This document shows, piece after piece, positions 1 through 64,000 of a stretch of DNA of 64,000 bases (its first letter is position 1; the number at the start of each line of letters is the position of its first letter). The DNA is from Nonomuraea sp. MG754425 (GTDB taxonomy: Bacteria; Actinomycetota; Actinomycetes; Streptosporangiales; Streptosporangiaceae). A program made the translations under genes and the position numbers. Where the stretch lies: the NCBI RefSeq assembly GCF_021699195.1, contig NZ_SSXE01000021.1, forward strand, positions 1-64,000, read 5' to 3'. The notes under the pieces were generated by a model. The model ran no database searches. It was not told the origin of the DNA and saw only the letters and a program-made list of their open reading frames with translations.

Positions 1-156
1 CCCCGGCATCGGACCGGACCCCACCCGCGTACACTCGGACCCCGCAGAACCCGATCTTCGCCGCGGTGCTCGCCCGACGATCGGCGAGCACCGCGGCGAA
101 GATCGGGTTCTGCGGGGTCCGAGTGTACGCGGGTGGTGTCCGGTCCGATGCCGGGG
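1..156. repeat. 74-bp-arm fold-back inverted repeat at window edge
   Basis: Bases 1-74 are the reverse complement of bases 83-156 with a single mismatch, separated by an 8-base spacer. The arm may extend beyond the left edge. No gene is visible in it. Such a long near-perfect hairpin is far larger than a normal terminator. It could be a real cruciform or terminator, or a fold-back artefact if a contig begins here. Confidence 0.95.
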
Positions 157-218
157 CCGGTTCGTGGCGGCGTTCGCTCCTGGTCCGGGTCGTGCGGCTG
201 AGCGGCGGCACGTCCGGG

Positions 219-246
219 TTGCAGCCGCGACGAGCGCGGGTATGAA
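219..246 (+). promoter_or_regulatory. candidate promoter of the catalase gene
   Basis: TTGCAG at 219-224 and TATGAA at 241-246 are separated by 16 bases and lie 50 bases before the GTG start. They resemble -35 and -10 boxes for a housekeeping sigma factor. This is pattern matching only. Confidence 0.3.
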
Positions 247-295
247 GGGCCGTGGCCCCCCGGTCCAAGCGCAGCCGCGACAACCGGGAGGACCC

Positions 296-2332
296 GTGCC
301 GGACAACGAGAGCGACAAGCAGCAGCAACTCGACCAGTACCGGGTCGATGCCACCAACAGCCGCTACACCACCGACCAGGGTGTGCGCGTCGACGACACC
401 GACAACTCGCTGTCGATCGGCGAGCGCGGCCCCACGATCCTGGAGGACTTCCACTTCCGGGAGAAGGTGACGCGGTTCGACCACGAGCGCATCCCCGAGC
501 GGGTGGTGCACGCGCGCGGCTCGGGCGCGCACGGGGTGTTCCAGGTGTACGAGTCGCTGGCCGACTACACCTGCGCGGACTTCCTGTGCGACCCGTCGCT
601 GGTCACCCCGGTGTTCGTGCGCTTCTCCACCGTGGCCGGGTCGCGCGGCTCGGCCGACACCGTACGCGACGTGCGCGGCTTCGCCACCAAGTTCTTCACC
701 CGCCAGGGCAACTACGACCTGGTGGGCAACAACTTCCCGGTGTTCTTCGTCCAGGACGCGATCAAGTTCGCCGACTTCGTGCACTCGGTCAAGCCCGAGC
801 CGCACAACGAGATCCCCCAGGCGCAGTCGGCGCACGACACGCTCTGGGACTTCGTGCAGTTGCAGCCGGAGACCATGCACACGATCATGTGGCTGATGTC
901 GGACCGGTCCATCCCGCGCAGCTTCCGCATGATGCAGGGCTTCGGCGTGCACACCTTCCGCCTGGTGAACGCCGAGGGGAAGGGCACGTTCGTGAAGTTC
1001 CACTGGCGGCCCCTGCTCGGCACGCACTCCCTGGTGTGGGACGAGGTGCTGCGCATCCAGGGCAACGACCCCGACTTCAACCGGCGTGACCTGTGGGAGG
1101 CGATCGAGAGCGGCCAGTACCCGGAGTGGGAGCTGGGGCTGCAACTGGTGCCGGAGGAGGACGAGCACAAGTTCGACTTCGACCTGCTCGACCCGACGAA
1201 GATCATCCCGGAGGAGGAGGTGCCGCTGCGGATGGTCGGCAGGATGACCCTCAACCGCAACCCGGACAACTTCTTCGCCGAGACCGAGCAGATCGCCTTC
1301 TGCACCGCCAACGTGGTGCCGGGCATCGACTTCACCAACGACCCGCTGCTGCAGGGCCGCAACTTCTCCTACCTCGACACCCAGTTGCTCAGGCTGGGCG
1401 GGCCGAACTTCCAGCAGATCCCGATCAACCGCCCGCTGGCCCCGGTGCACAACGACAACCGGGACGGCTTCCACCAGCACATGATCCACACCAGTCACAC
1501 GAACTATTCCAAGAACTCCATCAGCGGCGGCTGCCCGGCCACCGGAGTGCTGGCCGGCGACATGAAGGGCGTCTTCCGGCACTACACCGAGCGGGTCGAG
1601 GGAGAGAAGATCCGCCGGCGCAGCCCCAGCTTCGGCGACCACTACAGCCAGGCCACCCTGTTCTGGAACAGCATGGCGGCCTGGGAGAAGGACCACATCG
1701 TCAAGGCGTTCCTGTTCGAGCTGGGTCACGTGCAGCGCCGCTACATCAAGGAGCAGGTGGTCGAACGGCTGACGAACGTCGACACCGGGCTGGCCGGGCA
1801 CGTGGCCGCCGGGCTCGGCCTGCCGGCCCCCGCGCCCAGGGGCAGCAACCACGGCCGTAACTCGCCGGCGCTGAGCCAGGACCGCCAGCCGTCCGCCCTG
1901 GCCACCCGCAAGATCGCGATTCTGGTGGCCGACGGCACCGACGCCGGCGCGCTGTACCCGGTGATGCAGGAGCTGGAGAGCGGCAAGGCGATCTGCCACG
2001 TGATCGCGCCGCACGAGGGCATGGCCGCCACGCTGGCCGTGGACAAACAGCTCGGCGCCGCCTCCTCGGTGCTGTACGACGCGGTGTTGTGCACCGGCGG
2101 CGAGGAGCTGACCGGCAACGGCCACGCCGTGCAGTTCGTGCGCGAGGCGTTCAAGCACGGCAAGGCCATCGGGGCGCTCGCGGACGGCGAGCCGCTGCTG
2201 CGCGCCGCCGCGCTGCCGGGCCGCCAGGGCGTGGTCGACTCCTCGGCCGGGGACGGCTTCACCCGCCAGTTCGCCGACGCCGTCACGGCGCACCGGCACT
2301 ACGACCGCGACGTGGCCGCCTTCCCCGCCTGA
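296..2332 (+). CDS. katE: large-subunit catalase (HPII/KatE type, clade 2)
   Basis: Haem catalase that dismutates H2O2 in the cytoplasm; 678 residues, the size of the large-subunit clade. The catalase core covers about residues 1-500: the distal His is near residue 72 in [11 protein letters not shown], and the proximal haem Tyr is near 359 in FSYLDTQ. After a linker, residues about 535-678 form the extra C-terminal flavodoxin/DJ-1-like (class I amidotransferase fold) domain typical of HPII enzymes, beginning [10 protein letters not shown] chose GTG at 296 because GGGAGG (286-291) stands 4 bases before it and the protein then starts [10 protein letters not shown]; the open frame reaches back to 164 without a ribosome site. 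It stands alone and converges on the next operon through a shared hairpin. Confidence 0.95.
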
Positions 2333-2337
2333 CCGCC

Positions 2338-2375
2338 GGCCGGGTGCCGCGTCTCCTGGGCGCGGCGACCCGGCC
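2338..2375. terminator. bidirectional hairpin terminator
   Basis: A 14-base left arm (2338-2351) pairs with 2361-2375 with one bulged G, around a 9-base loop. It lies between the catalase stop and the convergent S26 peptidase stop, so it can serve both transcripts. There is no clear T tract, which is usual in GC-rich actinomycetes. Confidence 0.6.
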
Positions 2376-2743
2376 TAGCGGGCGTCGTCCCGCGCGAGCG
2401 GCGGCGGCGCGGCGCGGACGGTCGCGAGGATGTCGCGGCGGTCGACCAGGCCGAGCTGACGGGAGTCCTGCGAGCGCGGGTTGTCCCCGGCCACCACGAC
2501 CTGACCGGCCGGCACGTGTGACACCTCCGGCAGCGCCGGGACGAGCCAGCCCGGCAGCGGGTCGCCGGCGACCGCGACGACCCGCTTGATCCGGTGCGGC
2601 AGCCGCTCGTCGGCCACCCGGAACACGATCACCTCGTGCCGCCGGGGGTCGCGGCGCAGCCGGCGCGCGAGCAGGCGGCGGCCGTCGCCGAAGGTGGGCG
2701 ACATGCTGTCGCCCCGCACGATCACCCTGATCCACCCGATCAT
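2375..2743 (-). CDS. small S26-family signal-peptidase-like protease
   Basis: 122 residues. The catalytic serine motif GDSMSPT (Ser13), the general-base region HRIKRVVAVAGD (Lys near residue 54) and the conserved GDN box mark the S24/S26 Ser-Lys dyad fold. Unlike LepB, it has no clear N-terminal membrane anchor; only a short WIRVIV stretch precedes the catalytic Ser. It is the last gene of the Cys-rich peptide operon and its ATG overlaps the ABC transporter stop (ATGA), so it is translationally coupled. A role in removing the leader of the peptide encoded at 5674-5832 is inferred from context. It could instead act on another substrate. Confidence 0.8.
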   Translation of the reverse strand: MIGWIRVIVRGDSMSPTFGDGRRLLARRLRRDPRRHEVIVFRVADERLPHRIKRVVAVAGDPLPGWLVPALPEVSHVPAGQVVVAGDNPRSQDSRQLGLVDRRDILATVRAAPPPLARDDAR

Positions 2744-4539
2744 CGCACCCTCGCGTCCTGGTAGCCGCCGGCCTGGAGGCGGAACAGCCGGGCGTACTCG
2801 CCGCCGGCGTCCATCAGCTCGTCGTGCCCGCCCCGTTCGGCGATCCGGCCGTCCACGAGCGTGGCGATCAGCTCCGCGTCGCGCAGCGCGGACATGCGGT
2901 GGGAGATCAGCAGCCGGGTACGTCCCGCGGCGTGCCGGCGCAGGATGCCGTGGACCCGGTGCTCGCCCTCGGCGTCCAGCCCGGAGGTCGGCTCGTCGAG
3001 CACGATCAGCCCGGCGTCGGCGCGCATCAGGCAGCGGGCCAGGGCCACCCGCTGCCACTGGCCGCCGGACAGCGTCACGCCGGCCCGTTCGGCGTCGTCG
3101 GTGTGCGTCCTGGACAGCACGGTGTCGTAGCCGCGGGGCAGCGCCGTCAGCGTCTCGTCGGCGTGGGCCGCCCGCGCGGCCTCGACGATCCGCGGCCGGT
3201 CGTCGAGGTGCGTGACCTGCCCGATGCCGATGTTCTCCGCCGCGGTCAGGTCGTAGGTCATGAACTCCTGGAACACCACGCCGATCCGCGCGCGCAGCGC
3301 CGTGACGTCCAGTTCGCGCAGGTCCACGCCGTCCCAGGTGATCGTGCCGCGCTGCGGGTCGTAGAACCGGCACAGCAGTTTCACCAGCGTGCTCTTGCCC
3401 GCGCCGTTGACGCCGGCGAGCCCCACGGCGGTTCCGGCGGGGATGGTCAGGTTCACCCCGCGCAGCACCCACGGGCCGTCGTCCGCGTAGCGGAACCAGA
3501 CGTCGCGCAGCTCGACGGCCGCCCGCGGCGGCGGCGTGCGGGTGCCGGCGGGCAGGTCGTCGCCGGTGCCGAGGACGTCGAGGTAGTGCCCGAACAGCCG
3601 CACCGCGCGGCCGGCGTCGCCGAGCTGGAGCACCACGCCGGTCAGCCCGGCCTGCACGCCGGTCACCGCGCCGAGGAACAGCACCAGGTCGCCGACCGAC
3701 GCGCCGCCGGCGACGACGTTGGTGGCGACCGCGACCGTGCCCGCCCCGGTGACGGCCGCGCCGAGCAGCGCGAGCCCGCTCTGCGCCAGCGTGCCCCGGC
3801 GGGCGACGGCCAGCCGGGCGCGCGAGACGGCCGCCAGCGAGCCGATCATCCGGGTGTGCAGCAGCGTGCCGAGGCCGAACAGCCGGATCTCCTTGGCGGC
3901 CCGCACGTCGGTGAGCAGCGCCCGGTAGAACAGGCGGCGACGGTCGGTGGCCACCCACGCCTCCTCGGTGGCCGCCTCGCGCCGCACGGTCGCCAGGCGG
4001 GCGAGCACGGCGGTCAGCGCCGACGCGAGCAGCAGCAGGGCCATCGGCGGCCACACCGCCAGCGCCGCCCCCGCGAAACCGCCGAGCAGCACCGCCGAGC
4101 GGACCAGTTCCTGCGCGAACTGCGTGACCGTACCGGGCGCCTCCTGCGCGGCCTGCTCGGCGAGCCGCAGCCGGTCGTGGAAGGCGGGATCCTCGATGTG
4201 CCGCAGCCCCGGCAGGGAGGCGACCCGTTCGAACAGCCGGCTCTCCACGGTCAGCGTGACCCGGTGGCGCACCACCTCGCCGAGGTGGCCGACCAGGTAG
4301 AGCAGCGCGCCGGCGAGCCCGCCCGCGAGCGCGGACGCGACGGCGAGGAAGGCCGCCCGGCCCGCGCTCGCCGCCCCCGAGGTGAGCTCGTCCACCAGCA
4401 GCATCGTCAGCCACGCCCCGGTCGCGGGCGCGACGCCGGCGAGCACGGTGAGCACCAGGGAGGTGCCGGCCGCCACCGGTGTGGCCCGGAACGGCAGCGC
4501 GAGCGCCGCCGCGCCCGTGCGGGCGGCGGATCGGGTCAT
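2740..4539 (-). CDS. ABC transporter, fused membrane and ATPase domains
   Basis: 599-residue half-transporter that would dimerise. A six-helix ABC membrane domain occupies about residues 15-310 and an ATPase domain about 335-599. Walker A GVNGAGKST is near 375-383, the signature LSGGQ near 490, and Walker B plus D-loop read LIVLDEPTSGLD. No C39 peptidase domain precedes the membrane part, so any leader must be removed by another enzyme, plausibly the adjacent S26 protein. The ATG overlaps the thioredoxin stop (ATGA) and its own stop overlaps the S26 start. Likely role: export of the operon's Cys-rich peptide (inference); the domain order is that of exporters. Confidence 0.88.
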   Translation of the reverse strand: MTRSAARTGAAALALPFRATPVAAGTSLVLTVLAGVAPATGAWLTMLLVDELTSGAASAGRAAFLAVASALAGGLAGALLYLVGHLGEVVRHRVTLTVESRLFERVASLPGLRHIEDPAFHDRLRLAEQAAQEAPGTVTQFAQELVRSAVLLGGFAGAALAVWPPMALLLLASALTAVLARLATVRREAATEEAWVATDRRRLFYRALLTDVRAAKEIRLFGLGTLLHTRMIGSLAAVSRARLAVARRGTLAQSGLALLGAAVTGAGTVAVATNVVAGGASVGDLVLFLGAVTGVQAGLTGVVLQLGDAGRAVRLFGHYLDVLGTGDDLPAGTRTPPPRAAVELRDVWFRYADDGPWVLRGVNLTIPAGTAVGLAGVNGAGKSTLVKLLCRFYDPQRGTITWDGVDLRELDVTALRARIGVVFQEFMTYDLTAAENIGIGQVTHLDDRPRIVEAARAAHADETLTALPRGYDTVLSRTHTDDAERAGVTLSGGQWQRVALARCLMRADAGLIVLDEPTSGLDAEGEHRVHGILRRHAAGRTRLLISHRMSALRDAELIATLVDGRIAERGGHDELMDAGGEYARLFRLQAGGYQDARVR

Positions 4540-5084
4540 GCCGCCTTCGCCGGGACGCCGGTCGCCGGCGCGAAGTCGTCGAGCCGGATGCCGGACGCGG
4601 TCACCACGCCGCGGTGCGTGTGCAGCAGCGTCGGGAACGCGACGACCTCGAACGCGGTCAGCACGGGATCGTCCACGCCGACGACCGCGACCCGGCCGAG
4701 CGCGCCGAGCTTGCCGGCCAGCCGCTCGGTGGCGTCGGGGGCCTCCGGGTCCCCCTGCACAACGGACACGAATCGGGCCTGCGGCGGGGCGGCGGCGAGG
4801 GCGTCGGACAACATCCGGCACGGCCCGCAGCCGACCTGGAAGAACCCGACCTGGACGGGGCCGTCGAGATCGGCCTCGGTGATCGTCGCGCCGCCGGTGT
4901 CGGTGACCGCGAACGGGCGCACGACCGTGCCGGGCCTCGGCACCTGCGGGCCGCCGGCGTGGCCCGCTCCGTGACCGCCGTGCGCGCTCATCTGCCGGAC
5001 CCTGGTGACCAGCGCGAACGTGAACAGCAGGTGCACCGCGACCACCAGGGCGAGCAGGACGACGGCGGTGGTGAGCAGGATCAA
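4536..5084 (-). CDS. membrane-anchored thioredoxin-like (TlpA/redoxin) protein
   Basis: 182 residues. One N-terminal transmembrane helix (about residues 1-27) is followed by a His/Gly-rich linker and a thioredoxin fold with the redox motif CGPC in VGCGPCRML. The topology places the redox domain outside the membrane. The TTG start overlaps the MauE stop (TTGA), which fits the hydrophobic segment being part of the protein; the first ATG inside would lose the helix. Thioredoxins of this kind pair with MauE/DoxX-type membrane proteins for disulfide exchange in methylamine dehydrogenase maturation. Here the client is probably the six-cysteine peptide of the same operon (inference). Confidence 0.82.
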   Translation of the reverse strand: MILLTTAVVLLALVVAVHLLFTFALVTRVRQMSAHGGHGAGHAGGPQVPRPGTVVRPFAVTDTGGATITEADLDGPVQVGFFQVGCGPCRMLSDALAAAPPQARFVSVVQGDPEAPDATERLAGKLGALGRVAVVGVDDPVLTAFEVVAFPTLLHTHRGVVTASGIRLDDFAPATGVPAKAA

Positions 5085-5596
5085 CGGTTTCTCCCGGCGG
5101 GAACGAGGAGGAACGCGACGTCCTCCCAGCGGGTCGTGAGCAGGCCGAGAAACGCCCCGGCGACCAGGCCGGCCAGCGTGGCCGGGGCGGCGGCGGGCCC
5201 GCCGCCGGCGAGCGCGCCCGCGGCGGCGACCGCGACCAGCAGGCCGTTGCGGACGAGGTGGCGCGGGCCGAGCAGCCCGCCGTCCGCGCCGAAGCACTGG
5301 CAGCGGACGGACTGCCGGGCGAGGACCGCGCGGCCGATCCCGGCGCAGAACACGAGCAGGAGCGCCGCCGCGAGGGCGTAACCGGCCAGCCGCGTGCCGG
5401 GAACGGCGAGCAGCACCACGGTGGCGGCCTCCCCCGCGACGACCGCCCCGGCCACCGGACCGGTGGGCAGCCATCGCGGCCCGATCGCCGCCACCGAGTC
5501 ACGGAACCCGGCGAACCCCTGCCGGGAGCGGGTCTTCCCCACGACCGCCGCGATGAAGACGACGGCGAGCAACACCCGGGCGAGCGGATCGAGCAC
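5081..5596 (-). CDS. MauE/DoxX-like redox-associated membrane protein
   Basis: 171 residues with four predicted hydrophobic helices. A cysteine pair in RCQCFGADG between helices is the motif of the MauE family, which supports disulfide formation in exported proteins. The GTG start at 5596 has GGAGG (complement of 5602-5606) at the right distance. It lies 77 bases downstream of the peptide gene, past a hairpin, and overlaps the thioredoxin gene. It probably relays electrons between the membrane and the thioredoxin during folding of the Cys-rich peptide. The family assignment is by motif and topology; the client is inferred. Confidence 0.82.
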   Translation of the reverse strand: MLDPLARVLLAVVFIAAVVGKTRSRQGFAGFRDSVAAIGPRWLPTGPVAGAVVAGEAATVVLLAVPGTRLAGYALAAALLLVFCAGIGRAVLARQSVRCQCFGADGGLLGPRHLVRNGLLVAVAAAGALAGGGPAAAPATLAGLVAGAFLGLLTTRWEDVAFLLVPAGRNR

Positions 5597-5620
5597 GATG
5601 GCCTCCGGACGGGGACGGCA

Positions 5621-5654
5621 GCCGGCGGGGCACGCGGTGGCCTCCCCCGCCGGC
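5621..5654 (-). terminator. intercistronic stem-loop after the Cys-rich peptide gene
   Basis: A perfect 10-base stem (5621-5630 with 5645-5654) and 14-base loop lie between the peptide stop and the MauE ribosome site. Partial terminators or 3'-protecting hairpins in this position are common after small structural-peptide genes and would give more peptide than machinery. Confidence 0.5.
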
Positions 5655-5673
5655 CGGTCCGGTCAGTGGGTGT

Positions 5674-5832
5674 TCAGCAGGAGGATGAGGCGGAGACGCA
5701 GCTTCCGTAGCAGTTGAAGCGCAGGCCCTTCTTGCAGCACTGGCCGTGCTCCGCCACGCACGCACCCGCCTCGACCTGCGGCAACACCATTCCGACGAGC
5801 CGCTCACCCGCTCGCTGCACGAGTCGCTTCAT
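5674..5832 (-). CDS. six-cysteine peptide precursor (candidate disulfide-rich RiPP-like peptide)
   Basis: 52 residues. A perfect AAGGAG ribosome site (complement of 5838-5843) lies 5 bases before the ATG. Residues 1-24 (MKRLVQRAGERLVGMVLPQV and EAGA) form a basic amphipathic leader ending in an Ala-Gly-Ala processing-like motif. The 28-residue C-terminal part carries all six cysteines, spaced C-x6-CC-x7-C-x3-C-x6-C, and ends in Cys. The CC pair and spacing recall knottin-type peptides. The leader lacks a proper Sec hydrophobic core. Downstream in the same operon are MauE-like, thioredoxin, ABC exporter and S26 genes, which together would oxidise, export and trim it. I do not recognise a named family; bioactivity is unknown. 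Confidence 0.8.
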   Translation of the reverse strand: MKRLVQRAGERLVGMVLPQVEAGACVAEHGQCCKKGLRFNCYGSCVSASSSC

Positions 5833-6048
5833 GTCAACTCCTTCCATGGCCAACAACGCGGACGCCGACCAGCGGATCGGTGATCCCCGGCGCCACGGCC
5901 ACGGCCTTTCGCCGTGCCGGACGGGCTCGCCAGGACTCCGTTCTCCCGCCTCCCCTGGTGGGTGCTGCCCAGGTTGCCGCGATCTCCGGGGAATGTCGTT
6001 AGCAGACAGTCCACACTTTCTTGACGACGTGTCGGCGCGGCCCGGAGG

Positions 6049-6696
6049 TCAGGCCGCCGTCAGGGCCTGCTCCAGCGCCTCCATGGCGTCGGCCGCGTCG
6101 ATCACGCCGAGTTCGGCGGTGAAGCGTACGGCGTCGCGGACCTCGTCGGCGCCGGCGGTCCGCAGGGCGAGGGCGACGTGCCGGCGGAAGGACTCGCCGA
6201 AGGCGCGGCGGGCCACGTGCGCGGTCAGCGTGACGAACGCGCGTTCGCGGGCGCTCAGCCGCTCCTCCGACCAGGCCCGCCCGGTGCGGGAGGCGAGGAA
6301 CCCGGCCAGCCACGGATCGCCGGCCGGCCAGCCGGGGGCGGAGGTGCCCGCGGCCACCCGGCTCGGCTCGGGGGTGGTGTCGAGGCCGAGCCCGGCCGCA
6401 ACCTCCGCCAGCCGGCCCAGCGCGTCGGCCGCCGCCGGGTAGCCGGCGTACGGGGCGACGAACCTGATCAGGGCGAGCACGTCGGCGTACGGGACGCCGT
6501 GCGCGTGCAGGGCGGTGACGTGCATCGAGAAGGCCAGCCCGAGGTGGCCGCGGCAGATGTCGTGCGCGGTGACCTGTAACAGTTTCTCCCGCACGCCGGT
6601 GCCCGCGAGCGCGAAGGTGAGCCCGGCCGTCTCCAATGCCATCTTCTGGAATTCGAGGTCCACCTCGGCCAGCGGACCACTCGGCAGATCGACCAT
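6049..6696 (-). CDS. carboxymuconolactone decarboxylase (AhpD-fold) family protein
   Basis: 215 residues with two CMD-like helical halves, the first around residues 20-100 (DICRGHLGLAFSMHVTALHAHG) and the second around 135-205. The CxxC pair of AhpD peroxidase partners is absent, so decarboxylase/lactonase-like or purely structural CMD chemistry is more likely than alkylhydroperoxide reduction. An AGGAGG-type site precedes the ATG. Last gene of a three-gene operon with a TetR regulator and a small barrel protein, with a 12-base gap. The substrate cannot be read from the sequence. Confidence 0.75.
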   Translation of the reverse strand: MVDLPSGPLAEVDLEFQKMALETAGLTFALAGTGVREKLLQVTAHDICRGHLGLAFSMHVTALHAHGVPYADVLALIRFVAPYAGYPAAADALGRLAEVAAGLGLDTTPEPSRVAAGTSAPGWPAGDPWLAGFLASRTGRAWSEERLSARERAFVTLTAHVARRAFGESFRRHVALALRTAGADEVRDAVRFTAELGVIDAADAMEALEQALTAA

Positions 6697-6708
6697 GGAA
6701 CGTTCCTC

Positions 6709-7035
6709 CTATCGTGCGAACCGGACGGTCTCGGCGACCGCCCGCGAAGCCCTGTTCACCATCACCTCGCCGCGCTGCACGGCGGTCTCGGTGACGCCGA
6801 AGCGCGCCCCCAGCGCCCCCTGGACCTGGGCGACCGTGCGCTCCGAGCCGGCCGCCGCCTCCTCGTCGGCGAACATGGTGATGGTCATGACGGTTTCCGG
6901 CCCGGTGTGGACCGCGGTGTAGAGGATGGAGCCGACCTGCTCGGGGATGCGGTCGGCGAACTCGCGGTCGACCTGCTCGACCATCTTCTCGATCGAGCCG
7001 GAGCTCGCGGCGTAGTGGCGCACTATGGCGTACAT
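6709..7035 (-). CDS. small dimeric alpha/beta-barrel protein, antibiotic-monooxygenase-like
   Basis: 108 residues starting MYAIVRHYAA, with the beta-alpha-beta-beta pattern of ferredoxin-like dimeric barrels (ABM or EthD class). Such proteins act as cofactor-free monooxygenases, isomerases or binding proteins. A GAGGAG site stands close to the ATG. It sits 10 bases after the TetR gene and 12 before the CMD gene, so the three are one transcript. The precise function is not recognised. Confidence 0.65.
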   Translation of the reverse strand: MYAIVRHYAASSGSIEKMVEQVDREFADRIPEQVGSILYTAVHTGPETVMTITMFADEEAAAGSERTVAQVQGALGARFGVTETAVQRGEVMVNRASRAVAETVRFAR

Positions 7036-7045
7036 GTCGATCTCC

Positions 7046-7639
7046 TCAGGGTTGGGGTGCCCGGCCGGTGAGGTAGCGCTGCAGTGTCGGCGCGACCCAG
7101 CGGACGAGCTCGTCGGGGGTGGTGGCGACCAGCACGTCCACCTGGACGGCGTAGCGGGTGATGGCCAGCCCGACGAGCTGGCCGGCCGCGAGTGCCGCCC
7201 GCAACTCGGGGTGGTCGACGCCGAGTTGCCGGGTGAGCCTGCCGAGCATGTCGCGGGCCAGGAACTCCCGGATCTGCGCGGCGGCGTGCTCGCTGGTCGC
7301 GGCGGAGCGGATCAGGCCGAGCAGCGGGCCCGGCCGCCGCACGTCGCCGAGCAGCGTGAGCACGAAGCGGGCCAGCCGCTCCCCCAGCTCGGCCCGGGGG
7401 CCGTCGGAGAGCGCGCGCACGGCCTGTTCCGGCTGGAACACCTCCGCCACCACGGCGCTGAACAACTGCTCCTTGCCGCCGAAGAAGCGCCGCACGAGCG
7501 CCGGGTCCACCCCGGCGTCCGCGGCGACCTGGCGCAGGCTGGTGCCGTCGTAGCCGGCCTCGCTGAACGACGCGGCGGCTGCCGCGACGATCTCGTCTCT
7601 GGTGGTCGATGTGCCCGGCCGGCGACCTGTCCGTTGCAT
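7046..7639 (-). CDS. TetR-family transcriptional regulator
   Basis: 197 residues. An N-terminal helix-turn-helix (about residues 14-60: TRDEIVAAAAASFSEAGYDG, ending VRRFFGGKEQLFSAV) is followed by a TetR C-terminal ligand domain with an arginine/proline region typical of the TetR_C_17-like group. A GAGGAGG site precedes the ATG. It heads the operon with the barrel and CMD genes, so autoregulation together with control of these two is likely. Candidate operator repeats lie just upstream at 7674-7704. Confidence 0.9.
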   Translation of the reverse strand: MQRTGRRPGTSTTRDEIVAAAAASFSEAGYDGTSLRQVAADAGVDPALVRRFFGGKEQLFSAVVAEVFQPEQAVRALSDGPRAELGERLARFVLTLLGDVRRPGPLLGLIRSAATSEHAAAQIREFLARDMLGRLTRQLGVDHPELRAALAAGQLVGLAITRYAVQVDVLVATTPDELVRWVAPTLQRYLTGRAPQP

Positions 7640-7673
7640 CTTTCCTCCTCGCCGCTCACGCTATATCCCCATG

Positions 7674-7704
7674 CGAGGACTTTCAAGTCCCCAGCCGAGG
7701 ACTT
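7674..7704. promoter_or_regulatory. operator-like repeats upstream of the TetR gene
   Basis: The nonamer CGAGGACTT occurs at 7674-7682 and again at 7696-7704, exactly 22 bases apart (two helical turns). The first copy is also half of a perfect inverted repeat GGACTT-TC-AAGTCC (7677-7690). The position, 35 bases before the TetR start, suits a TetR operator. Confidence 0.45.
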
Positions 7705-7740
7705 CGCGTTCGAGGCCATGGAGGCGGTCAGGGCCGCGCC

Positions 7741-7760
7741 CCCGTGATCACAGTCACGGG
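7741..7760. promoter_or_regulatory. inverted repeat in the TetR/LuxR divergent region
   Basis: CCCGTGA (7741-7747) and TCACGGG (7754-7760) form a perfect 7-base inverted repeat around 6 bases. It is followed by the most AT-rich stretch of the region (7770-7850), which probably holds the promoter of the LuxR-type gene. The whole 7640-7945 interval has no gene. Confidence 0.35.
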
Positions 7761-7945
7761 CGCGCGACCGTGAGATTCGACCTTTTTCGTGATCAATAGG
7801 GAGATACGACCCTTCTGCGCCTTTTTCCCATCGGATTTCGCCTTTGACGCCTACCGCGGCCGATCATGCGGTGCGAAGATTTCCGGTGCCAGAACGTTGC
7901 TGGACGGCGGTGCGGGCTCCGCTCCGCGGAGGGTGAGGATCGCCG

Positions 7946-10903
7946 GTGACTCGCGCACGAGAGGAGTCCGTTCCCCTCGTACGCGTGCCGCGCCTGGTGG
8001 GGCGCGACGCGGAGCTGGTGCGGTTGCGCCGCGCGCTGGCGAACCCGTCCGCGCTGGTGCTCGTCGAGGGCGAGGCGGGCATCGGCAAGACCCGGCTCGT
8101 GCAGGAGGCCGTCAGCGGACGCGACCGGCTGCTCGTCGCCGCCTGCCCGCCCTTCCAGGACGCCTCGACGCTCGGCCCGGTCGTGGACGCCGTCCGCCAG
8201 ACCGGCGTGTCCGCCGCCGGGCTGGGGCTGAGCGGGCTCGCCGGCGCGCTGCGCCCGCTGTTCCCCGACTGGGCCGGCGAACTGCCGGACCCGGTCGAAC
8301 CGCTGCCGGACGCGACCGCCACCCAGCACCGGCTGCTGCGCGCCCTGTCCGAGCTGCTCGACCGCCTCGGCGTCGGCCTGCTCGTCGTCGAGGACGCGCA
8401 CTGGGCCGACGAGGCGACCCTCGAACTGCTCCTGCTGCTCGCCGCCCGGCAGCCGCCCGGCGTCGGCGTGCTCGTGACCTACCGGCCGGAGGACGTGCCG
8501 GCCGGGTCGCTGCTGCGCCGGCTGTCCTCGCGGGTCCGCGGCGGCCCCGGCCACCTGCGTCTGGCCCTGGGCCGCCTCGGCGTGGCCGACACCGCCGCGC
8601 TCGTGTCGTCCATGCTGGACGCCGAGCACGTGTCGGACGCGTTCGCGCGCTTCCTGCACACCCAGACCGACGGGCTGCCGCTCGCCGTCGAGGAGTCGGT
8701 GCGGCTGCTGCGCGACCGCGCCGACCTCGTCCGCGTGCACGGCGAATGGGTGCGGCGCAGCCTCGACGAGATCGCCGTGCCCCCGACCATCCGCGACGCC
8801 GTGCTGGAGCGCATCGGCCGGCTCCCGGAAGCGGCCAGGACGATCCTGCACGCCGCCGCGGTGCTCGCCGAACCCGCCGACGAGGCGGTCCTGCGCACGG
8901 TCGCCGAGCTGCCGGAACGGCAGGCCCGCGCCGGGATCGTCGACGCGATCGCCGGCGGCCTGCTCGTGGAGGACGAGCGCGGCCGGCTGGCGTTCGCGCA
9001 CGTCCTGGCCGCTCGCGCCAGCTACGACGCGGTGCCCGGCCCGATCCGCCGGATGTTGCACGGGCGGGCCGGTCAGGCCCTGGAGGCTGCGGGCCGGCCG
9101 GCCGCGGCCCGCCTGGCCCGGCACTTCCGGCAGACCGGCGACACCGACCGGTGGCGCAGGTACGCCGAGCAGGCCGCGGACCTCGCCCTCGACGTGGGCG
9201 ACGACGCGACGGCGTCCGTGCACCTGCTCGACCTGCTCGAAGCGGACCTGCCCGCGGACGCGCTGACCCGCGTCGCCGACAAGATGCCGACGCTGGCGTC
9301 CACGGGCTACCTGCACCGCAGCGGCCTGGTGGAGGTGCTGCGCTCGGTGCTCGACCGGACCTCGCTGTCCAGGCGGCGGCGGGCCGAGATCCGCGCCCAG
9401 CTCGGCGCGGCGCTCATCCGCAGAGGCGAGCACGAGGCCGCGGTCGCCGAGTTGCAGCGCGCCGTCCCCGATCTGGACCACGACCCGGTCCGGCAGGCCC
9501 ACGCGATGACCGGCCTGGGCATGCCGTACAGCACGCACTGGCCGGCGAAGGTGCACCGGCGCTGGTTCGACCGGGCCGCGGCCCTGGTGGCGCGGACCTC
9601 CCTGCCCCGGCGGGAGGTGCTCGACCTCCAGGTCAACTGGGCGACCGGGCTGCTGACCCTCGGCGACCCCGAGGGCTGGATCGTCGCCGCGGGGCTGCCC
9701 GACACCGCCGCCACCCCGGGCGAGGCCGCCCCGCTCGCCCGCGCGGCGCTGAACCTGGGCAACTGGTCCATGCACTGGGGCCGCTACGACGAGGCGCGCG
9801 AGCACCTGGCCCGCGGCGTCCGGCTCGCCGAGCACCGCGGCTACGTGCGGCTGAACGACATGATCGCCGTGACCCGCGCGCACCTGGACTGGTTCACCGG
9901 CGAGTGGGACGGCCTCGCCGAGCGGGCCGCGCGGCTGGCCGAACTCGACGGCGAGCCGGAGATCCGGCTGGACGCGCGGACGGTCGCCGGGCTGCTCGAC
10001 GTGGCGCGGGGAGAGCATCAGCGCGCGCGGGCCCGGCTGCGGTGGGTGCTGGAGGAGTCCGGCAGGCGCGGTCTGGCGCAGGTGCCGATCGAACCGGCCG
10101 CGGCCCTGGCCCGCCTGTGCCTGGCCGAGCGGGACCCCGACGGCGCGCTGCGCCTCACCGGCGCGCCGATGCGGCTGGTCGTCGCCAAGGGGACCTGGTT
10201 GTGGGCCACCGAGCTCCTGCCGGTGCGGACTCGGGCGCTGCTCGCCGCAGGACGTCCGGCCGACGCCGCCGACCTCGTCGCACAGTACGAGCGCGGCCTG
10301 CGGGACTGCCCGGCGGCCGGCGCGCACGCGGCGCTGGCCGAATGCCGCGCCCACCTCGCCGAGGCGCACGACGGGCCCGAGGCCGCCGCGGACGCGTACG
10401 CGCTGGCCGCCGCGCGGTGGGAGGCGCTGCCCCAGCCCTACGCGGCGCTGCTCGCCCGCGAGCGGCAGGCGTCCTGCCTGGTGGCCGCCGGGCGGCGCGC
10501 GGACGGGCTGGACCTGCTGACCGGCGTGCTGCGCGGGCTGTCCAGGCTCGGCGCCACCGGCGACGCCGACCGGGTCGCCGAACGGCTGCACGAGCACGGC
10601 GTGCGGCGCGCCTGGCGGGGCGGGCGGCGCGGCTACGGCAGCGAGTTGTCGCCGCGGGAGCGCGAGGTGGTCCGGCTGCTGATCACCGGCCTGGGCAACA
10701 AGGCGATCGCGGAGGCGCTGTCGCGCTCGCCGAAGACCGTCGCCGCGCAGGTCAACTCCGCGATGCGCAAGCTCGGCGTGTCCTCGCGCACGGCGCTGGC
10801 GGTGGCCGCCGTCCAGGCCGGGCTCGGGCCCGAGGAGCCTGCCGACGGGCCCGGCGACGGGTCGCCGGACGAACGCGCGGCCGGGCCCGCCGGCGAACTT
10901 TAG
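7946..10903 (+). CDS. large LuxR-family ATP-binding (LAL) transcriptional regulator
   Basis: 985 residues. The N-terminal AAA/STAND-type ATPase starts with Walker A GEAGIGKTRLV (near residues 42-52) and a Walker B-like VVEDAHWADEA. The middle 500 residues are Ala/Leu-rich helical repeats of TPR type. The C-terminal LuxR helix-turn-helix (about 901-965) reads LSPREREVVRLLITGLGNKA. The GTG start follows GGAGGGTGAGG. LAL regulators usually activate secondary-metabolism or sugar genes in actinomycetes. It sits between the TetR operon and the secreted protease; its target is not evident from the sequence. Confidence 0.92.
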   Translation: MTRAREESVPLVRVPRLVGRDAELVRLRRALANPSALVLVEGEAGIGKTRLVQEAVSGRDRLLVAACPPFQDASTLGPVVDAVRQTGVSAAGLGLSGLAGALRPLFPDWAGELPDPVEPLPDATATQHRLLRALSELLDRLGVGLLVVEDAHWADEATLELLLLLAARQPPGVGVLVTYRPEDVPAGSLLRRLSSRVRGGPGHLRLALGRLGVADTAALVSSMLDAEHVSDAFARFLHTQTDGLPLAVEESVRLLRDRADLVRVHGEWVRRSLDEIAVPPTIRDAVLERIGRLPEAARTILHAAAVLAEPADEAVLRTVAELPERQARAGIVDAIAGGLLVEDERGRLAFAHVLAARASYDAVPGPIRRMLHGRAGQALEAAGRPAAARLARHFRQTGDTDRWRRYAEQAADLALDVGDDATASVHLLDLLEADLPADALTRVADKMPTLASTGYLHRSGLVEVLRSVLDRTSLSRRRRAEIRAQLGAALIRRGEHEAAVAELQRAVPDLDHDPVRQAHAMTGLGMPYSTHWPAKVHRRWFDRAAALVARTSLPRREVLDLQVNWATGLLTLGDPEGWIVAAGLPDTAATPGEAAPLARAALNLGNWSMHWGRYDEAREHLARGVRLAEHRGYVRLNDMIAVTRAHLDWFTGEWDGLAERAARLAELDGEPEIRLDARTVAGLLDVARGEHQRARARLRWVLEESGRRGLAQVPIEPAAALARLCLAERDPDGALRLTGAPMRLVVAKGTWLWATELLPVRTRALLAAGRPADAADLVAQYERGLRDCPAAGAHAALAECRAHLAEAHDGPEAAADAYALAAARWEALPQPYAALLARERQASCLVAAGRRADGLDLLTGVLRGLSRLGATGDADRVAERLHEHGVRRAWRGGRRGYGSELSPREREVVRLLITGLGNKAIAEALSRSPKTVAAQVNSAMRKLGVSSRTALAVAAVQAGLGPEEPADGPGDGSPDERAAGPAGEL

Positions 10904-10952
10904 GTCATCCGCCCAATAGCAAGCGACCGGACGCCGCTCCGATACTCGCTGC

Positions 10953-11141
10953 GTGCCTACGACTCCGCAGCCATCCGACGACCGGCCCGCCGACGGCGCG
11001 GACGCCGAACCAGCCCGGCAACCGGCGCAGGAGCCGACTTCCGAGCCGGCCCGCGACGACGGCGATGCCGCCTCGGACAGCCCGGAGAACCCGAAGGGCT
11101 CGGACGGCTCGGAGAAGTGGCATGGCTATGAACCGCTCTGA
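10953..11141 (+). CDS. small acidic proline-rich protein, unrecognised
   Basis: 62 codons from GTG. The product is rich in Pro, Ala, Asp and Glu and predicted disordered, ending in a distinct SEKWHGYEPL tail with the only aromatic residues. Third codon positions are almost all G/C, as in real genes here. No ribosome site is visible, but GATACT lies 6 bases before the GTG, so a leaderless transcript is possible. Its last 20 bases overlap the longest start of the protease gene. It could be a small precursor or regulatory peptide, or an upstream ORF controlling the protease. Confidence 0.5.
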   Translation: MPTTPQPSDDRPADGADAEPARQPAQEPTSEPARDDGDAASDSPENPKGSDGSEKWHGYEPL

Positions 11142-14100
11142 TCGGAGAATCATGCGTCTGCGCAGACTCGTCTCCCTGGCAGCCGCCGCCGGCCTGGCCG
11201 CCGGCGTGCTCACCGCGACACCGGCACGTGCCGCGCCCGAACCCCCCGCCCCGCAGAGCACCGCCACACAGACCACGGACTTACCGGCCGCGAACACCCA
11301 GGCCCCGAACGCCCAGGCCCCGAACACGCAGGCCACGAACACCCAGGCCGCGGAGACGCAGGCCACCGAGACGCCGGCCGCCCAGCCGCTGTCCGGCATC
11401 CCCGAGCCGGACTACACGCCGGGCGGCTGCAACCGCTCGGACCTGCCGGCCGAGCACGCCCGCTGCCTCCTGGAGATCTACACCCCCAAGGGGGCGCGGA
11501 TCGCGATGAAGGCCGACCAGCCCCGGCCCACCGCGCTCACGCCCGAGGACATCCGGTCGGCGTACAAGCTGCCCGACGGCGGGGAGGGGCAGACCGTCGC
11601 CGTCGTCGTCGCGCACGGCAACTCCGCCGCCGAGAGCGACCTGGCCGTCTACCGCTCCCAGTACGGCCTGCCCGAGTGCACCACCGCCAACGGCTGCTTC
11701 CGCAAGGTCGACCAGAAGGGCGGCACCGACTACCCGCCCGACGACGCGGGCTGGGCGGCGGAGAGCGCCCTCGACCTGGACGCCGTCTCCGCGGTCTGCC
11801 CACGCTGCAAGCTGCTGCTGGTGCAGGCGGACTCCGCGTCCGTCCCGGACCTCACCGCGGCGGTGGACACCGCCGTGGCCCTGGGCGCCAAGTTCGTCTC
11901 CAACTCCTACGGCATCCCGGGCGAGGCCGACGGCCAGCAGGCCTACGACAAGCACTACGACCACCCCGGCGTGGTGGTGACCGCGGCCACCGGCGACATC
12001 GGCAACATCTCAAGCTGGCCTGCCAGCAACCCCAACGTCGTCGCCGTCGGCGGGACGCGGCTGACCCGCGACGCGTCGGCCGCCCGCGGCTGGAGCGAGC
12101 GCCCGTGGACCGGCGGCGGATCGGGCTGCTCGCCGTACGAGCCGCGCCCGGCCTTCCAGGAGGGCATCGACACCAACTGCCCGAACGGGCGCGCGACCGC
12201 CGACATCTCGGCCGACGCCGACCCGGCCAGCGGCCTGTCGGTCTACCACTCCTTCTCCTCCGACGGCTACAGCGGCTGGCTGCAGTACGGCGGCACGAGC
12301 CTGTCCGCCCCGCTGGTCGCCGCGATGTACGCGCTGGCCGGCACCCCGACGCCGGGCACCTACCCGGTGACCTACCCCTACGCCGCCGCCGGGCTGCCCG
12401 ACCTGTTCGACATCACCGAGGGCAGCAACGGCGTCTGCGGCAACGTGCTGTGCGAGGCCGGCCCCGGCTGGGACGGGCCCACCGGCCTCGGCACCCCGAA
12501 CGGCCTCGGCGCGCTGACGTTCGGCCCCGCGGGCACCCTGGCGGGCACCCTCACCGACCAGGCCACCGGTGTTCCGATCGGCTCCGCCGACGTCTCGGCC
12601 CGCAACGTGGGCAACGGCAAGACCTACCGCTCCGGCACCGACGGCAAGGGCGGCTACACGCTGCTGGTTCCGGCCGGCACGTACGACCTGACCGCGACGG
12701 GCTTCGGCTACGCCAAGACGACCAGCACGGGCGTGGCGGTGCCGGTCGACCAGAAGGTGAGCGCCGACTTCCCGATGCGCGCGGTGCCCAGCCGGACCGT
12801 GTCCGGGACGATCACCGGCGACGGCGACCGCGCCTGGCCGCTGGCCGCGTCGATCGCCATCGACGGCTACCCGCACGGCAGGGTCAGGACCGACCCGTAC
12901 ACCGGCCGCTACTCGGTCGAGCTGCCCAAGGACGCCGACTACACCTTCCGCGTCTCCGCCGACTACCCCGGCTACACCACCAAGGTCCAGCGGGTCAGCG
13001 TCCCGGACACGGGGCCGGACACCGGCACGGACGCCTCCCTCTCGGTCGACCGGGGCGCCTGCCTGGCCCCCGGCTACGACTTCCCGAGCCGCGTCGACTT
13101 CGAGGGCTGGAGCGGCACCACGCCCCAGGACGGCTGGACGGTCTCCGGGTCCACGCCCGGCTGGGACTTCACCGGCAAGCCCCAGAACCTCATGGGCAGC
13201 GAGGGCAACTTCGCCGCCGCCTCCCCGTTCATCAACGGCGGCACGGCCCAGGACACCTACCTCACCTCACCGGCGATCGACCTGTCCGGCGAGAGCGCGC
13301 CGACGGTCCGGTTCAACCACCTCTTCATCGTCCCGGACGCCGAGAGCGTGGGCGAGGTCCAGCTCAGCCTGGACGGCGGCGCCACCTGGAGCACCGTCGG
13401 CGGGGCCGTCAACGGCACCAACGGGTCGACCTCCGTCGCGATCCCCCAGGCGGCGGGACGCTCCGACGCCCGGGTGCGCTTCCACTTCGCCAGTCACGGC
13501 TCCTCCGTCTGGCAGCTCGACGACATCACCGTCGGCAGTTGCGTCCCGCAGCCCGGCGGGCTCGTCAGCGGCGTCGTCACCGACGCCAACACCGGCGAGC
13601 CGGTGCCGGGCGCGAGCGTCGGCGGCTCCACGCCCAGCACGGCCGACGGCTGGTACTGGGCCTTCGCCGGGAAGGCGGGCAAGACGAAGCTGACCGCGTC
13701 GGCGGGCCGCTACGCGTCCTCGACCGGCACGGTGACCGTCGCCGCCGACAAGGTGACCCGCCGCGACTGGACGCTGCGGGCCGGCCGGCTCTCGGCCGAC
13801 ACGACGGGCGTCTCGTTCGACGCCACCCTGGGCCGCTCGGCCGGCACCCGCAAGGTCCGGCTCACCAACACCGGCGGCGCGCCGCTGAAGGTGACGATCG
13901 GCGAGCACAGCGCGCCGGCCGGGTCCGGCGGCGGAGCGAGCGACGCCGGCTGGACCGACATCGCCGACTATCCGCTCCCGATCGCGAACAACGCGGCGGG
14001 CAGCCACGCCGGCAAGCTCTATTCGGCCGGCGGCTGGACGACGGGCGGCCGGCGGGTCTCGGCCGGCTACGTCTACGACCCGGCGACCGGCGCCTGGAGC

Positions 14101-15039
14101 CCGATCGCCGACCTGCCCCAGGCCCTGCTCGGCTCCGCCGGGGCCTTCCTCGACGGCGTGTTCTACGTCTTCGGCGGCGAGGACGTAGAACACCGGCCGG
14201 TTGCCACGGCGTACGCCTACCACCCGGACAAGAACGCCTGGACCCGGCTCGCCGACCTGCCGACGACGCTCAGCAAGGCGACCGCCGCCGTGCTCGGCAA
14301 GCACCTGTACGTCGTGGGCGGCTGCGTGGTGGACTGCGGCACGGAGACGTCGGCGGCGGTCTACCGCTACGACCCGCGGCGCGACACCTGGACCCGCGTC
14401 GCCGACTACCCGTCGCGGGCGAACAACCCGGCCTGCGCCGGCCTCGGCGACCAGATCATCTGCGCCGGCGGGCGGGACAGGTTCGTCAACACCGGGAGCG
14501 GGCCCAGCTTCCGCGAGCTGACCTCGACCTACGCCTACAACCCGCGGCGCAACGCCTGGACGGCGCTGGCGGACATGCCCTACCAGAACTACGGGATGGC
14601 CTTCAGCGGGGCCAACGGCAGGCTGCAGGTCGCCGGCGGCATCAGCAACCTGGCCCCCACCGGCCGGGCAGCGGAGTTCGACCCGGTCACCGGCACGTGG
14701 CGGGACCTCCCGGACATGCGGCAGGCCGTGGACGTCCCCGGCAGCGGCTGCGGCCTGTACAAGATCGGCGGAACCCCCTCGTGGAACCCGGCGGCCGTCG
14801 CCGAGGTGCTGCCCGGCTACGACTCGTGCGGCGGGGACGACGTCGCCTGGCTGAAGGAGAACCACACCGAACTCGAACTCGCGCCGGGCCGCTCGGCGAC
14901 GCTGACGGTCAAGGCCGACGCCCACGTCAGCGCGGCCGGCCGGTACACCGCCAACCTGTCGCTCGACACCGACTCGCCGTACCGGCACGACCCGATCGAC
15001 GTGGTCATGCGGGTGAAGGCGTCCGGGAAGGGCCACTGA
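11122..15039 (+). CDS. secreted S53 (sedolisin-like) serine protease with CnaB-like and Kelch domains
   Basis: Up to 1305 residues. A Sec signal peptide ends TPARA (near residue 39 from this start), followed by a low-complexity linker of repeated TQA/NTQAPN units. The S53 catalytic domain covers about 145-430: Glu214 and Asp218 in the ExxxD motif, Asp292 in ATGDIG, and Ser393 in GGTSLSAP. Then come carboxypeptidase-regulatory-like beta-sandwiches, a jelly-roll segment (about 660-800), and Kelch-type repeats (about 960-1220) with a last beta domain. ATG 11122 has GGAG 7 bases upstream. ATG 11152, with GGAG 4 bases upstream, would give a tidier signal peptide (MRLRRLVSLAAAAG) and avoid the overlap with the preceding ORF. 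Extracellular proteolysis is the likely role. Confidence 0.88.
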   Translation: MAMNRSDRRIMRLRRLVSLAAAAGLAAGVLTATPARAAPEPPAPQSTATQTTDLPAANTQAPNAQAPNTQATNTQAAETQATETPAAQPLSGIPEPDYTPGGCNRSDLPAEHARCLLEIYTPKGARIAMKADQPRPTALTPEDIRSAYKLPDGGEGQTVAVVVAHGNSAAESDLAVYRSQYGLPECTTANGCFRKVDQKGGTDYPPDDAGWAAESALDLDAVSAVCPRCKLLLVQADSASVPDLTAAVDTAVALGAKFVSNSYGIPGEADGQQAYDKHYDHPGVVVTAATGDIGNISSWPASNPNVVAVGGTRLTRDASAARGWSERPWTGGGSGCSPYEPRPAFQEGIDTNCPNGRATADISADADPASGLSVYHSFSSDGYSGWLQYGGTSLSAPLVAAMYALAGTPTPGTYPVTYPYAAAGLPDLFDITEGSNGVCGNVLCEAGPGWDGPTGLGTPNGLGALTFGPAGTLAGTLTDQATGVPIGSADVSARNVGNGKTYRSGTDGKGGYTLLVPAGTYDLTATGFGYAKTTSTGVAVPVDQKVSADFPMRAVPSRTVSGTITGDGDRAWPLAASIAIDGYPHGRVRTDPYTGRYSVELPKDADYTFRVSADYPGYTTKVQRVSVPDTGPDTGTDASLSVDRGACLAPGYDFPSRVDFEGWSGTTPQDGWTVSGSTPGWDFTGKPQNLMGSEGNFAAASPFINGGTAQDTYLTSPAIDLSGESAPTVRFNHLFIVPDAESVGEVQLSLDGGATWSTVGGAVNGTNGSTSVAIPQAAGRSDARVRFHFASHGSSVWQLDDITVGSCVPQPGGLVSGVVTDANTGEPVPGASVGGSTPSTADGWYWAFAGKAGKTKLTASAGRYASSTGTVTVAADKVTRRDWTLRAGRLSADTTGVSFDATLGRSAGTRKVRLTNTGGAPLKVTIGEHSAPAGSGGGASDAGWTDIADYPLPIANNAAGSHAGKLYSAGGWTTGGRRVSAGYVYDPATGAWSPIADLPQALLGSAGAFLDGVFYVFGGEDVEHRPVATAYAYHPDKNAWTRLADLPTTLSKATAAVLGKHLYVVGGCVVDCGTETSAAVYRYDPRRDTWTRVADYPSRANNPACAGLGDQIICAGGRDRFVNTGSGPSFRELTSTYAYNPRRNAWTALADMPYQNYGMAFSGANGRLQVAGGISNLAPTGRAAEFDPVTGTWRDLPDMRQAVDVPGSGCGLYKIGGTPSWNPAAVAEVLPGYDSCGGDDVAWLKENHTELELAPGRSATLTVKADAHVSAAGRYTANLSLDTDSPYRHDPIDVVMRVKASGKGH

Positions 15040-15061
15040 CCGGTTCCCTCCTGGCGTGATC

Positions 15062-15094
15062 GCCGCCCTCGCCCCCGCCGGGGGCGAGGGCGGC
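15062..15094 (+). terminator. strong hairpin terminator after the protease gene
   Basis: A perfect 15-base GC-only stem (15062-15076 with 15080-15094) and a 3-base loop start 23 bases after the stop codon. It is followed by a short T-containing run. Confidence 0.8.
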
Positions 15095-15149
15095 CTCGTG
15101 CGTTTGCGCCGCTCAACGGGCCTCGCGCGCCCCCCACACAATCGTGTCG

Positions 15150-15177
15150 TTACGGTAAGTAGTGAGTAAATTACATT
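15150..15177 (+). promoter_or_regulatory. candidate promoter of the FAD-oxidase/ligase/P450 cluster
   Basis: TTACGG (15150-15155) and TACATT (15172-15177) are 16 bases apart, inside the most AT-rich 40 bases around. An imperfect palindrome ACACAATCGTGT lies just upstream (about 15136-15147). This fits a promoter/operator for the gene set starting at 15255. Confidence 0.35.
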
Positions 15178-15254
15178 CCGTGCACGATGGGATTCGCCGC
15201 CGGACGAGAGGTCGCCGAGACCCCTGCGCCGGGCGGCGGACAAGGGGGGTGGAC

Positions 15255-16712
15255 GTGCGCTCATCGAAGGCCGGGGCCGAGCTCCCGGTGCGAGCCCGTG
15301 ACGACGACGCCGCCGCGTGGCTCCGCGACTGGGTGCGCGGGCTGGGACCGGGCGGCACACACGAAGCGCGGCGGGCCGACGTCGGGATGTTCCCGTCGCG
15401 TCAGGTGCTGGGCGTCCTGCGCCCGTCGAGCGTGGCGCAGGTGCGGCAGATCGTGGCCTCGGCGGTCCCCGGGGTGGCGCTCTACCCCGTCAGCACGGGC
15501 TACAACTGGGGGCTGGGCTCGCGCCAGCCGGTGACCGACCGGGCCGTCCTGCTCGACCTGGGCCGGCTGGACACGATCCGGCTGCTCGACACCACGATCG
15601 GGGTGGCCGTGGTGGAGCCGGGGGTCACCCAGGGGCTACTGGCCGGCAGGCTGGCGGGCACGTCCTTCATGGCCAACGTCACCGCCTCCTCCCCGCACAC
15701 CAGCGTGGTCGGCAACGCCGTCGAGCGCGGCGTGGGCCTGCGCCGCCAGCGCTGGGAGGACGTGGCCGGGCTGGAGGTCGTGCTCGCCGACGGCACCCTG
15801 CTGCGGCTGGGAAGCTGGCCGGACGAGCGGGGCCGGGTGACGCCGTACCGGCACGAGCTGGGCCCCGGCCTGATGCCGCTGTTCGCGCAGTCGAACTTCG
15901 GGGTGGTGACCGCCGCGGTGATCCGGCTGCTCCCCCGCCCGCGGGCCGCCCGCCTGCTGCGGCTCACCTTCGACGCCTCCCGCCTGCCCGCCGCCGTGGA
16001 CGAACTGCGCGGCTACCTCGGCCAGCGGCTGGTCAGCGGGGTGCTGAAGATCTACCAGCCCGTCGAGAGCGAGGAGTGCTGGGCCTACTGCTGCGTGGAC
16101 GGCGACCCGGAGCTGGCCCGCTTCGCCTCGGCCCTGCTGATGCGCCACGCCCGCCGCAGCGGGCTGTTCGACGACGTCGGCGAGGACGTGCCGGACGACG
16201 AACTGGCCACGCAGTTGCACCACTGCTTGACCGGCGATCCGAGCCTGAACGAGGCCCTGCTGGAGACCTGGTTCGGCGCCGGCGCGGCGGGCGTGGACGG
16301 CAACCCGGACACCGGCTTCCTGTTCTTCCTGCCGTTGCTGCCCTTCGACGGCGCGGCCGTGGCGCGGGCCAGGACGCTGGTGCGCGAGATCGCCGCCGAG
16401 ACCGGCACCACCTGGTCGCCGACGGTGAACGCGATCTCGTCGGACGTCATCGACCTCGTCGTCTCGTGCCGGTTCCCCAAGGCGTCGGCCGCCGCCGCGC
16501 ACCGGGCGCTGGACCTGCTGCACGAGCGGTTCGCCGCGGCCGGCTGGCGGCCCTACCGGCTGGACATCGAGCACATGGACGCGGGCGGCCCGCCGGAACT
16601 GCTGCGCCGGTTGAAGGAGGTGTTCGACCCGCTGTCGGTGCTCGCCCCCGGCCGGTACGAAGCCGTCCCGCCGGATCCGGGCGCGGAGCGGGCCGCCGGG
16701 GGGCCGTCATGA
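15255..16712 (+). CDS. FAD-linked oxidase, vanillyl-alcohol-oxidase/PCMH superfamily (copy 1)
   Basis: About 485 residues. The PCMH-type FAD-binding domain (about residues 45-225) has the pyrophosphate-loop motif YPVSTGYNWGLGS in place of the SGGHS loop of BBE-type enzymes, as in 4-cresol dehydrogenase and vanillyl alcohol oxidase relatives. EPGVTQG and the C-terminal VFDPLSVLAPGRY also fit that family. It would oxidise a phenolic or alcohol/amine substrate. GTG 15255 follows AAGGGGGG; a GTG two codons upstream is possible. Its stop overlaps the ligase ATG. It is paralogous to the enzyme at 18343, so the pathway seems to use two related oxidations or a heteromeric pair. Confidence 0.85.
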   Translation: MRSSKAGAELPVRARDDDAAAWLRDWVRGLGPGGTHEARRADVGMFPSRQVLGVLRPSSVAQVRQIVASAVPGVALYPVSTGYNWGLGSRQPVTDRAVLLDLGRLDTIRLLDTTIGVAVVEPGVTQGLLAGRLAGTSFMANVTASSPHTSVVGNAVERGVGLRRQRWEDVAGLEVVLADGTLLRLGSWPDERGRVTPYRHELGPGLMPLFAQSNFGVVTAAVIRLLPRPRAARLLRLTFDASRLPAAVDELRGYLGQRLVSGVLKIYQPVESEECWAYCCVDGDPELARFASALLMRHARRSGLFDDVGEDVPDDELATQLHHCLTGDPSLNEALLETWFGAGAAGVDGNPDTGFLFFLPLLPFDGAAVARARTLVREIAAETGTTWSPTVNAISSDVIDLVVSCRFPKASAAAAHRALDLLHERFAAAGWRPYRLDIEHMDAGGPPELLRRLKEVFDPLSVLAPGRYEAVPPDPGAERAAGGPS

Positions 16713-18346
16713 GCCGGGTGGCCGCCGCGCTGCCGGCCATGCCCGCGGCGGGGGTCCGCTACCACCGGGAGGGCCGCTGGCGGCGCGGGGTCTTCCTCGA
16801 CGACCTGCACGCGCGCGCCCTGGCCGAGCCCGGCCGGCTGGTGTACACGAACATCCGCGAGCCGGGCGGCGAACCGCGCACCGTGACCTTCGGCGAGCTG
16901 GCCGGCCGGGTCGAGCGCATGGCGGCGGTGCTGTGGTCCTGGGGCGTGCGGCCCGGCCACGTGGTGGCCTTCCGCCTGCCCGACCACTGGGAGAGCGCGG
17001 CCCTCTGGCTGGCCTGCGGCCGGGTGGGCGCGGTGGCCATGTCGCTGTCGCCGTCCACCGGCCGGCGCGAGACGGAGCTGATGCTCGCGGCCACCGAGCC
17101 CCGCCTGCTGATCGGCGCGGACGACGGCGGCCCGGCCATCCCCGGCGGCCCCGGCCTGACCGCCTCCCTCGACGAACTGCTCACCCGCTCGCGCCTGGCC
17201 GAGCCCCTGCCCACCGCCGACCGGCCGCGCGTGTCGGCCGACGACGCCTGCCAGGTGGTGTTCACCTCGGGCACGACCGGGTCGCCCAAGGCGGTCCTGC
17301 ACAGCTACAACACTCTGTACGCGTGCGTGCGCACCTCGGCCGGGCTGCTGCCGTCCCCGGCGGTGGTGGCCGCCGACGCCGGCCTGACCCACTCGGTCGG
17401 CCTGGGCTTCCTCGCGCTGAAGCCGCTGCTCACCGGCTCCCGGTCGGTGTTCATGAGCCACGGCGGGGACTACGACGCCGAGGCGTGGCTGGACCTGGTG
17501 GCGGGCTGCGGCGTGACCTGCCTGGTGACGCTGCCGACCTGGCTCGGACGGCTGAACGCGGCCCAGCGGCGCGACCCGCGCGACCTGTCCCGGCTGCGCC
17601 GCGTCCTCAGCGCCGGAGCCCCCCTGCCGGCCCCGGTCGCCGCCGACGTACGGGCGCTGCTGGCCCCCTGCCTCATGAACGTCTACGGCCTGACCGAGGC
17701 CGGCGCGATCGCCTCCACCGCCCCCGACGACCCCGGCGACCCGGCCGAGGAGAGCATCGGCCGGGCGATGCCCGGCATGACCGTCGAGGTGCGCGACGAC
17801 GGGTCGGGCACGGGGCCGCTGCGCGTGCGGGGGGCGGCGCTGTGCCGCGGCATGCTGGACATCCGCACCGGCGCGACCACCTGGACCCCCGCCGACGACG
17901 ACGGCTGGTACGACACCGGCGACGTCGGCCGCCGCGACGAGCGGGGCCGGCTGCGCTACGTGTCCCGCTCCTTCGACCGGGTGGGCTGGCGCAACATGAT
18001 CCCGGTCGCCGAGGTCGAGAGCGAGTTGCTCGCCCATCCGGCGGTGGTCGAGAGCGCGCTCGTCGGCGTCCCCGACCATGACGGGCACGAGGCCGCCTGC
18101 GCGGTGATCATCGCGGACGGCGTGCCGCCGTCGCTGGCGGACCTCTGCTCCTTCCTGCGCGCGCGTCACATGAGCGAGGAGTTCCTGCCCGTCCGCCTCG
18201 CCGTCGCCGAGACGGTTCCCCGGACGCCGATGGGCAAGATCGACAAAGCGTCGCTCCGCCACCGGCTCGTCACCGGGGAACTGGCCGCCGAGAGCCACGG
18301 CCCGCACGAGCCACAAGGGCCAGGCGACCGGCGGGAACCCCTGTGA
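16709..18346 (+). CDS. AMP-dependent acyl/aryl-CoA ligase-like enzyme
   Basis: 545 residues of the ANL superfamily. It has the P-loop-like VVFTSGTTGSPKA (about 185-197), A5 NVYGLTEAGAI, A7 WYDTGDVGRRD, and the C-terminal catalytic lysine in PRTPMGKIDKAS. The hinge region reads SFDRVGWRNMIPVAE, where relatives have a GRxKD-type motif, so the linker before the mobile C-domain is unusual. It activates a carboxylic acid as an adenylate for CoA or another acceptor. It overlaps both neighbours by 4 bases (ATGA, GTGA). No carrier protein is nearby, so CoA ligase or amide-forming use is more likely than NRPS loading. Confidence 0.88.
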   Translation: MSRVAAALPAMPAAGVRYHREGRWRRGVFLDDLHARALAEPGRLVYTNIREPGGEPRTVTFGELAGRVERMAAVLWSWGVRPGHVVAFRLPDHWESAALWLACGRVGAVAMSLSPSTGRRETELMLAATEPRLLIGADDGGPAIPGGPGLTASLDELLTRSRLAEPLPTADRPRVSADDACQVVFTSGTTGSPKAVLHSYNTLYACVRTSAGLLPSPAVVAADAGLTHSVGLGFLALKPLLTGSRSVFMSHGGDYDAEAWLDLVAGCGVTCLVTLPTWLGRLNAAQRRDPRDLSRLRRVLSAGAPLPAPVAADVRALLAPCLMNVYGLTEAGAIASTAPDDPGDPAEESIGRAMPGMTVEVRDDGSGTGPLRVRGAALCRGMLDIRTGATTWTPADDDGWYDTGDVGRRDERGRLRYVSRSFDRVGWRNMIPVAEVESELLAHPAVVESALVGVPDHDGHEAACAVIIADGVPPSLADLCSFLRARHMSEEFLPVRLAVAETVPRTPMGKIDKASLRHRLVTGELAAESHGPHEPQGPGDRREPL

Positions 18347-20010
18347 ACAGCACCGGACAGGAAAGGCACGAGACGCCGATGGACATGGACACCGGAACGC
18401 GATCCACCGACGCCACCGAGCACCACACCGACCACCACACGGAGCACGACACCGAGCACGACACGGGCACTGCTGCCGCCGGCGACGTCGAGGCCGCGCT
18501 CAAGGGATGGCGGGCGGCGCTGGGCGAGGCGCGCGTCCGGACCGACGGGCCCACGCTCGCCGCCTGGCAGCGCAACACCTCCGAGTTCGCGCCACGCGAG
18601 CTGGTCGCCGTCCTGCGGCCCGCCGGGGTGAGCGACGTGCGGCAGATCATCGAGGTCGCCCGGAGCACGAAGGTGCTGCTCCAGCCGGTCAGCACGGGCC
18701 GCAACTGGGGGTTCGGCTCGGCGCTGCCGCCGCGCGGCCCGGCCGCCCTGGTGCAGCTCGGCGACATGGACCGGATCCTGAAGGTGGACGGCCGGCTGGG
18801 CTACGCCGTGATCGAGCCGGGCGTGACCCAGGGGCGGCTGTCCGACCACCTGGCCGCCCTCGGCGGCACGCTCAAGATCAACGTCACCGGCAGCGCCAGG
18901 GAGACGAGCCTGGTGGGCAACGTGCTCGACCGCGGCGGCGGCAACCTGGGGGCGCGGGCCGCCGACCTGCTCGGGCTGGAGGTGGTGCTGGGCAACGGCG
19001 AAGTGGTCAGGACCGGGCTGTGGCACCTCGACGCCGACACCGTGCACCACTACCCGCCCGGTCTCGGCCCCGACCTGCTCGGCCTGTTCGTCCAGTCCGG
19101 CTTCGGCGTCGTCACCAAGATGGCGCTGCGCCTGCACCCCTCGCGCCCGCTGCGGGAGGTGACGGTCGAGGTCCGCGAGCCGCTCCTGCCGGACCTGGTC
19201 GAGGAGCTGTCGGCGATGTGCCAGGACAACCTCGTCACCGGCTACCTGCGCATCACCGACGGCGCCGACCCCAACATCCGCTTCTTCCGCGCGAGCGCGA
19301 CCCCGACGTGGAAGGCCCAGCTCACCCTGTACGGCAACGCCGGGATGCGGGCCGCCGCGGCCACCGAGATCGAGCACCGCCTGAGCGGACTGGCCGAGAG
19401 CGTCCAGTCGTTCGATACCGAGCACGACGACCCCGCCGGGTGCGACGAACAGGAACGTGCGCTGCTGGAGGCCCGGCTCCAGCTCGCGGACGGCGTCCCC
19501 TCCGACCGTTCCCTGCACAACCTGGCCCAGACGGCGGGCAAAGCCTGGACGGGCGCGCCCGGCGACCTCGACCACGACCGCGACCTGCCCGGGTTCCTGT
19601 GCCTGAACGTCACGCTGCCCTTCACCGGGAGCCACGTGGTGACCTGCGCCGAGCTGGTCCGGCGGACCGCCGAGGAGATGGGCGTGACCTGCGCCCGCCT
19701 GTTCGGCCGGATCGGCCCGACGGCCCTGTCCGGGTTCTTCCCCTTCTACTTCGAGCGGACCGACCCCGAGGCGGTCGCCCGCGCCCACCGGTTCAAGGAC
19801 GAGCTGCTCGACCGGCTGGAAGCCGCGGCCATCTACCCGATGCGGATCGACATCGACGTGGCCCCGGCCTTCCTGCGCCGCACCGACGACGGCTTCTGGC
19901 GCAGCGTCTCGGCGATCAAACGAGCGCTCGACCCGCAAGGCGTCGTCGCCTCCCGCTACGTGCCCGAGCCCAGCCCGGCGACGACGCCGGAGTCAGGAGA
20001 GCAGGAATGA
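18343..20010 (+). CDS. FAD-linked oxidase with His/Asp-rich N-terminal tail (copy 2)
   Basis: 555 residues from a GTG overlapping the ligase stop; ATG 18379 is an alternative start. The core resembles the oxidase at 15255: QPVSTGRNWGFGSAL loop, EPGVTQGRL, and a C-terminal ALDPQGVVASRY. Residues 26-42 are an odd run of H, D, E and T in (E/D)H(H/D)T repeats, possibly a metal-binding or solubility tail, absent from copy 1. The FAD domain runs about residues 75-265 and the substrate-cap domain 270-550. It probably oxidises a related substrate. Its stop overlaps the next ATG, so it belongs to the same operon. Confidence 0.85.
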   Translation: MNSTGQERHETPMDMDTGTRSTDATEHHTDHHTEHDTEHDTGTAAAGDVEAALKGWRAALGEARVRTDGPTLAAWQRNTSEFAPRELVAVLRPAGVSDVRQIIEVARSTKVLLQPVSTGRNWGFGSALPPRGPAALVQLGDMDRILKVDGRLGYAVIEPGVTQGRLSDHLAALGGTLKINVTGSARETSLVGNVLDRGGGNLGARAADLLGLEVVLGNGEVVRTGLWHLDADTVHHYPPGLGPDLLGLFVQSGFGVVTKMALRLHPSRPLREVTVEVREPLLPDLVEELSAMCQDNLVTGYLRITDGADPNIRFFRASATPTWKAQLTLYGNAGMRAAAATEIEHRLSGLAESVQSFDTEHDDPAGCDEQERALLEARLQLADGVPSDRSLHNLAQTAGKAWTGAPGDLDHDRDLPGFLCLNVTLPFTGSHVVTCAELVRRTAEEMGVTCARLFGRIGPTALSGFFPFYFERTDPEAVARAHRFKDELLDRLEAAAIYPMRIDIDVAPAFLRRTDDGFWRSVSAIKRALDPQGVVASRYVPEPSPATTPESGEQE

Positions 20011-20942
20011 CCACCTCCGGATGGGGCGAGCTGGGTCTGCTGACCGATCGCCTGCGCACCCAGGAGCCGCCCGAGATCCACGCCCTGCGCACCGGGACGC
20101 TGGCACACCAGCCCGGGTCGTACGGGCAGTACTTCACCACCTGGGACTTCGCGAACGCGATCCTGCGCGACTACTCGATGAACGTCTACCAGACCCTCGC
20201 CCTGGCGGCCAGCGGCGACCTGAGCGTCAACGGCGTGCTGGCCGTGCTGCGCCGGCTCGACCCGATCTACAGCGAGTACCTGGGCGACAGCGGCTTCACC
20301 ACGCTCACGCGCAGCGCCCGCGAGCTGCGCCAGAGCGAGTACGGCGAGCGCGACGCCCTCATCGCGGCGCTGACCGTGCTGACCCGCTACGTCAACCGCC
20401 TGACCGCCTGGTCCCACCACTACTTCCCGTGGGACCAGGGCGAACGCTACCGCTACGACGAGGCCCCGCCCGAGGCCGCCGCCCCCGCCGGCGCCGACCC
20501 GCACGCCTCCGCCTCGACGCGGCGGGTGCCGCTGCGGCTGAGCTGGCAGCCCCTGGGCATCGAGGTGCGCGCGGAGCTGTTCGCCGACCTCAACGAGGAG
20601 CTGTGCCGAGACTTCCTCAGCGCGCTGCCGTTCACGGTGCTGCAGGATCACGCCGTCGTCACCGGCCAGTCCATGTACGCCTGGACGCCCCTGGTGACGC
20701 TGGCCGCCGCGCCGGTCGTGGAGCGCATCTGCGACGCGCCCGTGGGCAGGCTGCGCTACTCGCAGGCCACCGGCAACAAGCTGGTGCTGCAGTACGGCCA
20801 CACCACCGAGACGCTGAGCGTCCCCGTGCTGGGGCAGGTCCATCCCGACGACACGGCCACGCTCGACGAGGTCGGACGGGCCGTCTGGAAGAGCACCTTC
20901 CACACCAAAGAGCACATCTGGCTGACCGCCGAACCGGCGTGA
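20007..20942 (+). CDS. cucumopine-synthase-like helical bundle plus DUF3830 cyclophilin-like protein
   Basis: 311 residues in two parts. Residues about 15-150 (GSYGQYFTTWDFANAILRD onward) match my memory of the helical-bundle domain of Agrobacterium cucumopine synthase. Residues about 170-311 resemble the DUF3830 cyclophilin-like domain (ELFADLNEELCRDFLSALPF). In the opine enzyme the barrel precedes the bundle; here the order is reversed. Cucumopine synthase joins histidine and 2-oxoglutarate by a Pictet-Spengler-type ring closure. A comparable cyclising condensation is therefore a reasonable guess, supported by neighbouring oxidases, ligase, methyltransferase and P450. The family link is from memory and needs a profile search. 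Confidence 0.65.
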   Translation: MTTSGWGELGLLTDRLRTQEPPEIHALRTGTLAHQPGSYGQYFTTWDFANAILRDYSMNVYQTLALAASGDLSVNGVLAVLRRLDPIYSEYLGDSGFTTLTRSARELRQSEYGERDALIAALTVLTRYVNRLTAWSHHYFPWDQGERYRYDEAPPEAAAPAGADPHASASTRRVPLRLSWQPLGIEVRAELFADLNEELCRDFLSALPFTVLQDHAVVTGQSMYAWTPLVTLAAAPVVERICDAPVGRLRYSQATGNKLVLQYGHTTETLSVPVLGQVHPDDTATLDEVGRAVWKSTFHTKEHIWLTAEPA

Positions 20943-20986
20943 CACCGCCTCCGCACACGGCACCGAGACACCCGAGGAGCACGGTC

Positions 20987-21625
20987 ATGGGTGACAGCGC
21001 CTTCGACCCGTTCTTGACGCTGGGCGAGACCTACGAGGAGGTCTACGGGCAGATCCCCGAGCAGCTCGCCGCGCTCGCCTGGCTGACCGAGCGGCTGCCG
21101 CCCGGCGCCCCGGTGCTGGACGTCGGCTCCGGCACGGGCCGGCCCACCGCCGACACCCTCGTCCGCGCCGGGCTCGACGTGCTGGGCATCGACGTCTCGG
21201 CCACCATGCTCGGCCTGGCCCGCAGCCGCGTGCCGGACGCCCGCTTCGAGCAGCACGACGTACGGGACTTCCGGTCGCCGCCCGGATCGTTCACCGCCGT
21301 GTGCGCCTTCTTCTCCCTGCTGTCGATGCCACGGCCGGACATCGTGACCACCCTGTCGAGGATCCACGACTGGCTGACACCCGGCGGCTACCTGCTGCTC
21401 GGCACCGTCTGCGGCGACTGGGACGGGCACGAGACCGAATGGCTCGGCCGCAGGGAGAGCATCACCAGCTTCCCCGCCGACGAGTACGAGCGGCGGCTGC
21501 GGCAGGCGGGCTTCGACCTCCTCCACCGGGAGACGGTCCCGTTCACCAGGCCGAACGCGTCCGCGCGGGAGGAGCACCTGTTCTGCTACGCGCGCCGGGC
21601 CCCCGTCGCGGCCGGGGCGTCATGA
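20987..21625 (+). CDS. class I SAM-dependent methyltransferase
   Basis: 212 residues. SAM motif I is VLDVGSGTGRPTADTL (about 39-54), the acidic residue is in VLGIDVS, and the post-motif region is ARFEQHDVRDF. The fold is the small UbiE/type-11 kind. A GAGGAG site stands 10 bases before the ATG, 44 bases after the preceding gene. Its stop overlaps the P450 ATG. It most likely methylates O or N of the cluster's product. The substrate is unknown. Confidence 0.88.
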   Translation: MGDSAFDPFLTLGETYEEVYGQIPEQLAALAWLTERLPPGAPVLDVGSGTGRPTADTLVRAGLDVLGIDVSATMLGLARSRVPDARFEQHDVRDFRSPPGSFTAVCAFFSLLSMPRPDIVTTLSRIHDWLTPGGYLLLGTVCGDWDGHETEWLGRRESITSFPADEYERRLRQAGFDLLHRETVPFTRPNASAREEHLFCYARRAPVAAGAS

Positions 21626-22815
21626 CCGAGGCCCGGCTGCTCGACCCGGCCAGCCCGCACCCGCACGCCGACAACCGGCGGCTGCGCGCGGCGGGACCGC
21701 TCGTGCCCGTGCTGGCCGAAGGGGTGGCCGCCTGGGCCGCCACCCGCCACGCCACCCTGCGCGCGGTCCTGTCCCATCCGGACCTGTCCCGCGACATCGC
21801 CTGCTGGAACCCCGACGCCCGCCGCGCCGCCCCTGCCGGCACCCCCGTCACCAACGTCATCTCCGACGCGTCCATGCTCAACGCCGAGGGCGAGCGGCAC
21901 ACCCGGCTGCGCGCCCCGGCCGCCCAGGCGTTCTCGCCCCGCCGCATGCGCGCGCTGCGCCCCCACATCGCCGCCCACACCCGCCGCTCGCTCGACCGCC
22001 TGGCCGGCCTCGACCGCTCCGGCCCCGTCGACCTGCGCCGCGAGTTCGCCTACGCGCTGCCCCTCGGGGTCATCTCCGAACTGCTCGGCATCCCCGCCTC
22101 CCACCGCGCGGAGCTGCACTCCCTGACCGAGGCGGTGACCAGGGTCGGCGACGGCCCCGAGGACAGCCCCGCCCTGCGCGCCAGGATCTACGACCTGCTC
22201 ACCGAGATCGTCGCGATCCGCCGTGCCCACCCCGGCGACGACCTGATCAGCGGCCTGCTGCGGCACCTGACCGACGCCGAGCTGCTCGACACCGTCCAGT
22301 TGCTGTACATCGCCGGCCACATCACCACGGTCAACCTGATCACCAACGCCGCCCACGCGCTGCTCACCCACCCCGGCCAGCTCGCGCTGCTGCGCTCCGG
22401 CACGGTGCCCTGGAGCACCGCGGTGGAGGAGACGCTGCGCTGGGACTCGCCCGTCAGCTACTTCCCCATGCGCTACCCGGTGCGGGACGTCGAGATCGAC
22501 GGCGTGCTGCTGCGGGCCGGCGACGCCGTCCTGGGCTGCCACGCCTCCGCCGGCCGCGACCACGACCAGTACGGGCCGCGGGCCGACCGCTTCGACCTCA
22601 CCGTCCCGCCGCGGGCCCACCTGTCCTTCGGGCACGGCCGGCACTTCTGCCTGGGCGCGCCGCTGGCCCGGATGGAGGCGGAGATCGCCCTGCAGGCGCT
22701 GTTCGGCGCCTTCCCCCGGATGGCCCTGGCCGTCCCGCCCGGCGGGCTGCGTTCCGTGGACAACCTGCTGAGCAACAGCGTCGGCACGCTTCCGGTGCTG
22801 CTCTCCGGGCGCTGA
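21622..22815 (+). CDS. cytochrome P450 with altered I-helix
   Basis: 397 residues. The haem-thiolate loop FGHGRHFCLGAPLARME (Cys343), ExxR motif EETLRW and meander are intact, so haem binding is expected. In the I-helix the usual AGH-E-T-T reads AGHITT: Ile234 replaces the acid of the acid-alcohol pair used in proton delivery for O2 cleavage. P450s that lack this acid often use peroxide, need substrate-assisted catalysis or do unusual chemistry. It is coupled to the methyltransferase by ATGA. A perfect palindrome CGCGTCCGGACGCG (22817-22830) follows the stop and may help end the transcript. Likely a late tailoring oxidase. Confidence 0.92.
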   Translation: MTEARLLDPASPHPHADNRRLRAAGPLVPVLAEGVAAWAATRHATLRAVLSHPDLSRDIACWNPDARRAAPAGTPVTNVISDASMLNAEGERHTRLRAPAAQAFSPRRMRALRPHIAAHTRRSLDRLAGLDRSGPVDLRREFAYALPLGVISELLGIPASHRAELHSLTEAVTRVGDGPEDSPALRARIYDLLTEIVAIRRAHPGDDLISGLLRHLTDAELLDTVQLLYIAGHITTVNLITNAAHALLTHPGQLALLRSGTVPWSTAVEETLRWDSPVSYFPMRYPVRDVEIDGVLLRAGDAVLGCHASAGRDHDQYGPRADRFDLTVPPRAHLSFGHGRHFCLGAPLARMEAEIALQALFGAFPRMALAVPPGGLRSVDNLLSNSVGTLPVLLSGR

Positions 22816-22872
22816 CCGCGTCCGGACGCGTGGTCCGGCATCTTCGGCCGCCCAGATTGCCGGAAACCCACA

Positions 22873-22901
22873 TTGTCGCGGGTCCTCGCCCTTCGTAGCG
22901 T
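22873..22901 (+). promoter_or_regulatory. candidate promoter before the amidohydrolase operon
   Basis: TTGTCG (22873-22878) and TAGCGT (22896-22901) are 17 bases apart, in the 129-base gap between the P450 and the amidohydrolase. This suggests the downstream gene set is a separate transcript. Confidence 0.4.
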
Positions 22902-22944
22902 CGGCAGCAGCACGCTGGACGAGCGACGGAAGGACCGAGCATCC

Positions 22945-23979
22945 ATGACGAGGGCGCGCCGTGGCGACGGACCGGTCATCGACATCCACTGCCACCGGGA
23001 GTGCGGGCCGGCCGCCGCCCTGATGAAGGACGTCGCCAGGGCCGCCGGCAAGGTGGCGCTCGGGCACGGCAACGCCACCACCCGGGCCGTCAACGAGCGG
23101 CAGCTCGCCGACATCAGGCCGAAGATGGACCTGCTGGAGGTCCGGCTCGCCGACATGGACCGCATGGGGGTGGACATCCAGGCGGTGGCCGTCGCGGTCT
23201 ACCAGTACTACTACTGGGCCGACGCGGAGCTGGGCGCGAAGGTGGCCAGGCTCGTCAACGAGGAGCTGGCCGAGGCCACCGCCGCGCACGCCGGGCGGTT
23301 CGTGCCGCTCGGCACGGTCCCGTTGCAGGACGCCGAGGCGGCCGTGGCCGAGCTGCGCTACCTGGCCACCGAGCTGGGCATGCGCGGCATCGAGATCGGC
23401 ACGCACGTCGAGGGCGAGGAGATCTCGGCCCCGCGGCTGGACCCGTTCTGGGCCGAGGTCGAGCGGCTGGGCAGCGTCGTGGTGATCCACACCCAGGGCA
23501 GCACGCACCCGCAGCGCCTCCAGGACCACAACTTCGTCAACATCATCGGCCACGCCTTCGAGGCGACGCTGGCCACCGCCCACCTGATCTTCGACGGGGT
23601 CATGGAGCGGCACCCCGGGCTGAAGATCGTGGTGGTGCACGGCGGCGGCTACCTGCCCGCCTACGCCGGCCGAGTCGACCACGGCTGGCGGGCCCGCGCC
23701 GACGTCAGGGAGGACGTCCCCGGCCTGCCCACCGAGTACCTGCGCCGGTTCTTCCTCGACACGATGGTGTTCGATCCGGAGCAGCTCGCGTACCTGGTCG
23801 GCCGGTACGGCGCCGAACATGTGCTGCTCGGCACCGACTACCCCTACGACATGGGCGACGACGACCCCCTCGCGCTGCTCGGCGCGACGCCCGGACTCGA
23901 CCAGCGGCAGATCGACCTGATCGCCGGGGGGAACGCCGCCCGGCTGCTCGGGCTGACCGAGCCCTCAGGGCCCGCCTGA
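22945..23979 (+). CDS. ACMSD-like amidohydrolase/decarboxylase (copy 1)
   Basis: 344 residues of the amidohydrolase-2 (TIM-barrel metal enzyme) family. The N-terminal metal motif HxH is in DIHCHRE. A conserved His lies in VVIHTQG and another in VVHGGGYLP, and the metal Asp is in LLGTDYPYDMG. Relatives decarboxylate 2-amino-3-carboxymuconate semialdehyde, gamma-resorcylate or similar ring-derived acids. ATG 22945 follows GGAAGGA. It is related to the minus-strand enzyme at 26193-27260, and the two bracket a pair of Gfo/Idh dehydrogenases, which hints at one catabolic or tailoring module. Confidence 0.85.
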   Translation: MTRARRGDGPVIDIHCHRECGPAAALMKDVARAAGKVALGHGNATTRAVNERQLADIRPKMDLLEVRLADMDRMGVDIQAVAVAVYQYYYWADAELGAKVARLVNEELAEATAAHAGRFVPLGTVPLQDAEAAVAELRYLATELGMRGIEIGTHVEGEEISAPRLDPFWAEVERLGSVVVIHTQGSTHPQRLQDHNFVNIIGHAFEATLATAHLIFDGVMERHPGLKIVVVHGGGYLPAYAGRVDHGWRARADVREDVPGLPTEYLRRFFLDTMVFDPEQLAYLVGRYGAEHVLLGTDYPYDMGDDDPLALLGATPGLDQRQIDLIAGGNAARLLGLTEPSGPA

Positions 23980-24005
23980 TCGTCCTACCGTAAGGAGAGA
24001 CCCGC

Positions 24006-25142
24006 ATGCAGGAGAACGGGATCGGCCTGGCCGTCGTCGGGTGCGGCACGGTCGGCCGGATCCGCGCCGTACTCGCCCGCGAGTACCCCGGCGTCACCTG
24101 GCTCGGCCTGTGCGACATCGACCCGGCGACGCTGAAGGAGCTGGCCGCCGACACCCGGGCCGACTTCGTCACCACCGACGCGGCCGAGCTGCTGCGCAGG
24201 CCCGAGGTCAGCGCGGTGATCGTGGCGACCGACGAGAGCCGGCACGTGGACCCCGTCATGGAGGCGGTGCGGCACGGGCACCCGCTGTTCATCGAGAAGC
24301 CGCTGGCCACCGACCCGGTCGAGTCGGCGCGGGTGCTCGCCGCCATCGAGGACAGCGGCGTGGACGCGGTCGTCGGCTACACCCAGCGCTTCCGCCGCCG
24401 CTTCCTGGCCGTCAAGCAGCGCCTGCGTGACGGCCAGATCGGCCGCGTGACCTCGGTCGTCACCCGCGCGTTCATGAACCGGATGGTCCCGGACGCCACC
24501 CTGCGCAAGGTCACCGACACCACCGGCCTGACCCCGATGGTGGTCTCCGGCACGCACAGCCTCGACATGAGCATGTGGCTGCTGGAGGGCCGGACCCCGG
24601 TCGAGGTGTACGCCAGGTCCACGGACGTGGTGCTGGGCCCGTCGGGCACCAAGGACGGCACGTTCGGCATCTTCACCATGGACGACGGCACCCTGTTCAG
24701 CATGAACATCAACTGGGCCCTCCCGGCGATCTGGCCCGGCTCGGTGTACGGCCTGGAGATCGGCATCGTCGGCACCACCGGCGTCATCGACATCGAGGAC
24801 ACCCACCGCGACGTCATCGTCGCCTCCGAGCGGGGCCAGCCCGCCGGCTACCGCAGCCGCGGCTTCGAGGCCCCGGCCACCCGGCACGTCGACTTCGTCG
24901 GCAGCTACCCGCCCGGCGACCTGTCGGACGGCCTGCTGTGGGGGCCGATGCGGGAGGAGACCATGTCCTGGTTCAGCCGGCTCACCAAGGGGGTGGCCAC
25001 CCCGCACGCGACCGCGCGGGAGGGCCACGCCAACCTCCTGCACACGATGGCGATGGACCTGTCGGCCCGGCGCGGCACGCCGGTGTCCCTGCCGATCAGC
25101 CCCGAGGAACTGCGCGGCGGCCTGCGAGAGGAAGCACGATGA
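24006..25142 (+). CDS. Gfo/Idh/MocA-family NAD(P) oxidoreductase (copy 1)
   Basis: 378 residues. The Rossmann start is GLAVVGCGTVGRIRAVL, the family motif EKPLATDPVESA is near residues 97-108, and the C-terminal half is the open-sheet substrate domain. Such enzymes oxidise or reduce sugar, inositol or cyclitol carbons. TAAGGAGAG stands directly before the ATG. Its stop overlaps the start of a second Gfo/Idh gene, suggesting consecutive redox steps or a hetero-oligomer. Confidence 0.88.
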   Translation: MQENGIGLAVVGCGTVGRIRAVLAREYPGVTWLGLCDIDPATLKELAADTRADFVTTDAAELLRRPEVSAVIVATDESRHVDPVMEAVRHGHPLFIEKPLATDPVESARVLAAIEDSGVDAVVGYTQRFRRRFLAVKQRLRDGQIGRVTSVVTRAFMNRMVPDATLRKVTDTTGLTPMVVSGTHSLDMSMWLLEGRTPVEVYARSTDVVLGPSGTKDGTFGIFTMDDGTLFSMNINWALPAIWPGSVYGLEIGIVGTTGVIDIEDTHRDVIVASERGQPAGYRSRGFEAPATRHVDFVGSYPPGDLSDGLLWGPMREETMSWFSRLTKGVATPHATAREGHANLLHTMAMDLSARRGTPVSLPISPEELRGGLREEAR

Positions 25143-26212
25143 CGGGACCACTCGACGTCGGTGTGATCGGCACCGGCTGGTGCGGCGGCATCCGCGCGCT
25201 GGCCTCGGCCCGCAGCGCCCTGGTGGACGGGCTGCACCTGGCGGAGATCGACCCCGCCCGGCTGGCGGAGGTGGCGGAGGCGACCGGCGCGCGCACCGCG
25301 ACCGCCGACTGGGAGCGGCTCGTCGCCGACGACCGGATCAGCGCGATCATGATCTCGGCCACGCCGGAGACCCTGCACCACCCGATGGCCAGGGCCGCGC
25401 TGGCGGCGGGCAAGCACGTCCTGCTGGAGAAGCCGATGGCACTCACGCTGGAGGAGGCCGACGAGCTGATCGGGCTGGCCGAGGCGGGCGGCCTGAAGTT
25501 CACGATCGGCTACTCGCAGCGCTTCAACGCCAAGCAGGCGCTGATCAGGCGGGCCATCGACGACGGCACCCTGGGCACCGTCACCAGCATCCTGATCAGC
25601 CGGCACATCACCAGGTCGCTCGGTGCGAAGATCAGCTCGCGGACCAGGTTGTCGCCGGCCGCGATGGAGGCCACCCACGACCTCGACTTCGCGTTCTGGT
25701 GCCTGGGCCCGCGCCGGCCGGTACGGGTCTACTCGCAGAACGCGTGGGGCGTACGCCGCGCCACCCACGGCTCCCCCGACACGCAGTACCTGCTCGTCAC
25801 CATGGACGACGGCGCGGTGGTCACGGTCGGCGCGGGCATGTCGCTGCCGCCCGGCTACCCGAACCAGTCGACCACCTGGATGGAGGTGCTGGGCACCGAC
25901 GGCGCGGTGCTGGCCGACGCCAGCCACCGGGACATCGTGCTCAACACCGTGTCCGACGGGGTGCGCTTCCCGCTGTCGACGATGCCGGGCGAGTACGTCG
26001 GCGCGACCTACGCGGGCCCGATGGAGCGCGAGACCACGCACTTCCTGGAGGCCGTCGCGCACGACCGTCCCGTCATGGTGGACCCGCGCCTGGCCCGCAC
26101 CACGATGGAGGTCTACCTGGCCGCCGACCTGTCGGCGGAGCGGGGCGAGGCGGTCGGCCTGCCCCTCTCGGCCGAGGCGTACGAGGCGGCGCTCAAGGTC
26201 GGTCGAGCCTGA
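25139..26212 (+). CDS. Gfo/Idh/MocA-family NAD(P) oxidoreductase (copy 2)
   Basis: 357 residues. It has LDVGVIGTGWCGGIRAL as nucleotide-binding start and LEKPMALTLEEADELI as family motif, and is similar over its length to the preceding gene, so probably an old tandem duplication. The ATG overlaps the upstream stop (ATGA). Its final 20 bases overlap the 3' end of the convergent amidohydrolase gene. The substrate is unknown, most likely a polyol, sugar or cyclic ketone. Confidence 0.88.
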   Translation: MTGPLDVGVIGTGWCGGIRALASARSALVDGLHLAEIDPARLAEVAEATGARTATADWERLVADDRISAIMISATPETLHHPMARAALAAGKHVLLEKPMALTLEEADELIGLAEAGGLKFTIGYSQRFNAKQALIRRAIDDGTLGTVTSILISRHITRSLGAKISSRTRLSPAAMEATHDLDFAFWCLGPRRPVRVYSQNAWGVRRATHGSPDTQYLLVTMDDGAVVTVGAGMSLPPGYPNQSTTWMEVLGTDGAVLADASHRDIVLNTVSDGVRFPLSTMPGEYVGATYAGPMERETTHFLEAVAHDRPVMVDPRLARTTMEVYLAADLSAERGEAVGLPLSAEAYEAALKVGRA

Positions 26213-27260
26213 GCAGCCGGGCGGCGTTGCCCCCGAGCACGAGCCGCCGCTCGCGCTCGTCGAGCCCAGCCCGCTCGACGAAGCCGAGCGGATCGACGGT
26301 GCCCATGTCGAAGGGGTAGTCGGTGCCGAGCAGCACGTGCTCGGCGCCGAAGTCGCTCACCAGGCGGCGCAGCAGGACCGGGTCGAAGACGTTGCTGTCG
26401 AAGTACAGCTCGCGCAGGTAGTCGCTGGGCCTGCGGTCGATGTGCCGGCGCAGTTCGGGACGTACCTCGAAGGCGTGGTCGGTGCGCGCGTAGGAGGAGG
26501 GGAGGTATCCGCCGCCATGGACGACGATCATGCGCAGGCCGGGGTGCCGCCGCCACACGCCGCCGAGGATCATGCGGGTGGTGGCCAGCGTCGAGGCCAG
26601 CGGCATGCACATGACGTTGACCAGGTAGTAGTCGCTCATCCGCTGGCCGTGGGTGAACCCCTGCGGATGCATGATGGCGACCATGCCCAGCTCGGCGGCG
26701 GCCTCCCACACCACGTCGAAGCGGGCGTCGTCGAGGTCGAGGCCCACGACGTCGGCGCTCAGCTCGAAGCCGGGGAAGCCGAACTCGTCGTGCGCCTCCC
26801 GCATGACCTCGACGGCCAGTGCCGGATGGTTCATCGGCAGGTTGGCCACGGCCGCGAACCGCCCGGGATGGCGGGCGACGACCTCGGCGAAGCGCTCGTG
26901 CTGCACCCGGCACGCCTTCAGCGCCTCCCGCTCGTCCAGCCAGTAGAAGTACTCGGTCGGCGGCACCGACAGCACCTGGAGGTCGACGCCCTGGAGGTCC
27001 ATGTCGGCCAGGCGCGCCTCGGCGTCCTCGAACTGGGCCGTCTGGCGGTCGCTGGCGCGGTACTCCCGGTTGTAGCGCAGCGTCTCGGGCGAGGAGTAGC
27101 GCAGGCGGGGCTCGTACTCGGGTTTGAAGAAGGGTTTCGCGATCTGCTCCCCGGCCGGGACGGAAAGATGCGTGTGCACGTCCACGACGCGGTACGGCGG
27201 TTTCTCCGCAACGGTCGGCTCGATTACCGGAGCCAATTCCGGCCACCATTCATCGGTCAT
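26193..27260 (-). CDS. ACMSD-like amidohydrolase/decarboxylase (copy 2)
   Basis: 355 residues. It has VDVHTHLS as the HxH metal motif, MHPQGFTHGQRM and VVHGGGYLPS with conserved His, and LLGTDYPFDMG with the metal Asp. It shares these blocks with the gene at 22945 but is on the opposite strand. The start lies only 16 bases from the divergent Ldh2-type gene, so its promoter must overlap that gene. The 3' end overlaps the Gfo/Idh gene by 20 bases. Likely decarboxylation or hydrolysis of a cyclic acid. Confidence 0.85.
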   Translation of the reverse strand: MTDEWWPELAPVIEPTVAEKPPYRVVDVHTHLSVPAGEQIAKPFFKPEYEPRLRYSSPETLRYNREYRASDRQTAQFEDAEARLADMDLQGVDLQVLSVPPTEYFYWLDEREALKACRVQHERFAEVVARHPGRFAAVANLPMNHPALAVEVMREAHDEFGFPGFELSADVVGLDLDDARFDVVWEAAAELGMVAIMHPQGFTHGQRMSDYYLVNVMCMPLASTLATTRMILGGVWRRHPGLRMIVVHGGGYLPSSYARTDHAFEVRPELRRHIDRRPSDYLRELYFDSNVFDPVLLRRLVSDFGAEHVLLGTDYPFDMGTVDPLGFVERAGLDERERRLVLGGNAARLLRLDRP

Positions 27261-27276
27261 ACCGACAGGATATACA

Positions 27277-28311
27277 ATGCGCTATTCATTTGACGAGCTG
27301 GTGGCATTCTCCACGCAATTGTTCCGGGCCGCGGGAATCAGCGGGGAGCACGCGCTGGTGACCGCCCGCCGGCTGGCCGAGGCCGACCTGCGCGGCCGGG
27401 CCGGGCACGGGCTGATCCGGGTCGCGCCCTACCTCAGGCGCATCCGCGCGGGCGGGATCAACGCCCGCGCCACGCCGCGGATCCGGCGGCAGAGCCCGAC
27501 GAGCGCGCAGGTCGACGGCGACAACGGGCTCGGCCAGGTCGTCATGACGATGGCCGCCGAACTGGCGATCACCAAGGCGGCCGGGACGGGCGTGGCGATC
27601 GTGGGCACCGTCAACTCCAACCACGCCGGGGCCGCCGGGCTCTACACCGAGATGGCCGCCGAGGCCGGCCTGGTCGGCCTCTACCTGGCGGTCGCCAGCG
27701 CCAACGGGATGCCGCCGTTCGGCGGCACCGACCCGGTGCTGGGCCCGAACCCGCTGTCGATCGCCGTCCCGGCCGCGCCCGGCAGGCCGTTCCTGCTGGA
27801 CATCGCCACCACGGCCGCCTCCCACGGCGCGATCAAGGTGGCCAGGCAGCGCGGCGAACCGCTGCCGGTGGGCTGGGTGGCCGACCGCGAGGGGCGGCCG
27901 ATCACCGACCCGGACCGCGCGGACGAGGGGTTCCTGCTGCCGATCGGCGGCCACAAGGGATCGGGGCTGACGATCGCGATCGGCCTGCTGGCCGGCGTGC
28001 TCAACGGCGCCGCGTTCGGCGCCGGCGTCGTGGACCACCGCCTCGACGACGTCACGCCGACCAACACCGGGCAGGTGTTCATCGCCGTGCGGGCCGACGT
28101 GTTCCGGCCGTCCGAACCGGTGCCCGGCGACGTGACCCGGCACCTGGACGAGTTGCGCCGGGCCGGCGGCGACACCCTGCGCCTGCCCGGCGACGAGGCC
28201 GCCCGGCTGCGCGCCGAGAATACCGAAAAGGGCGTCCCGGTCGCCGCCGACGTCATTTCCGCGCTGAATGCCGAGGCGGCCCGCTCCGGCATTTCCGACC
28301 GCCTTCGATAA
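27277..28311 (+). CDS. Ldh2/malate-dehydrogenase-family NAD(P) oxidoreductase
   Basis: 344 residues of the type-2 malate/L-lactate dehydrogenase family (also ureidoglycolate and diketogulonate reductases). It shows the conserved GHGLIRVAPYL near the N-terminus, the catalytic His in SNHAGAAG, and PIGGHKGSGL at the C-terminal side. The ATG at 27277 has ACAGGA 6 bases upstream; TATACAAT overlaps the start. It reduces a 2-oxoacid or oxidises a 2-hydroxyacid. Ten bases separate it from the FAH-family gene, so they are co-transcribed. Confidence 0.85.
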   Translation: MRYSFDELVAFSTQLFRAAGISGEHALVTARRLAEADLRGRAGHGLIRVAPYLRRIRAGGINARATPRIRRQSPTSAQVDGDNGLGQVVMTMAAELAITKAAGTGVAIVGTVNSNHAGAAGLYTEMAAEAGLVGLYLAVASANGMPPFGGTDPVLGPNPLSIAVPAAPGRPFLLDIATTAASHGAIKVARQRGEPLPVGWVADREGRPITDPDRADEGFLLPIGGHKGSGLTIAIGLLAGVLNGAAFGAGVVDHRLDDVTPTNTGQVFIAVRADVFRPSEPVPGDVTRHLDELRRAGGDTLRLPGDEAARLRAENTEKGVPVAADVISALNAEAARSGISDRLR

Positions 28312-28321
28312 GAGGAAGACA

Positions 28322-29338
28322 ATGAAACTCGTGACCTTCGAGAACGGCCCGGCGACGAGCATCGGCGCGCTCCTGGAGAACGGCGACGTCGTCGATTTCG
28401 CCGCCGCCCCCGAACTGCCCGCGACGATGGCCCGTTTCGTGGCGCTCGGGCAGCCGGGGCTCGACCGGGCCGCCGAACTGGTCGCCGAACTGTCCGCCGC
28501 CGGCAAGACCGTCCGGGGGGCGCGGCTGCTGGCGCCGATCCGCCCGCCCAACAACGTGATGTGCGTCGGCAAGAACTACCTCGACCACGCGGGCGAGTTC
28601 GCCGGCAGCGGCTTCGACGCCTCCCAGCGCCAGGTCGTGCCCGACCATCCGGTGGTGTTCACCAAGGCGCGCTCGTCCATCGCGGGCCCGGGGCAGGAGA
28701 TCGACGTCTCCGCCGACAGCACCGGCACCAGCGACTACGAGGGCGAGGTGGCCGTCGTCATCGGCGCCGGCGGCGTCCGGATCCCGGCCGTCGAGGCGTG
28801 GCGGCACGTGTACGGCTACACGATCGTCAACGACCTGACCGTCCGCGCCCTGCAGAAGCGGCACGTGCAGTTCTTCATCGGCAAGAGCGCCGCCACCTAC
28901 TGCCCGATGGGCCCCTGCCTGGTCACCCGCGACGAGATCGGCGACGTGTCCGGCCTGCGCGTGCGTACCCGCGTCAACGGGGAGCTGCGGCAGGACGCCC
29001 CGCTGGCAGACCTGATCTTCCCGATCCCCACGCTGATCGAGACGATCTCCGCGGCGGTGGCCCTGGAGCCGGGCGACGTGATCGCGACGGGCACGCCGGC
29101 GGGTGTCGGCCTCGGCTTCGACCCGCCGCGTTTCCTCGTCCCCGGCGACATGGTCGAGATCTCCGTCGACGTGAGCGGGGCGCTCCTGGTCGTGCCCGCC
29201 GCGTTGCCGAACTCGGCGACGAAGGTGTACGAGCCGGGCGCCCGCCCGGTCACGTCGAGCACCGCCGCCTGCGCGCCCGGGGTGCGCGCGACGAGCGTGC
29301 CCTCGGCGACGACGCTCGTGCCCTCCAGGAAACGGTAG
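28322..29338 (+). CDS. FAH-family (2,4-dioxo-acid) hydrolase with aberrant C-terminus
   Basis: 338 residues; GAGGAAGA precedes the ATG. The catalytic core is complete to about residue 287: VGKNYLDHAGE, metal ligands in DYEGEVAVVIG and GYTIVNDLT, ATGTPAGVG, and PGDMVEI. Where relatives end with a short G-x-L-x-N strand, this frame instead runs about 50 residues through sequence that is antisense to the sialidase-like gene. The native end therefore seems lost or overwritten by a rearrangement; the overlap with the opposite gene is 442 bases. Relatives hydrolyse acylpyruvates or 2,4-diketo-3-deoxy-L-fuconate, which would suit the deoxysugar genes nearby. Activity may survive. Confidence 0.82.
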   Translation: MKLVTFENGPATSIGALLENGDVVDFAAAPELPATMARFVALGQPGLDRAAELVAELSAAGKTVRGARLLAPIRPPNNVMCVGKNYLDHAGEFAGSGFDASQRQVVPDHPVVFTKARSSIAGPGQEIDVSADSTGTSDYEGEVAVVIGAGGVRIPAVEAWRHVYGYTIVNDLTVRALQKRHVQFFIGKSAATYCPMGPCLVTRDEIGDVSGLRVRTRVNGELRQDAPLADLIFPIPTLIETISAAVALEPGDVIATGTPAGVGLGFDPPRFLVPGDMVEISVDVSGALLVVPAALPNSATKVYEPGARPVTSSTAACAPGVRATSVPSATTLVPSRKR

Positions 29339-30927
29339 GAGGTGGCGTTCGTGCCCCACCAGAGGTCGGCGGTGACCCGGACGGAGCCGTCCCGGCCGGG
29401 CGCGGCGGCCGACAGCACCGGGGTGGCCGGCGACGCCTGCGTCACCTTGACCGTGACCGAGGTCGTCGCGGTGACGCCCTTGGAGTTGACCAGTTCGCCG
29501 GTGTAGACGTAGGAGCCGTTCGTCCTGCCGGTGACCGGGATCGTGACCGACTGCGGGGCGGTCCCGCCGTGGGCGAGGTCGCGGGCCGCGATCGGCTCGC
29601 CGTTCTCGTACAGCCGGAACGAGCTGCCGTTCTCGCCCCGCCACAGGTTCATCGTGACCCGGTAGTCGCCGTCGAGCAGGCCGGTGTCCCAGCCGTTGTC
29701 GTGGGACAGCACGCCCCTGCCGGGCACCGCCGCCGGCCCGCCGCGGCGGGCGAGGTCGGCGACCGGGACGCGGCTGAGCTGCACGTCCTCCTTGTTGGTG
29801 CCGTAGGCCGCGTACAGGAAGCCGTCCCAGACGATGCTTTTCGGGTAGCTGTAGCCGGCGGACTTGTACAGGCCCTCGTATCGGCGCGGTTGCAGGTCCT
29901 CGGCGGTGCGCAGGTTGTACGCCGCGTCGAAGGTCACCCCGTCGGCGCTGGTCAGCACGGACAGCGGGAACCGGTTGCGGGCGCCGGTCGGGTTGCCGAC
30001 CAGGTAGGCGGTGCCGTCCGGCAGGTTGCCCGCGCTCTGCTTGGTGCGCGAGTCGGGCACGTTCGTCTCGGCCGACGGCGACCAGGTCGCGCCGTCGTCG
30101 GTGCTCACCGCGGCGAGCTTGCGGTAGGTGCCGCCCCCCTGGTCGCGGAAGACCATGACGACCGAGCCGTCCGGACGCCGGTACCAGCTCGGCTCCAGCT
30201 CGCGGCTCATCTTCGGGGTGTTCGGCTGGTTGTCGAAGCGGCCCTGCGTCCAGCCCGAGACGCCGAGCGGGTCGTCGGTGTAGTACGGCTTGACGAACAG
30301 GCCCGGCTGCACGTGGAACGCGGTGAGCACCCGGCCGCCGGGCAACGCCTTGACGTCCTGCTCGATGATGCCGTCGACCGGCTGCCCGTCGGCGCCGGTC
30401 ACCCGCTTCGGACTGCTCCAGCTTCTGCCGTCGGTGCTGGTCACGTACTCGGTGTGGCCGCCGCGCGGGGTCAGCGCGCGCGGCCAGACGTTGAGGTAGG
30501 CGACGAGGGTCTTCCCGTCGGTCCACCAGCCGCCGCTGGAGGTGTAGCCGTCGGTGCGCGGCGTGGTGAGCGGGGCCGGGTCCGACCACGTCTTGCCGTC
30601 GGCGCTGGTGGCGTAGGTGACGATGGTGTCGGGGGCGTCCTCGTCCACTGCGGAGCTCTGCCACTGGGCGTACAGCCGGCCCTTGAACGGCATGAGCACG
30701 ACGCCGTGGTTGTACTTCAGGTCGTCGTCGCCGGGTGCGAAGACGGTGATGGTCTCGGCGCGCGCGGCGCGTTCCAGGCCGAGCGTGCCGGTGTCGGCGG
30801 TGTCGATGAGGCCGTCGGTCACCTTCGGCACGAGCGGCCCGTCGTCGGCGGTGGCGGCGTGCGCGGGGGCGGTGGACAGGGCGAGGAGGACCGCCAGGGC
30901 GAGGGCGGTTAACCGGGTGGGCGTCAT
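28897..30927 (-). CDS. secreted sialidase-like beta-propeller protein, 3' end running into FAH gene
   Basis: 676 residues as read. The Sec signal peptide ends PAHA (residue 24). A six-blade propeller-like region (about 45-390) has Asp-box-type motifs SADGKTW, STDGRSW, STDDGATW and SADGVTF. Two chitinase-N/FnIII-like sandwiches (about 400-580) follow. From about residue 583 the frame is only the reverse of FAH coding sequence (Arg/Ser/Pro-rich), so the natural stop appears lost. GGAGAAACACC precedes the ATG. It is the last gene of the GntR-led sugar operon, 30 bases after the DHDPS-like gene. A glycan exo-hydrolase is likely; true sialidase specificity is unproven. Confidence 0.8.
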   Translation of the reverse strand: MTPTRLTALALAVLLALSTAPAHAATADDGPLVPKVTDGLIDTADTGTLGLERAARAETITVFAPGDDDLKYNHGVVLMPFKGRLYAQWQSSAVDEDAPDTIVTYATSADGKTWSDPAPLTTPRTDGYTSSGGWWTDGKTLVAYLNVWPRALTPRGGHTEYVTSTDGRSWSSPKRVTGADGQPVDGIIEQDVKALPGGRVLTAFHVQPGLFVKPYYTDDPLGVSGWTQGRFDNQPNTPKMSRELEPSWYRRPDGSVVMVFRDQGGGTYRKLAAVSTDDGATWSPSAETNVPDSRTKQSAGNLPDGTAYLVGNPTGARNRFPLSVLTSADGVTFDAAYNLRTAEDLQPRRYEGLYKSAGYSYPKSIVWDGFLYAAYGTNKEDVQLSRVPVADLARRGGPAAVPGRGVLSHDNGWDTGLLDGDYRVTMNLWRGENGSSFRLYENGEPIAARDLAHGGTAPQSVTIPVTGRTNGSYVYTGELVNSKGVTATTSVTVKVTQASPATPVLSAAAPGRDGSVRVTADLWWGTNATSYRFLEGTSVVAEGTLVARTPGAQAAVLDVTGRAPGSYTFVAEFGNAAGTTRSAPLTSTEISTMSPGTRKRGGSKPRPTPAGVPVAITSPGSRATAAEIVSISVGIGKIRSASGASCRSSPLTRVRTRRPDTSPISSRVTRQGPIGQ

Positions 30928-30957
30928 GGTGTTTCTCCGTATCGCTGAGGAGGGCTG

Positions 30958-31830
30958 TCAGTGATAGCGCGGCAGGTCCCGGGCGAGCCGCCGCAGCGCG
31001 TCCTCGTCGGGTTCCGGGATCGGCATGCGGGAGCGGCCGACCGGCCGGCCCGCGAGGCGGTGCACGGCGAGCATCCGGGTCGGCTCGCCGCGAATGGCGT
31101 CCACCGCCTCGTCCACGTCGTCCTGCAGGCGCGCCACGGCGGCGGTGTCGGCGCGCTCCAGCGCCTCCCGCATCGCGACGAACGGCCTGGCGAACGCCGA
31201 CGCCACCCCGGACACGATCCCGTCGGCGCCCGCGGCGACGGCGCTCGCGTAGTCGCCGTCGCTGCCGGTGTAGATGCGGAACCCCTCGGGCAGCCGGGCC
31301 CGGAACGCGGCGATCCGCTCCAAGGGCTCCCCGCTGACCTTCACCCCCACGACGTGCGGCAGGCCCGCGAGCCGCGCCAGCAGCTCGTCGTCCACCGCCA
31401 CGCCGGTGCGCGCCTCGAAGAGGTAGACGAACACGTCCAGACCGGCGGCCTGCGCGCTGACGTCCCGGAAGAACGCGAAGACCTCCTCGGGCGGCGCCGG
31501 CAGGTAGAACGGGGTGAGCACGGCGATCTCGCGGGCGCCGGCCTCCCGCGCGCCCGCGATGAGCTGCGACACCTCGAACCGGCTGGCGGCCCCGACGTGC
31601 ACGATCACCCGGATGCCGGGCAGCTCCTCGACGGCCAGCTTCGCGACGGCGTTGCGCTCCGGTATCGACAGGGCCGGGAACTCCGCGGTCGTGCCGAGCA
31701 CGAGCGCTCCCTGGACCCCGGAGCCCGCGACGTACGCGAGGATCTCCCGGGTCCCGGCCAGGTCGAGCGACCCGTCCGCGGCGAACGACACGGGTACGGC
31801 GGTGATGATGTCATGAGAGGTGGTAGGCAT
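30958..31830 (-). CDS. DHDPS/N-acetylneuraminate-lyase family aldolase
   Basis: 290 residues, class I Schiff-base aldolase barrel. The Schiff-base lysine is in GVKVSG (about residue 162) and the catalytic Tyr region is YLFEARTG. The substrate loop GTTAEFPALS differs from the GTTGE-S of true DapA, so a 2-keto-3-deoxy sugar acid or sialic acid is more likely than dihydrodipicolinate. It lies between the binding protein and the sialidase-like gene in a sugar operon. It would cleave the acid derived from the released sugar to pyruvate plus an aldehyde (inference). Confidence 0.85.
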   Translation of the reverse strand: MPTTSHDIITAVPVSFAADGSLDLAGTREILAYVAGSGVQGALVLGTTAEFPALSIPERNAVAKLAVEELPGIRVIVHVGAASRFEVSQLIAGAREAGAREIAVLTPFYLPAPPEEVFAFFRDVSAQAAGLDVFVYLFEARTGVAVDDELLARLAGLPHVVGVKVSGEPLERIAAFRARLPEGFRIYTGSDGDYASAVAAGADGIVSGVASAFARPFVAMREALERADTAAVARLQDDVDEAVDAIRGEPTRMLAVHRLAGRPVGRSRMPIPEPDEDALRRLARDLPRYH

Positions 31831-31864
31831 GAGTCTTTCGCGGGAGACGGTGACATGAGGGATA

Positions 31865-31899
31865 CCGGGTGGCGGACGGTGACCCGCCCGGCCACCCGG
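31865..31899 (-). terminator. stem-loop between binding-protein and aldolase genes
   Basis: CCGGGTGGC (31865-31873) pairs with GCCACCCGG (31891-31899) in the 89-base gap after the binding-protein gene. Hairpins here usually stabilise the upstream message or attenuate the downstream genes. Confidence 0.4.
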
Positions 31900-31919
31900 G
31901 TCGGACGGCGCGGGCCGGA

Positions 31920-33182
31920 TCAGCCGGCGGAGTAGGCCTCGTCCATCGACGCCAGCACCTGCCCCGCGTCCGCCTGGCCGGAGAAGAGCTGCTGGATCCC
32001 GGTGAAGTGCGCGGCCTGCACCTTCGCGCTCGGCCAGCCGCTGTCCGGGAAGGGCGCGGTGTGACCGGCGGCGATGATGTCGATGGCGGCCTGCACGGCG
32101 GGCTCGGCCCCGACGTCGGCTCCCTGGATCGCGGGGATGCCGGGGGCGGCGTCGAACCAGACCTTGATGGCCTCGGGCGTCGCCAGCCAGTCGACGAAGT
32201 CGAGGGCGTTGACCCGGTTCTTCGCCGTCTCGTTGACCGCGAAGCTCACCCCGATGCCGCGCGGGACCGGGTTGGTGCCGCTGTCACCGCCGGGCAGCGG
32301 GAAGAAGCCGAACTCCGTGCGCGCCGGAGCGGTCGAGGCGATCTGCGAGAACGAGGCCAGCACCTGCACCACGCCGATGGCCTTGCCGGTGTTGACGAGA
32401 CCGTAGGACGCGGTCACGTCGGTGCCGAGCGGGTCGTCGTTGAAACAGCCCGCCTTGCCCATCTCCTGGTACTTGGCCAGCGCGTCCGCCCATCCGGAGG
32501 CGGCGAAGGTGGCCTGGTTCTGCGCCATCTTGTCGTTGAAGCCCGGGTCGGCGGCGTAGACGGTCGAGGCGACCAGCGCGTACGGGATGAGCTGGGTCAC
32601 CCAGTCGGTCTGGATGCCCAGCGCGAAGGCGACCTTGCCCTTGGCCTTGGCGTCCGCGCAGAAGGTGAGCAGTTCGCTGTAGGTGGCCGGCACCTTCAGG
32701 CCGGTCTCCTTCAGGGTGGCGGCGTTGTAGATGGCGCCGATGGCGTCGAGCTTCGACGGCAGCCCGTAGGTCTTGCCGCCGATCCGCAGCGTCTCGGCCG
32801 TGCCGGGCTCGACCTTCCCGGCCCACGGCCGGTCCGACAGGTCGGCCAGGTAGCCGGCCTTCTGCAGGATGGAGATGGCGCCGGGGTTGCCGCTGCCCGG
32901 CCACACCGTGAACACGTCGGACGCGGTGCCCGACGAGAGCTGGGTGCGCAGCGTCGTCTGGTACTGCGCGGTGTCGGCCACGGTCAGGTTGACGTCGAGG
33001 CCGCTCTTCTTCTTGTACGCCTCGATCACCGCCTCCATCGGCGCCTGGTTGTTCGACGTGGTGGCGACGGTGAGCGCGCCGGTCTTCTCATTGCTCGGGG
33101 CCTGCGGCTGCGCTCCGCAGGCGGCCAGCACCAGCGCGGCGGCCGCGAGACCGGCCACAGCGGTGATCTTCCGGTTGATCAT
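31920..33182 (-). CDS. ABC-type sugar-binding lipoprotein
   Basis: 420 residues. The lipoprotein signal ends in the lipobox LAAC (Cys near residue 22), followed by a family-1 extracellular solute-binding fold with LPSKLDAIGAIYNAATLKE and NRVNALDFVDWLATPEA. It captures an oligo- or monosaccharide outside the membrane for the two permeases at 35943-37714. It lies downstream of the rhamnosidase gene rather than first in the operon, which is less common. No ATPase gene is in the operon, so a shared MsiK-type ATPase elsewhere probably energises uptake, as in streptomycetes. Confidence 0.9.
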   Translation of the reverse strand: MINRKITAVAGLAAAALVLAACGAQPQAPSNEKTGALTVATTSNNQAPMEAVIEAYKKKSGLDVNLTVADTAQYQTTLRTQLSSGTASDVFTVWPGSGNPGAISILQKAGYLADLSDRPWAGKVEPGTAETLRIGGKTYGLPSKLDAIGAIYNAATLKETGLKVPATYSELLTFCADAKAKGKVAFALGIQTDWVTQLIPYALVASTVYAADPGFNDKMAQNQATFAASGWADALAKYQEMGKAGCFNDDPLGTDVTASYGLVNTGKAIGVVQVLASFSQIASTAPARTEFGFFPLPGGDSGTNPVPRGIGVSFAVNETAKNRVNALDFVDWLATPEAIKVWFDAAPGIPAIQGADVGAEPAVQAAIDIIAAGHTAPFPDSGWPSAKVQAAHFTGIQQLFSGQADAGQVLASMDEAYSAG

Positions 33183-33228
33183 GCTCGTTATACTCCAGAG
33201 GAGGAAGGGGGCGGGAGCCCCCGGGGAA

Positions 33229-35946
33229 TCAGTGGATCGGCGTCGTGGCGGGCGCTCCGGCCGGAAAGCGGAAGTGGTAGCTTCCGGATTCCAATCGCAG
33301 CCAGGTGTGCCCCTGCTGCTCCGCCTGGAGGGTGACCCCTTCCGAACGGGTGACGGCCTCGCCTCCTTCCGTGATCGTCGCCGCCGAGGGAGCCGGGAGC
33401 ACGGCCTCGGCGGCCGGTCCCGGCGGAATGACCACCGACCATTCGCACCAGCCCGTCCCGTCGCGCCGCCAGGAGCTGCCGACGCGGCCGCGAGGGGTCT
33501 CGATCGTGCCGCGCGCCCAGTCGAGGGACTCGTGAAGCTGCGGCGCGAGCCGGATCTGCGCGTACCCCGCCGAATCGGGCGTCTGTCCGAGGCCGAGCAC
33601 GCCGGTGAACAACCACTCGCCGACCGCGCCGAGCGAGTAGTGGTTGAAGCTGTTCATCCGGGGCGACTGGAAGCCGTGCTGCGGCGTCCAGCCGTCCCAG
33701 CGCTCCCAGATCGTGGTGGCCCCGTTGCGCACGGAGAACAGCCACGACGGGTAGCGGTCGTCGTTGACCAGCGCGTACGCCAGGTCCGAGCGGCCGATCG
33801 CGGTCAGCACCGGGCACAGGAGCCCGACGGTGATGAACCCCGAGGTGAGGGAGACGCCACGGCGTTCGATCGCCTCGACGAGCCGGGCGGCGACGGCGTC
33901 ACGCCGCTGCTCGTCACACAGGTCGAAGGCGAGGGTGAGCAGGTAGGCGCCCTGGGTGTCGCCGTGCACGCGGCCGTCGGGGGCGACGAACTCCGCCCGG
34001 TAGGCGGCGCGGACGCGTTCGGCGAGCTCGGCTGGCTCCCGCGCCTCCGCGTCGCGGCCGAGCGCGGCGAGGCTGCGCGCGGTCAGCTCCGCGCTGTGCG
34101 CGAAGTAGGCGGTGGCCAGCACCTCCTTCGGGGTCTGCGCGCCGACCTGCAGCCAGTCGCCGTAGTCGTTGCCGACGCGCTCGCGCCAGATCAGGCCCGG
34201 GTTGTGCCGTTCGACGTGCCGCACCCAGCGCACCATCGAGTCCACCGACTCCCGCAGCACCTCGAGGTCGCCGGTGGCGCGGTAGACGTTCCAGGGGACC
34301 GTCACGCCGCCGTCGCCCCAGGCCGGCGCGCCCTCCCGCAGGTGGATGAGGCGCGGCGAGATGTCGGGGAACGCGCCGTCGGCGGACTGGCCGATGCGCA
34401 CGTCCCGCAGCCAGCGGCGCAGCAGCGGGGCGACGTCGGCGAGCAGCAGCGCGGTCGGCGCGAACACCTGCGCGTCGGCCAGCCAGCCGAGCCGCTCGTC
34501 CCGCTGCGGGCAGTCGGTCGGGATCGACACGAAGTTGCCCCGCAGGCTCCAGGCGATGTTCGAGGCCAGCGCGTTCAGGTCCGCGCTGGAGGTCTCGAAC
34601 TCGCCGGTGAGCGCGAAGTCGTTGTGCAGCACGACCGCCTCGACCTGCTCCGGGGACAACTCGCCGGTCAGTCCCGCGACCTCGGCGTACCGGAAGCCGT
34701 GCAGGGTGAAACGCGGCTCGAACACCTGCACTGGCGAGCCGTCGGTCCAGAAGACGTCCACGGGCTCGGCGGTGCGCAGGTTCGCCGTGTACAGCTCGCC
34801 CCGCTCGTCGAGCACCTCGGCGTGGGTGAGCTGCACCCGGGTGCCCTCGGGCTGGCCGGTCAGGGTCAGCGCGACGCGGCCCACCAGGTTCTGGCCGAAG
34901 TCGACGACGAAGCGGCCCCCGCCGCGCGGCAGCACGGCGAGCGCCGGCACCCGGCCGGTCACCCGGACCGCCGGGTCGGCCTCCGGGACCAGCATCGAGG
35001 TGTCGCGGGACGTCACCACCGCCTCCGACCAGGCCGAGGTGTCGTGGCCGGGCGACTGCCAGCCGGGCTCGGCGCGACGGGAGTCCTCGTACTGGCCCAT
35101 CAGCAGGTCGGCGTAGAGGATGTCGCTGGGCGACTCCTTCCACCCGTCGCCGCTGACGATCGAGGTGCGCGCGCCGTCGGCGCCGTCCACGTCGAGCTGG
35201 ACCAGCAGGGCGGGCTCGGTGCCGTAGTGCTGGGCCTGGTGGCGCCGGTCGGTGCCGATGAAGCCCGTGTACCAGCCGTCGCCCAGCAGCGCCGCGACGG
35301 TGTTGCGGCCGGGCCGCAGCAGGGCCGTCACGTCCCAGGTCTGGTACGTGATCCGGGTGCGGTACTCGGTCCAGCCGGGCACCAGCTCGTCCCGCCCGAC
35401 CCGGCGGCCGTTGACGTAGAGGCGGTAGACGCCCTTCGCGGAGGCGTGCACCCGCGCCGACGCCGGCGCGGCGGCCAGGTCGAAGCCGTGCACGAAGCGG
35501 CGTACCGGCTGCAGCTTGTTGACCGTGTAGCTGATGTCGGTGTCCTGCAGCGGCGAGGCCACCTGGCGGTAGACGGGGTTGCGGCCGATCCACGCGGCCC
35601 GCCACTCACCGGCGTGCACCACGCCGGTGCCGAACCGGGCCGCGACCGTGGTCCGCGCGCCGGTCTCGTCCTCGACCTCGGCCTCCCACTCGTACGCCGC
35701 CGACGACACCAGCGGCGCGCCGCCGTAGCGCACGCCGGCGGTGCTCTCCGACACCACCACGCCGGAGTCCCAGGCCAGCACCGCGCCGCCGGTCGCCGGC
35801 AGGTGCCGCACCCGGACGCGGTAGGAGCGCTGCCGCGCGCCGCGCCGGTCCGACTCCAGCCGCCAGGAGAAGGCAGGCGCGGCGACGACGCCCATCGGCT
35901 CGTGCTGCCCGTCCGTACGGGGCTCGCGGGCCCGCAACTCGCTCAT
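33229..35946 (-). CDS. GH78 alpha-L-rhamnosidase
   Basis: 905 residues without a signal peptide, so cytoplasmic. N-terminal beta domains (about 1-340) are followed by a concanavalin-like rhamnosidase domain, the (alpha/alpha)6 catalytic barrel (about 480-800) and a C-terminal sandwich. Typical blocks are IPTDCPQRDERLGWLADAQ, with the acidic DxxxDE-like catalytic area, and TTIWERWDGWTP. It releases L-rhamnose from imported oligosaccharides. Its ATG overlaps the permease stop (ATGA). Together with the importer and GntR this defines a rhamnosyl-glycan utilisation operon. Confidence 0.93.
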   Translation of the reverse strand: MSELRAREPRTDGQHEPMGVVAAPAFSWRLESDRRGARQRSYRVRVRHLPATGGAVLAWDSGVVVSESTAGVRYGGAPLVSSAAYEWEAEVEDETGARTTVAARFGTGVVHAGEWRAAWIGRNPVYRQVASPLQDTDISYTVNKLQPVRRFVHGFDLAAAPASARVHASAKGVYRLYVNGRRVGRDELVPGWTEYRTRITYQTWDVTALLRPGRNTVAALLGDGWYTGFIGTDRRHQAQHYGTEPALLVQLDVDGADGARTSIVSGDGWKESPSDILYADLLMGQYEDSRRAEPGWQSPGHDTSAWSEAVVTSRDTSMLVPEADPAVRVTGRVPALAVLPRGGGRFVVDFGQNLVGRVALTLTGQPEGTRVQLTHAEVLDERGELYTANLRTAEPVDVFWTDGSPVQVFEPRFTLHGFRYAEVAGLTGELSPEQVEAVVLHNDFALTGEFETSSADLNALASNIAWSLRGNFVSIPTDCPQRDERLGWLADAQVFAPTALLLADVAPLLRRWLRDVRIGQSADGAFPDISPRLIHLREGAPAWGDGGVTVPWNVYRATGDLEVLRESVDSMVRWVRHVERHNPGLIWRERVGNDYGDWLQVGAQTPKEVLATAYFAHSAELTARSLAALGRDAEAREPAELAERVRAAYRAEFVAPDGRVHGDTQGAYLLTLAFDLCDEQRRDAVAARLVEAIERRGVSLTSGFITVGLLCPVLTAIGRSDLAYALVNDDRYPSWLFSVRNGATTIWERWDGWTPQHGFQSPRMNSFNHYSLGAVGEWLFTGVLGLGQTPDSAGYAQIRLAPQLHESLDWARGTIETPRGRVGSSWRRDGTGWCEWSVVIPPGPAAEAVLPAPSAATITEGGEAVTRSEGVTLQAEQQGHTWLRLESGSYHFRFPAGAPATTPIH

Positions 35947-36764
35947 CCCTTCAGCCCTCCCGCGAACCCGCTGATGATCCGGCGTTGCAGCAGGAAGTAG
36001 ACGACCAGGACCGGCATGATGCTGATCACCAGGCCGGCGAACACGATCGGCCAGTTCGACACGTACTGGCCGACGAAGGCGTACAGGGCGACCGTCACCG
36101 TCTGCTGCGGCGTGCCGCTCAGGTAGAGCAGCGGGACCAGGAAGTCGTTCCACACGGTGATCGCGTTCAGGATGACGACGGTGCCGGTGACCGGGCGCAG
36201 CAGCGGGAAGATGACGCTGCGGAAGGTGCGCAGCGAGCCCGCGCCGTCGATCGCGGCGGCCTCCTCGTACTCCTTCGGGATCGTGCGCAGGAACCCCGTG
36301 TAGAGGAAGATCGAGAACGGCACCTGCGCGCCGGCGTAGAAGATCACCAGGGCCCACAGCGAGCCGAGCAGCCCGACGTCGCGCATGGTCTGGTAGAGCG
36401 GGATGAGCGCCACCTGGAACGGGATCAGCATGCCGGCGAGCACCAACCAGAAGAGCGTGGACGACAGCCGCGACGTGATCCGCGCCAGCGGGTAGGCCGC
36501 CATCGAGGAGATGACCACGATCAGCACCACGCTGACGCTCGTCACGATCGTGCTGTTGAGCAGCGCGCCGGCCAGGCCCGCCTGCTCCCAGGCGGCGACG
36601 TAGTTGCCGAGCGTCGGCGAGGTCACCGGCAGCAGCGGCGAGGAGACGTCGCCGGCCGGCCGCAGCGACAGGTTGACCAGGACGTAGACCGGCAGCACGA
36701 ACACGAGGGCGGCCAGGAGCATGACGACCTCGCGGGCGAGGACGCCCTTGGTGTAGCGGAACAT
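35943..36764 (-). CDS. sugar ABC permease, inner-membrane subunit 2
   Basis: 273 residues, six transmembrane helices. The EAA loop EEAAAIDGAGSLRTFRSVIFPLLRP contacts the ATPase. It belongs to the MalG/UgpE-type carbohydrate family (CUT1). The ATG overlaps the stop of subunit 1 by one base and the stop overlaps the rhamnosidase start, so the genes are tightly coupled. Confidence 0.92.
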   Translation of the reverse strand: MFRYTKGVLAREVVMLLAALVFVLPVYVLVNLSLRPAGDVSSPLLPVTSPTLGNYVAAWEQAGLAGALLNSTIVTSVSVVLIVVISSMAAYPLARITSRLSSTLFWLVLAGMLIPFQVALIPLYQTMRDVGLLGSLWALVIFYAGAQVPFSIFLYTGFLRTIPKEYEEAAAIDGAGSLRTFRSVIFPLLRPVTGTVVILNAITVWNDFLVPLLYLSGTPQQTVTVALYAFVGQYVSNWPIVFAGLVISIMPVLVVYFLLQRRIISGFAGGLKG

Positions 36765-37714
36765 CAGCTCACCGCCTTGCGGTTGGACAGGCGGTACTGC
36801 GCGATCGAGAACACCGCCACGACGAGCGCCAGCACCAGGGCGAGCGCGATGCCGTAGCCGAACTCGTCGAACTGGAAGGCCGACTTGTACAGCAGCGTGG
36901 AGAGGGTCTCCGTGGCCCCGCCGGGGCCGCCGCCGGTCAGCACGTACACCTCGGTGAACATCTTGAACCCGCCGATGATGGTCAGCATCACGTTGATCGT
37001 GGTCGCGGTGGCCAGCAGCGGCCAGGTCACCGACCGGAAGCGGCGCCACGCGCCGGCCCCGTCCACCGCCGCCGCCTCGTTCAGCTCGGGCGGGATCGAC
37101 TGCAGGCCCGCCAGGTAGATCACCATCGAGTAGCCGGCGTGCTGCCAGACCACGACCATGACCACCGACACGGCCGCCCACGTCGGGTCGCCGAGCCAGC
37201 TCTGCCGCAGCGCGCCGAGGCCGACCGCCTCCAGCGCGCCGTTGACCGCGCCGTCCGGCGTGAGCATGAACTTCCACAGGTACGCGACCACGACCGGCGT
37301 GATCACGACCGGGGCGAAGAAGACCACGCGCAGCACGTTGCGCGTCTTGATGCCTGTGTGCAGGCCGACCGCGAGCAGCAGCCCGACGCCGTTCTGCAGC
37401 ACCGTGATGGCGAGCGCGAAGACGAGCGTCATGGTCAGCGCCTCGAGCGAGCTGGCCGTGGAGAAGATCCGCGCGAAGTTGTCGAACCCGACGAAGGCGT
37501 AGCCGGGCGACAGGCCGTCCCAGTCGGTGAAGGCCAGCGCCCCGCCGCGGAAGGTCGGCACCACGACGGCGAACCCGTAGAAGGCGAGCGCGGGCAGCGC
37601 GAACCAGAGCAGCCGGCGCGACGGCGCGGCCGGGCCGCGCGGGGTGCGCCGCCGGCCGCCGCTCGCGCGCGGCGGGCCGGTGACCGGGGGCCGGTCGTCG
37701 GTGAGGCTGGTCAT
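36764..37714 (-). CDS. sugar ABC permease, inner-membrane subunit 1
   Basis: 316 residues. A basic N-terminal tail precedes six transmembrane helices, with an EAA loop NEAAAVDGAGAWRRFRSVTWPLL. MalF/UgpA-type subunit of the CUT1 family. The start is the ATG at 37714 that overlaps the GntR stop (ATGA); the longer open frame upstream is in the GntR gene. It works with subunit 2 and the lipoprotein at 31920-33182. Confidence 0.92.
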   Translation of the reverse strand: MTSLTDDRPPVTGPPRASGGRRRTPRGPAAPSRRLLWFALPALAFYGFAVVVPTFRGGALAFTDWDGLSPGYAFVGFDNFARIFSTASSLEALTMTLVFALAITVLQNGVGLLLAVGLHTGIKTRNVLRVVFFAPVVITPVVVAYLWKFMLTPDGAVNGALEAVGLGALRQSWLGDPTWAAVSVVMVVVWQHAGYSMVIYLAGLQSIPPELNEAAAVDGAGAWRRFRSVTWPLLATATTINVMLTIIGGFKMFTEVYVLTGGGPGGATETLSTLLYKSAFQFDEFGYGIALALVLALVVAVFSIAQYRLSNRKAVS

Positions 37715-38421
37715 GAGGCGCTCTCCCCGGCCTGACCGGTGGCGAGCGCCTCGTCCTCGATCATCTCGAGGACGGCGTGCCCCATCCGGTCGCGCGCGCC
37801 GCGCAGGTGGGCGCGCATCTCGTCGGCGAGCGGGCCCGCCTCGCCCGCGACGATCAGCTCCAGCAGCCGCCCGTGGTCGTGCGCGGACGGGTGCAGGTCC
37901 ACGTCCTCCTCGACGGTGAGCTGCATCAGGCTGGCGATCAGCGGCTCGTAGTCCTCCCACACGTCGACCAGCCGCCGGTTGCCGCCCATCTCGTACAGCA
38001 GGGCGTGAAAGCGCAGGTCGGCGTGGGCGAACTCGCGGGCGTGGGACCGGTCGGCGGCGGTCAGCATCTCGCGCACGATGGCGCGGCCGGACTCCAGTTG
38101 CTCCGGCGTGGCCAGCCTGATCGCGCGGGTCACGGCCACCACCTCGATCGCCTCGCGCAGTTCGTACAGGTCCTCGATGTCGCGCCGGGTGAGACCGACG
38201 ACGTAGAAGCCGCGCCGCCGGGACTCGACCAGCCCCTGTGCCTCCAGCAGCCGCAACGCGTCGCGGACGGGGCCCCGGCTCACGTCGTACTGCGCGGCCA
38301 GGGAGTCCTCGACGAGGTGTGTCCCGGGTCGCAGCACGCGCCTGACGATCTGCTCCCGCATCACCTGGGCGAGCTGATCTCCCAGGGCCGGGGCACGCGC
38401 GGGCCTTTTCGAGGTGAGCAC
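37711..38421 (-). CDS. GntR/FCD-family regulator of the rhamnoside operon
   Basis: 236 residues from GTG. The winged helix-turn-helix (about 12-75) includes VSRGPVRDALRLLEAQGLV; the C-terminal FCD ligand domain (about 85-215) has the metal-binding His pattern around DLRFHALLYEMGGN. It heads the minus-strand sugar operon with overlapping genes, so it very likely controls it in response to a sugar acid. A cluster of three GTTAAC boxes just upstream is the probable operator. Confidence 0.92.
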   Translation of the reverse strand: MLTSKRPARAPALGDQLAQVMREQIVRRVLRPGTHLVEDSLAAQYDVSRGPVRDALRLLEAQGLVESRRRGFYVVGLTRRDIEDLYELREAIEVVAVTRAIRLATPEQLESGRAIVREMLTAADRSHAREFAHADLRFHALLYEMGGNRRLVDVWEDYEPLIASLMQLTVEEDVDLHPSAHDHGRLLELIVAGEAGPLADEMRAHLRGARDRMGHAVLEMIEDEALATGQAGESAS

Positions 38422-38438
38422 TCCGAAACCTCCCGTTT

Positions 38439-38469
38439 ACGGTTAACGGTGAGACAGTTAACCGTTAAC
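38439..38469. promoter_or_regulatory. GTTAAC-rich operator upstream of the GntR gene
   Basis: Three GTTAAC palindromes at 38442-38447, 38457-38462 and 38464-38469 build a 9-base inverted repeat (ACGGTTAAC at 38439-38447, GTTAACCGT at 38457-38465). It is 18 bases upstream of the GntR start, as expected for autoregulation. Confidence 0.6.
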
Positions 38470-38648
38470 GAAGAAGCTCCGTCAACGGGCGAAATGCGTC
38501 AGTCAGATAACGCTCCAGCTCACCGGCCCTGTCCCCCGACGTCAGACGCTCCTCGTCCGGGAAGAACGGTCAAGCACACCCCGACGCGACGGGCTGATGA
38601 ATTACCCTGATCAACTGTCGTAGAGGCGCAAGACGGGCGGGTTCGGCC

Positions 38649-39992
<1,344 letters not shown>

Positions 39993-40182
39993 GAACCCGG
40001 CCGGCGCACCAGGAGAACCGCGCCATACCCCGGCTATACCACGATGCTTTACGGTCGGCGTCGTGAGGCGCTGACAGGGTCAGTGAAGTCCGCGGAACAT
40101 CGCGGACGGCCGGAGCATCGATCACTGCCAGGTCAGCATCGTGTATGGCCGGTCTCCGGCCTGAGCTCCCTGGAGGAACGTC

Positions 40183-41496
40183 ATGTCCCCAGCCCTTCTG
40201 TTACGCACCGTCGTCACCGCGGCGCTCGTCGCCGGCACGCTCGCCACCGGCACATCCGGCGCCGCGGCGAGCCGGACGATGGCCGCGCCCGCTCTCCAAC
40301 TGCCCTTCCCGTGCGGCCAGGACTGGCGGCTGGACACCTGGGCGCACGCCCCCGCGCTGGACATGGTGAAGGAGCCCGACCAGCACGGCACCGAAGGCGC
40401 CACGCTGGTCGCCCCCGCCGCCGGCACGGTGAACCAGTCCTACACCCACGCCAACGCCGGCAACCTGATCCAGATCGACCACGGCGGCGGCTACTACACC
40501 ACCTACATCCACCTGCAGTCCCGCGCCGTGTCGGTCGGCGCCAAGGTGGGGCGGGGGACGGTGATCGGCAAGGTCGGCAAGACCGGCGAGACCTCCAACG
40601 GCCACCCGCACCTGCACTTCGAGCTCGGCTACGACAGCGACGGCAACGGCTCGGCCTCCTGGGGGTACGCGGGCTCCGAGCGGGTCAGGCCGTCCTTCGA
40701 CGGCGTCACCTACGGCCAGTCCAACAACCAGACCTGGCGCAACGTCACCAGCGGCAACTGCTCCGCCCCCGAGGGCCGCGCCTCGGTGTACGGGACGCTG
40801 CCGGACGGCCGGCTGACCTACACCGCCATCGACGCGGCCACCGGGCGGCGCACGCACGGCGCGGTCGTCTCCACCGCCACCCTCGGTTTCACCCCCAAGG
40901 CGATGGCCACCCTGAACTTCAACACCATCCTGGTGACCAGCGACGACCCCGACGGGCCGCTCTACCGCGTCGACGTCCGCACCAACGGCGACAGCCTGAT
41001 CTTCGAGCCGCCGATCCTGCTCGGCAGCGGCTGGACGCACGATCTGCTCGCCTACGACGGCAAGAGCCACCTGTTCGGCATCGCCGGCGGGACGCTGCGC
41101 CGCTACACGGTCACGGCCGCCAAACCGGCCCTGGCCGACATCACCGGCAACACCCTCGTCGGCACCGGGTTCACGCTCAAGACCCTCACCGCCACCGGGC
41201 CGGACTGGTTGCTCGGCACGACGGCCGACGGGCAGCTCATCTCCTACCGGATCAACGGCGCCGGGTCCTGGCAGCGTCACCAGCTCCGCGACTCCACCTG
41301 GCAGGTCTTCGACCACCTGCTGTCCCCGGGCGGCGGCGTCTACTACGGCCACCGTGAGGGCGCGATTCATCGCTACCTCGACCGCGACCCCTACGACGGC
41401 GTGGGCGACGACCTGATCGGGCAGGGCGCGGTGGACACCACCGGCTGGACCCAGAGCCTGCTGTCGGCCCAGCCCGCGACCGTCACCTCCGGCTGA
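40183..41496 (+). CDS. secreted M23 peptidase (LytM type) with beta-propeller-like C-terminus
   Basis: 437 residues. A Sec signal peptide (cleavage near AAAS, residue 27) precedes the M23 domain (about 35-165): HxxxD in HAPALDM, the GTVNQSYTHANAGN loop, and HLHFE with the zinc ligands. About 230-437 resembles a tachylectin-like propeller (repeated YR/GTGF/LL units). It would cleave peptidoglycan cross-bridges or other Gly-rich peptides outside the cell. GGAGGAACGTC precedes the ATG. The 190-base leader contains a small hairpin GGCCGG-TCT-CCGGCC just before the ribosome site, but I see no clear c-di-AMP riboswitch. Confidence 0.88.
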   Translation: MSPALLLRTVVTAALVAGTLATGTSGAAASRTMAAPALQLPFPCGQDWRLDTWAHAPALDMVKEPDQHGTEGATLVAPAAGTVNQSYTHANAGNLIQIDHGGGYYTTYIHLQSRAVSVGAKVGRGTVIGKVGKTGETSNGHPHLHFELGYDSDGNGSASWGYAGSERVRPSFDGVTYGQSNNQTWRNVTSGNCSAPEGRASVYGTLPDGRLTYTAIDAATGRRTHGAVVSTATLGFTPKAMATLNFNTILVTSDDPDGPLYRVDVRTNGDSLIFEPPILLGSGWTHDLLAYDGKSHLFGIAGGTLRRYTVTAAKPALADITGNTLVGTGFTLKTLTATGPDWLLGTTADGQLISYRINGAGSWQRHQLRDSTWQVFDHLLSPGGGVYYGHREGAIHRYLDRDPYDGVGDDLIGQGAVDTTGWTQSLLSAQPATVTSG

Positions 41497-41511
41497 GCAC
41501 GGCCGGACGAG

Positions 41512-41530
41512 CGCCCGCCGTCAGCGGGCG
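41512..41530. terminator. bidirectional hairpin between M23 and GntR genes
   Basis: CGCCCGC (41512-41518) pairs with GCGGGCG (41524-41530) around 5 bases. It overlaps the stop codon of the convergent GntR gene. Confidence 0.45.
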
Positions 41531-42240
41531 GCGGGCTTGCGGCGGGCGCGGCGGTCGGGCACGGGGGCCCGGCCCGCCGCGTGGTCGGCGAACGCGTCGG
41601 CGGCCCGCGCGCCGTCGCCGTCGCGCAGCAGCGTGACCAGGCGGCCGTGCTCGTCGGTCATCGCCCGCCAGTCGCCCTCGAACAGCGGGTCGGCGATGGC
41701 CCGCAGCGCGCGCAGGTTCGGTTCGAGGACCTCCCACATGCGCGTCAGGAACGGGTTGCCCGCGATCTGGACGACGGCGGTGTGGAAGGCGATGTCGATG
41801 TCGCGGAACTTGCCGACGTCGTTGACCGCCACCGCCTCGCGCATCTGGTCGACGATCGCGTCGAGTTCGGCGGCCTGCTCGTCGGTGATGTGCTCGGCGG
41901 CCATCGTGGCGGCCAGCCGTTCGAGCGGCTCGCGCACCTGGCGGGCGTACTCGGCGTCCTGGGTGGAGATCTCGACGACGAAGTTGCCGCGCCGCGGCAC
42001 GTGCACGAGCAGGCCCTCGCGGGCGAGTTGTTTGACCGCTTCGCGAACCGGCGCTTGACTCACACCGAGACGGCGGGCGATCTCCGACTCCACCACGCGG
42101 TCGTTGGGTGCGAGGTCGCCCTCGACGATGGCCTGGCGGAGCAGTTCGTACACCCGATCGGAGATGAGCGTGGGGCGAACCGAATCCTTGCTCGTGGCCA
42201 GCCTGGAGGCGAAGTCACTCACTTGCCGTGTCGATGCCAT
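41521..42240 (-). CDS. GntR/FCD-family regulator, candidate controller of the fucoside locus
   Basis: 239 residues. The winged helix-turn-helix (about 25-90: ISDRVYELLRQAIVEGDLAP and VSQAPVREAVKQLAREGLL) is followed by an FCD domain with DIDIAFHTAVVQIAGNPF metal-site His. The C-terminal tail is basic. It is adjacent to genes whose promoters share a TATCGAT-centred palindrome at 43307, 44242, 47940 and 49323; a half copy lies upstream of this gene at 42285-42295. The regulator-site pairing is inference from proximity and family. Confidence 0.9.
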   Translation of the reverse strand: MASTRQVSDFASRLATSKDSVRPTLISDRVYELLRQAIVEGDLAPNDRVVESEIARRLGVSQAPVREAVKQLAREGLLVHVPRRGNFVVEISTQDAEYARQVREPLERLAATMAAEHITDEQAAELDAIVDQMREAVAVNDVGKFRDIDIAFHTAVVQIAGNPFLTRMWEVLEPNLRALRAIADPLFEGDWRAMTDEHGRLVTLLRDGDGARAADAFADHAAGRAPVPDRRARRKPAAR

Positions 42241-42284
42241 GAAGTCCCCATCATGCGCTGTCGCGTCCCCCTCGATTCATGATA

Positions 42285-42295
42285 ATCGTTCATCG
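42285..42295. promoter_or_regulatory. half-site of the TATCGAT-type operator before the GntR gene
   Basis: The complement reads CGATGAACGAT, identical to the right half of the operator at 44242-44261. It lies 45 bases upstream of the GntR start and could mediate weak autoregulation. Confidence 0.35.
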
Positions 42296-43294
42296 CCCAG
42301 CAGGTATCGATGATGAACTCCTGATCCGCTCCGCCAGCCAGGTCAGTTTGACCGCCTCGTGCTCGAAGCCGCCGCCCTCGTGGTCGTTGAAGGCGTACAC
42401 GCTGATCTGCTTGTCGGCGGCGGGCAGGTCGTGGCGCGCGCCGTAGTGGTTGAAGGCCGCGTACACGGTGGACGGCGGGCAGATGCGGTCCATCAGGCCG
42501 ACGGAGAACAGCGCCGGGGCCGTGGCCCGCCGGGCGAGGGTGGCGCCGTCGAAGTAGGACAACGTGCGCAGCACGGTGTCGGCGTGCCCGCGGTGCAGCT
42601 TCACGTACCGGGTGATCTCGGAGTAGGGCGGCTGGTCGGTGAACGTGGCGGCGCGCGGGAAGTGGCAGAGGAACGGCACGTCGGGCAGGACGGCCAGCAG
42701 GTCGGGGACGAGGCCGGCCACGGCCAGGGCGATGCCGCCGCCCTGACTGGTGCCGGTCACCGCGACCCTGGACGGGTCCACCGCGGGGTGCGCGCGCACC
42801 GCCGCCACCGCGCGCACGGCGTCGGTGTACAGGCGGCGGTAGTAGTAGCGCTCCGGGTCGAGCACGCCGCGGGTGAGGAACCCGGGCGCCGCGACGTCGC
42901 CGGACGCGGGGTCGGGGTCGGGCGTGTCGGCGCCCTGGCCGCGGCTGTCCATGACGAGGTGCGCGTAGCCGGCGCACGCCCAGAGCCGCTTCTCGTGGGG
43001 CACGCCGCGCCCGCTGCCGTAGCCGAGGTACTCGACCACGGCGGGCAGCGGGCCGGTCCTGGTCACCGGCAGGTGCAGCCAGCCCCGGACGGGGTGGCCG
43101 CCGAAGCCGGCGAACGTGACGTCGAAGGTGTCGATCGTCGCCAGCCCGTTGGCCACCGGCTCGGCCGTCGGCGCCGGGTCGGGACCGTCGGTCCCGGCGA
43201 GCGTCTTCGCCCAGAACGCGTCGAGGTCGGCCGGCTCCGGCAGGGCCGGCCGGTACTGCTCGAGCTGGTCCAGGGGAAGGTCGAAGTGCGCCAT
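42290..43294 (-). CDS. CE7 acetyl-xylan esterase-like hydrolase
   Basis: 334 residues, alpha/beta hydrolase of the cephalosporin-C deacetylase/acetyl-xylan esterase family. The nucleophile elbow is GTSQGGG, the family motif is RGQG in DSRGQGADT, and the catalytic Asp and His lie near LMDRICPP and NDHEGGGFEHE. No signal peptide, so it deacetylates imported sugars. ATG 43294 was taken; a TTG two codons upstream also fits. The operator-like palindrome at 43307-43326 lies just before the start. Confidence 0.88.
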   Translation of the reverse strand: MAHFDLPLDQLEQYRPALPEPADLDAFWAKTLAGTDGPDPAPTAEPVANGLATIDTFDVTFAGFGGHPVRGWLHLPVTRTGPLPAVVEYLGYGSGRGVPHEKRLWACAGYAHLVMDSRGQGADTPDPDPASGDVAAPGFLTRGVLDPERYYYRRLYTDAVRAVAAVRAHPAVDPSRVAVTGTSQGGGIALAVAGLVPDLLAVLPDVPFLCHFPRAATFTDQPPYSEITRYVKLHRGHADTVLRTLSYFDGATLARRATAPALFSVGLMDRICPPSTVYAAFNHYGARHDLPAADKQISVYAFNDHEGGGFEHEAVKLTWLAERIRSSSSIPAGR

Positions 43295-43306
43295 CGTCAA
43301 CCAATC

Positions 43307-43326
43307 ATCGCTTATCGATCGTCAAC
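43307..43326. promoter_or_regulatory. TATCGAT-centred operator, site D (esterase)
   Basis: It matches the locus consensus ATCnnYTATCGATnnnnGAT well in the left half (ATCGCTTATCGAT) and poorly in the right. It lies 12 bases upstream of the esterase start, between it and the lactonase-like gene's 3' end. Confidence 0.5.
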
Positions 43327-43358
43327 CGTCGCATCGAAGCAGGGATGCGCGATCGTTG

Positions 43359-44180
43359 TCAAACCTGGGCGGCCAGGCCGTAGGCGCGTTCCGCGGTCGT
43401 GCGCAGCACCTGCCGGCGCTCGGCCTCGTCCAGCCCGGTCAGGCCGCTGAGCGAGAGCCGCAGCGACCGCGCCCGGGAGCCGCGCGGCAGGCAGATCGGC
43501 CAGTCGGAGCCGAGCACGCACCGGCCGGGGCCGAGCGTCTGGACGGCGTCCGCGACCAGGTCCGCGACCTGATGCTCGGGCACGCCGTGCTGCTGGGTGA
43601 GCAGGCCGGAGATCTTGAGGATCACGTTGGGCACGCGGGCCGCCAGGCGTAGCTGCTCGCGCCAGTCGTCCGGGGCGGCGGTCCGGAGGTTGGCGGGGTT
43701 GCCGAGGTGGTCGACGATCACGGTGAGCCCGGGATGCCGGGCGGCGACCTCGGCCGCCGTCCTGAGAGCGGCGTGGTGCAGGTTGAGTTCGAGCGCGACG
43801 CCGTGCTCGGCCAGGACGGGAACGGCCTCCCGCGCGGACGCGGGGATGGCGTCCCAGGAGCCGCCGCCGAGCCGCATCCCGTTCGGCCGGGTCTGCGCCA
43901 GCAGCCGGGTCAGGCCCGGCGGCCCGAGGCCGGCGCAGGAGTTGAGGTTGCCGACGTGTCCGGCGAGCAGGTCCGGGTGGCGCAGCCGCAGGTCGCGCAG
44001 CAGGACGTTCTCCTCGTGGTCGCCGCGCGAGGCCTCGACCAGGATCGCGCCCGTCAGTTCCAGGCCCGCGCCCGACTCGGCTAGGTCTTCCGGGGTGAAC
44101 ACCCGGTGGTGCGGCGTGCCCGGCTTGATCCATGGATATCCGCCTTCGAGATCCCAAAGATGGACATGGCAGTCGATCAC
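43359..44180 (-). CDS. amidohydrolase-2 family lactonase (L-fucono/rhamnono-lactonase-like)
   Basis: 273 residues from a GTG with GGAG 5 bases upstream. The product then starts MIDCHVHLWDLEGGYPW, exactly as sugar lactonases of this family do; an upstream ATG at 44228 or 44243 would overlap the operator. Metal motif HxH at residues 4-6, conserved His in VIVDHLGNPA, and the terminal metal Asp in VLGSDWP. With the aldo/keto reductase at 46162 it would hydrolyse a 6-deoxysugar lactone to the aldonate. The specificity is inferred from neighbours. Confidence 0.85.
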   Translation of the reverse strand: MIDCHVHLWDLEGGYPWIKPGTPHHRVFTPEDLAESGAGLELTGAILVEASRGDHEENVLLRDLRLRHPDLLAGHVGNLNSCAGLGPPGLTRLLAQTRPNGMRLGGGSWDAIPASAREAVPVLAEHGVALELNLHHAALRTAAEVAARHPGLTVIVDHLGNPANLRTAAPDDWREQLRLAARVPNVILKISGLLTQQHGVPEHQVADLVADAVQTLGPGRCVLGSDWPICLPRGSRARSLRLSLSGLTGLDEAERRQVLRTTAERAYGLAAQV

Positions 44181-44241
44181 ATCGTCTCCGTACGTTTCGC
44201 CAGTATTGACATGCCGATTCGGGCTCATGAAGATTCTAGTC

Positions 44242-44261
44242 ATCGGCTATCGATGAACGAT
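44242..44261. promoter_or_regulatory. TATCGAT-centred operator, site C
   Basis: ATCGGCTATCGATGAACGAT lies in the divergent region between the lactonase-like and the toroid-like genes. It ends 11 bases before the latter's ATG, so binding would block transcription start there. Confidence 0.6.
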
Positions 44262-44272
44262 TGGTGTTCTCC

Positions 44273-46165
44273 ATGCGCAACTCACTCCCGCCGGCGCTGC
44301 GGGCGAGCCGCACCCTGACCACCCCGCCCCCGTGGGCGGAGTTGCAGAGGGAGCTGTTCGCCGTTCAGGACAAGGCGTGGCGGATCTTCGCCGACCGCTA
44401 CACCGAGGGCGACGGGCGGCTGGTGTTCCGCGACACGCTGGGGCAGGGGCTCGACGGCCGCGACGGCGTGGACGACTTCTACGAGGCGTTCTTCAACTGG
44501 CCGACCCTCTACCTGCTCGGCGGCAGCGACGACGTGCTCGCCGCGGCCCGCCGGCACTGGCGGGGCGTCACCGCCCAGCTCGCGGAGATGGGCATGCTGG
44601 TCGACGGCTTCGAACGCGGCTACGACTGGTTCCACCAGGGCGAGGGCATGCTGCTGTTCTACGGCCTCTGCCTCGCCGAGCCGGACGACGGCGAACTGCG
44701 GGAGCTGGCCACCCGCTTCGCCGACCTCTACCTGCCCGGCGGCCCCAACTACGACGCCGAGCACCGCGTCATCCGCGCGCCGCACAACGGCGCGGCGGGC
44801 CCGCGCTGGGGCTTCGCCGACGACGACGCCTACTTTCCGTGGAGCCTGGCGCTGCGCCCCTACGGCCTGCCGCTCGACTGGATCGACGAGGCCGCGCCCT
44901 TCGACGACCTGGCCGCCGACCCCGAGCGGGCCCGCGCCTACGGCCGCGTCATGTGGGACCGGATGGGACGCGGCGACACGATCGTCAACCTGGCCGCGAC
45001 CGGCCTGGTCACCAACGCCTACCTGCTCGGCGGCGACCCCCGCCACGCCGCGTGGGTCACCGGGTACGTGGACGCCTGGCGGGAGCGCCTGGCCGGCCGC
45101 GACGTCGTCCCGGACAACGCCGGCGCGCACGGGATCGTCGGCGAGCACCTGGACGGCCGCTGGTACGGCGGCCACTACGGCTGGTCGTGGCCGCACGGCC
45201 TGCCGCCCGTCGGCACCGCCGCGATCGTCGGCGCGAGCAACGCGATGTTGCTGACCGGCGACCGCTCCTACCTGGAGCTGGCCCGCAACCCGCTCGACGT
45301 GGTGCTCCGCCACGCCGCGCCCATGCGTCCCGGCGAGGTGTCCACGATCACCAAGCGCTGGCGTCCGCACCTGCGCGGGCTGGAGGGCGAGCCGACGCTG
45401 CTGGCCCCCATGCGCCGCGACGACTCCGGCTGGTTCGACCACAACGTCATGCCGACCCAGCTTCCCGTGGCCCTGTGGCAGTTCAGCCGCGACGACGCCG
45501 ACCGCGAACGCGTGGACGGCCTGCGCGCGGCGTCGAGCTGGGACTGGAGCGCGGTGCACACCCAGCGCACCAAGGAGGAGTCGGGCCACGAGGAGCCCTG
45601 GTACGAGTACCTGGCCGGCCGCAACCCCGGCTTCCCCGAGCGTATGCTGCGCAGCGCCGCCGACTCCTGCGCCGAGCGGCTCGAGTCGATCGAGAACGAC
45701 CCGGTGGACCCGGCCGTCGGCCCCGACGCGTTCGGCATCCACGACTGGCAGGACCGCAACCCGGTGGTCACCGAGGCGCTGCTGCAACTGACCACCGGCT
45801 CCCCGCAGGTGCTCTACAACGGCGGCCTGGCCCAGATGCACGTGCGCTACTTCGACGCCGGGCGCCGCCGCCCCGGCCTGCCCCCGGACGTGGCCGCGCT
45901 GGTCTCCGCCATCGATCCCGGCCACACCGTGATCGAGCTGGTCAACCTCGGCGGCGCGCCGTGCTCCCTGGTGGTGCAGGGCGGCGCGTTCGCCGAGCAC
46001 CGCATCGACACGGCCCGCGCGGACGACGACGCGCCCCGGCCGGTCGGCGGCCCGTACGTCGCCGTGCGGCTGCCGGCCGCCTCCCAGGTGCGGCTGACGC
46101 TGAGCATGACGCTGCGCGCCGAACGGCCCAGCTACGCCACCCCGCCGTGGGAGGTCGCGCGATGA
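44273..46165 (+). CDS. unrecognised cytoplasmic protein, probable (alpha/alpha) toroid glycan enzyme
   Basis: 630 residues, no signal peptide. Many regularly spaced helices and Trp/Tyr/His-rich turns (WFHQGEGMLLFYG, GGHYGWSWPHGLPPVG, EEPWYEYLAGRNPGFPERM) look like an (alpha/alpha)6 barrel of a glycoside hydrolase, lyase or epimerase. The last 100 residues look like a beta-sandwich cap. Candidate acids lie in DDDAYFP and NDPVDP. I cannot name a family. It is coupled by ATGA to the aldo/keto reductase and sits under the TATCGAT-type operator, so a role in breaking or modifying the deoxysugar glycan is likely. The start is ATG 44273; TTG 44261 and GTG 44264 are possible. Confidence 0.75.
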   Translation: MRNSLPPALRASRTLTTPPPWAELQRELFAVQDKAWRIFADRYTEGDGRLVFRDTLGQGLDGRDGVDDFYEAFFNWPTLYLLGGSDDVLAAARRHWRGVTAQLAEMGMLVDGFERGYDWFHQGEGMLLFYGLCLAEPDDGELRELATRFADLYLPGGPNYDAEHRVIRAPHNGAAGPRWGFADDDAYFPWSLALRPYGLPLDWIDEAAPFDDLAADPERARAYGRVMWDRMGRGDTIVNLAATGLVTNAYLLGGDPRHAAWVTGYVDAWRERLAGRDVVPDNAGAHGIVGEHLDGRWYGGHYGWSWPHGLPPVGTAAIVGASNAMLLTGDRSYLELARNPLDVVLRHAAPMRPGEVSTITKRWRPHLRGLEGEPTLLAPMRRDDSGWFDHNVMPTQLPVALWQFSRDDADRERVDGLRAASSWDWSAVHTQRTKEESGHEEPWYEYLAGRNPGFPERMLRSAADSCAERLESIENDPVDPAVGPDAFGIHDWQDRNPVVTEALLQLTTGSPQVLYNGGLAQMHVRYFDAGRRRPGLPPDVAALVSAIDPGHTVIELVNLGGAPCSLVVQGGAFAEHRIDTARADDDAPRPVGGPYVAVRLPAASQVRLTLSMTLRAERPSYATPPWEVAR

Positions 46166-47067
46166 CCGTCGTCCTGCCCAGGCTGGGCCTGGGCACCGCG
46201 CCCATCGGCAACCTCTTCCGCGACGTCACCGAGCGGGACGCGGCCGACACCGTGGCCGCCGCCGCGGCCGAGGGCATGACGTACTTCGACACCGCGCCGC
46301 GCTACGGCCACGGGCTGGCCGAGGAGCGGCTCGGCCGGGCCGTCGAGGGCCTGGGCCGCGCCGCGCCGGTGATCTCCACCAAGGCCGGCTGGCTGCTGCG
46401 GCCCGGCGAGCGGGTCGTGACCGACTGGACCGAGCGCGGCCTGCGCGAGTCGCTGGAGTCGAGCCTGGGCCGGTTGCGCCGCCCGTCGGTGGACGTCCTG
46501 TTCCTGCACGATCCGGACGACTTCCCCGGCGAGGTGCGCCGCACCGGCTTTCCCGCCGCGCGCCGGATCCGCGAGGAGGGCCTGGCGGGCGCGATCGGCT
46601 TCGGCATGAACCACTGCGAGCCGCTGGCGGCGTACGTGGCGGAGTTCGACGTGGACGTCGTCCTCATCGCGGGACGGTTCTCGCTGCTGGACCACGACGC
46701 GCTGACGACCCTGCTGCCGCTGTGCGCGAAGACCGGCACGACGGTGGTCGTGGGCGGCGTGTTCAACACCGGCCTGCTGGCCGACCCGCGGCCCGGCGCC
46801 ATGTTCCACTACCGTCAGGCGCCCGCCGAGGTGCTCGCCCGCGCGCGGCGGTGCGGGGAGATCTGCGCCGGGTTCGGGGTGCCGCTCGCGGCGGCGGCGA
46901 TCCAGTTCCCGTACCTGCATCCGGCCGTCGGCTCCGTCGTGGTGGGGTGCCGGTCGGCGGCGGAGGTGCGGGCGAACGCGGCCGCCGCGCGGACGGAGAT
47001 CCCGCCGGAGCTGTGGCACCGCCTGGCCGAGGAGGGCTTCGTGCCGCCCGAACTGCTGGAGGCGTAG
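46162..47067 (+). CDS. aldo/keto reductase, L-fucose/D-threo-aldose dehydrogenase-like
   Basis: 301 residues. AKR barrel with LGLGTAPIGNLF start, catalytic DTAPRYGHG (Asp-Tyr), Lys in STKAGW, and HDPDDF for the usual HxP-type His. The GTAPLGN/DTAPxYG pattern is that of the group oxidising L-fucose, D-arabinose or pyridoxal at C1. It would give a lactone for the amidohydrolase at 43359. ATGA overlap with the upstream gene shows co-translation. Confidence 0.88.
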   Translation: MTVVLPRLGLGTAPIGNLFRDVTERDAADTVAAAAAEGMTYFDTAPRYGHGLAEERLGRAVEGLGRAAPVISTKAGWLLRPGERVVTDWTERGLRESLESSLGRLRRPSVDVLFLHDPDDFPGEVRRTGFPAARRIREEGLAGAIGFGMNHCEPLAAYVAEFDVDVVLIAGRFSLLDHDALTTLLPLCAKTGTTVVVGGVFNTGLLADPRPGAMFHYRQAPAEVLARARRCGEICAGFGVPLAAAAIQFPYLHPAVGSVVVGCRSAAEVRANAAAARTEIPPELWHRLAEEGFVPPELLEA

Positions 47068-47075
47068 CCGTCCCG

Positions 47076-47107
47076 GGGTGAACCCGCCCCCCTCCGCGGG
47101 TCCACCC
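47076..47107. terminator. bidirectional hairpin after the aldo/keto reductase
   Basis: An 11-to-12-base stem with one mismatch (arms about 47076-47087 and 47096-47107, 8-base loop) sits between two convergent stops. Confidence 0.5.
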
Positions 47108-47120
47108 TTCGGCGGGCCGG

Positions 47121-47909
47121 TCAGCCGGCGTCGCGGCCGGCGAGGTACTCCTCCAGGCCGGCCCCGGTCAGCGGGTAGTAGTCGGACAGCCGTCCGCCCT
47201 CGTCCAGCCGGCGGCGGGCGAACTCCTCGCGGTCCTGGTGCAGCAGGGAGTCCTCGGCCAGCGCGACCGCGCTGCGCTGCGGCACGACGACCGCGCCGTC
47301 CTCGTCGGCGACGATGAGGTCGCCGGGCGTCACCAGCGCGCCGCCCACCCCGACCGGGACGTTGAACGCCGACGGGAACAGCTCCGTCTGCGAGGCGTAG
47401 TGCGGGGTCACCCCGGTGCACCAGATCGGCACGCCCAGGGCGCGCACCCGCGCGGCGTCGCGGACCCGGCCGTCGACCACGATCCCCGCCCCGCCGCGCA
47501 GCTTGAAGTAGCGGACCAGCATGTCGCCGAGACAGCCGGTGAAGTGGCTGGCCTGGGCGGAGACGACGAGCACGTCACCCGGCCTGATGGTCTCGAGCAC
47601 CGCCCACAGCGCGGTCCTGCGCTCGGCGTCCTCCTGCTCGCCGCCGGAGAAGACGTCCTCGCGCTGGGGCAGGAACTGCAGCGTCACCGCTCCCCCGGTG
47701 ATCCGCACGTCCGGCTCCCGGTGCAGCGGGACGGGGCCGTCGATGAACGTGCGCGTGATGCCCATCTGGTGCAGCTTGGCGCACGCGGTGGCCGCGCTCA
47801 CCTCGGCCAGCGCCTCCACCATGCGCGTGGTCGGCCGGACGAAGGGCGAGGACTGCGCCGGCCCCAGCATCGTCTCGTAGGTCTCCGTGCCCTGCCCGTT
47901 CGTGTGCAT
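47121..47909 (-). CDS. RraA/HMG-aldolase-like family protein
   Basis: 262 residues. It carries the family blocks GGAGIVVDGRVRDAARVRALGVPIW (phosphate/oxoacid-binding GxxxDGxxRD) and GDLIVADEDGAVVVP. Enzymes with this fold cleave 4-hydroxy-2-oxoacids to pyruvate, while RraA proteins proper inhibit RNase E. In this sugar context the aldolase role is more likely. The N-terminal extension of about 50 residues is not typical. ATG 47909 was chosen; the operator at 47940 lies just upstream. Confidence 0.82.
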   Translation of the reverse strand: MHTNGQGTETYETMLGPAQSSPFVRPTTRMVEALAEVSAATACAKLHQMGITRTFIDGPVPLHREPDVRITGGAVTLQFLPQREDVFSGGEQEDAERRTALWAVLETIRPGDVLVVSAQASHFTGCLGDMLVRYFKLRGGAGIVVDGRVRDAARVRALGVPIWCTGVTPHYASQTELFPSAFNVPVGVGGALVTPGDLIVADEDGAVVVPQRSAVALAEDSLLHQDREEFARRRLDEGGRLSDYYPLTGAGLEEYLAGRDAG

Positions 47910-47939
47910 CTGTGGCCTCACCCAACAACATCGACAATT

Positions 47940-47959
47940 ATCGCCTATCGATGGTAGAT
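47940..47959. promoter_or_regulatory. TATCGAT-centred operator, site B
   Basis: ATCGCCTATCGATGGTAGAT is located between the divergent RraA-like (30 bases away) and fucosidase (46 bases away) genes, so one site can control both. Confidence 0.6.
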
Positions 47960-48005
47960 GTAACTGCCGACCGGCGAGGGCTGTCAACCGTGGGAGGAGA
48001 CGCCA

Positions 48006-49265
48006 GTGTCAGGCAGGTCCGTGGAGTGGTTCGAGGCGGCACGTTTCGGATTGTTCGTCCACTTCGGGGTGTACAGTCTCGCCGCCCGGCACGAGTGGGT
48101 GCGCAGCCGCGAGGCGATGACCGACGCCGACTACGACCGCTATCTGGAACGCTTCGACCCCGACCTGTTCGACGCCGCCGCGCTGGCCAGGGCGGCCCGC
48201 GAGGCCGGCATGCGGTACGCGGTGCTGACGGCCAAGCACCACGACGGCTTCTGCCTGTTCGACTCGGAGCTGACCGGCTACACCTCCGCCCGCGTGGCCG
48301 GGCGGGACCTGGTCGCCGAGTTCGCCGAGGCCATGCGGGCCGAGGGGCTGCGGGTGGGGCTCTACTACTCGCTGCTCGACTGGCGGCACCCCGACTTCAC
48401 CATCGACCGCTACCACCCGCTGCGCGACAGCGTGCCGCCCGAGCAGGCCGCGGAGCGCGACATGGCGCGCTACCGCGCGTACCTGCGGGGGCAGGTACGC
48501 GAGCTGCTCACCGGCTACGGCCCCATCGACCTGCTGTTCTTCGACTTCACCTACCCCGCCAAGGGGCCGGAGGAGTGGGGCTCGGCGGAGCTGATGGCGA
48601 TGGTCCGCGACCTTCAGCCGCAGATCGTCGTCAACGACCGTCTCGGCATCCCCGGCGACTACGTCACGCCCGAGCAGTACCAGCCCGACCGCCCGCTGAC
48701 GCGGGACGGGGCCGAGGTGAGGTGGGAGGCGTGCCACACGCTCAACGGCTCGTGGGGCTACGACCGCGACAACCACGACTACAAGAGCCCGGACCTGCTG
48801 GTGCGGATGCTCGTGCAGTCGGTCGCCTGCGGCGGCAACCTGCTGCTCAACGTGGGCCCGACGGGGCGGGGCGCGCTGGACCCGCGGGCCGCCGAGACGC
48901 TGCGCGCGATCGGCTCCTGGACGGCGCTGCACGCCCGTTCGGTGCACGGGGCCGGGCCGAGCACGTTCGAGGCGCCGCCGAACACGCTCTACACACAGCG
49001 GGGCGACCGTCTCTACCTGCACCTGCTCGCCTGGCCGCTCAAGCACGTCCACCTGCCCGGCCTGGCGGGCCGGGTCCGGTACGCGCAGTTGCTCCACGAC
49101 GGCTCCGAGGTGCGCTTCCAGGAGCTGGACGGCGGCGACCACGAGCACAACAACCTCGCCCCGCCCGGCCAGGCCCCGGACACGCTCACCCTGACGCTGC
49201 CGATCGTCCGGCCCGAGGTGCTGCTGCCGGTCGTCGAGCTCGTCCTGGACGACGGGAACCGCTGA
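48006..49265 (+). CDS. GH29 alpha-L-fucosidase
   Basis: 419 residues from GTG preceded by GGGAGGAGACGCC. The GH29 barrel is marked by WFEAARFGLFVHFGVYS, YAVLTAKHHDGFCLFDS (HH pair binding fucose) and LLFFDFTYP with the nucleophile Asp180. GGNLLLNVGPTGRGALD closes the domain, followed by a short C-terminal beta domain. No signal peptide, so it hydrolyses imported fucosyl oligosaccharides. It starts the plus-strand set that continues with importer genes. Confidence 0.94.
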   Translation: MSGRSVEWFEAARFGLFVHFGVYSLAARHEWVRSREAMTDADYDRYLERFDPDLFDAAALARAAREAGMRYAVLTAKHHDGFCLFDSELTGYTSARVAGRDLVAEFAEAMRAEGLRVGLYYSLLDWRHPDFTIDRYHPLRDSVPPEQAAERDMARYRAYLRGQVRELLTGYGPIDLLFFDFTYPAKGPEEWGSAELMAMVRDLQPQIVVNDRLGIPGDYVTPEQYQPDRPLTRDGAEVRWEACHTLNGSWGYDRDNHDYKSPDLLVRMLVQSVACGGNLLLNVGPTGRGALDPRAAETLRAIGSWTALHARSVHGAGPSTFEAPPNTLYTQRGDRLYLHLLAWPLKHVHLPGLAGRVRYAQLLHDGSEVRFQELDGGDHEHNNLAPPGQAPDTLTLTLPIVRPEVLLPVVELVLDDGNR

Positions 49266-49322
49266 CATTGTCCGGCAACCCGCACGAAATAGCTCTTGAA
49301 CAAGTGAGATAGACGAAATAAC

Positions 49323-49342
49323 ATCACCTATCGATAGACGAT
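49323..49342. promoter_or_regulatory. TATCGAT-centred operator, site A (most symmetric copy)
   Basis: ATCACCTATCGATAGACGAT has a perfect 10-base core palindrome CTATCGATAG with ATC...GAT flanks. It lies 211 bases before the binding-protein start; the rest of the 287-base gap contains no gene. Confidence 0.65.
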
Positions 49343-49552
49343 TAATGATCGGATGCGGCTCTCGGCCCGGCGACCTGGTGACCGCCGACGGCGCCCCGGC
49401 TCATCACGGCAAGCACCCGCACGGCGGCGACCACACTCCGGCGGCAGGCCCCCGGACCACCACCCCCTCCCCGACAGCACGGCCCGAGCCGTGACGGCAC
49501 GGGGGTGAGCCCGGGAAACGACAACTCGATCCGAAGAACGAAGAAGAGGCAC

Positions 49553-50791
49553 ATGAACAGGTGGCGACTGCTGACGGCCGCGGCGACGGCCCTCGCGTTA
49601 ACGTCGGCGTGCGGTGGTAACGGCGAGTCAGGCGGTGAATCCGGGAACACCACGCTGCGCATGATCGTCAACATCACCCCCAACCTCACCGAGCAGTTCT
49701 GGAACAAGCTGTTCGACCTGTACGAGGCCAAGAACCCCGGCGTGACGGTGCAACTGGAGCTCACCGGCACCATCGAGGCCGAGGCCAAGCTGCGGCAGGA
49801 CCTCGCCGCGGGCGACCCGCCCGACATCGCCCAGCACGTGGTGCCCACCCCGGAGACGGCCGAACTCTTCGTCGACCTGTCCGGCGAGGCGTGGGCGGCC
49901 AAGACACCCCTGTTCGAGGACTACGCCATCGGCGGCAAGCACTACGTCGTCGGCGTCGGCGAGCAGATCCAGTCGCTGGTCTTCTACAACAAGAAGGCGT
50001 TCGAGGAAGCCGGCGTGGACGCCACGAAGGTGCGCACCATCGCCGAGTTCGAGGAGGCGATGGGCAAGCTCAAGAAGGCCGGCCGCGTCCCGCTCCAGGC
50101 GGCCGGGCAGTGGGTCACCGGCGCGCAGTTCTCCATGCTCGCCGACGCCGGCGTGCTCACCGAGGACCCCGAGTGGACGGTCAAGCGCAAGAGCGGCCAG
50201 ACCACCTTCGCCGCCAGCGGATACAAGCGCTACTACGAGCTCTACCGGTCGTGGCTGGACCAGGGGTTCGTCGACAAGAGCGCGCTCGGGCTGCAGTACC
50301 CCGACGGCCAGGCCGCCTTCCTCCGTGGCGACTCGGCCATGTACATCATGGGCTCGTACTTCGTGCCGGCGGCCGACGAGGCGGGCAAGAGCGACGAGAT
50401 CGGCGTCTTCCCCGTGCCGACCGACGGCTCCTACCCGCCCGGCCAGTTCGGCAACATGGCGCAGCCGTACACCGTGGTCCAGCAGTCGAAGCAGCGGGAG
50501 GCGGCGATCGACCTGGTCGAGTGGCTGGTGACCGACGACGAGGCCATCAGGACGCAACTGGCCGCCGACGGCAACCTGCGCAAGGGCTTCACGTACGACG
50601 TCTCCAGCCTCGGCGACGGCGTGCAGGCGGTCCTCGACGCGACCCCGTCGGTGCTCGTCAAGCAGGGCGAGCGCCAGCCGGTCCAGGGCTACGCCGATGA
50701 GCTGAACACGCGCGTCCAGTCGCTGTTCACGGGCGCCTCGGCCGCCGACGTCGCGACGAAGCTGGATCAGTGGTGGGACTCGCAGCGCTGA
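49553..50791 (+). CDS. ABC-type sugar-binding lipoprotein
   Basis: 412 residues. The signal peptide ends in the lipobox LTSAC (Cys near residue 21), then a Gly/Glu/Ser linker and a family-1 solute-binding fold (NLTEQFWNKLFDLYEAKNPG; DPPDIAQHVVP). AAGAAGAGG precedes the ATG. It is the first gene of a classical binding protein-permease-permease set and probably binds the oligosaccharide cleaved by the fucosidase. A strong hairpin follows its stop. Confidence 0.92.
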   Translation: MNRWRLLTAAATALALTSACGGNGESGGESGNTTLRMIVNITPNLTEQFWNKLFDLYEAKNPGVTVQLELTGTIEAEAKLRQDLAAGDPPDIAQHVVPTPETAELFVDLSGEAWAAKTPLFEDYAIGGKHYVVGVGEQIQSLVFYNKKAFEEAGVDATKVRTIAEFEEAMGKLKKAGRVPLQAAGQWVTGAQFSMLADAGVLTEDPEWTVKRKSGQTTFAASGYKRYYELYRSWLDQGFVDKSALGLQYPDGQAAFLRGDSAMYIMGSYFVPAADEAGKSDEIGVFPVPTDGSYPPGQFGNMAQPYTVVQQSKQREAAIDLVEWLVTDDEAIRTQLAADGNLRKGFTYDVSSLGDGVQAVLDATPSVLVKQGERQPVQGYADELNTRVQSLFTGASAADVATKLDQWWDSQR

Positions 50792-51732
50792 GCCCGGACT
50801 CCGTGCGGACCCCCGCACGGAGTCCCGAACCCGGCGCCGCCGTGCCCGGCGCCCGGCGCCGCCGCCTGCGCGAGGCGGCGCTGAGCGCGGGCATGCTCGC
50901 CCCGGCCGTCGTGGTGTACACGATCATGACCGTCGCCCCGGTCGTCGTCGCGGTGTACCTGAGCCTCACCGACTGGAACGGCTTCTCCTCGGCGACCTTC
51001 ATCGGCCTGGAGAACTACGGGCGGCTGTTCGACGACCCGGACACCACGCGGGCCGCGCTGGTCACCCTGATCGTGGCCGTCTTCGGGTCCGTGGGGATGC
51101 TCGGGCTGGGCCTGGTCTACGCGCTGCAGCTCAAGGAACGGCGCTGGTCCAACTCGTTCTTCCGGACGCTCGCGTACTACCCGCACGTGATCAGCGCGCT
51201 CATCCTGGGCTTCCTGTGGAGCGCCATCCTCGGCACCAACGGCGCGATCAACAACACCCTGCGCGACCTCGGGATCGGGCCCGTCGGCTTCCTGTTCGAC
51301 GAGAACCTCGCCGTGATCACCCTGGTGGGCGTCATCGTGTGGGCCGGCTTCGGCTTCAACGTGGTGCTGTTCGTCGCCGGGCTGCAGACCGTGCCGCGCG
51401 AACTCGTCGAGGCCGCGCAGATCGACGGCGCGTCACGGTGGCAGATCAACCGGCGGATCGTCATCCCGATGATCTCACCGGTGGTCACCGTCGCCATGGT
51501 GCTCAACCTCGTCGGGCTGATCAAGGTGTACGACATCGTCGTCAGCCTCACCGACGGCGGCCCGGCCGGATCCACCGAGACCATCGCCTACCTGATCCTC
51601 AGCCGGTCGTTCGCCGGAACGGACGTCGGGTTCGCCACCGCGCAGGCCGTGGGGCTCATGGTGGTGTCCGCGGCGCTCTCGGTCGTCGTCACCGCCCTGC
51701 GCAACCGCCAGGACCGCGCGGCGTCGGCCTAG
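50770..51732 (+). CDS. sugar ABC permease, subunit 1
   Basis: 320 residues in the longest reading. Six transmembrane helices follow a basic N-terminus. The EAA loop is VEAAQIDGASRWQINRRIVIPMI. CUT1 family. The start is uncertain: GTG 50770 overlaps the binding-protein gene and would place a strong hairpin (50796-50825) inside the coding start. GTG 50803 or 50842 avoid part of this, but no start has a good ribosome site. Confidence 0.88.
   Translation: MVGLAALSPDSVRTPARSPEPGAAVPGARRRRLREAALSAGMLAPAVVVYTIMTVAPVVVAVYLSLTDWNGFSSATFIGLENYGRLFDDPDTTRAALVTLIVAVFGSVGMLGLGLVYALQLKERRWSNSFFRTLAYYPHVISALILGFLWSAILGTNGAINNTLRDLGIGPVGFLFDENLAVITLVGVIVWAGFGFNVVLFVAGLQTVPRELVEAAQIDGASRWQINRRIVIPMISPVVTVAMVLNLVGLIKVYDIVVSLTDGGPAGSTETIAYLILSRSFAGTDVGFATAQAVGLMVVSAALSVVVTALRNRQDRAASA
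50796..50825 (+). terminator. 13-base perfect stem-loop after the binding-protein gene
   Basis: 50796-50808 pairs perfectly with 50813-50825 around a 4-base loop, starting 4 bases after the binding-protein stop. It is typical of the intercistronic hairpins that raise binding-protein over permease expression. Confidence 0.6.
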
Positions 51733-51751
51733 ACCTCCCAGGAGCACCCAC

Positions 51752-52657
51752 ATGACCATCGACCTGTCCACCGGCGGCGCGCCCGCCGTCAGCCCCGAGC
51801 CGCCGCGGCCGGCGAGAGCGGCGCGGCGCCGGCGCCCGCCGGCGATCCGCGTCGCGCTGCTGAGCCTGCTGTTCGCCGTCATGACCGTGCCGGTGTACCT
51901 CCTGCTGGTCAACAGCTTCAAGTCCCAGCAGGACATCCAGGACAGCCCGTTCGCCCTGCCGTTCACCCGGATCTCGCTGGAGTACCTCCAGGCCGCGGTC
52001 ACCAGCCCGCAGTACAACGTGCTGAAGAGCTACGGCTTCACGTTGCTGCTGGTCGTGGCCGTCGACCTGCTGTGCATCCTGTTCGCCGGGCCGGCCGCGT
52101 ACGTGATCGCGCGCAGCCTCAAACGGCGCACCCAGATCCTGCTGCTGTTCTTCCTGGCCGGCACGTTCATCCCCTCGGCGGCCCTGATCGTGCCGCTGAT
52201 CTACGTGCTGCGCTCGATCGGGCTGGGCAACACCGTGACGGGGCTGATCCTGCACGACGTCGCCATGACGCTGCCGGTGAGCATCTTCCTGTTCGTCGGC
52301 TTCATCCGCACCGTCCCCAGGGACATCGACCACGCCGCGGCGATCGACGGGGCCGGCCGGTTCCGTACGTACTGGCAGGTCATCTTCCCGCTGACCCGCC
52401 CGGCCGTCATCACCGTGCTGATCCTCAACTCGATCGGGATCTGGAACGACTTCATCAGCCCGCAGATCCTGCTGAGCCCCGGCTCCGGCACCTACACGGT
52501 CACCACCGCCATCTACGCCGGCATCAGCCAGTACTCGACCGACATGACCAAGGTCTTCCCCAACCTGCTGCTCGCCGTGGCACCGGTGATCATCTTCTTC
52601 ATCTACATGCAGCGTCACATCATCAGCGGTCTGACGGTCGGTGCCCTCAAGGGCTGA
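51752..52657 (+). CDS. sugar ABC permease, subunit 2
   Basis: 301 residues, six transmembrane helices, EAA loop DHAAAIDGAGRFRTYWQVIFPLT. MalG-type member of the CUT1 family. AGGAGCACCCAC precedes the ATG, 19 bases after subunit 1. No ATPase gene is in the set, so a shared MsiK-type ATPase is expected. Confidence 0.92.
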   Translation: MTIDLSTGGAPAVSPEPPRPARAARRRRPPAIRVALLSLLFAVMTVPVYLLLVNSFKSQQDIQDSPFALPFTRISLEYLQAAVTSPQYNVLKSYGFTLLLVVAVDLLCILFAGPAAYVIARSLKRRTQILLLFFLAGTFIPSAALIVPLIYVLRSIGLGNTVTGLILHDVAMTLPVSIFLFVGFIRTVPRDIDHAAAIDGAGRFRTYWQVIFPLTRPAVITVLILNSIGIWNDFISPQILLSPGSGTYTVTTAIYAGISQYSTDMTKVFPNLLLAVAPVIIFFIYMQRHIISGLTVGALKG

Positions 52658-52723
52658 GCGGCCGGATCGCGCGTTCACTCGTCCCGGCACCCCCCGACAC
52701 CCCGGAAAGGCGGGAACGTCTCC

Positions 52724-55717
52724 ATGAAACGACGGCTGCGAGCCACCTTGGTGGCTTGCCTACTCCTCGCGGCAACACCCGCCGTGGCGCAGGCCGAGGC
52801 CGCGCCACGGCAGCCCGGAGCGGCGCTCTACGTCGCGACCGACGGCAACGACTCCGGCAACGGGACGAAGGGCCGCCCCCTTCGCACCCTCGAAGGGGCC
52901 AGGGACGCGATCAGGAAACTGAAGGCCCGCCAGGGCCTGCCCCGCGGAGGCGTGACCGTGTACCTGCGCGCGGGCTCCTACGACCGCACCGCGTCGTTCG
53001 CGCTCGACCCGCAGGACTCCGGCACGGCGGACGCGCCGATCGTCTACCGCTCCCACCCCGGCGAGACGGTCCGCCTCACCGGCGGGCGCAAGCTCGCGCA
53101 CGACGACTTCACCCCGGTGACCGACGACGCCGTGCTGCGGCGGATCGTCGAGGAGCCGGCCCGCGGCAAGGTCCTCCAGGTGAACCTGAAGGCCCTGGGC
53201 ATCGGCGACTACGGGCAGCTCAGCCGGCACGGCTACTGGAAGGCCAACGACGTCAGCGTCGTGCCGCCCATGGAGCTGTACGTGGCCGGCCAGGGCATGA
53301 CCCTCGCCCGCTGGCCCAACGACGGCACGGTGCAGATGGGCGAGATCGTCGACGCCGGCCCCACCGTGAAGGACCCCGACCTGCAGAACCGCGGCGGGAC
53401 CTTCGGCTACACCTACGACCGGCCCCGGCACTGGACCCAGGCCGAGGACGTCTGGATGGACGGCATCTTCGGCTATAGCTGGGAGTGGTCGTACAACAAG
53501 GTCGCCGCCATCGACACCGAGGCCAAGCGGATCACCCTGCGCTACGGGGAGATGTCCGGCCTGATGAAGTCCTGGTACCCGGACTTCCACTTCGCCGAGA
53601 ACCTCCTGGAGGAACTCGACGCCCCCGGCGAGTACTACATCGACCGGACCAAGGGCGTGCTGTACCTGGTGCCGAACGCCGCCTTCCGCGCCGAGCAGGG
53701 CGACGTCACCGTCACCATGCTCAAGGAGCCGATGATCCGCACCGCCGGCGCCTCGCACGTCTCCTTCCAGGAACTGGTGATGGAGTACGGGCGCAGCCTC
53801 CCGGCCGTCATCCTCGGCGGCAGCGACGTCACCATCGAGCGCAGCGACATCCAGAACTTCGCCGACGGCGGCGTCTACATCAACTCGGCCGGCCGCTACG
53901 TCTACGACGGCATCCCGGACAGGTCGAAGGGCCGCGACCACGCCGTCATCTCCTCGACGATCCGGCACGTCGGCGGCGTCGGCGTCGTGCTGAACGGCGG
54001 CGACGACAAGACCCTGGAGCCGGGGCGCAACCGCGTGGAGAACTCACACATCCACGACTTCGCCTATTACCACAAGGCGTACAACCCGGGCGTGATGTTC
54101 GACGGCGTCGGCAACCGGGCCAGCGGCAACGAGATCCACGACGCGCCACACCCCGGCATCATCGTGCACGGCAACGACCACCTGATCGAGTACAACGACA
54201 TCTACGACATCTGCCAGACCTTCCAGGACCTCGGCGCCATCTACATGAACGCCGGCATGACACCGCACGAACGCGGCACCGTCATCCGGCGCAACTACTT
54301 CCACCACATCGGCGAAGGCCGCGACGGCGTCGAAGGCGTCTACCCCGACAACCTCACGATGGGCCTGACCATCGACGAGAACGTCTTCTACCGGATGGGC
54401 AACGACGCCATCAAGAGCGGCTCCGGCGACCACATCAAGGCCAGGAACAACATCTTCGTCGACACCCACGTGCCCTACGACAACTACGAGATGTGGATGG
54501 GCGACCAGCCGGGCAACACCGTGGACGAGAACTACCTGCCCGCCTGGCAGAAGCTGTTCGCGGACAACAACGGGTTCGTCGGCACCCCGTACGCGCAGAA
54601 GTACCCCGAACTGCTCACCTTCTTCGACGAGAACCACTACTTCCCCGCCAGGAACGACTTCCGGAACAACCTCGTCTGGAACCCCGAACTGGGGCGGGCC
54701 GCGAGCGTCAACGAGCACGGCGCGCGCGACGTCAAGAACCTGCTCAACTACTCCGGCAACTGGGTCGCCGACCAGAACCCCGGATTCACCGACTGGAAGG
54801 CCGGCGACTTCTCCCTGAAGGCGGACGCCGAGGTCTTCACCCGCATCCCCGGCTTCACGGCCGTCCCCTTCGACCGGATCGGCACCCAGGGCAAGGTCGG
54901 CCTGCCGCACGGGCCCGGCCGGATCGAACTGGCGAGCCTGCACCTGCCCGACGACGAGCTCACCGTCCCGCTCGGAAAGACCGTCTCCTTCGCCGCCGAA
55001 CCGGTGCCCTGGAACGCGACGGACCGGGCGGTGACCTACACCAGCGCCGACACCTCGATCGCCACCGTGGACGGTAACGGCGCCATCAGCGCGGTCGCGC
55101 CGGGGAAGACGACCGTCTCGGCCGTCGCGACGGCGGACCCGAAGATCACCGACACGGTCGCCGTCACCGTGAGCGAGGGTGACGGCGTCATGCACCGCAC
55201 CGACTTCGAGTCCGGCGGCAACGGCTGGCCCGTCGACCCCAACCGCAGCATCGCCGACGACGGCACCGGCAACCACTGGTACCGCATCGTCAACGGGGCC
55301 AACGGGCTGCTCGACCGCGCCTTCACCGACTATGTGCTGGACTACCGGCTGAAGACCCCGGCGCAGGTGCCCGACGGGGCCGTCCTGATCATGTACGACC
55401 GGCACAGCCCGACCGGCAGCGGCTACGTCCGCTACCGGCACGCCGCGACCGGGCCGACCTGGACCCTCTACGACTCACAGTGGCGCACGCTGGCCGAGGC
55501 CGTCCTGCCGGCCGAACGCGGCCTGCGCCCGGACACCGCCTACGACGTCCGGATGGTCGTGCGCGGCCCGTCCATCAGCGTGCACGTGAACGGCGAACCC
55601 GTCATCGAGGGCGAGAACCCGACGCACAACCCCTCCGGCAAGGTCGGCTTCTACGCGGAGGGCTTCTCCCGGCTCGACTTCGACGACGTCACCTTCTCCC
55701 TCGTCCGCACTCCCTGA
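52724..55717 (+). CDS. secreted right-handed beta-helix glycan hydrolase (GH141-like) with Big2 and lectin-like domains
   Basis: 997 residues. A Sec signal peptide (cleavage after AQAEA, about residue 27) is followed by LYVATDGNDSGNGTKGRPLRTLEGA, the typical opening of beta-helix enzymes. A long parallel beta-helix (about 200-640) has repeated NxI/IHD rungs (NRVENSHIHD, NEIHDAPHPGI, YNDIYDICQ). A Big2-like domain (about 745-820) and a concanavalin-like C-terminus follow. The domain layout matches GH141, whose characterised members are an alpha-L-fucosidase and xylanases; polysaccharide lyase activity is an alternative. It follows the importer genes and likely acts outside on the same plant glycan. 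Confidence 0.8.
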   Translation: MKRRLRATLVACLLLAATPAVAQAEAAPRQPGAALYVATDGNDSGNGTKGRPLRTLEGARDAIRKLKARQGLPRGGVTVYLRAGSYDRTASFALDPQDSGTADAPIVYRSHPGETVRLTGGRKLAHDDFTPVTDDAVLRRIVEEPARGKVLQVNLKALGIGDYGQLSRHGYWKANDVSVVPPMELYVAGQGMTLARWPNDGTVQMGEIVDAGPTVKDPDLQNRGGTFGYTYDRPRHWTQAEDVWMDGIFGYSWEWSYNKVAAIDTEAKRITLRYGEMSGLMKSWYPDFHFAENLLEELDAPGEYYIDRTKGVLYLVPNAAFRAEQGDVTVTMLKEPMIRTAGASHVSFQELVMEYGRSLPAVILGGSDVTIERSDIQNFADGGVYINSAGRYVYDGIPDRSKGRDHAVISSTIRHVGGVGVVLNGGDDKTLEPGRNRVENSHIHDFAYYHKAYNPGVMFDGVGNRASGNEIHDAPHPGIIVHGNDHLIEYNDIYDICQTFQDLGAIYMNAGMTPHERGTVIRRNYFHHIGEGRDGVEGVYPDNLTMGLTIDENVFYRMGNDAIKSGSGDHIKARNNIFVDTHVPYDNYEMWMGDQPGNTVDENYLPAWQKLFADNNGFVGTPYAQKYPELLTFFDENHYFPARNDFRNNLVWNPELGRAASVNEHGARDVKNLLNYSGNWVADQNPGFTDWKAGDFSLKADAEVFTRIPGFTAVPFDRIGTQGKVGLPHGPGRIELASLHLPDDELTVPLGKTVSFAAEPVPWNATDRAVTYTSADTSIATVDGNGAISAVAPGKTTVSAVATADPKITDTVAVTVSEGDGVMHRTDFESGGNGWPVDPNRSIADDGTGNHWYRIVNGANGLLDRAFTDYVLDYRLKTPAQVPDGAVLIMYDRHSPTGSGYVRYRHAATGPTWTLYDSQWRTLAEAVLPAERGLRPDTAYDVRMVVRGPSISVHVNGEPVIEGENPTHNPSGKVGFYAEGFSRLDFDDVTFSLVRTP

Positions 55718-55727
55718 CCGGCAGCAC

Positions 55728-55759
55728 GCCGCCGCCCTCCCTTCGGGGAGAGCGGCGGC
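55728..55759. terminator. hairpin terminator with TTCG tetraloop
   Basis: A 14-base stem with one mismatch (55728-55741 with 55746-55759) is capped by the stable TTCG loop, 10 bases after the beta-helix gene stop. It also faces the 3' end of the next minus-strand gene. Confidence 0.75.
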
Positions 55760-55773
55760 TGACGCGTCCGGAC

Positions 55774-55938
55774 CTACACGTCCAGGCACCACATCCAGCC
55801 GTAGTCGGGAATGTGGCAGCGATACCAGCCGGGGCCGGGAGGCATCGCCTGCGCGGGGGCGCTGACCACGCCGACGGTGAGGGCGGCGGTGACCGCGACC
55901 AGAGCCAGGGCCGCGGCCCGGCGAACTCGATTTCTCAT
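55774..55938 (-). CDS. small secreted Trp-rich two-cysteine peptide
   Basis: 54 residues. A clear Sec signal peptide (MRNRVRRAAALALVAVTAAL...) ends APAQA, giving a mature peptide of only 23 residues: MPPGPGWYRCHIPDYGWMWC then LDV. It contains two Cys nine residues apart (one disulfide possible), three Trp and three Pro. Not recognised. The short size and isolated position between terminators could mean a signalling or antimicrobial peptide, or a small surface protein. Confidence 0.6.
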   Translation of the reverse strand: MRNRVRRAAALALVAVTAALTVGVVSAPAQAMPPGPGWYRCHIPDYGWMWCLDV

Positions 55939-56058
55939 GAGGACCAGGTAACCGGGACCCTCTTGTAAGCCTCTTGGGACTGACTGGCGGACCCCCGCCG
56001 GAAGCACACGATGCGAGATGGATCATTCACCCACCGTCACGAGGACCGCATCACCATA

Positions 56059-56382
56059 ATGGCTCCGGTGACCACGATCACTCCTCCGCACGAAGGTCAA
56101 TGGTTCGAGCACGCGCTGGCATGGGAGCCGGACCCGGAACACGGCGACCGCCCGGCCCGGTGCATGGTCGTCCACAGCGCGGCCGGCGGCCACGACACCG
56201 CGATCCCCCAGGTGTGCTACCGGCGCGTGGACGACTACAGCGGACACCGGCCGAGCTCCGTCGACATCGACCTCTTCGACCAGATCGTGCGGCGCTGGCT
56301 CTCACCCGAGGAGACCGAACTGGCCGAACAGCAGGCCCGGTTCCGGCACAGCCCGCCGTTCCCCGACGGCCTCCCGTACTGA
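56059..56382 (+). CDS. hypothetical protein
   Basis: 107 residues from ATG 56059; the frame is open back to ATG 56011, but codon usage before 56059 is poor. Soluble, acidic, with HALAWEPDPEHGDRPARCMVV and a helical PEETELAEQQARF tail. No domain recognised. Followed by a clear terminator. Confidence 0.55.
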   Translation: MAPVTTITPPHEGQWFEHALAWEPDPEHGDRPARCMVVHSAAGGHDTAIPQVCYRRVDDYSGHRPSSVDIDLFDQIVRRWLSPEETELAEQQARFRHSPPFPDGLPY

Positions 56383-56411
56383 GTTCTCCGCGCCGGGTTG
56401 CTCGGCGAAAA

Positions 56412-56437
56412 CGCCACCTCCCGAATGGGAGGTGGCG
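56412..56437 (+). terminator. hairpin terminator
   Basis: A perfect 11-base stem (56412-56422 with 56427-56437) with loop GAAT is followed by GAAAAGG. It ends the small gene at 56059 and separates it from the next one. Confidence 0.7.
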
Positions 56438-56545
56438 GAAAAGGTATACGGCGGAGTGCCGCCGGATCGCCTGTGGGAGGCTTGGTGCCCCGCAGTCGTA
56501 TGGTCCGGAGCAGGCCGCCGTCCCAGGGCGAGGGAGGAGCGACGC

Positions 56546-58537
56546 GTGGCTCATCCGACGGTTCCGTGGCAGCCCGGCCTGTCCGGAATCGACCCCGATC
56601 GTATGGACACGTTCATCGCCGCGATGGACCGGGCCCGCGTGGTCGTCGCCGAACGCACCCAGGCGATCAGGGCCGAACTGACCCGCCTGGGGGTCGGCAC
56701 GCTGACGTTGACCCCGTTCGTGGAGATCGAACGCTGGGTCGGCGAACAGGGGCCGGCGCTGCGCACCCGCAACACCGTCATCCGCAGGCAGGTCCCCGGC
56801 TGGGCGCCGGGCCTCGTGACGTACGACGAGGCCACGATGCCGTTCAGCACCCCGGAGCAGTCGCGGCGCGAGGGCGCCGCCATGGGCGCGCTCTTCCGCC
56901 AGTACGCCCACGAGGCCAGGCTCGGCATGAGCAGCCCGCGGCCGAACGACGCCGTCGGCCGCTTCAGGGAACTCATGGACCGCGTACTGGCCCACAAGGA
57001 CGACCCCGGCTTCGCCGCCGCCTTCTTCGGCGAACTCGGCACCGCCGGGACCCTCGCCCTGCCCAAGGACATCCTCGACCTGTTCGGACCGGCCGCGCCC
57101 GGCATCGCCGTCAGGCCCGCGGAGCAGCAGCTCCTCGGCGAGTTCAGCCGCCTGTTCGCCTCCGCCGCCGCGGCGTCCCCGCCCGACCCCCGCTTCCCCA
57201 AGATCATGAGCGACATCGAGCGGGGCGGGGACGACATCGACCTCACGTCCCTGTCCTGGCTCGTCAGCGAGGGCGCCTTCCCCACGCAATGGCTCACCAC
57301 CGTGGCGCGCCGCCACCTGACCCACACCCCCGCCGGCCCCGCGGACGTCACCGGCCGCTTCCTCAGCGCCCTGTCCCACAACCCGACGGCCGCCCGAGCG
57401 GCACTCACGGACCTCGCGGGCCTGAGCACCCGTGTCTCCCGCGACCTGTCCGCCGGCGACGCCTTCGGCCGCGCGCTGGCGGCCGCGTCAGGGGTCTACG
57501 ACGAGAAGGACGGGGCACACAGCGAGAACGCCGCCAGGTTCGCGTTCCAGGTGATCACGCATGGCGACAAACTGCTCAAGAACGACGAACTACGCAGCCA
57601 CTTCGCCGAGATAGCCGGCGCATACGCAACAGAGTTCGCCGCGACCCCGCCTCCGATGGATCCCGACTGGCAGTTGCCCAGCCAGTTCGGCGGGTTCGAC
57701 GACAAGCTCGTCGGGACTACCCCGATGTTCCGCCTGTCCTTGGAGGACAACTATCGGTTCATGAAAACCTTCGCGGACACCGATGCGCACATAGAGCCGT
57801 TCAACCGTGGGATGGCAGCACTCACCCAGCGACTCTTCGAAGCAGGAGTGCGAACGGACCGGCACCTGCTGGCCTTTCCTCCCCCGGATCGACGGCAGCA
57901 GGAGACGGCGGTGGAGCAGGTCTTCTCCAGATTGGGCACAGTGGCCGGCATCCAGTTCGCCGCGATGAAGTCCGTCAGAGGAACTGCGGATCTCAAGAAG
58001 AAGGAGGAGGTCGAACGCTTCGGACAGGTCCTGGACAAGGGGATGGACGCGGGGATGCTGCTCCTCCCTACTGCAGGAGGGCTTCCTGCGGCGGCGGGCT
58101 GGATGTTCCTCAGTTGGGGGCTCAAGGACGGCATTGGAGCCGCGATGGAGCCGAACCCGCGTTTGCCGGACGTCAACAAGAAAGAGTTGGTGCACTCACG
58201 TGCGGTCCTCTATGAGATCGCCTCTGGGCTCATTGCACAGGGTTACACCTCGAAGGACCCTCCCGTCGGATTCAAAGCACCGACCGACCCTCTCATCGTC
58301 GATGAGCAGGGACGCCTACGGCCGTACTCGGAGATCAGTGCGGATCCCGGGGCAACCAAGAGCTTCCTGACCTGGTTGAAGGAGAACGGCAGCGTCAGTG
58401 ACGAGGCCGACCGTCGGGAGATGGGAAAGGTCACCGCCGCAGCTGCCACGAAGTTCGCCGGGGAACGGGACAACGCCGAAAAGCACCTGGCCACGATCGA
58501 TCCCGATCTGACGAAGACCCTGGTCGGAGGAGACTGA
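56546..58537 (+). CDS. large helical hypothetical protein, possible secreted/ESX-type effector
   Basis: 663 residues from GTG with GAGGGAGGAG upstream. No signal peptide. The N-terminal 80 residues are an amphipathic helical pair, as in proteins of the WXG/DUF6571 type. The middle is helical with TSLSWLVSEGAFPTQWL, a phrase typical of actinobacterial DUF6571-like proteins. A hydrophobic Gly/Ala stretch (AGMLLLPTAGGLPAAAGWMF, about residues 508-527) recurs near the C-terminus. GC content and codon bias fall markedly after about base 57550, so the C-terminal third may be a later acquired module. A small WXG-like gene lies downstream at 59094. Function unknown. Confidence 0.75.
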   Translation: MAHPTVPWQPGLSGIDPDRMDTFIAAMDRARVVVAERTQAIRAELTRLGVGTLTLTPFVEIERWVGEQGPALRTRNTVIRRQVPGWAPGLVTYDEATMPFSTPEQSRREGAAMGALFRQYAHEARLGMSSPRPNDAVGRFRELMDRVLAHKDDPGFAAAFFGELGTAGTLALPKDILDLFGPAAPGIAVRPAEQQLLGEFSRLFASAAAASPPDPRFPKIMSDIERGGDDIDLTSLSWLVSEGAFPTQWLTTVARRHLTHTPAGPADVTGRFLSALSHNPTAARAALTDLAGLSTRVSRDLSAGDAFGRALAAASGVYDEKDGAHSENAARFAFQVITHGDKLLKNDELRSHFAEIAGAYATEFAATPPPMDPDWQLPSQFGGFDDKLVGTTPMFRLSLEDNYRFMKTFADTDAHIEPFNRGMAALTQRLFEAGVRTDRHLLAFPPPDRRQQETAVEQVFSRLGTVAGIQFAAMKSVRGTADLKKKEEVERFGQVLDKGMDAGMLLLPTAGGLPAAAGWMFLSWGLKDGIGAAMEPNPRLPDVNKKELVHSRAVLYEIASGLIAQGYTSKDPPVGFKAPTDPLIVDEQGRLRPYSEISADPGATKSFLTWLKENGSVSDEADRREMGKVTAAAATKFAGERDNAEKHLATIDPDLTKTLVGGD

Positions 58538-58555
58538 ACGATGATCGTGCCAAGA

Positions 58556-58996
58556 CTATCCGCGCGGAATGCAGTCCGTTTCGCCAGCAGCCATGGCTTC
58601 GTGATCACTGGGTGTCTCCACAGTGATGCTGATGCGAGACGAAGCAAGTTTGAGTGTCGTCCTAGGCGAACCAAACTTGTAAGGCTCGTGGACCTCATAG
58701 CCCCATGTCGTGCTGAGTCGCCCGGCCATCTCTGCGATGAGGTGATCATCGAACCTGGAGAAGGTGGATTTCACGGCGTAGGTTCGCTTGACCCCGTCCT
58801 CCCCGCAGGGAACGTCCTTGCCTCCGGGGTCGGTGATCACGGTCTCGGCCGGATCGACCATGTCCATCAGCTCCGTGATGTGCTGTTGGAGGGTTTGGCC
58901 GGCCTGTTCGGCGGTTGGGCCCGGGTCGGCCGTCGAGCAGCCGGCCAACACTGCGAGGAGCCCTGCGGCAGTCGCGTAGCGCCACACCGGTGCCAT
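58556..58996 (-). CDS. small lipoprotein, unrecognised
   Basis: 146 residues. The signal ends in lipobox LAGC (Cys near residue 19), then a Thr/Pro-rich linker and a mixed alpha/beta domain with Cys in VPCGEDG and a second Cys near the end. GGAGACGATCTCG precedes the ATG; upstream in-frame starts lack a site. Base composition is lower in GC than the flanks, like the adjacent 3' half of the large helical gene, with which it converges 18 bases apart. Possibly an immunity or accessory protein for it (inference). Confidence 0.7.
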   Translation of the reverse strand: MAPVWRYATAAGLLAVLAGCSTADPGPTAEQAGQTLQQHITELMDMVDPAETVITDPGGKDVPCGEDGVKRTYAVKSTFSRFDDHLIAEMAGRLSTTWGYEVHEPYKFGSPRTTLKLASSRISITVETPSDHEAMAAGETDCIPRG

Positions 58997-59093
58997 CGAG
59001 ATCGTCTCCGTTCCGAACGTCGGCGTTCGCCGTTCCCATAGTCCATCACATGCCCCGCGCCGTACCCGTAACGACGAGATAGGTTGGCGAACG

Positions 59094-59420
59094 ATGACCG
59101 AGACGCCGGTGGACAATCCTCGCTATCAGGCCCTCCAGCAGGCGCTGGTCAATGTGGAGCGGCATGTCGCGCAGCTCCGGGCGGCGCTCGACGAGCCGTT
59201 CGGTCTCTTCTCCGGTGACGCCGTGTGGATCGGTCCTGTCGCGAGGCGGTTCGGCGAGGATCTGGGCCACTACCGGATGCGGCTCAGGCAGCAGGCCGAG
59301 ACGGTGGTGGCGGAGTTGGAGGCGGAGATCAGGCGGACGCCGCCGAAGGTCTCCCCTGCCGTCGCCCGCGAGGAGGCGGCCCGGCTGAGCGGCGAGCCAC
59401 GGGCGTTCACCGCTTTCTGA
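59094..59420 (+). CDS. WXG100-like small helical protein
   Basis: 108 residues: two long helices joined around AVWIGPVARRFGEDL, which matches the W-x-G turn of ESX/type VII substrates. The second helix (RMRLRQQAETVVAELEAEI) has heptad hydrophobics. No signal peptide. It is close to the large helical protein at 56546, so the two may belong to one secretion-linked unit, though no EccC or EccD genes are in view. Confidence 0.65.
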   Translation: MTETPVDNPRYQALQQALVNVERHVAQLRAALDEPFGLFSGDAVWIGPVARRFGEDLGHYRMRLRQQAETVVAELEAEIRRTPPKVSPAVAREEAARLSGEPRAFTAF

Positions 59421-59846
59421 AGCAGCCGACCGGTCGATCGGCGGGTGACGACGGTGCAGCGGCTGACGACCGGCGCCCCGGACTCGACGGTCCGGCGCGC
59501 CGCGGCCGCGCGATCGAGGGTCGGCCGGGGTCCCCGAGTAGGGTCGGCGATGTACGTTTCATGAACGACTTGCGCACGCGGGTCGCGGCGTTCTCGTATC
59601 ACCGCAGGTCGGAGCAGGTGAGCGCGGCGGCGAGGGTGCGGCCGGAGAGGGCGAGCCTGGTTGTGACGGCGGGCGAGCCGATACGGTCCGATCAAGCACG
59701 TCAGAGCACGGGATCGCCCGATCGGCACCGTGGTCCGCCCGGTTCGGGGCGGAACGTGGCCGGGCCGGGCGCGGTCGTGTGCCCGCACGCGCCCGGTCCG
59801 GGGGAACCTCGCCCTCCGGCCTTCGCCGACGCCTCTGGAGCCCGAC
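59421..59846. other. 426-base interval without a convincing gene
   Basis: I see no frame with a start, ribosome site and normal codon bias here on either strand. The right end holds the leader of the next gene. Moderately GC-rich, no repeats noticed. Confidence 0.6.
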
Positions 59847-61415
59847 ATGCGTGGAAGACGCTGGGCAGCTCCCGTGCTGCTCGCCCTGTCCCTGCCCTTG
59901 CTCGCCCCGGTGAACGCACTCACCTCACCTGTCGCCGCGGCGACGTCCTCATCGGCTTCGTCCGGCCCGGACGGCGACGCGCGGGTGGCGCCGAGCGCCG
60001 CCACGGTGCCGCTGGAGGAGATCAACGCCACCACGACCCAGGTCGCCTTCGGGTTACGCCGTCCGACCGCCATCGCCGCGCCCGACGACGGGACGAAGAG
60101 GCTGTTCATCACCGAGAAGCGCGGGTCCGTGCGGGTCTACCATCCGGACACCGGGCTGGCGCAGACGCCGATCATCGACATCACGGCGTCGGTGGACGAG
60201 TCCGGCAACGAGCGGGGGCTGCTCGGCATCGCGCTCGCCCCCGACTTCACCACGAGCCAGGACCTGTACCTGGCCTACACCGCGCTGCCGGACGGCGCGG
60301 TGACCCTGGCCCGCTACCGGCTGGACGAGGCGCGCCTCGAGCCGCTGCTCTCCCAGGCGCACTCCGAGAACACCAACCACAACGGCGGCCAGATCACCTT
60401 CGGCCCCGACGGCAACCTGTACATGAGCATCGGCGACGGCGGCGGCGCGGGCGACCCGTTCGACTCCGGCCAGCGCGTGGACACCCTGCTGGGCAAGATC
60501 CTGCGTGTCGACGTCAGCCGGAGCTGCGGCGCCCTGCCCTACTGCATCCCCAGCGGCAACCCGTTCGCCGGCGTCGCGGGCGCCCGCGCCGAGGTGTGGA
60601 TGTACGGCGGGCGCAACCCGTGGCGGTTCTCCGTCGACCCGGCGAACGGGTCGATGTGGATCGCCGACGTCGGCCAGGGCCGGTGGGAGGAGATCAACCA
60701 CGTCAAGACCGGACGGCAGGCGGGCGCGAACCTCGGCTGGTCGTGTTACGAGGGGCTCGAGGTGTTCGACGAGACCCAGTGCAAGTCCGGCGCCACGTAC
60801 ACCAAGCCCGTCTTCACCTACTCGCCGCACACCGGCGGCTGCGCGGTCATCGGCGGGCAGGTGTATCACGGCAAGCAGTTCGCGAACCTGGTCGGCGGCA
60901 CCTACATCGCCACCGACTACTGCTACTCGACCGTGTGGGCGCTGCGCGAGGACGGCGCGGGCGGCTACCAGCAGGCCGAGATCGGTCAGACGCCCACGCA
61001 GGTGACCGCGTTCGGCGCGACGCCGGAGGGCGAGCTGTACGTGGTCAACGACCTGCCGGGCGGGCTGCACCGCGTCTCGTTCGAGCACGCGCCGCCGACC
61101 TGCCGGATCAAGTACACCACGCAGGTCTGGGGCACCGGCATGTCGGTGGATCTCACCATCACGAACACCGGCACGGCGCCGGTCAACGGCTGGTCGCTGA
61201 GGTTCCCGCTGCCGCGCGGGCAGGCCGTCATCTCGGACTGGAACACCGATCTCACCCAGAGCGGTGACATGGTCACGGCGGTCAACGCGAGCCACAACGC
61301 GTCCATCGCGCCGGGCGGCAGCGTCACCATGGGCTACCTCGTCAGCCACACGGGGGACTCGTCGCTGCCGAGCCGGATCTCCCTCAACCGGGACGCCTGC
61401 GCCGTCGAGCGCTGA
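59847..61415 (+). CDS. secreted PQQ-type sugar (sorbosone/glucose) dehydrogenase with CBM2
   Basis: 522 residues. A Sec signal peptide (about 1-33) precedes a six-blade soluble-glucose-dehydrogenase propeller (about 65-400) with NERGLLGIALAPDF, HNGGQITFGPDGNLYMSIGDGG and GRNPWRFSVD, which shape the PQQ/calcium site. A C-terminal family-2 carbohydrate-binding module (about 418-522) starts CRIKYTTQVWGTGMSVDLTI and is bounded by Cys. The enzyme probably oxidises sugars on cellulose or other glycans and may feed electrons to oxidative cleavage. GGAG stands 6 bases before the ATG. Confidence 0.88.
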   Translation: MRGRRWAAPVLLALSLPLLAPVNALTSPVAAATSSSASSGPDGDARVAPSAATVPLEEINATTTQVAFGLRRPTAIAAPDDGTKRLFITEKRGSVRVYHPDTGLAQTPIIDITASVDESGNERGLLGIALAPDFTTSQDLYLAYTALPDGAVTLARYRLDEARLEPLLSQAHSENTNHNGGQITFGPDGNLYMSIGDGGGAGDPFDSGQRVDTLLGKILRVDVSRSCGALPYCIPSGNPFAGVAGARAEVWMYGGRNPWRFSVDPANGSMWIADVGQGRWEEINHVKTGRQAGANLGWSCYEGLEVFDETQCKSGATYTKPVFTYSPHTGGCAVIGGQVYHGKQFANLVGGTYIATDYCYSTVWALREDGAGGYQQAEIGQTPTQVTAFGATPEGELYVVNDLPGGLHRVSFEHAPPTCRIKYTTQVWGTGMSVDLTITNTGTAPVNGWSLRFPLPRGQAVISDWNTDLTQSGDMVTAVNASHNASIAPGGSVTMGYLVSHTGDSSLPSRISLNRDACAVER

Positions 61416-61481
61416 CCGGTTCCCTCGCGTCCGCGCCGACCCGGGACTCGTCCTGATCGGGGATCGGTGGAGTAGTGTCCG

Positions 61482-62195
61482 GTGATTGTGGGATCTGAGA
61501 GTGAGAAGCCGGTCGAGTACCGGCAGGGCCGGTTCCGTACGCCGCCCGGAGCCACCGAGGTGTTCCTCGTCCGGCACGGTGAGTCGGAGCCGGCCCGGCC
61601 CGGACGTCCGTTCCCGCTGGTGGCGGGTCAGGGCGATCCGGCGCTCGCGCCCGAGGGCCGCGAGCAGGCCGAACGGGTGGGCCTGCGGCTGGCCGCGGAG
61701 CGCGTGGACGCGATCTACGTGAGTTCGCTGCGGCGCACGTCCGAGACGGCCGCGCCGCTGGCGGCCCGGCTCGGCGCGACGCCGGTGGTGGAGCCGGAGC
61801 TGCGTGAGGTGCACCTCGGCGAGTGGGAGGGCGGCCTGTTCCGGCGGATGGTGGCGGAGGGCCATCCGATCGCGCGGCGGATGTCGGCCGAGGAGCGCTG
61901 GGACGTGATCCCGGGCGCGGAGCCGGCTCCGGCGTTCTCCGGCCGGGTGCGCAAGGTGCTCGCCAGGCTGGCCGCCGCGCACCCGGGCCGGCGCATCGTC
62001 GTGGTCACCCATGGGGGTGTGATCGCCGAGGCGCTGGCGGCGGCCACGGGGTCGCGGCCGTTCGCGTTCCTCGGGGCGGACAACGCGTCGGTGTCACATC
62101 TGGTGCTGGCCGGGGAGCGGTGGATCCTGCGCCGCTTCAACGACACCGCGCACCTCGACGCCGCCTTCACCGGCACGGCCGCCCCGCCCACCTGA
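61482..62195 (+). CDS. histidine phosphatase family protein (phosphoglycerate-mutase-like)
   Basis: 237 residues from GTG (a second GTG two codons on is possible). Catalytic FLVRHGESE (His of the RHG motif), SLRRTSETA, REVHLGEWEGG and VVTHGGVIAE give the full set of phosphohistidine-phosphatase residues. The substrate is unknown. Its last 102 bases overlap the convergent Nudix gene. Confidence 0.88.
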   Translation: MIVGSESEKPVEYRQGRFRTPPGATEVFLVRHGESEPARPGRPFPLVAGQGDPALAPEGREQAERVGLRLAAERVDAIYVSSLRRTSETAAPLAARLGATPVVEPELREVHLGEWEGGLFRRMVAEGHPIARRMSAEERWDVIPGAEPAPAFSGRVRKVLARLAAAHPGRRIVVVTHGGVIAEALAAATGSRPFAFLGADNASVSHLVLAGERWILRRFNDTAHLDAAFTGTAAPPT

Positions 62196-62639
62196 CGACT
62201 CGATCAGCAGCCGGTGCGGTTCCAGCAGGCCGTCGGGCAGGTCGCCGGGGGCGCACCAGCGGGCCTCCAGGATCTCCGTCGGGTGGAGCCGCATCGTGCC
62301 GCCGCCGGTGTGGCGGGCGGCGTAGGCGACCTCGATCCTGAGCCGGAAACCGCTGCCGAGGTGCAGCAGCTCGCCGACGCTCACGTCCAGGCCGGTCTCC
62401 TCGCGCACCTCGCGGACGACCGTCTGCTCGAAGGTCTCGCCCCGTTTGGCGCCGCCGGTCGGCAGGCCCCACTGGCGGTGCTCGGGCCAGAACCGGTGCC
62501 GCAGCAGCAGCACGTTGCCGTCGTGGTCGCTTACGACGCCGGTCACGCCGACCATGAACTTGGCCTGGGCCAGGTAGAGCAGGCGCCACTGAACCGATCC
62601 GCGGATCCCGCGCCACAGCCGGGCGATCAGCGTCCTCAC
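62094..62639 (-). CDS. Nudix hydrolase
   Basis: 181 residues from GTG 62639, which has GGAGG 6 bases upstream; ATG 62660 would give 188. The Nudix box GGAKRGETFEQTVVREVREE with TGL is complete. The last 30 or so residues are Gly/Arg-rich and are the reverse of the histidine-phosphatase 3' end. It hydrolyses a nucleoside diphosphate linked to another moiety; substrate unknown. Confidence 0.88.
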   Translation of the reverse strand: MRTLIARLWRGIRGSVQWRLLYLAQAKFMVGVTGVVSDHDGNVLLLRHRFWPEHRQWGLPTGGAKRGETFEQTVVREVREETGLDVSVGELLHLGSGFRLRIEVAYAARHTGGGTMRLHPTEILEARWCAPGDLPDGLLEPHRLLIESSGGRGGRAGEGGVEVRGVVEAAQDPPLPGQHQM

Positions 62640-62714
62640 GCGCGTCCTCCGTGATCGCATGTCGAGAGCCGTTGCAGCGTATCGGGGCGGGGCGGTGTCG
62701 CGGTCGACGTCAGC

Positions 62715-62744
62715 GACTGACCAACAGAACCATTTTGGTCAGTC
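62715..62744. promoter_or_regulatory. operator-like inverted repeat before the flavin monooxygenase gene
   Basis: GACTGACCAA (62715-62724) and TTGGTCAGTC (62735-62744) form a perfect 10-base inverted repeat with a 10-base spacer, 42 bases before the GTG. The geometry and position suit a TetR-type operator; a regulator gene may lie beyond the window. Confidence 0.6.
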
Positions 62745-62786
62745 AGTCCTTTAGGGTGGATTCCTGAGCACTCGGAGGGAGTCGTC

Positions 62787-64000
62787 GTGACGAACACGCA
62801 CACAGGTGGCCGGGCCCTGGTGGTCGGTCTCGGGATCGCGGGCATCGCCACCGCCGTCCGCCTGCGGCAGGTCGGCTGGGAACCGGTCGTGGTGGAGCGG
62901 GCCCCCGCGCGCCGCTCGGGCGGGTACTTCATCGCGCTGTTCGGCACCGGCGTGGCCTCCGCCCGGCGGCTGGGCGTGCTGGACGCGATCGGCGACCGCG
63001 GCGGCCCGGACATCGCCATGTACGAGGTCGACCGGGCCGGCCGCCGCCGCAAGGGCGCGAACTTCGCCGCGGCGTCCCCCGGGGGCATGCGTCCGCTGCT
63101 GCGCGGCGACGTGGAGCGGGGGCTGTTCGCGGCGCTGCCGGACGACGTGGAGATCCGCTACTCGACCGTGCCCACCCGCATCGTCCAGGACGACAGCGCG
63201 GCGGAGGTGACGCTGCGCGACAGCGTGGCCGGCACCGAGGTCACCGAGCGCTTCGACCTGGTGGTGGGCGCCGACGGCCTGCGGTCGGCCGTGCGCGGGC
63301 TGGTCTTCGGCCCCGAGGAGCGGTACCTGCGCCCGCTGAACTACATGATCGGCGCCACCGTCCTGGACGGTCCGGTGGACGGGTTCGGACTGTCCGACGG
63401 CCTGATGCTGGCCGAGCCGGGCCGCTCGGCGATGGCCTTCCCGTTCGCCGACCACGCGCCCAGCCTGCTGTTCTCCTACCGCACCGGCGACGTCGCCGCC
63501 GAGTTCGCCCGCCCGCCGATGGAGTCCCTGCGCGCCGCGTTCGGGCCCGAGCCCACGGGGCCGCTGCTGGAGGGCCTGCTCACCCGCTACGAGCAGACCC
63601 CCGACGCGCTGTTCGACTCCGTGCGGCAGGTCAGGATGCCGGAGTGGCACCGCGGCCGGGTCGTGCTGATCGGCGACTCCGCCTGGTGCGTGACCCTGTA
63701 CGCGGGCATGGGCGCCTCCAGCGGCATCGCCGGCGGCGAGTTGCTGGGCACCATGCTGCTGCGCCATCCCGGCGACCTGCCCGGCGCGCTGCGGGCGTGG
63801 GAGGCGCGGATGCGGCCGTTCATCGATCTCCAACAGGACGCCGCCTGGTCCGGGCGGCGGCTGTTCACCCCGCACGACCGCAAGGAGCTGGTCCTGCGCG
63901 CCGGGATGTTGCGGCTGATGAACGCTCCGGGCGTCGGCAGGGCGCTGGGCAGGATAATGGCCGGCGGCAAGGACATGAGGGCCAAGGCCATCGACATCGC
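62787..64000 (+). CDS. TetX/PHBH-like FAD monooxygenase (5' part; runs off the window)
   Basis: At least 404 codons from GTG 62787, with GGAGGGA 6 bases upstream; no stop before the window end. The Rossmann start ALVVGLGIAGIATAVRL binds FAD, GADGLRSAVR is the DG motif, and VVLIGDSAWC is the GD motif of class A flavoprotein monooxygenases. TetX-like relatives inactivate drugs or hydroxylate aromatic substrates. The inverted repeat just upstream suggests ligand-controlled expression. Confidence 0.88.
   Translation, partial: MTNTHTGGRALVVGLGIAGIATAVRLRQVGWEPVVVERAPARRSGGYFIALFGTGVASARRLGVLDAIGDRGGPDIAMYEVDRAGRRRKGANFAAASPGGMRPLLRGDVERGLFAALPDDVEIRYSTVPTRIVQDDSAAEVTLRDSVAGTEVTERFDLVVGADGLRSAVRGLVFGPEERYLRPLNYMIGATVLDGPVDGFGLSDGLMLAEPGRSAMAFPFADHAPSLLFSYRTGDVAAEFARPPMESLRAAFGPEPTGPLLEGLLTRYEQTPDALFDSVRQVRMPEWHRGRVVLIGDSAWCVTLYAGMGASSGIAGGELLGTMLLRHPGDLPGALRAWEARMRPFIDLQQDAAWSGRRLFTPHDRKELVLRAGMLRLMNAPGVGRALGRIMAGGKDMRAKAIDI

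Follow-up and report, generated by a model that had tools for sequence, protein, structure and literature searches.

Introduction

Cysteine-rich candidate precursors next to MauE-type membrane proteins were listed in 2020 by decRiPPter, which proposed three such Streptomyces families of candidate RiPPs whose precursors contain eight or more cysteines (PMC7794033). In these families a mauE homologue, in one of them together with mauD, adjoins the candidate precursor gene, and the applied filters took in transporter and peptidase genes; the section on the MauE families describes no leader motif, S26 peptidase, thioredoxin, distribution or product (PMC7794033). Among the matches listed from the open-access literature, a search that subscription papers mostly fall outside, decRiPPter is the only work on a system of this type. 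MauD is the anchored thioredoxin-like partner of MauE. The MauE/MauD pair of the methylamine dehydrogenase operon shares the PF07291 membrane protein with the locus described here (PMC7794033), whereas the substrate proposed below is a small peptide.

Related components also occur in described peptide systems. The published class I lasso clusters (sviceucin, aborycin, MS-271, humidimycin) are reported to carry a DoxX-family protein, a CxxC/DsbA-type protein and ABC transporters beside a disulfide-containing peptide; the thioredoxin was described as dispensable for the disulfides and as affecting export (PMC9266682). These clusters possess a lasso cyclase and B1/B2 proteins, both absent from the present operon, which in turn encodes an S26 peptidase not found among the listed gene-table rows of the aborycin cluster. 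C39 peptidase-containing exporters (PCAT) likewise couple leader cleavage at a short motif to an ABC exporter (PMC6363468), but use a C39 domain and a double glycine instead of a separate S26 serine peptidase and an A-x-A motif. The actifensins of Actinomyces combine an actinobacterial leader, a defensin-like core and ABC transporter genes; unlike the present locus, their operon is described with a subtilisin-like protease, a hydrolase and a LuxR regulator, and the main text of the report contains no occurrence of thioredoxin, signal peptidase or S26 (PMC6989792).

Organization of the operon

The window, a stretch of 64,000 nucleotides from a soil actinomycete of the Nonomuraea group, contains on its minus strand a compact operon of five genes in the order precursor, MauE, thioredoxin-like protein, ABC exporter and S26 peptidase. 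Re-reading and profile searches bore out the strand, the coordinates (2375–5832) and gene composition given in the original prediction, and likewise its 52-residue precursor with ribosome binding site, its cysteine pattern (C25-x6-C32C33-x7-C41-x3-C45-x6-C52) and the stop/start overlaps of the last four genes (MauE/thioredoxin, TTGA; thioredoxin/ABC, ATGA; ABC/S26, ATGA). The features are as follows.

5833–6048, minus strand: upstream intergenic stretch, presumed to bear the promoter
5838–5843, minus strand: ribosome binding site AAGGAG upstream of the peptide ATG
5674–5832, minus strand: precursor peptide, 52 aa (ATG at 5832; homologues; dN<dS)
5832–5761, minus strand: leader, residues 1–24 (boundary predicted)
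5760–5677, minus strand: predicted core C25–C52 (putative cleavage site, from A-G-A before C25)
5081–5596, minus strand: MauE, 171 aa, membrane protein with CxCF motif (C99, C101; GTG at 5596; PF07291)
4536–5084, minus strand: thioredoxin-like protein, 182 aa, membrane-anchored, CGPC (TTG at 5084)
2740–4539, minus strand: ABC exporter, 599 aa, membrane and ATPase parts in a single chain (ATG at 4539)
2375–2743, minus strand: S26 peptidase, 122 aa, Ser13 and Lys53, no membrane anchor (ATG at 2743)

The gap between the peptide stop and MauE measures 77 bases. A GGA(A)AGGA stretch is retained across five aligned upstream regions; neither a sigma-70 promoter pattern in the upstream stretch nor a terminator pattern was found.

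Assignment of the encoded proteins

MauE scores well above the curated cut-off of PF07291 (73.8 bits against 27; E 2e-20), and its CxCF motif is invariant in two alignments of 13 and 21 sequences. Profile searches of MauE against the PDB gave no match up to E 1 and Foldseek with the model nothing below E 0.97. VIA-align retrieved NACHO/TMEM35A at Z 13.5; kinship to VKOR is not claimed, as the VKOR-like rows (Z 5.4–5.8) sit among unrelated helical bundles. In the eight MauE matches inspected for it, what looked like in-frame stops proved to be ordinary stops close to the gene end. The thioredoxin-like protein alone stays below the cut-off of PF00085 (E 0.061); the profile of its family matches thioredoxin-family and ResA structures (E about 1e-9 to 1e-10), and CxxC is invariant among the aligned proteins. 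On the basis of CGPC and profile similarity we assign it to the thioredoxin-like fold of the ResA/TlpA type.

The ATPase part of the ABC exporter matches PF00005 (E 1.1e-31) and the membrane part PF00664 below the cut-off (E 1.7e-4), while the profile scan detected no C39 domain on it. The S26 peptidase is above the cut-offs of PF10502 (62.7 bits against 22.9; E 5.3e-17) and TIGR02227, with Ser13 and Lys53 invariant in 14 aligned sequences. Although these motifs are present, the N-terminal membrane anchor is missing, as it is in the S26 proteins of four sister loci and of two Lentzea strains; S26 proteins of the window's type have neither helix nor signal peptide, in contrast to the single N-terminal membrane helix of 71 out of 76 distant homologues.

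The genome's 23 radical-SAM, four YcaO and four LanC-like matches and its one MNIO match are all on contigs other than that of the window, which by these markers offers no sign of a radical-SAM or YcaO RiPP, a lanthipeptide or a bufferin-/methanobactin-type system. Neither the operon proteins nor six ORFs flanking them gave a Pfam match to a lasso cyclase or B protein, nor was a tailoring enzyme found among these six (11676–15036 probably being in the wrong frame) or a methylamine dehydrogenase gene among the operon and flanking ORFs scanned. Features of class II bacteriocins or PCAT systems are also missing, the leader ending in AGA without a double glycine and C39 giving no match. For the contig and the flanks scanned, the predicted lack of lanthipeptide, lasso and radical-SAM enzymes is supported. 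The accompanying view that the system belongs to no named class holds only in part, since decRiPPter had already listed three Streptomyces MauE candidate families (PMC7794033). As in the published description of those families, a mauE homologue stands beside a cysteine-rich precursor, but with six cysteines instead of at least eight (PMC7794033).

Conservation of the precursor peptide

Among 54 genomes of the genus, four carry the peptide, at five loci in total; the window's genome is one of the four. The other four loci, in three genomes, carry all five genes in order, with identities of 60–81% for the peptide, 81–86% for MauE, 75–80% for the thioredoxin-like protein, 72–82% for S26 and, over longer pieces, 83–89% for the ABC exporter; the flanking catalase and CMD genes have no match in the 14-kb stretches around these sister loci. 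Two Lentzea strains, belonging to another order, possess the five genes in the same order and the same six-cysteine core. In each of the 21 pairwise comparisons among seven close copies dN was lower than dS (dN/dS 0.27–0.85); the peptide is under purifying selection. The small size of the ORF and its lack of a Pfam or NCBIfam family (nothing up to E 1) might suggest a chance reading frame beside a redox and export operon. This reading, to which we attach practically no weight, is refuted by the conservation of the peptide, and the dN/dS values, the five-gene synteny and the peptide-blind association described below all speak against it.

Ten distant peptides gave nothing in NCBIfam up to E 5 and two weak, unrelated Pfam matches below the cut-off (E 0.02 and 0.07). 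The best PDB profile match of the peptide has E 0.098, and Foldseek with a low-confidence model (mean pLDDT 59), including the comparison with defensin and knottin folds, gave nothing below E 4. Viral contigs contained no relative. One search produced 22 peptide-match places, the surroundings of 17 of which were covered; the remaining five are weak (E above 0.001) and fall within open frames of 263–781 aa.

The leaders of the family share a DRLL..(V)P..A.A motif, while cores are hypervariable and the cysteine spacing changes. A.A lies inside residues 19–30 in 63 of 63 representatives, a partly circular result as the score was trained on the motif. Amphipathicity of the window leader alone is not significant (8.65% of shuffles reach its value); in 49 of 73 homologues z exceeds 1.64. 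The cysteine number, ranging from 4 to 12, is even in 85 of 87 peptides and odd in two; after clustering of the cores at 40% it is even in 44 of 46 (p 1.3e-6 against 165 of 251 even control ORFs). Even numbers fit the expectation for disulfides. An exported metallothionein- or metallophore-like peptide, whose cysteines MauE and thioredoxin keep reduced for metal binding, would likewise be small and cysteine-rich, and DoxX genes are reported to accompany MNIO metallophore clusters as well (PMC12668002, PMC13419390). We consider this improbable: the window's contig has no MNIO gene, and hypervariable cores, changing spacing and nearly always even cysteine numbers fit disulfides better, even if metal sites can be even too.

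Association of MauE loci with cysteine-rich peptides

Of the 315 genomes searched in the same taxonomic family, 185 carry a related MauE gene, often in multiple copies. A peptide-blind test was applied to 60 MauE loci, hand-chosen down the match list, mostly one per genome and not at random; 52 of them carry a small cysteine-rich precursor. The automatic leader score reaches 12 bits at 45 loci; seven of the other 15 were accepted by looser rules, which admitted four ORFs with a leader score below zero, and eight have no detectable peptide (L109, L113, L119, L125, L127, L135, L140, L168). In 464 kb of control DNA nothing except the window's own peptide exceeded 8 bits, and the looser rules yielded one spurious ORF. 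Among 21 named loci, 15 score, L088, L091 and L095 pass by the looser rules and L084, L085 and L101 are without peptide; this set overlaps with the 60 loci (e.g. L092/L139, L096/L126), and L081 and L100 count among the training loci. L084 ends at a contig edge; about 19 kb away, the same contig carries a known peptide. Within the fetched stretch, 10 of the 60 loci lack one or more of the other three genes. Where peptides were found, 71 of 73 lie no more than 600 bases from a module gene, and 69 share the strand of their nearest module gene.

The absence of a peptide ORF beside homologous gene sets, named beforehand as a refuting observation, was not encountered as a rule, and the association with its controls supports the prediction of a system dedicated to an exported ribosomal peptide rich in disulfides.

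Predicted membrane topology and proposed mechanism

Judged by the positive-inside rule, which is a rule of thumb and was applied with helix limits set by hand, the CxC loop of MauE and both the thioredoxin and the S26 domains are predicted on the cytoplasmic side. A positive net charge directly behind the anchor helix is seen in 68 of 71 S26 and 72 of 75 thioredoxin-like proteins; in two signal peptidases I and a ResA-like lipoprotein from this genome, the positive charge precedes the helix. MauE loops 1 and 3 have mean net charges of +3.8 and +4.8; its C-terminal tail, inside by the same topology, is slightly negative (mean −0.8). A counter-argument is MauD, which we take to act in the periplasm and which has a similar N-terminus. 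The charge patterns, together with the anchorless S26 protein, suggest that the leader is removed and the redox state handled on the inner side of the membrane, prior to export or in the course of it.

This topology does not favour the order implied by the original prediction, in which export comes first and the peptide is then oxidised and processed outside. In such a scheme the leader-bearing precursor is exported and S26, thioredoxin and MauE act outside like signal peptidase I and DsbA/DsbB-type proteins. This appears less likely to us, despite the A-x-A motif typical of the extracytoplasmic signal peptidase I, the membrane helix of most distant S26 homologues, the usual formation of disulfides outside and the periplasmic enzyme that MauE/MauD are thought to serve (PMC7794033); the arginines after the anchor helix, opposite to the genome's own signal peptidases I and ResA-like lipoprotein, and the helix-free S26 of the window's type argue against it.

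Beyond the observed gene content, conservation, association, leader motif, even cysteine numbers and purifying selection, we regard it as quite probable that the five genes form a dedicated biosynthesis of a small exported peptide with processing at the inner face. Most likely, the operon makes, trims and exports a small peptide with three disulfide bonds. We propose that the leader of the 52-residue precursor, probably an amphipathic helix, is read by the machinery and that the S26 peptidase cuts after A22-G-A24, which would release the 28-residue core C25–C52 with a predicted monoisotopic mass of 2926.21 reduced and 2920.16 with three disulfides. The MauE–thioredoxin pair would set the thiol state of the six cysteines towards three disulfides, the most likely relay leading from the peptide thiols via CGPC and the MauE CxC to the respiratory chain. 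Both steps probably proceed at the cytoplasmic face, before or during secretion by the ABC exporter, so that leader processing would resemble that of the C39 peptidase-exporters with a separate S26 enzyme in place of the C39 domain. The original description of MauE and thioredoxin as oxidation genes is adopted with reserve, the thioredoxin of class I lasso clusters being described as dispensable for disulfides (PMC9266682).

Biological implications

Competition or defence, in a bacteriocin-like manner, is the likeliest use of the peptide, which we favour slightly. Tandem precursors, variable cores and scattered occurrence in the family resemble those of competition peptides, without being decisive against the less probable alternative that the peptide, made and exported as proposed, is a signal or protease inhibitor. 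No immunity gene is evident, in line with that alternative, and small disulfide-rich inhibitors top the Foldseek list, at non-significant E above 4.

The operon is part of a large family of such systems that has so far received little description. Among the 60 MauE copies sampled, most adjoin a small cysteine-rich peptide with a core of its own, pointing to a large reservoir of disulfide-stabilised peptides, which is unnamed in profile libraries: none of the 11 peptides scanned matches an NCBIfam family, or a Pfam family above the cut-off. The leader motif and the four-gene signature make the class searchable. We put forward only tentatively that this is a large unnamed actinomycete class of ribosomal peptides with disulfides as sole modification, in which an inward-facing MauE CxC, an anchored thioredoxin and S26 oxidise and trim the peptide at the cytoplasmic face and hand it to a dedicated ABC exporter. 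If true, it would be a serine-peptidase counterpart of the C39 peptidase-exporters, with disulfides formed on an unexpected side of the membrane, and the inward-facing topology raises the testable question of where bacteria can make disulfides.

Operon organization and close relatives

The 67.6-kb contig carrying the window, part of an 11.3-Mb genome, contains a five-gene operon on the minus strand (2375–5832 of the window):

5832–5674, minus strand, peptide (six-cysteine precursor)
5596–5081, minus strand, MauE
5084–4536, minus strand, thioredoxin-like protein
4539–2740, minus strand, ABC exporter
2743–2375, minus strand, S26 peptidase

Both an AAGGAG site and homologues starting at the same position favour ATG 5832 over the in-frame TTG 5856 as the peptide start. 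MNIO, radical-SAM, YcaO and LanC-like enzymes gave no matches on the window's contig. Elsewhere in the window, the translation of 11000–15039, read by eye, resembles that of a large secreted protein of the sedolisin type that carries kelch-like repeats.

Within the genus the peptide is found in 4 of 54 genomes at five loci, the window's own included, and all five genes are present in unchanged order at each of the four others. These peptides are 60–81% identical with six invariant cysteines, while the catalase and CMD genes flanking the operon found no match in the stretches fetched around the four other loci. Two strains of Lentzea (order Pseudonocardiales) share the gene order and a nearly identical core, and dN is smaller than dS in 21/21 pairs among seven peptide copies. 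In the genus-mate Nonomuraea candida, which carries the same peptide, both copies of the operon's ABC gene (L014:5460–6817 and L017:5400–6831) lack two internal stretches of ca. 170–225 bases each at nearly identical places, one of which runs up to Walker A or enters it; this reflects either a shared assembly dropout or true decay.

Distribution of the peptide and of MauE

A profile of the five peptides of the genus matched 21 of 298 family genomes (E ≤ 0.01), and 11 of the 12 distant places with fetched surroundings adjoin at least two module genes. The exception, L042, carries an orphan leader (7711–7956) with a degenerate repetitive tail replacing the end of the core; none of the module genes lies within the fetched 16 kb, and the locus is likely a remnant. 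The window's genome itself harbours a second full set on contig C435 (peptide L035:10143–10373) and a third locus on contig C622, consisting of thioredoxin, S26 and peptide genes, for which neither MauE nor ABC matches were found in the 16 kb fetched. The six-cysteine cores of these loci (L035:7032–10373 and L221:7182–8530, respectively) differ from that of the window. At each of three further loci (L149:8598–9300, L157:4501–5150 and L089:11522–11990) precursor genes stand in tandem, their leaders being similar and their cores different.

The MauE profile matched 185 of 315 family genomes at E ≤ 1e-20, spread over 35 of 62 genera, and is sparse in the wider phylum (31/396 genomes at E ≤ 1e-10). 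From the family matches 60 loci were picked by hand with the peptides unseen at selection, 50 of which contain the complete set of MauE, thioredoxin, ABC and S26 genes. A leader score over 24 positions, trained on 15 leaders, detected a peptide at 45 loci, and looser rules revealed a small Cys-rich ORF, its leader shorter or offset, at 7 of the remaining 15, so that a peptide accompanies MauE at 52 of 60 loci. Control DNA of 464 kb (the 64-kb window and 20 arbitrarily chosen stretches of 20 kb) contained no ORF above 8 bits other than the window's own peptide, and the looser rules yielded one spurious ORF there versus seven in the 237 kb of the 15 loci. Among the 21 named loci, 15 were positive by leader score and three more by the looser rules; these 18 include Streptomyces, Amycolatopsis, Lentzea, Microbispora, Streptosporangium, Planomonospora, Nonomuraea and Actinomadura.

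Cysteines and redox motifs

Intramolecular disulfides predict even cysteine numbers, and the counts match: 85 of 87 peptides, with 4 to 12 cysteines, are even (the odd ones having 5 and 9), as are 44/46 after clustering of the cores at 40% identity. Control ORFs with at least four cysteines are even in 165 of 251 cases (p 1.3e-6 for the clustered set against these). The CxCF of MauE (CxCFS at locus L049) and the CxxC of the thioredoxin are kept throughout the aligned members.

The MauE model (window:5081–5596) matches human NACHO/TMEM35A, a receptor assembly factor, with Z 13.5 and an rmsd of 2.2 over 116 residues, the next match being far lower (Z 8.3). A fold relationship is possible, although chance alone can give helical bundles Z values of about 13.

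Predicted membrane side and mechanism

An N-terminal membrane helix is present in 71 of 76 S26 homologues, and the net charge directly after it, with helix limits drawn manually or from a hydropathy window, is positive in 68; the same holds for 72/75 thioredoxin proteins. In the window's genome, a ResA-like lipoprotein and two type I signal peptidases display the reverse pattern, with positive charge before the helix. The loops of MauE alternate between positive and neutral, the two positive ones averaging a net +3.8 and, for the second, which holds the CxC, +4.8, although the C-terminal tail, expected inside as well, is slightly negative (−0.8). The N-terminal helix is missing from the window's S26, from its four sister proteins and from the S26 of both Lentzea strains. 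By the positive-inside rule, these charge patterns together with the anchorless S26 point to maturation at the cytoplasmic face. The window's S26 weakly matches TIGR02754, the nickel superoxide dismutase maturation protease (E 1.3e-7, below cut-off), an enzyme acting in the cytoplasm.

The leader forms a helix at residues 3–16 in a low-confidence model; its hydrophobic moment exceeds z = 1.64 in 49 of 73 homologues, that of the window's own leader not being significant. It is closed, immediately or some residues ahead of the first cysteine, by A-x-A, a signal-peptidase motif. In the proposed scenario S26 would cut the leader at this motif, MauE and thioredoxin would oxidise the core and the ABC protein would export it.

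Class I lasso clusters, with their DoxX/thioredoxin pair, offer the nearest experimental precedent found (PMC9266682, PMC6409603); by analogy, the main service of such a pair may be to export or yield more than to disulfide formation. The decRiPPter study describes three Streptomyces MauE candidate families, whose precursors contain at least eight cysteines, and argues that these are modified by MauE (PMC7794033); the general idea is therefore already published there, as a prediction. A name, a leader motif, a description of the S26 and thioredoxin or a product of such systems was not found among the papers listed by the literature searches. The significance of the system lies in its breadth and in the unusual membrane side predicted for it.
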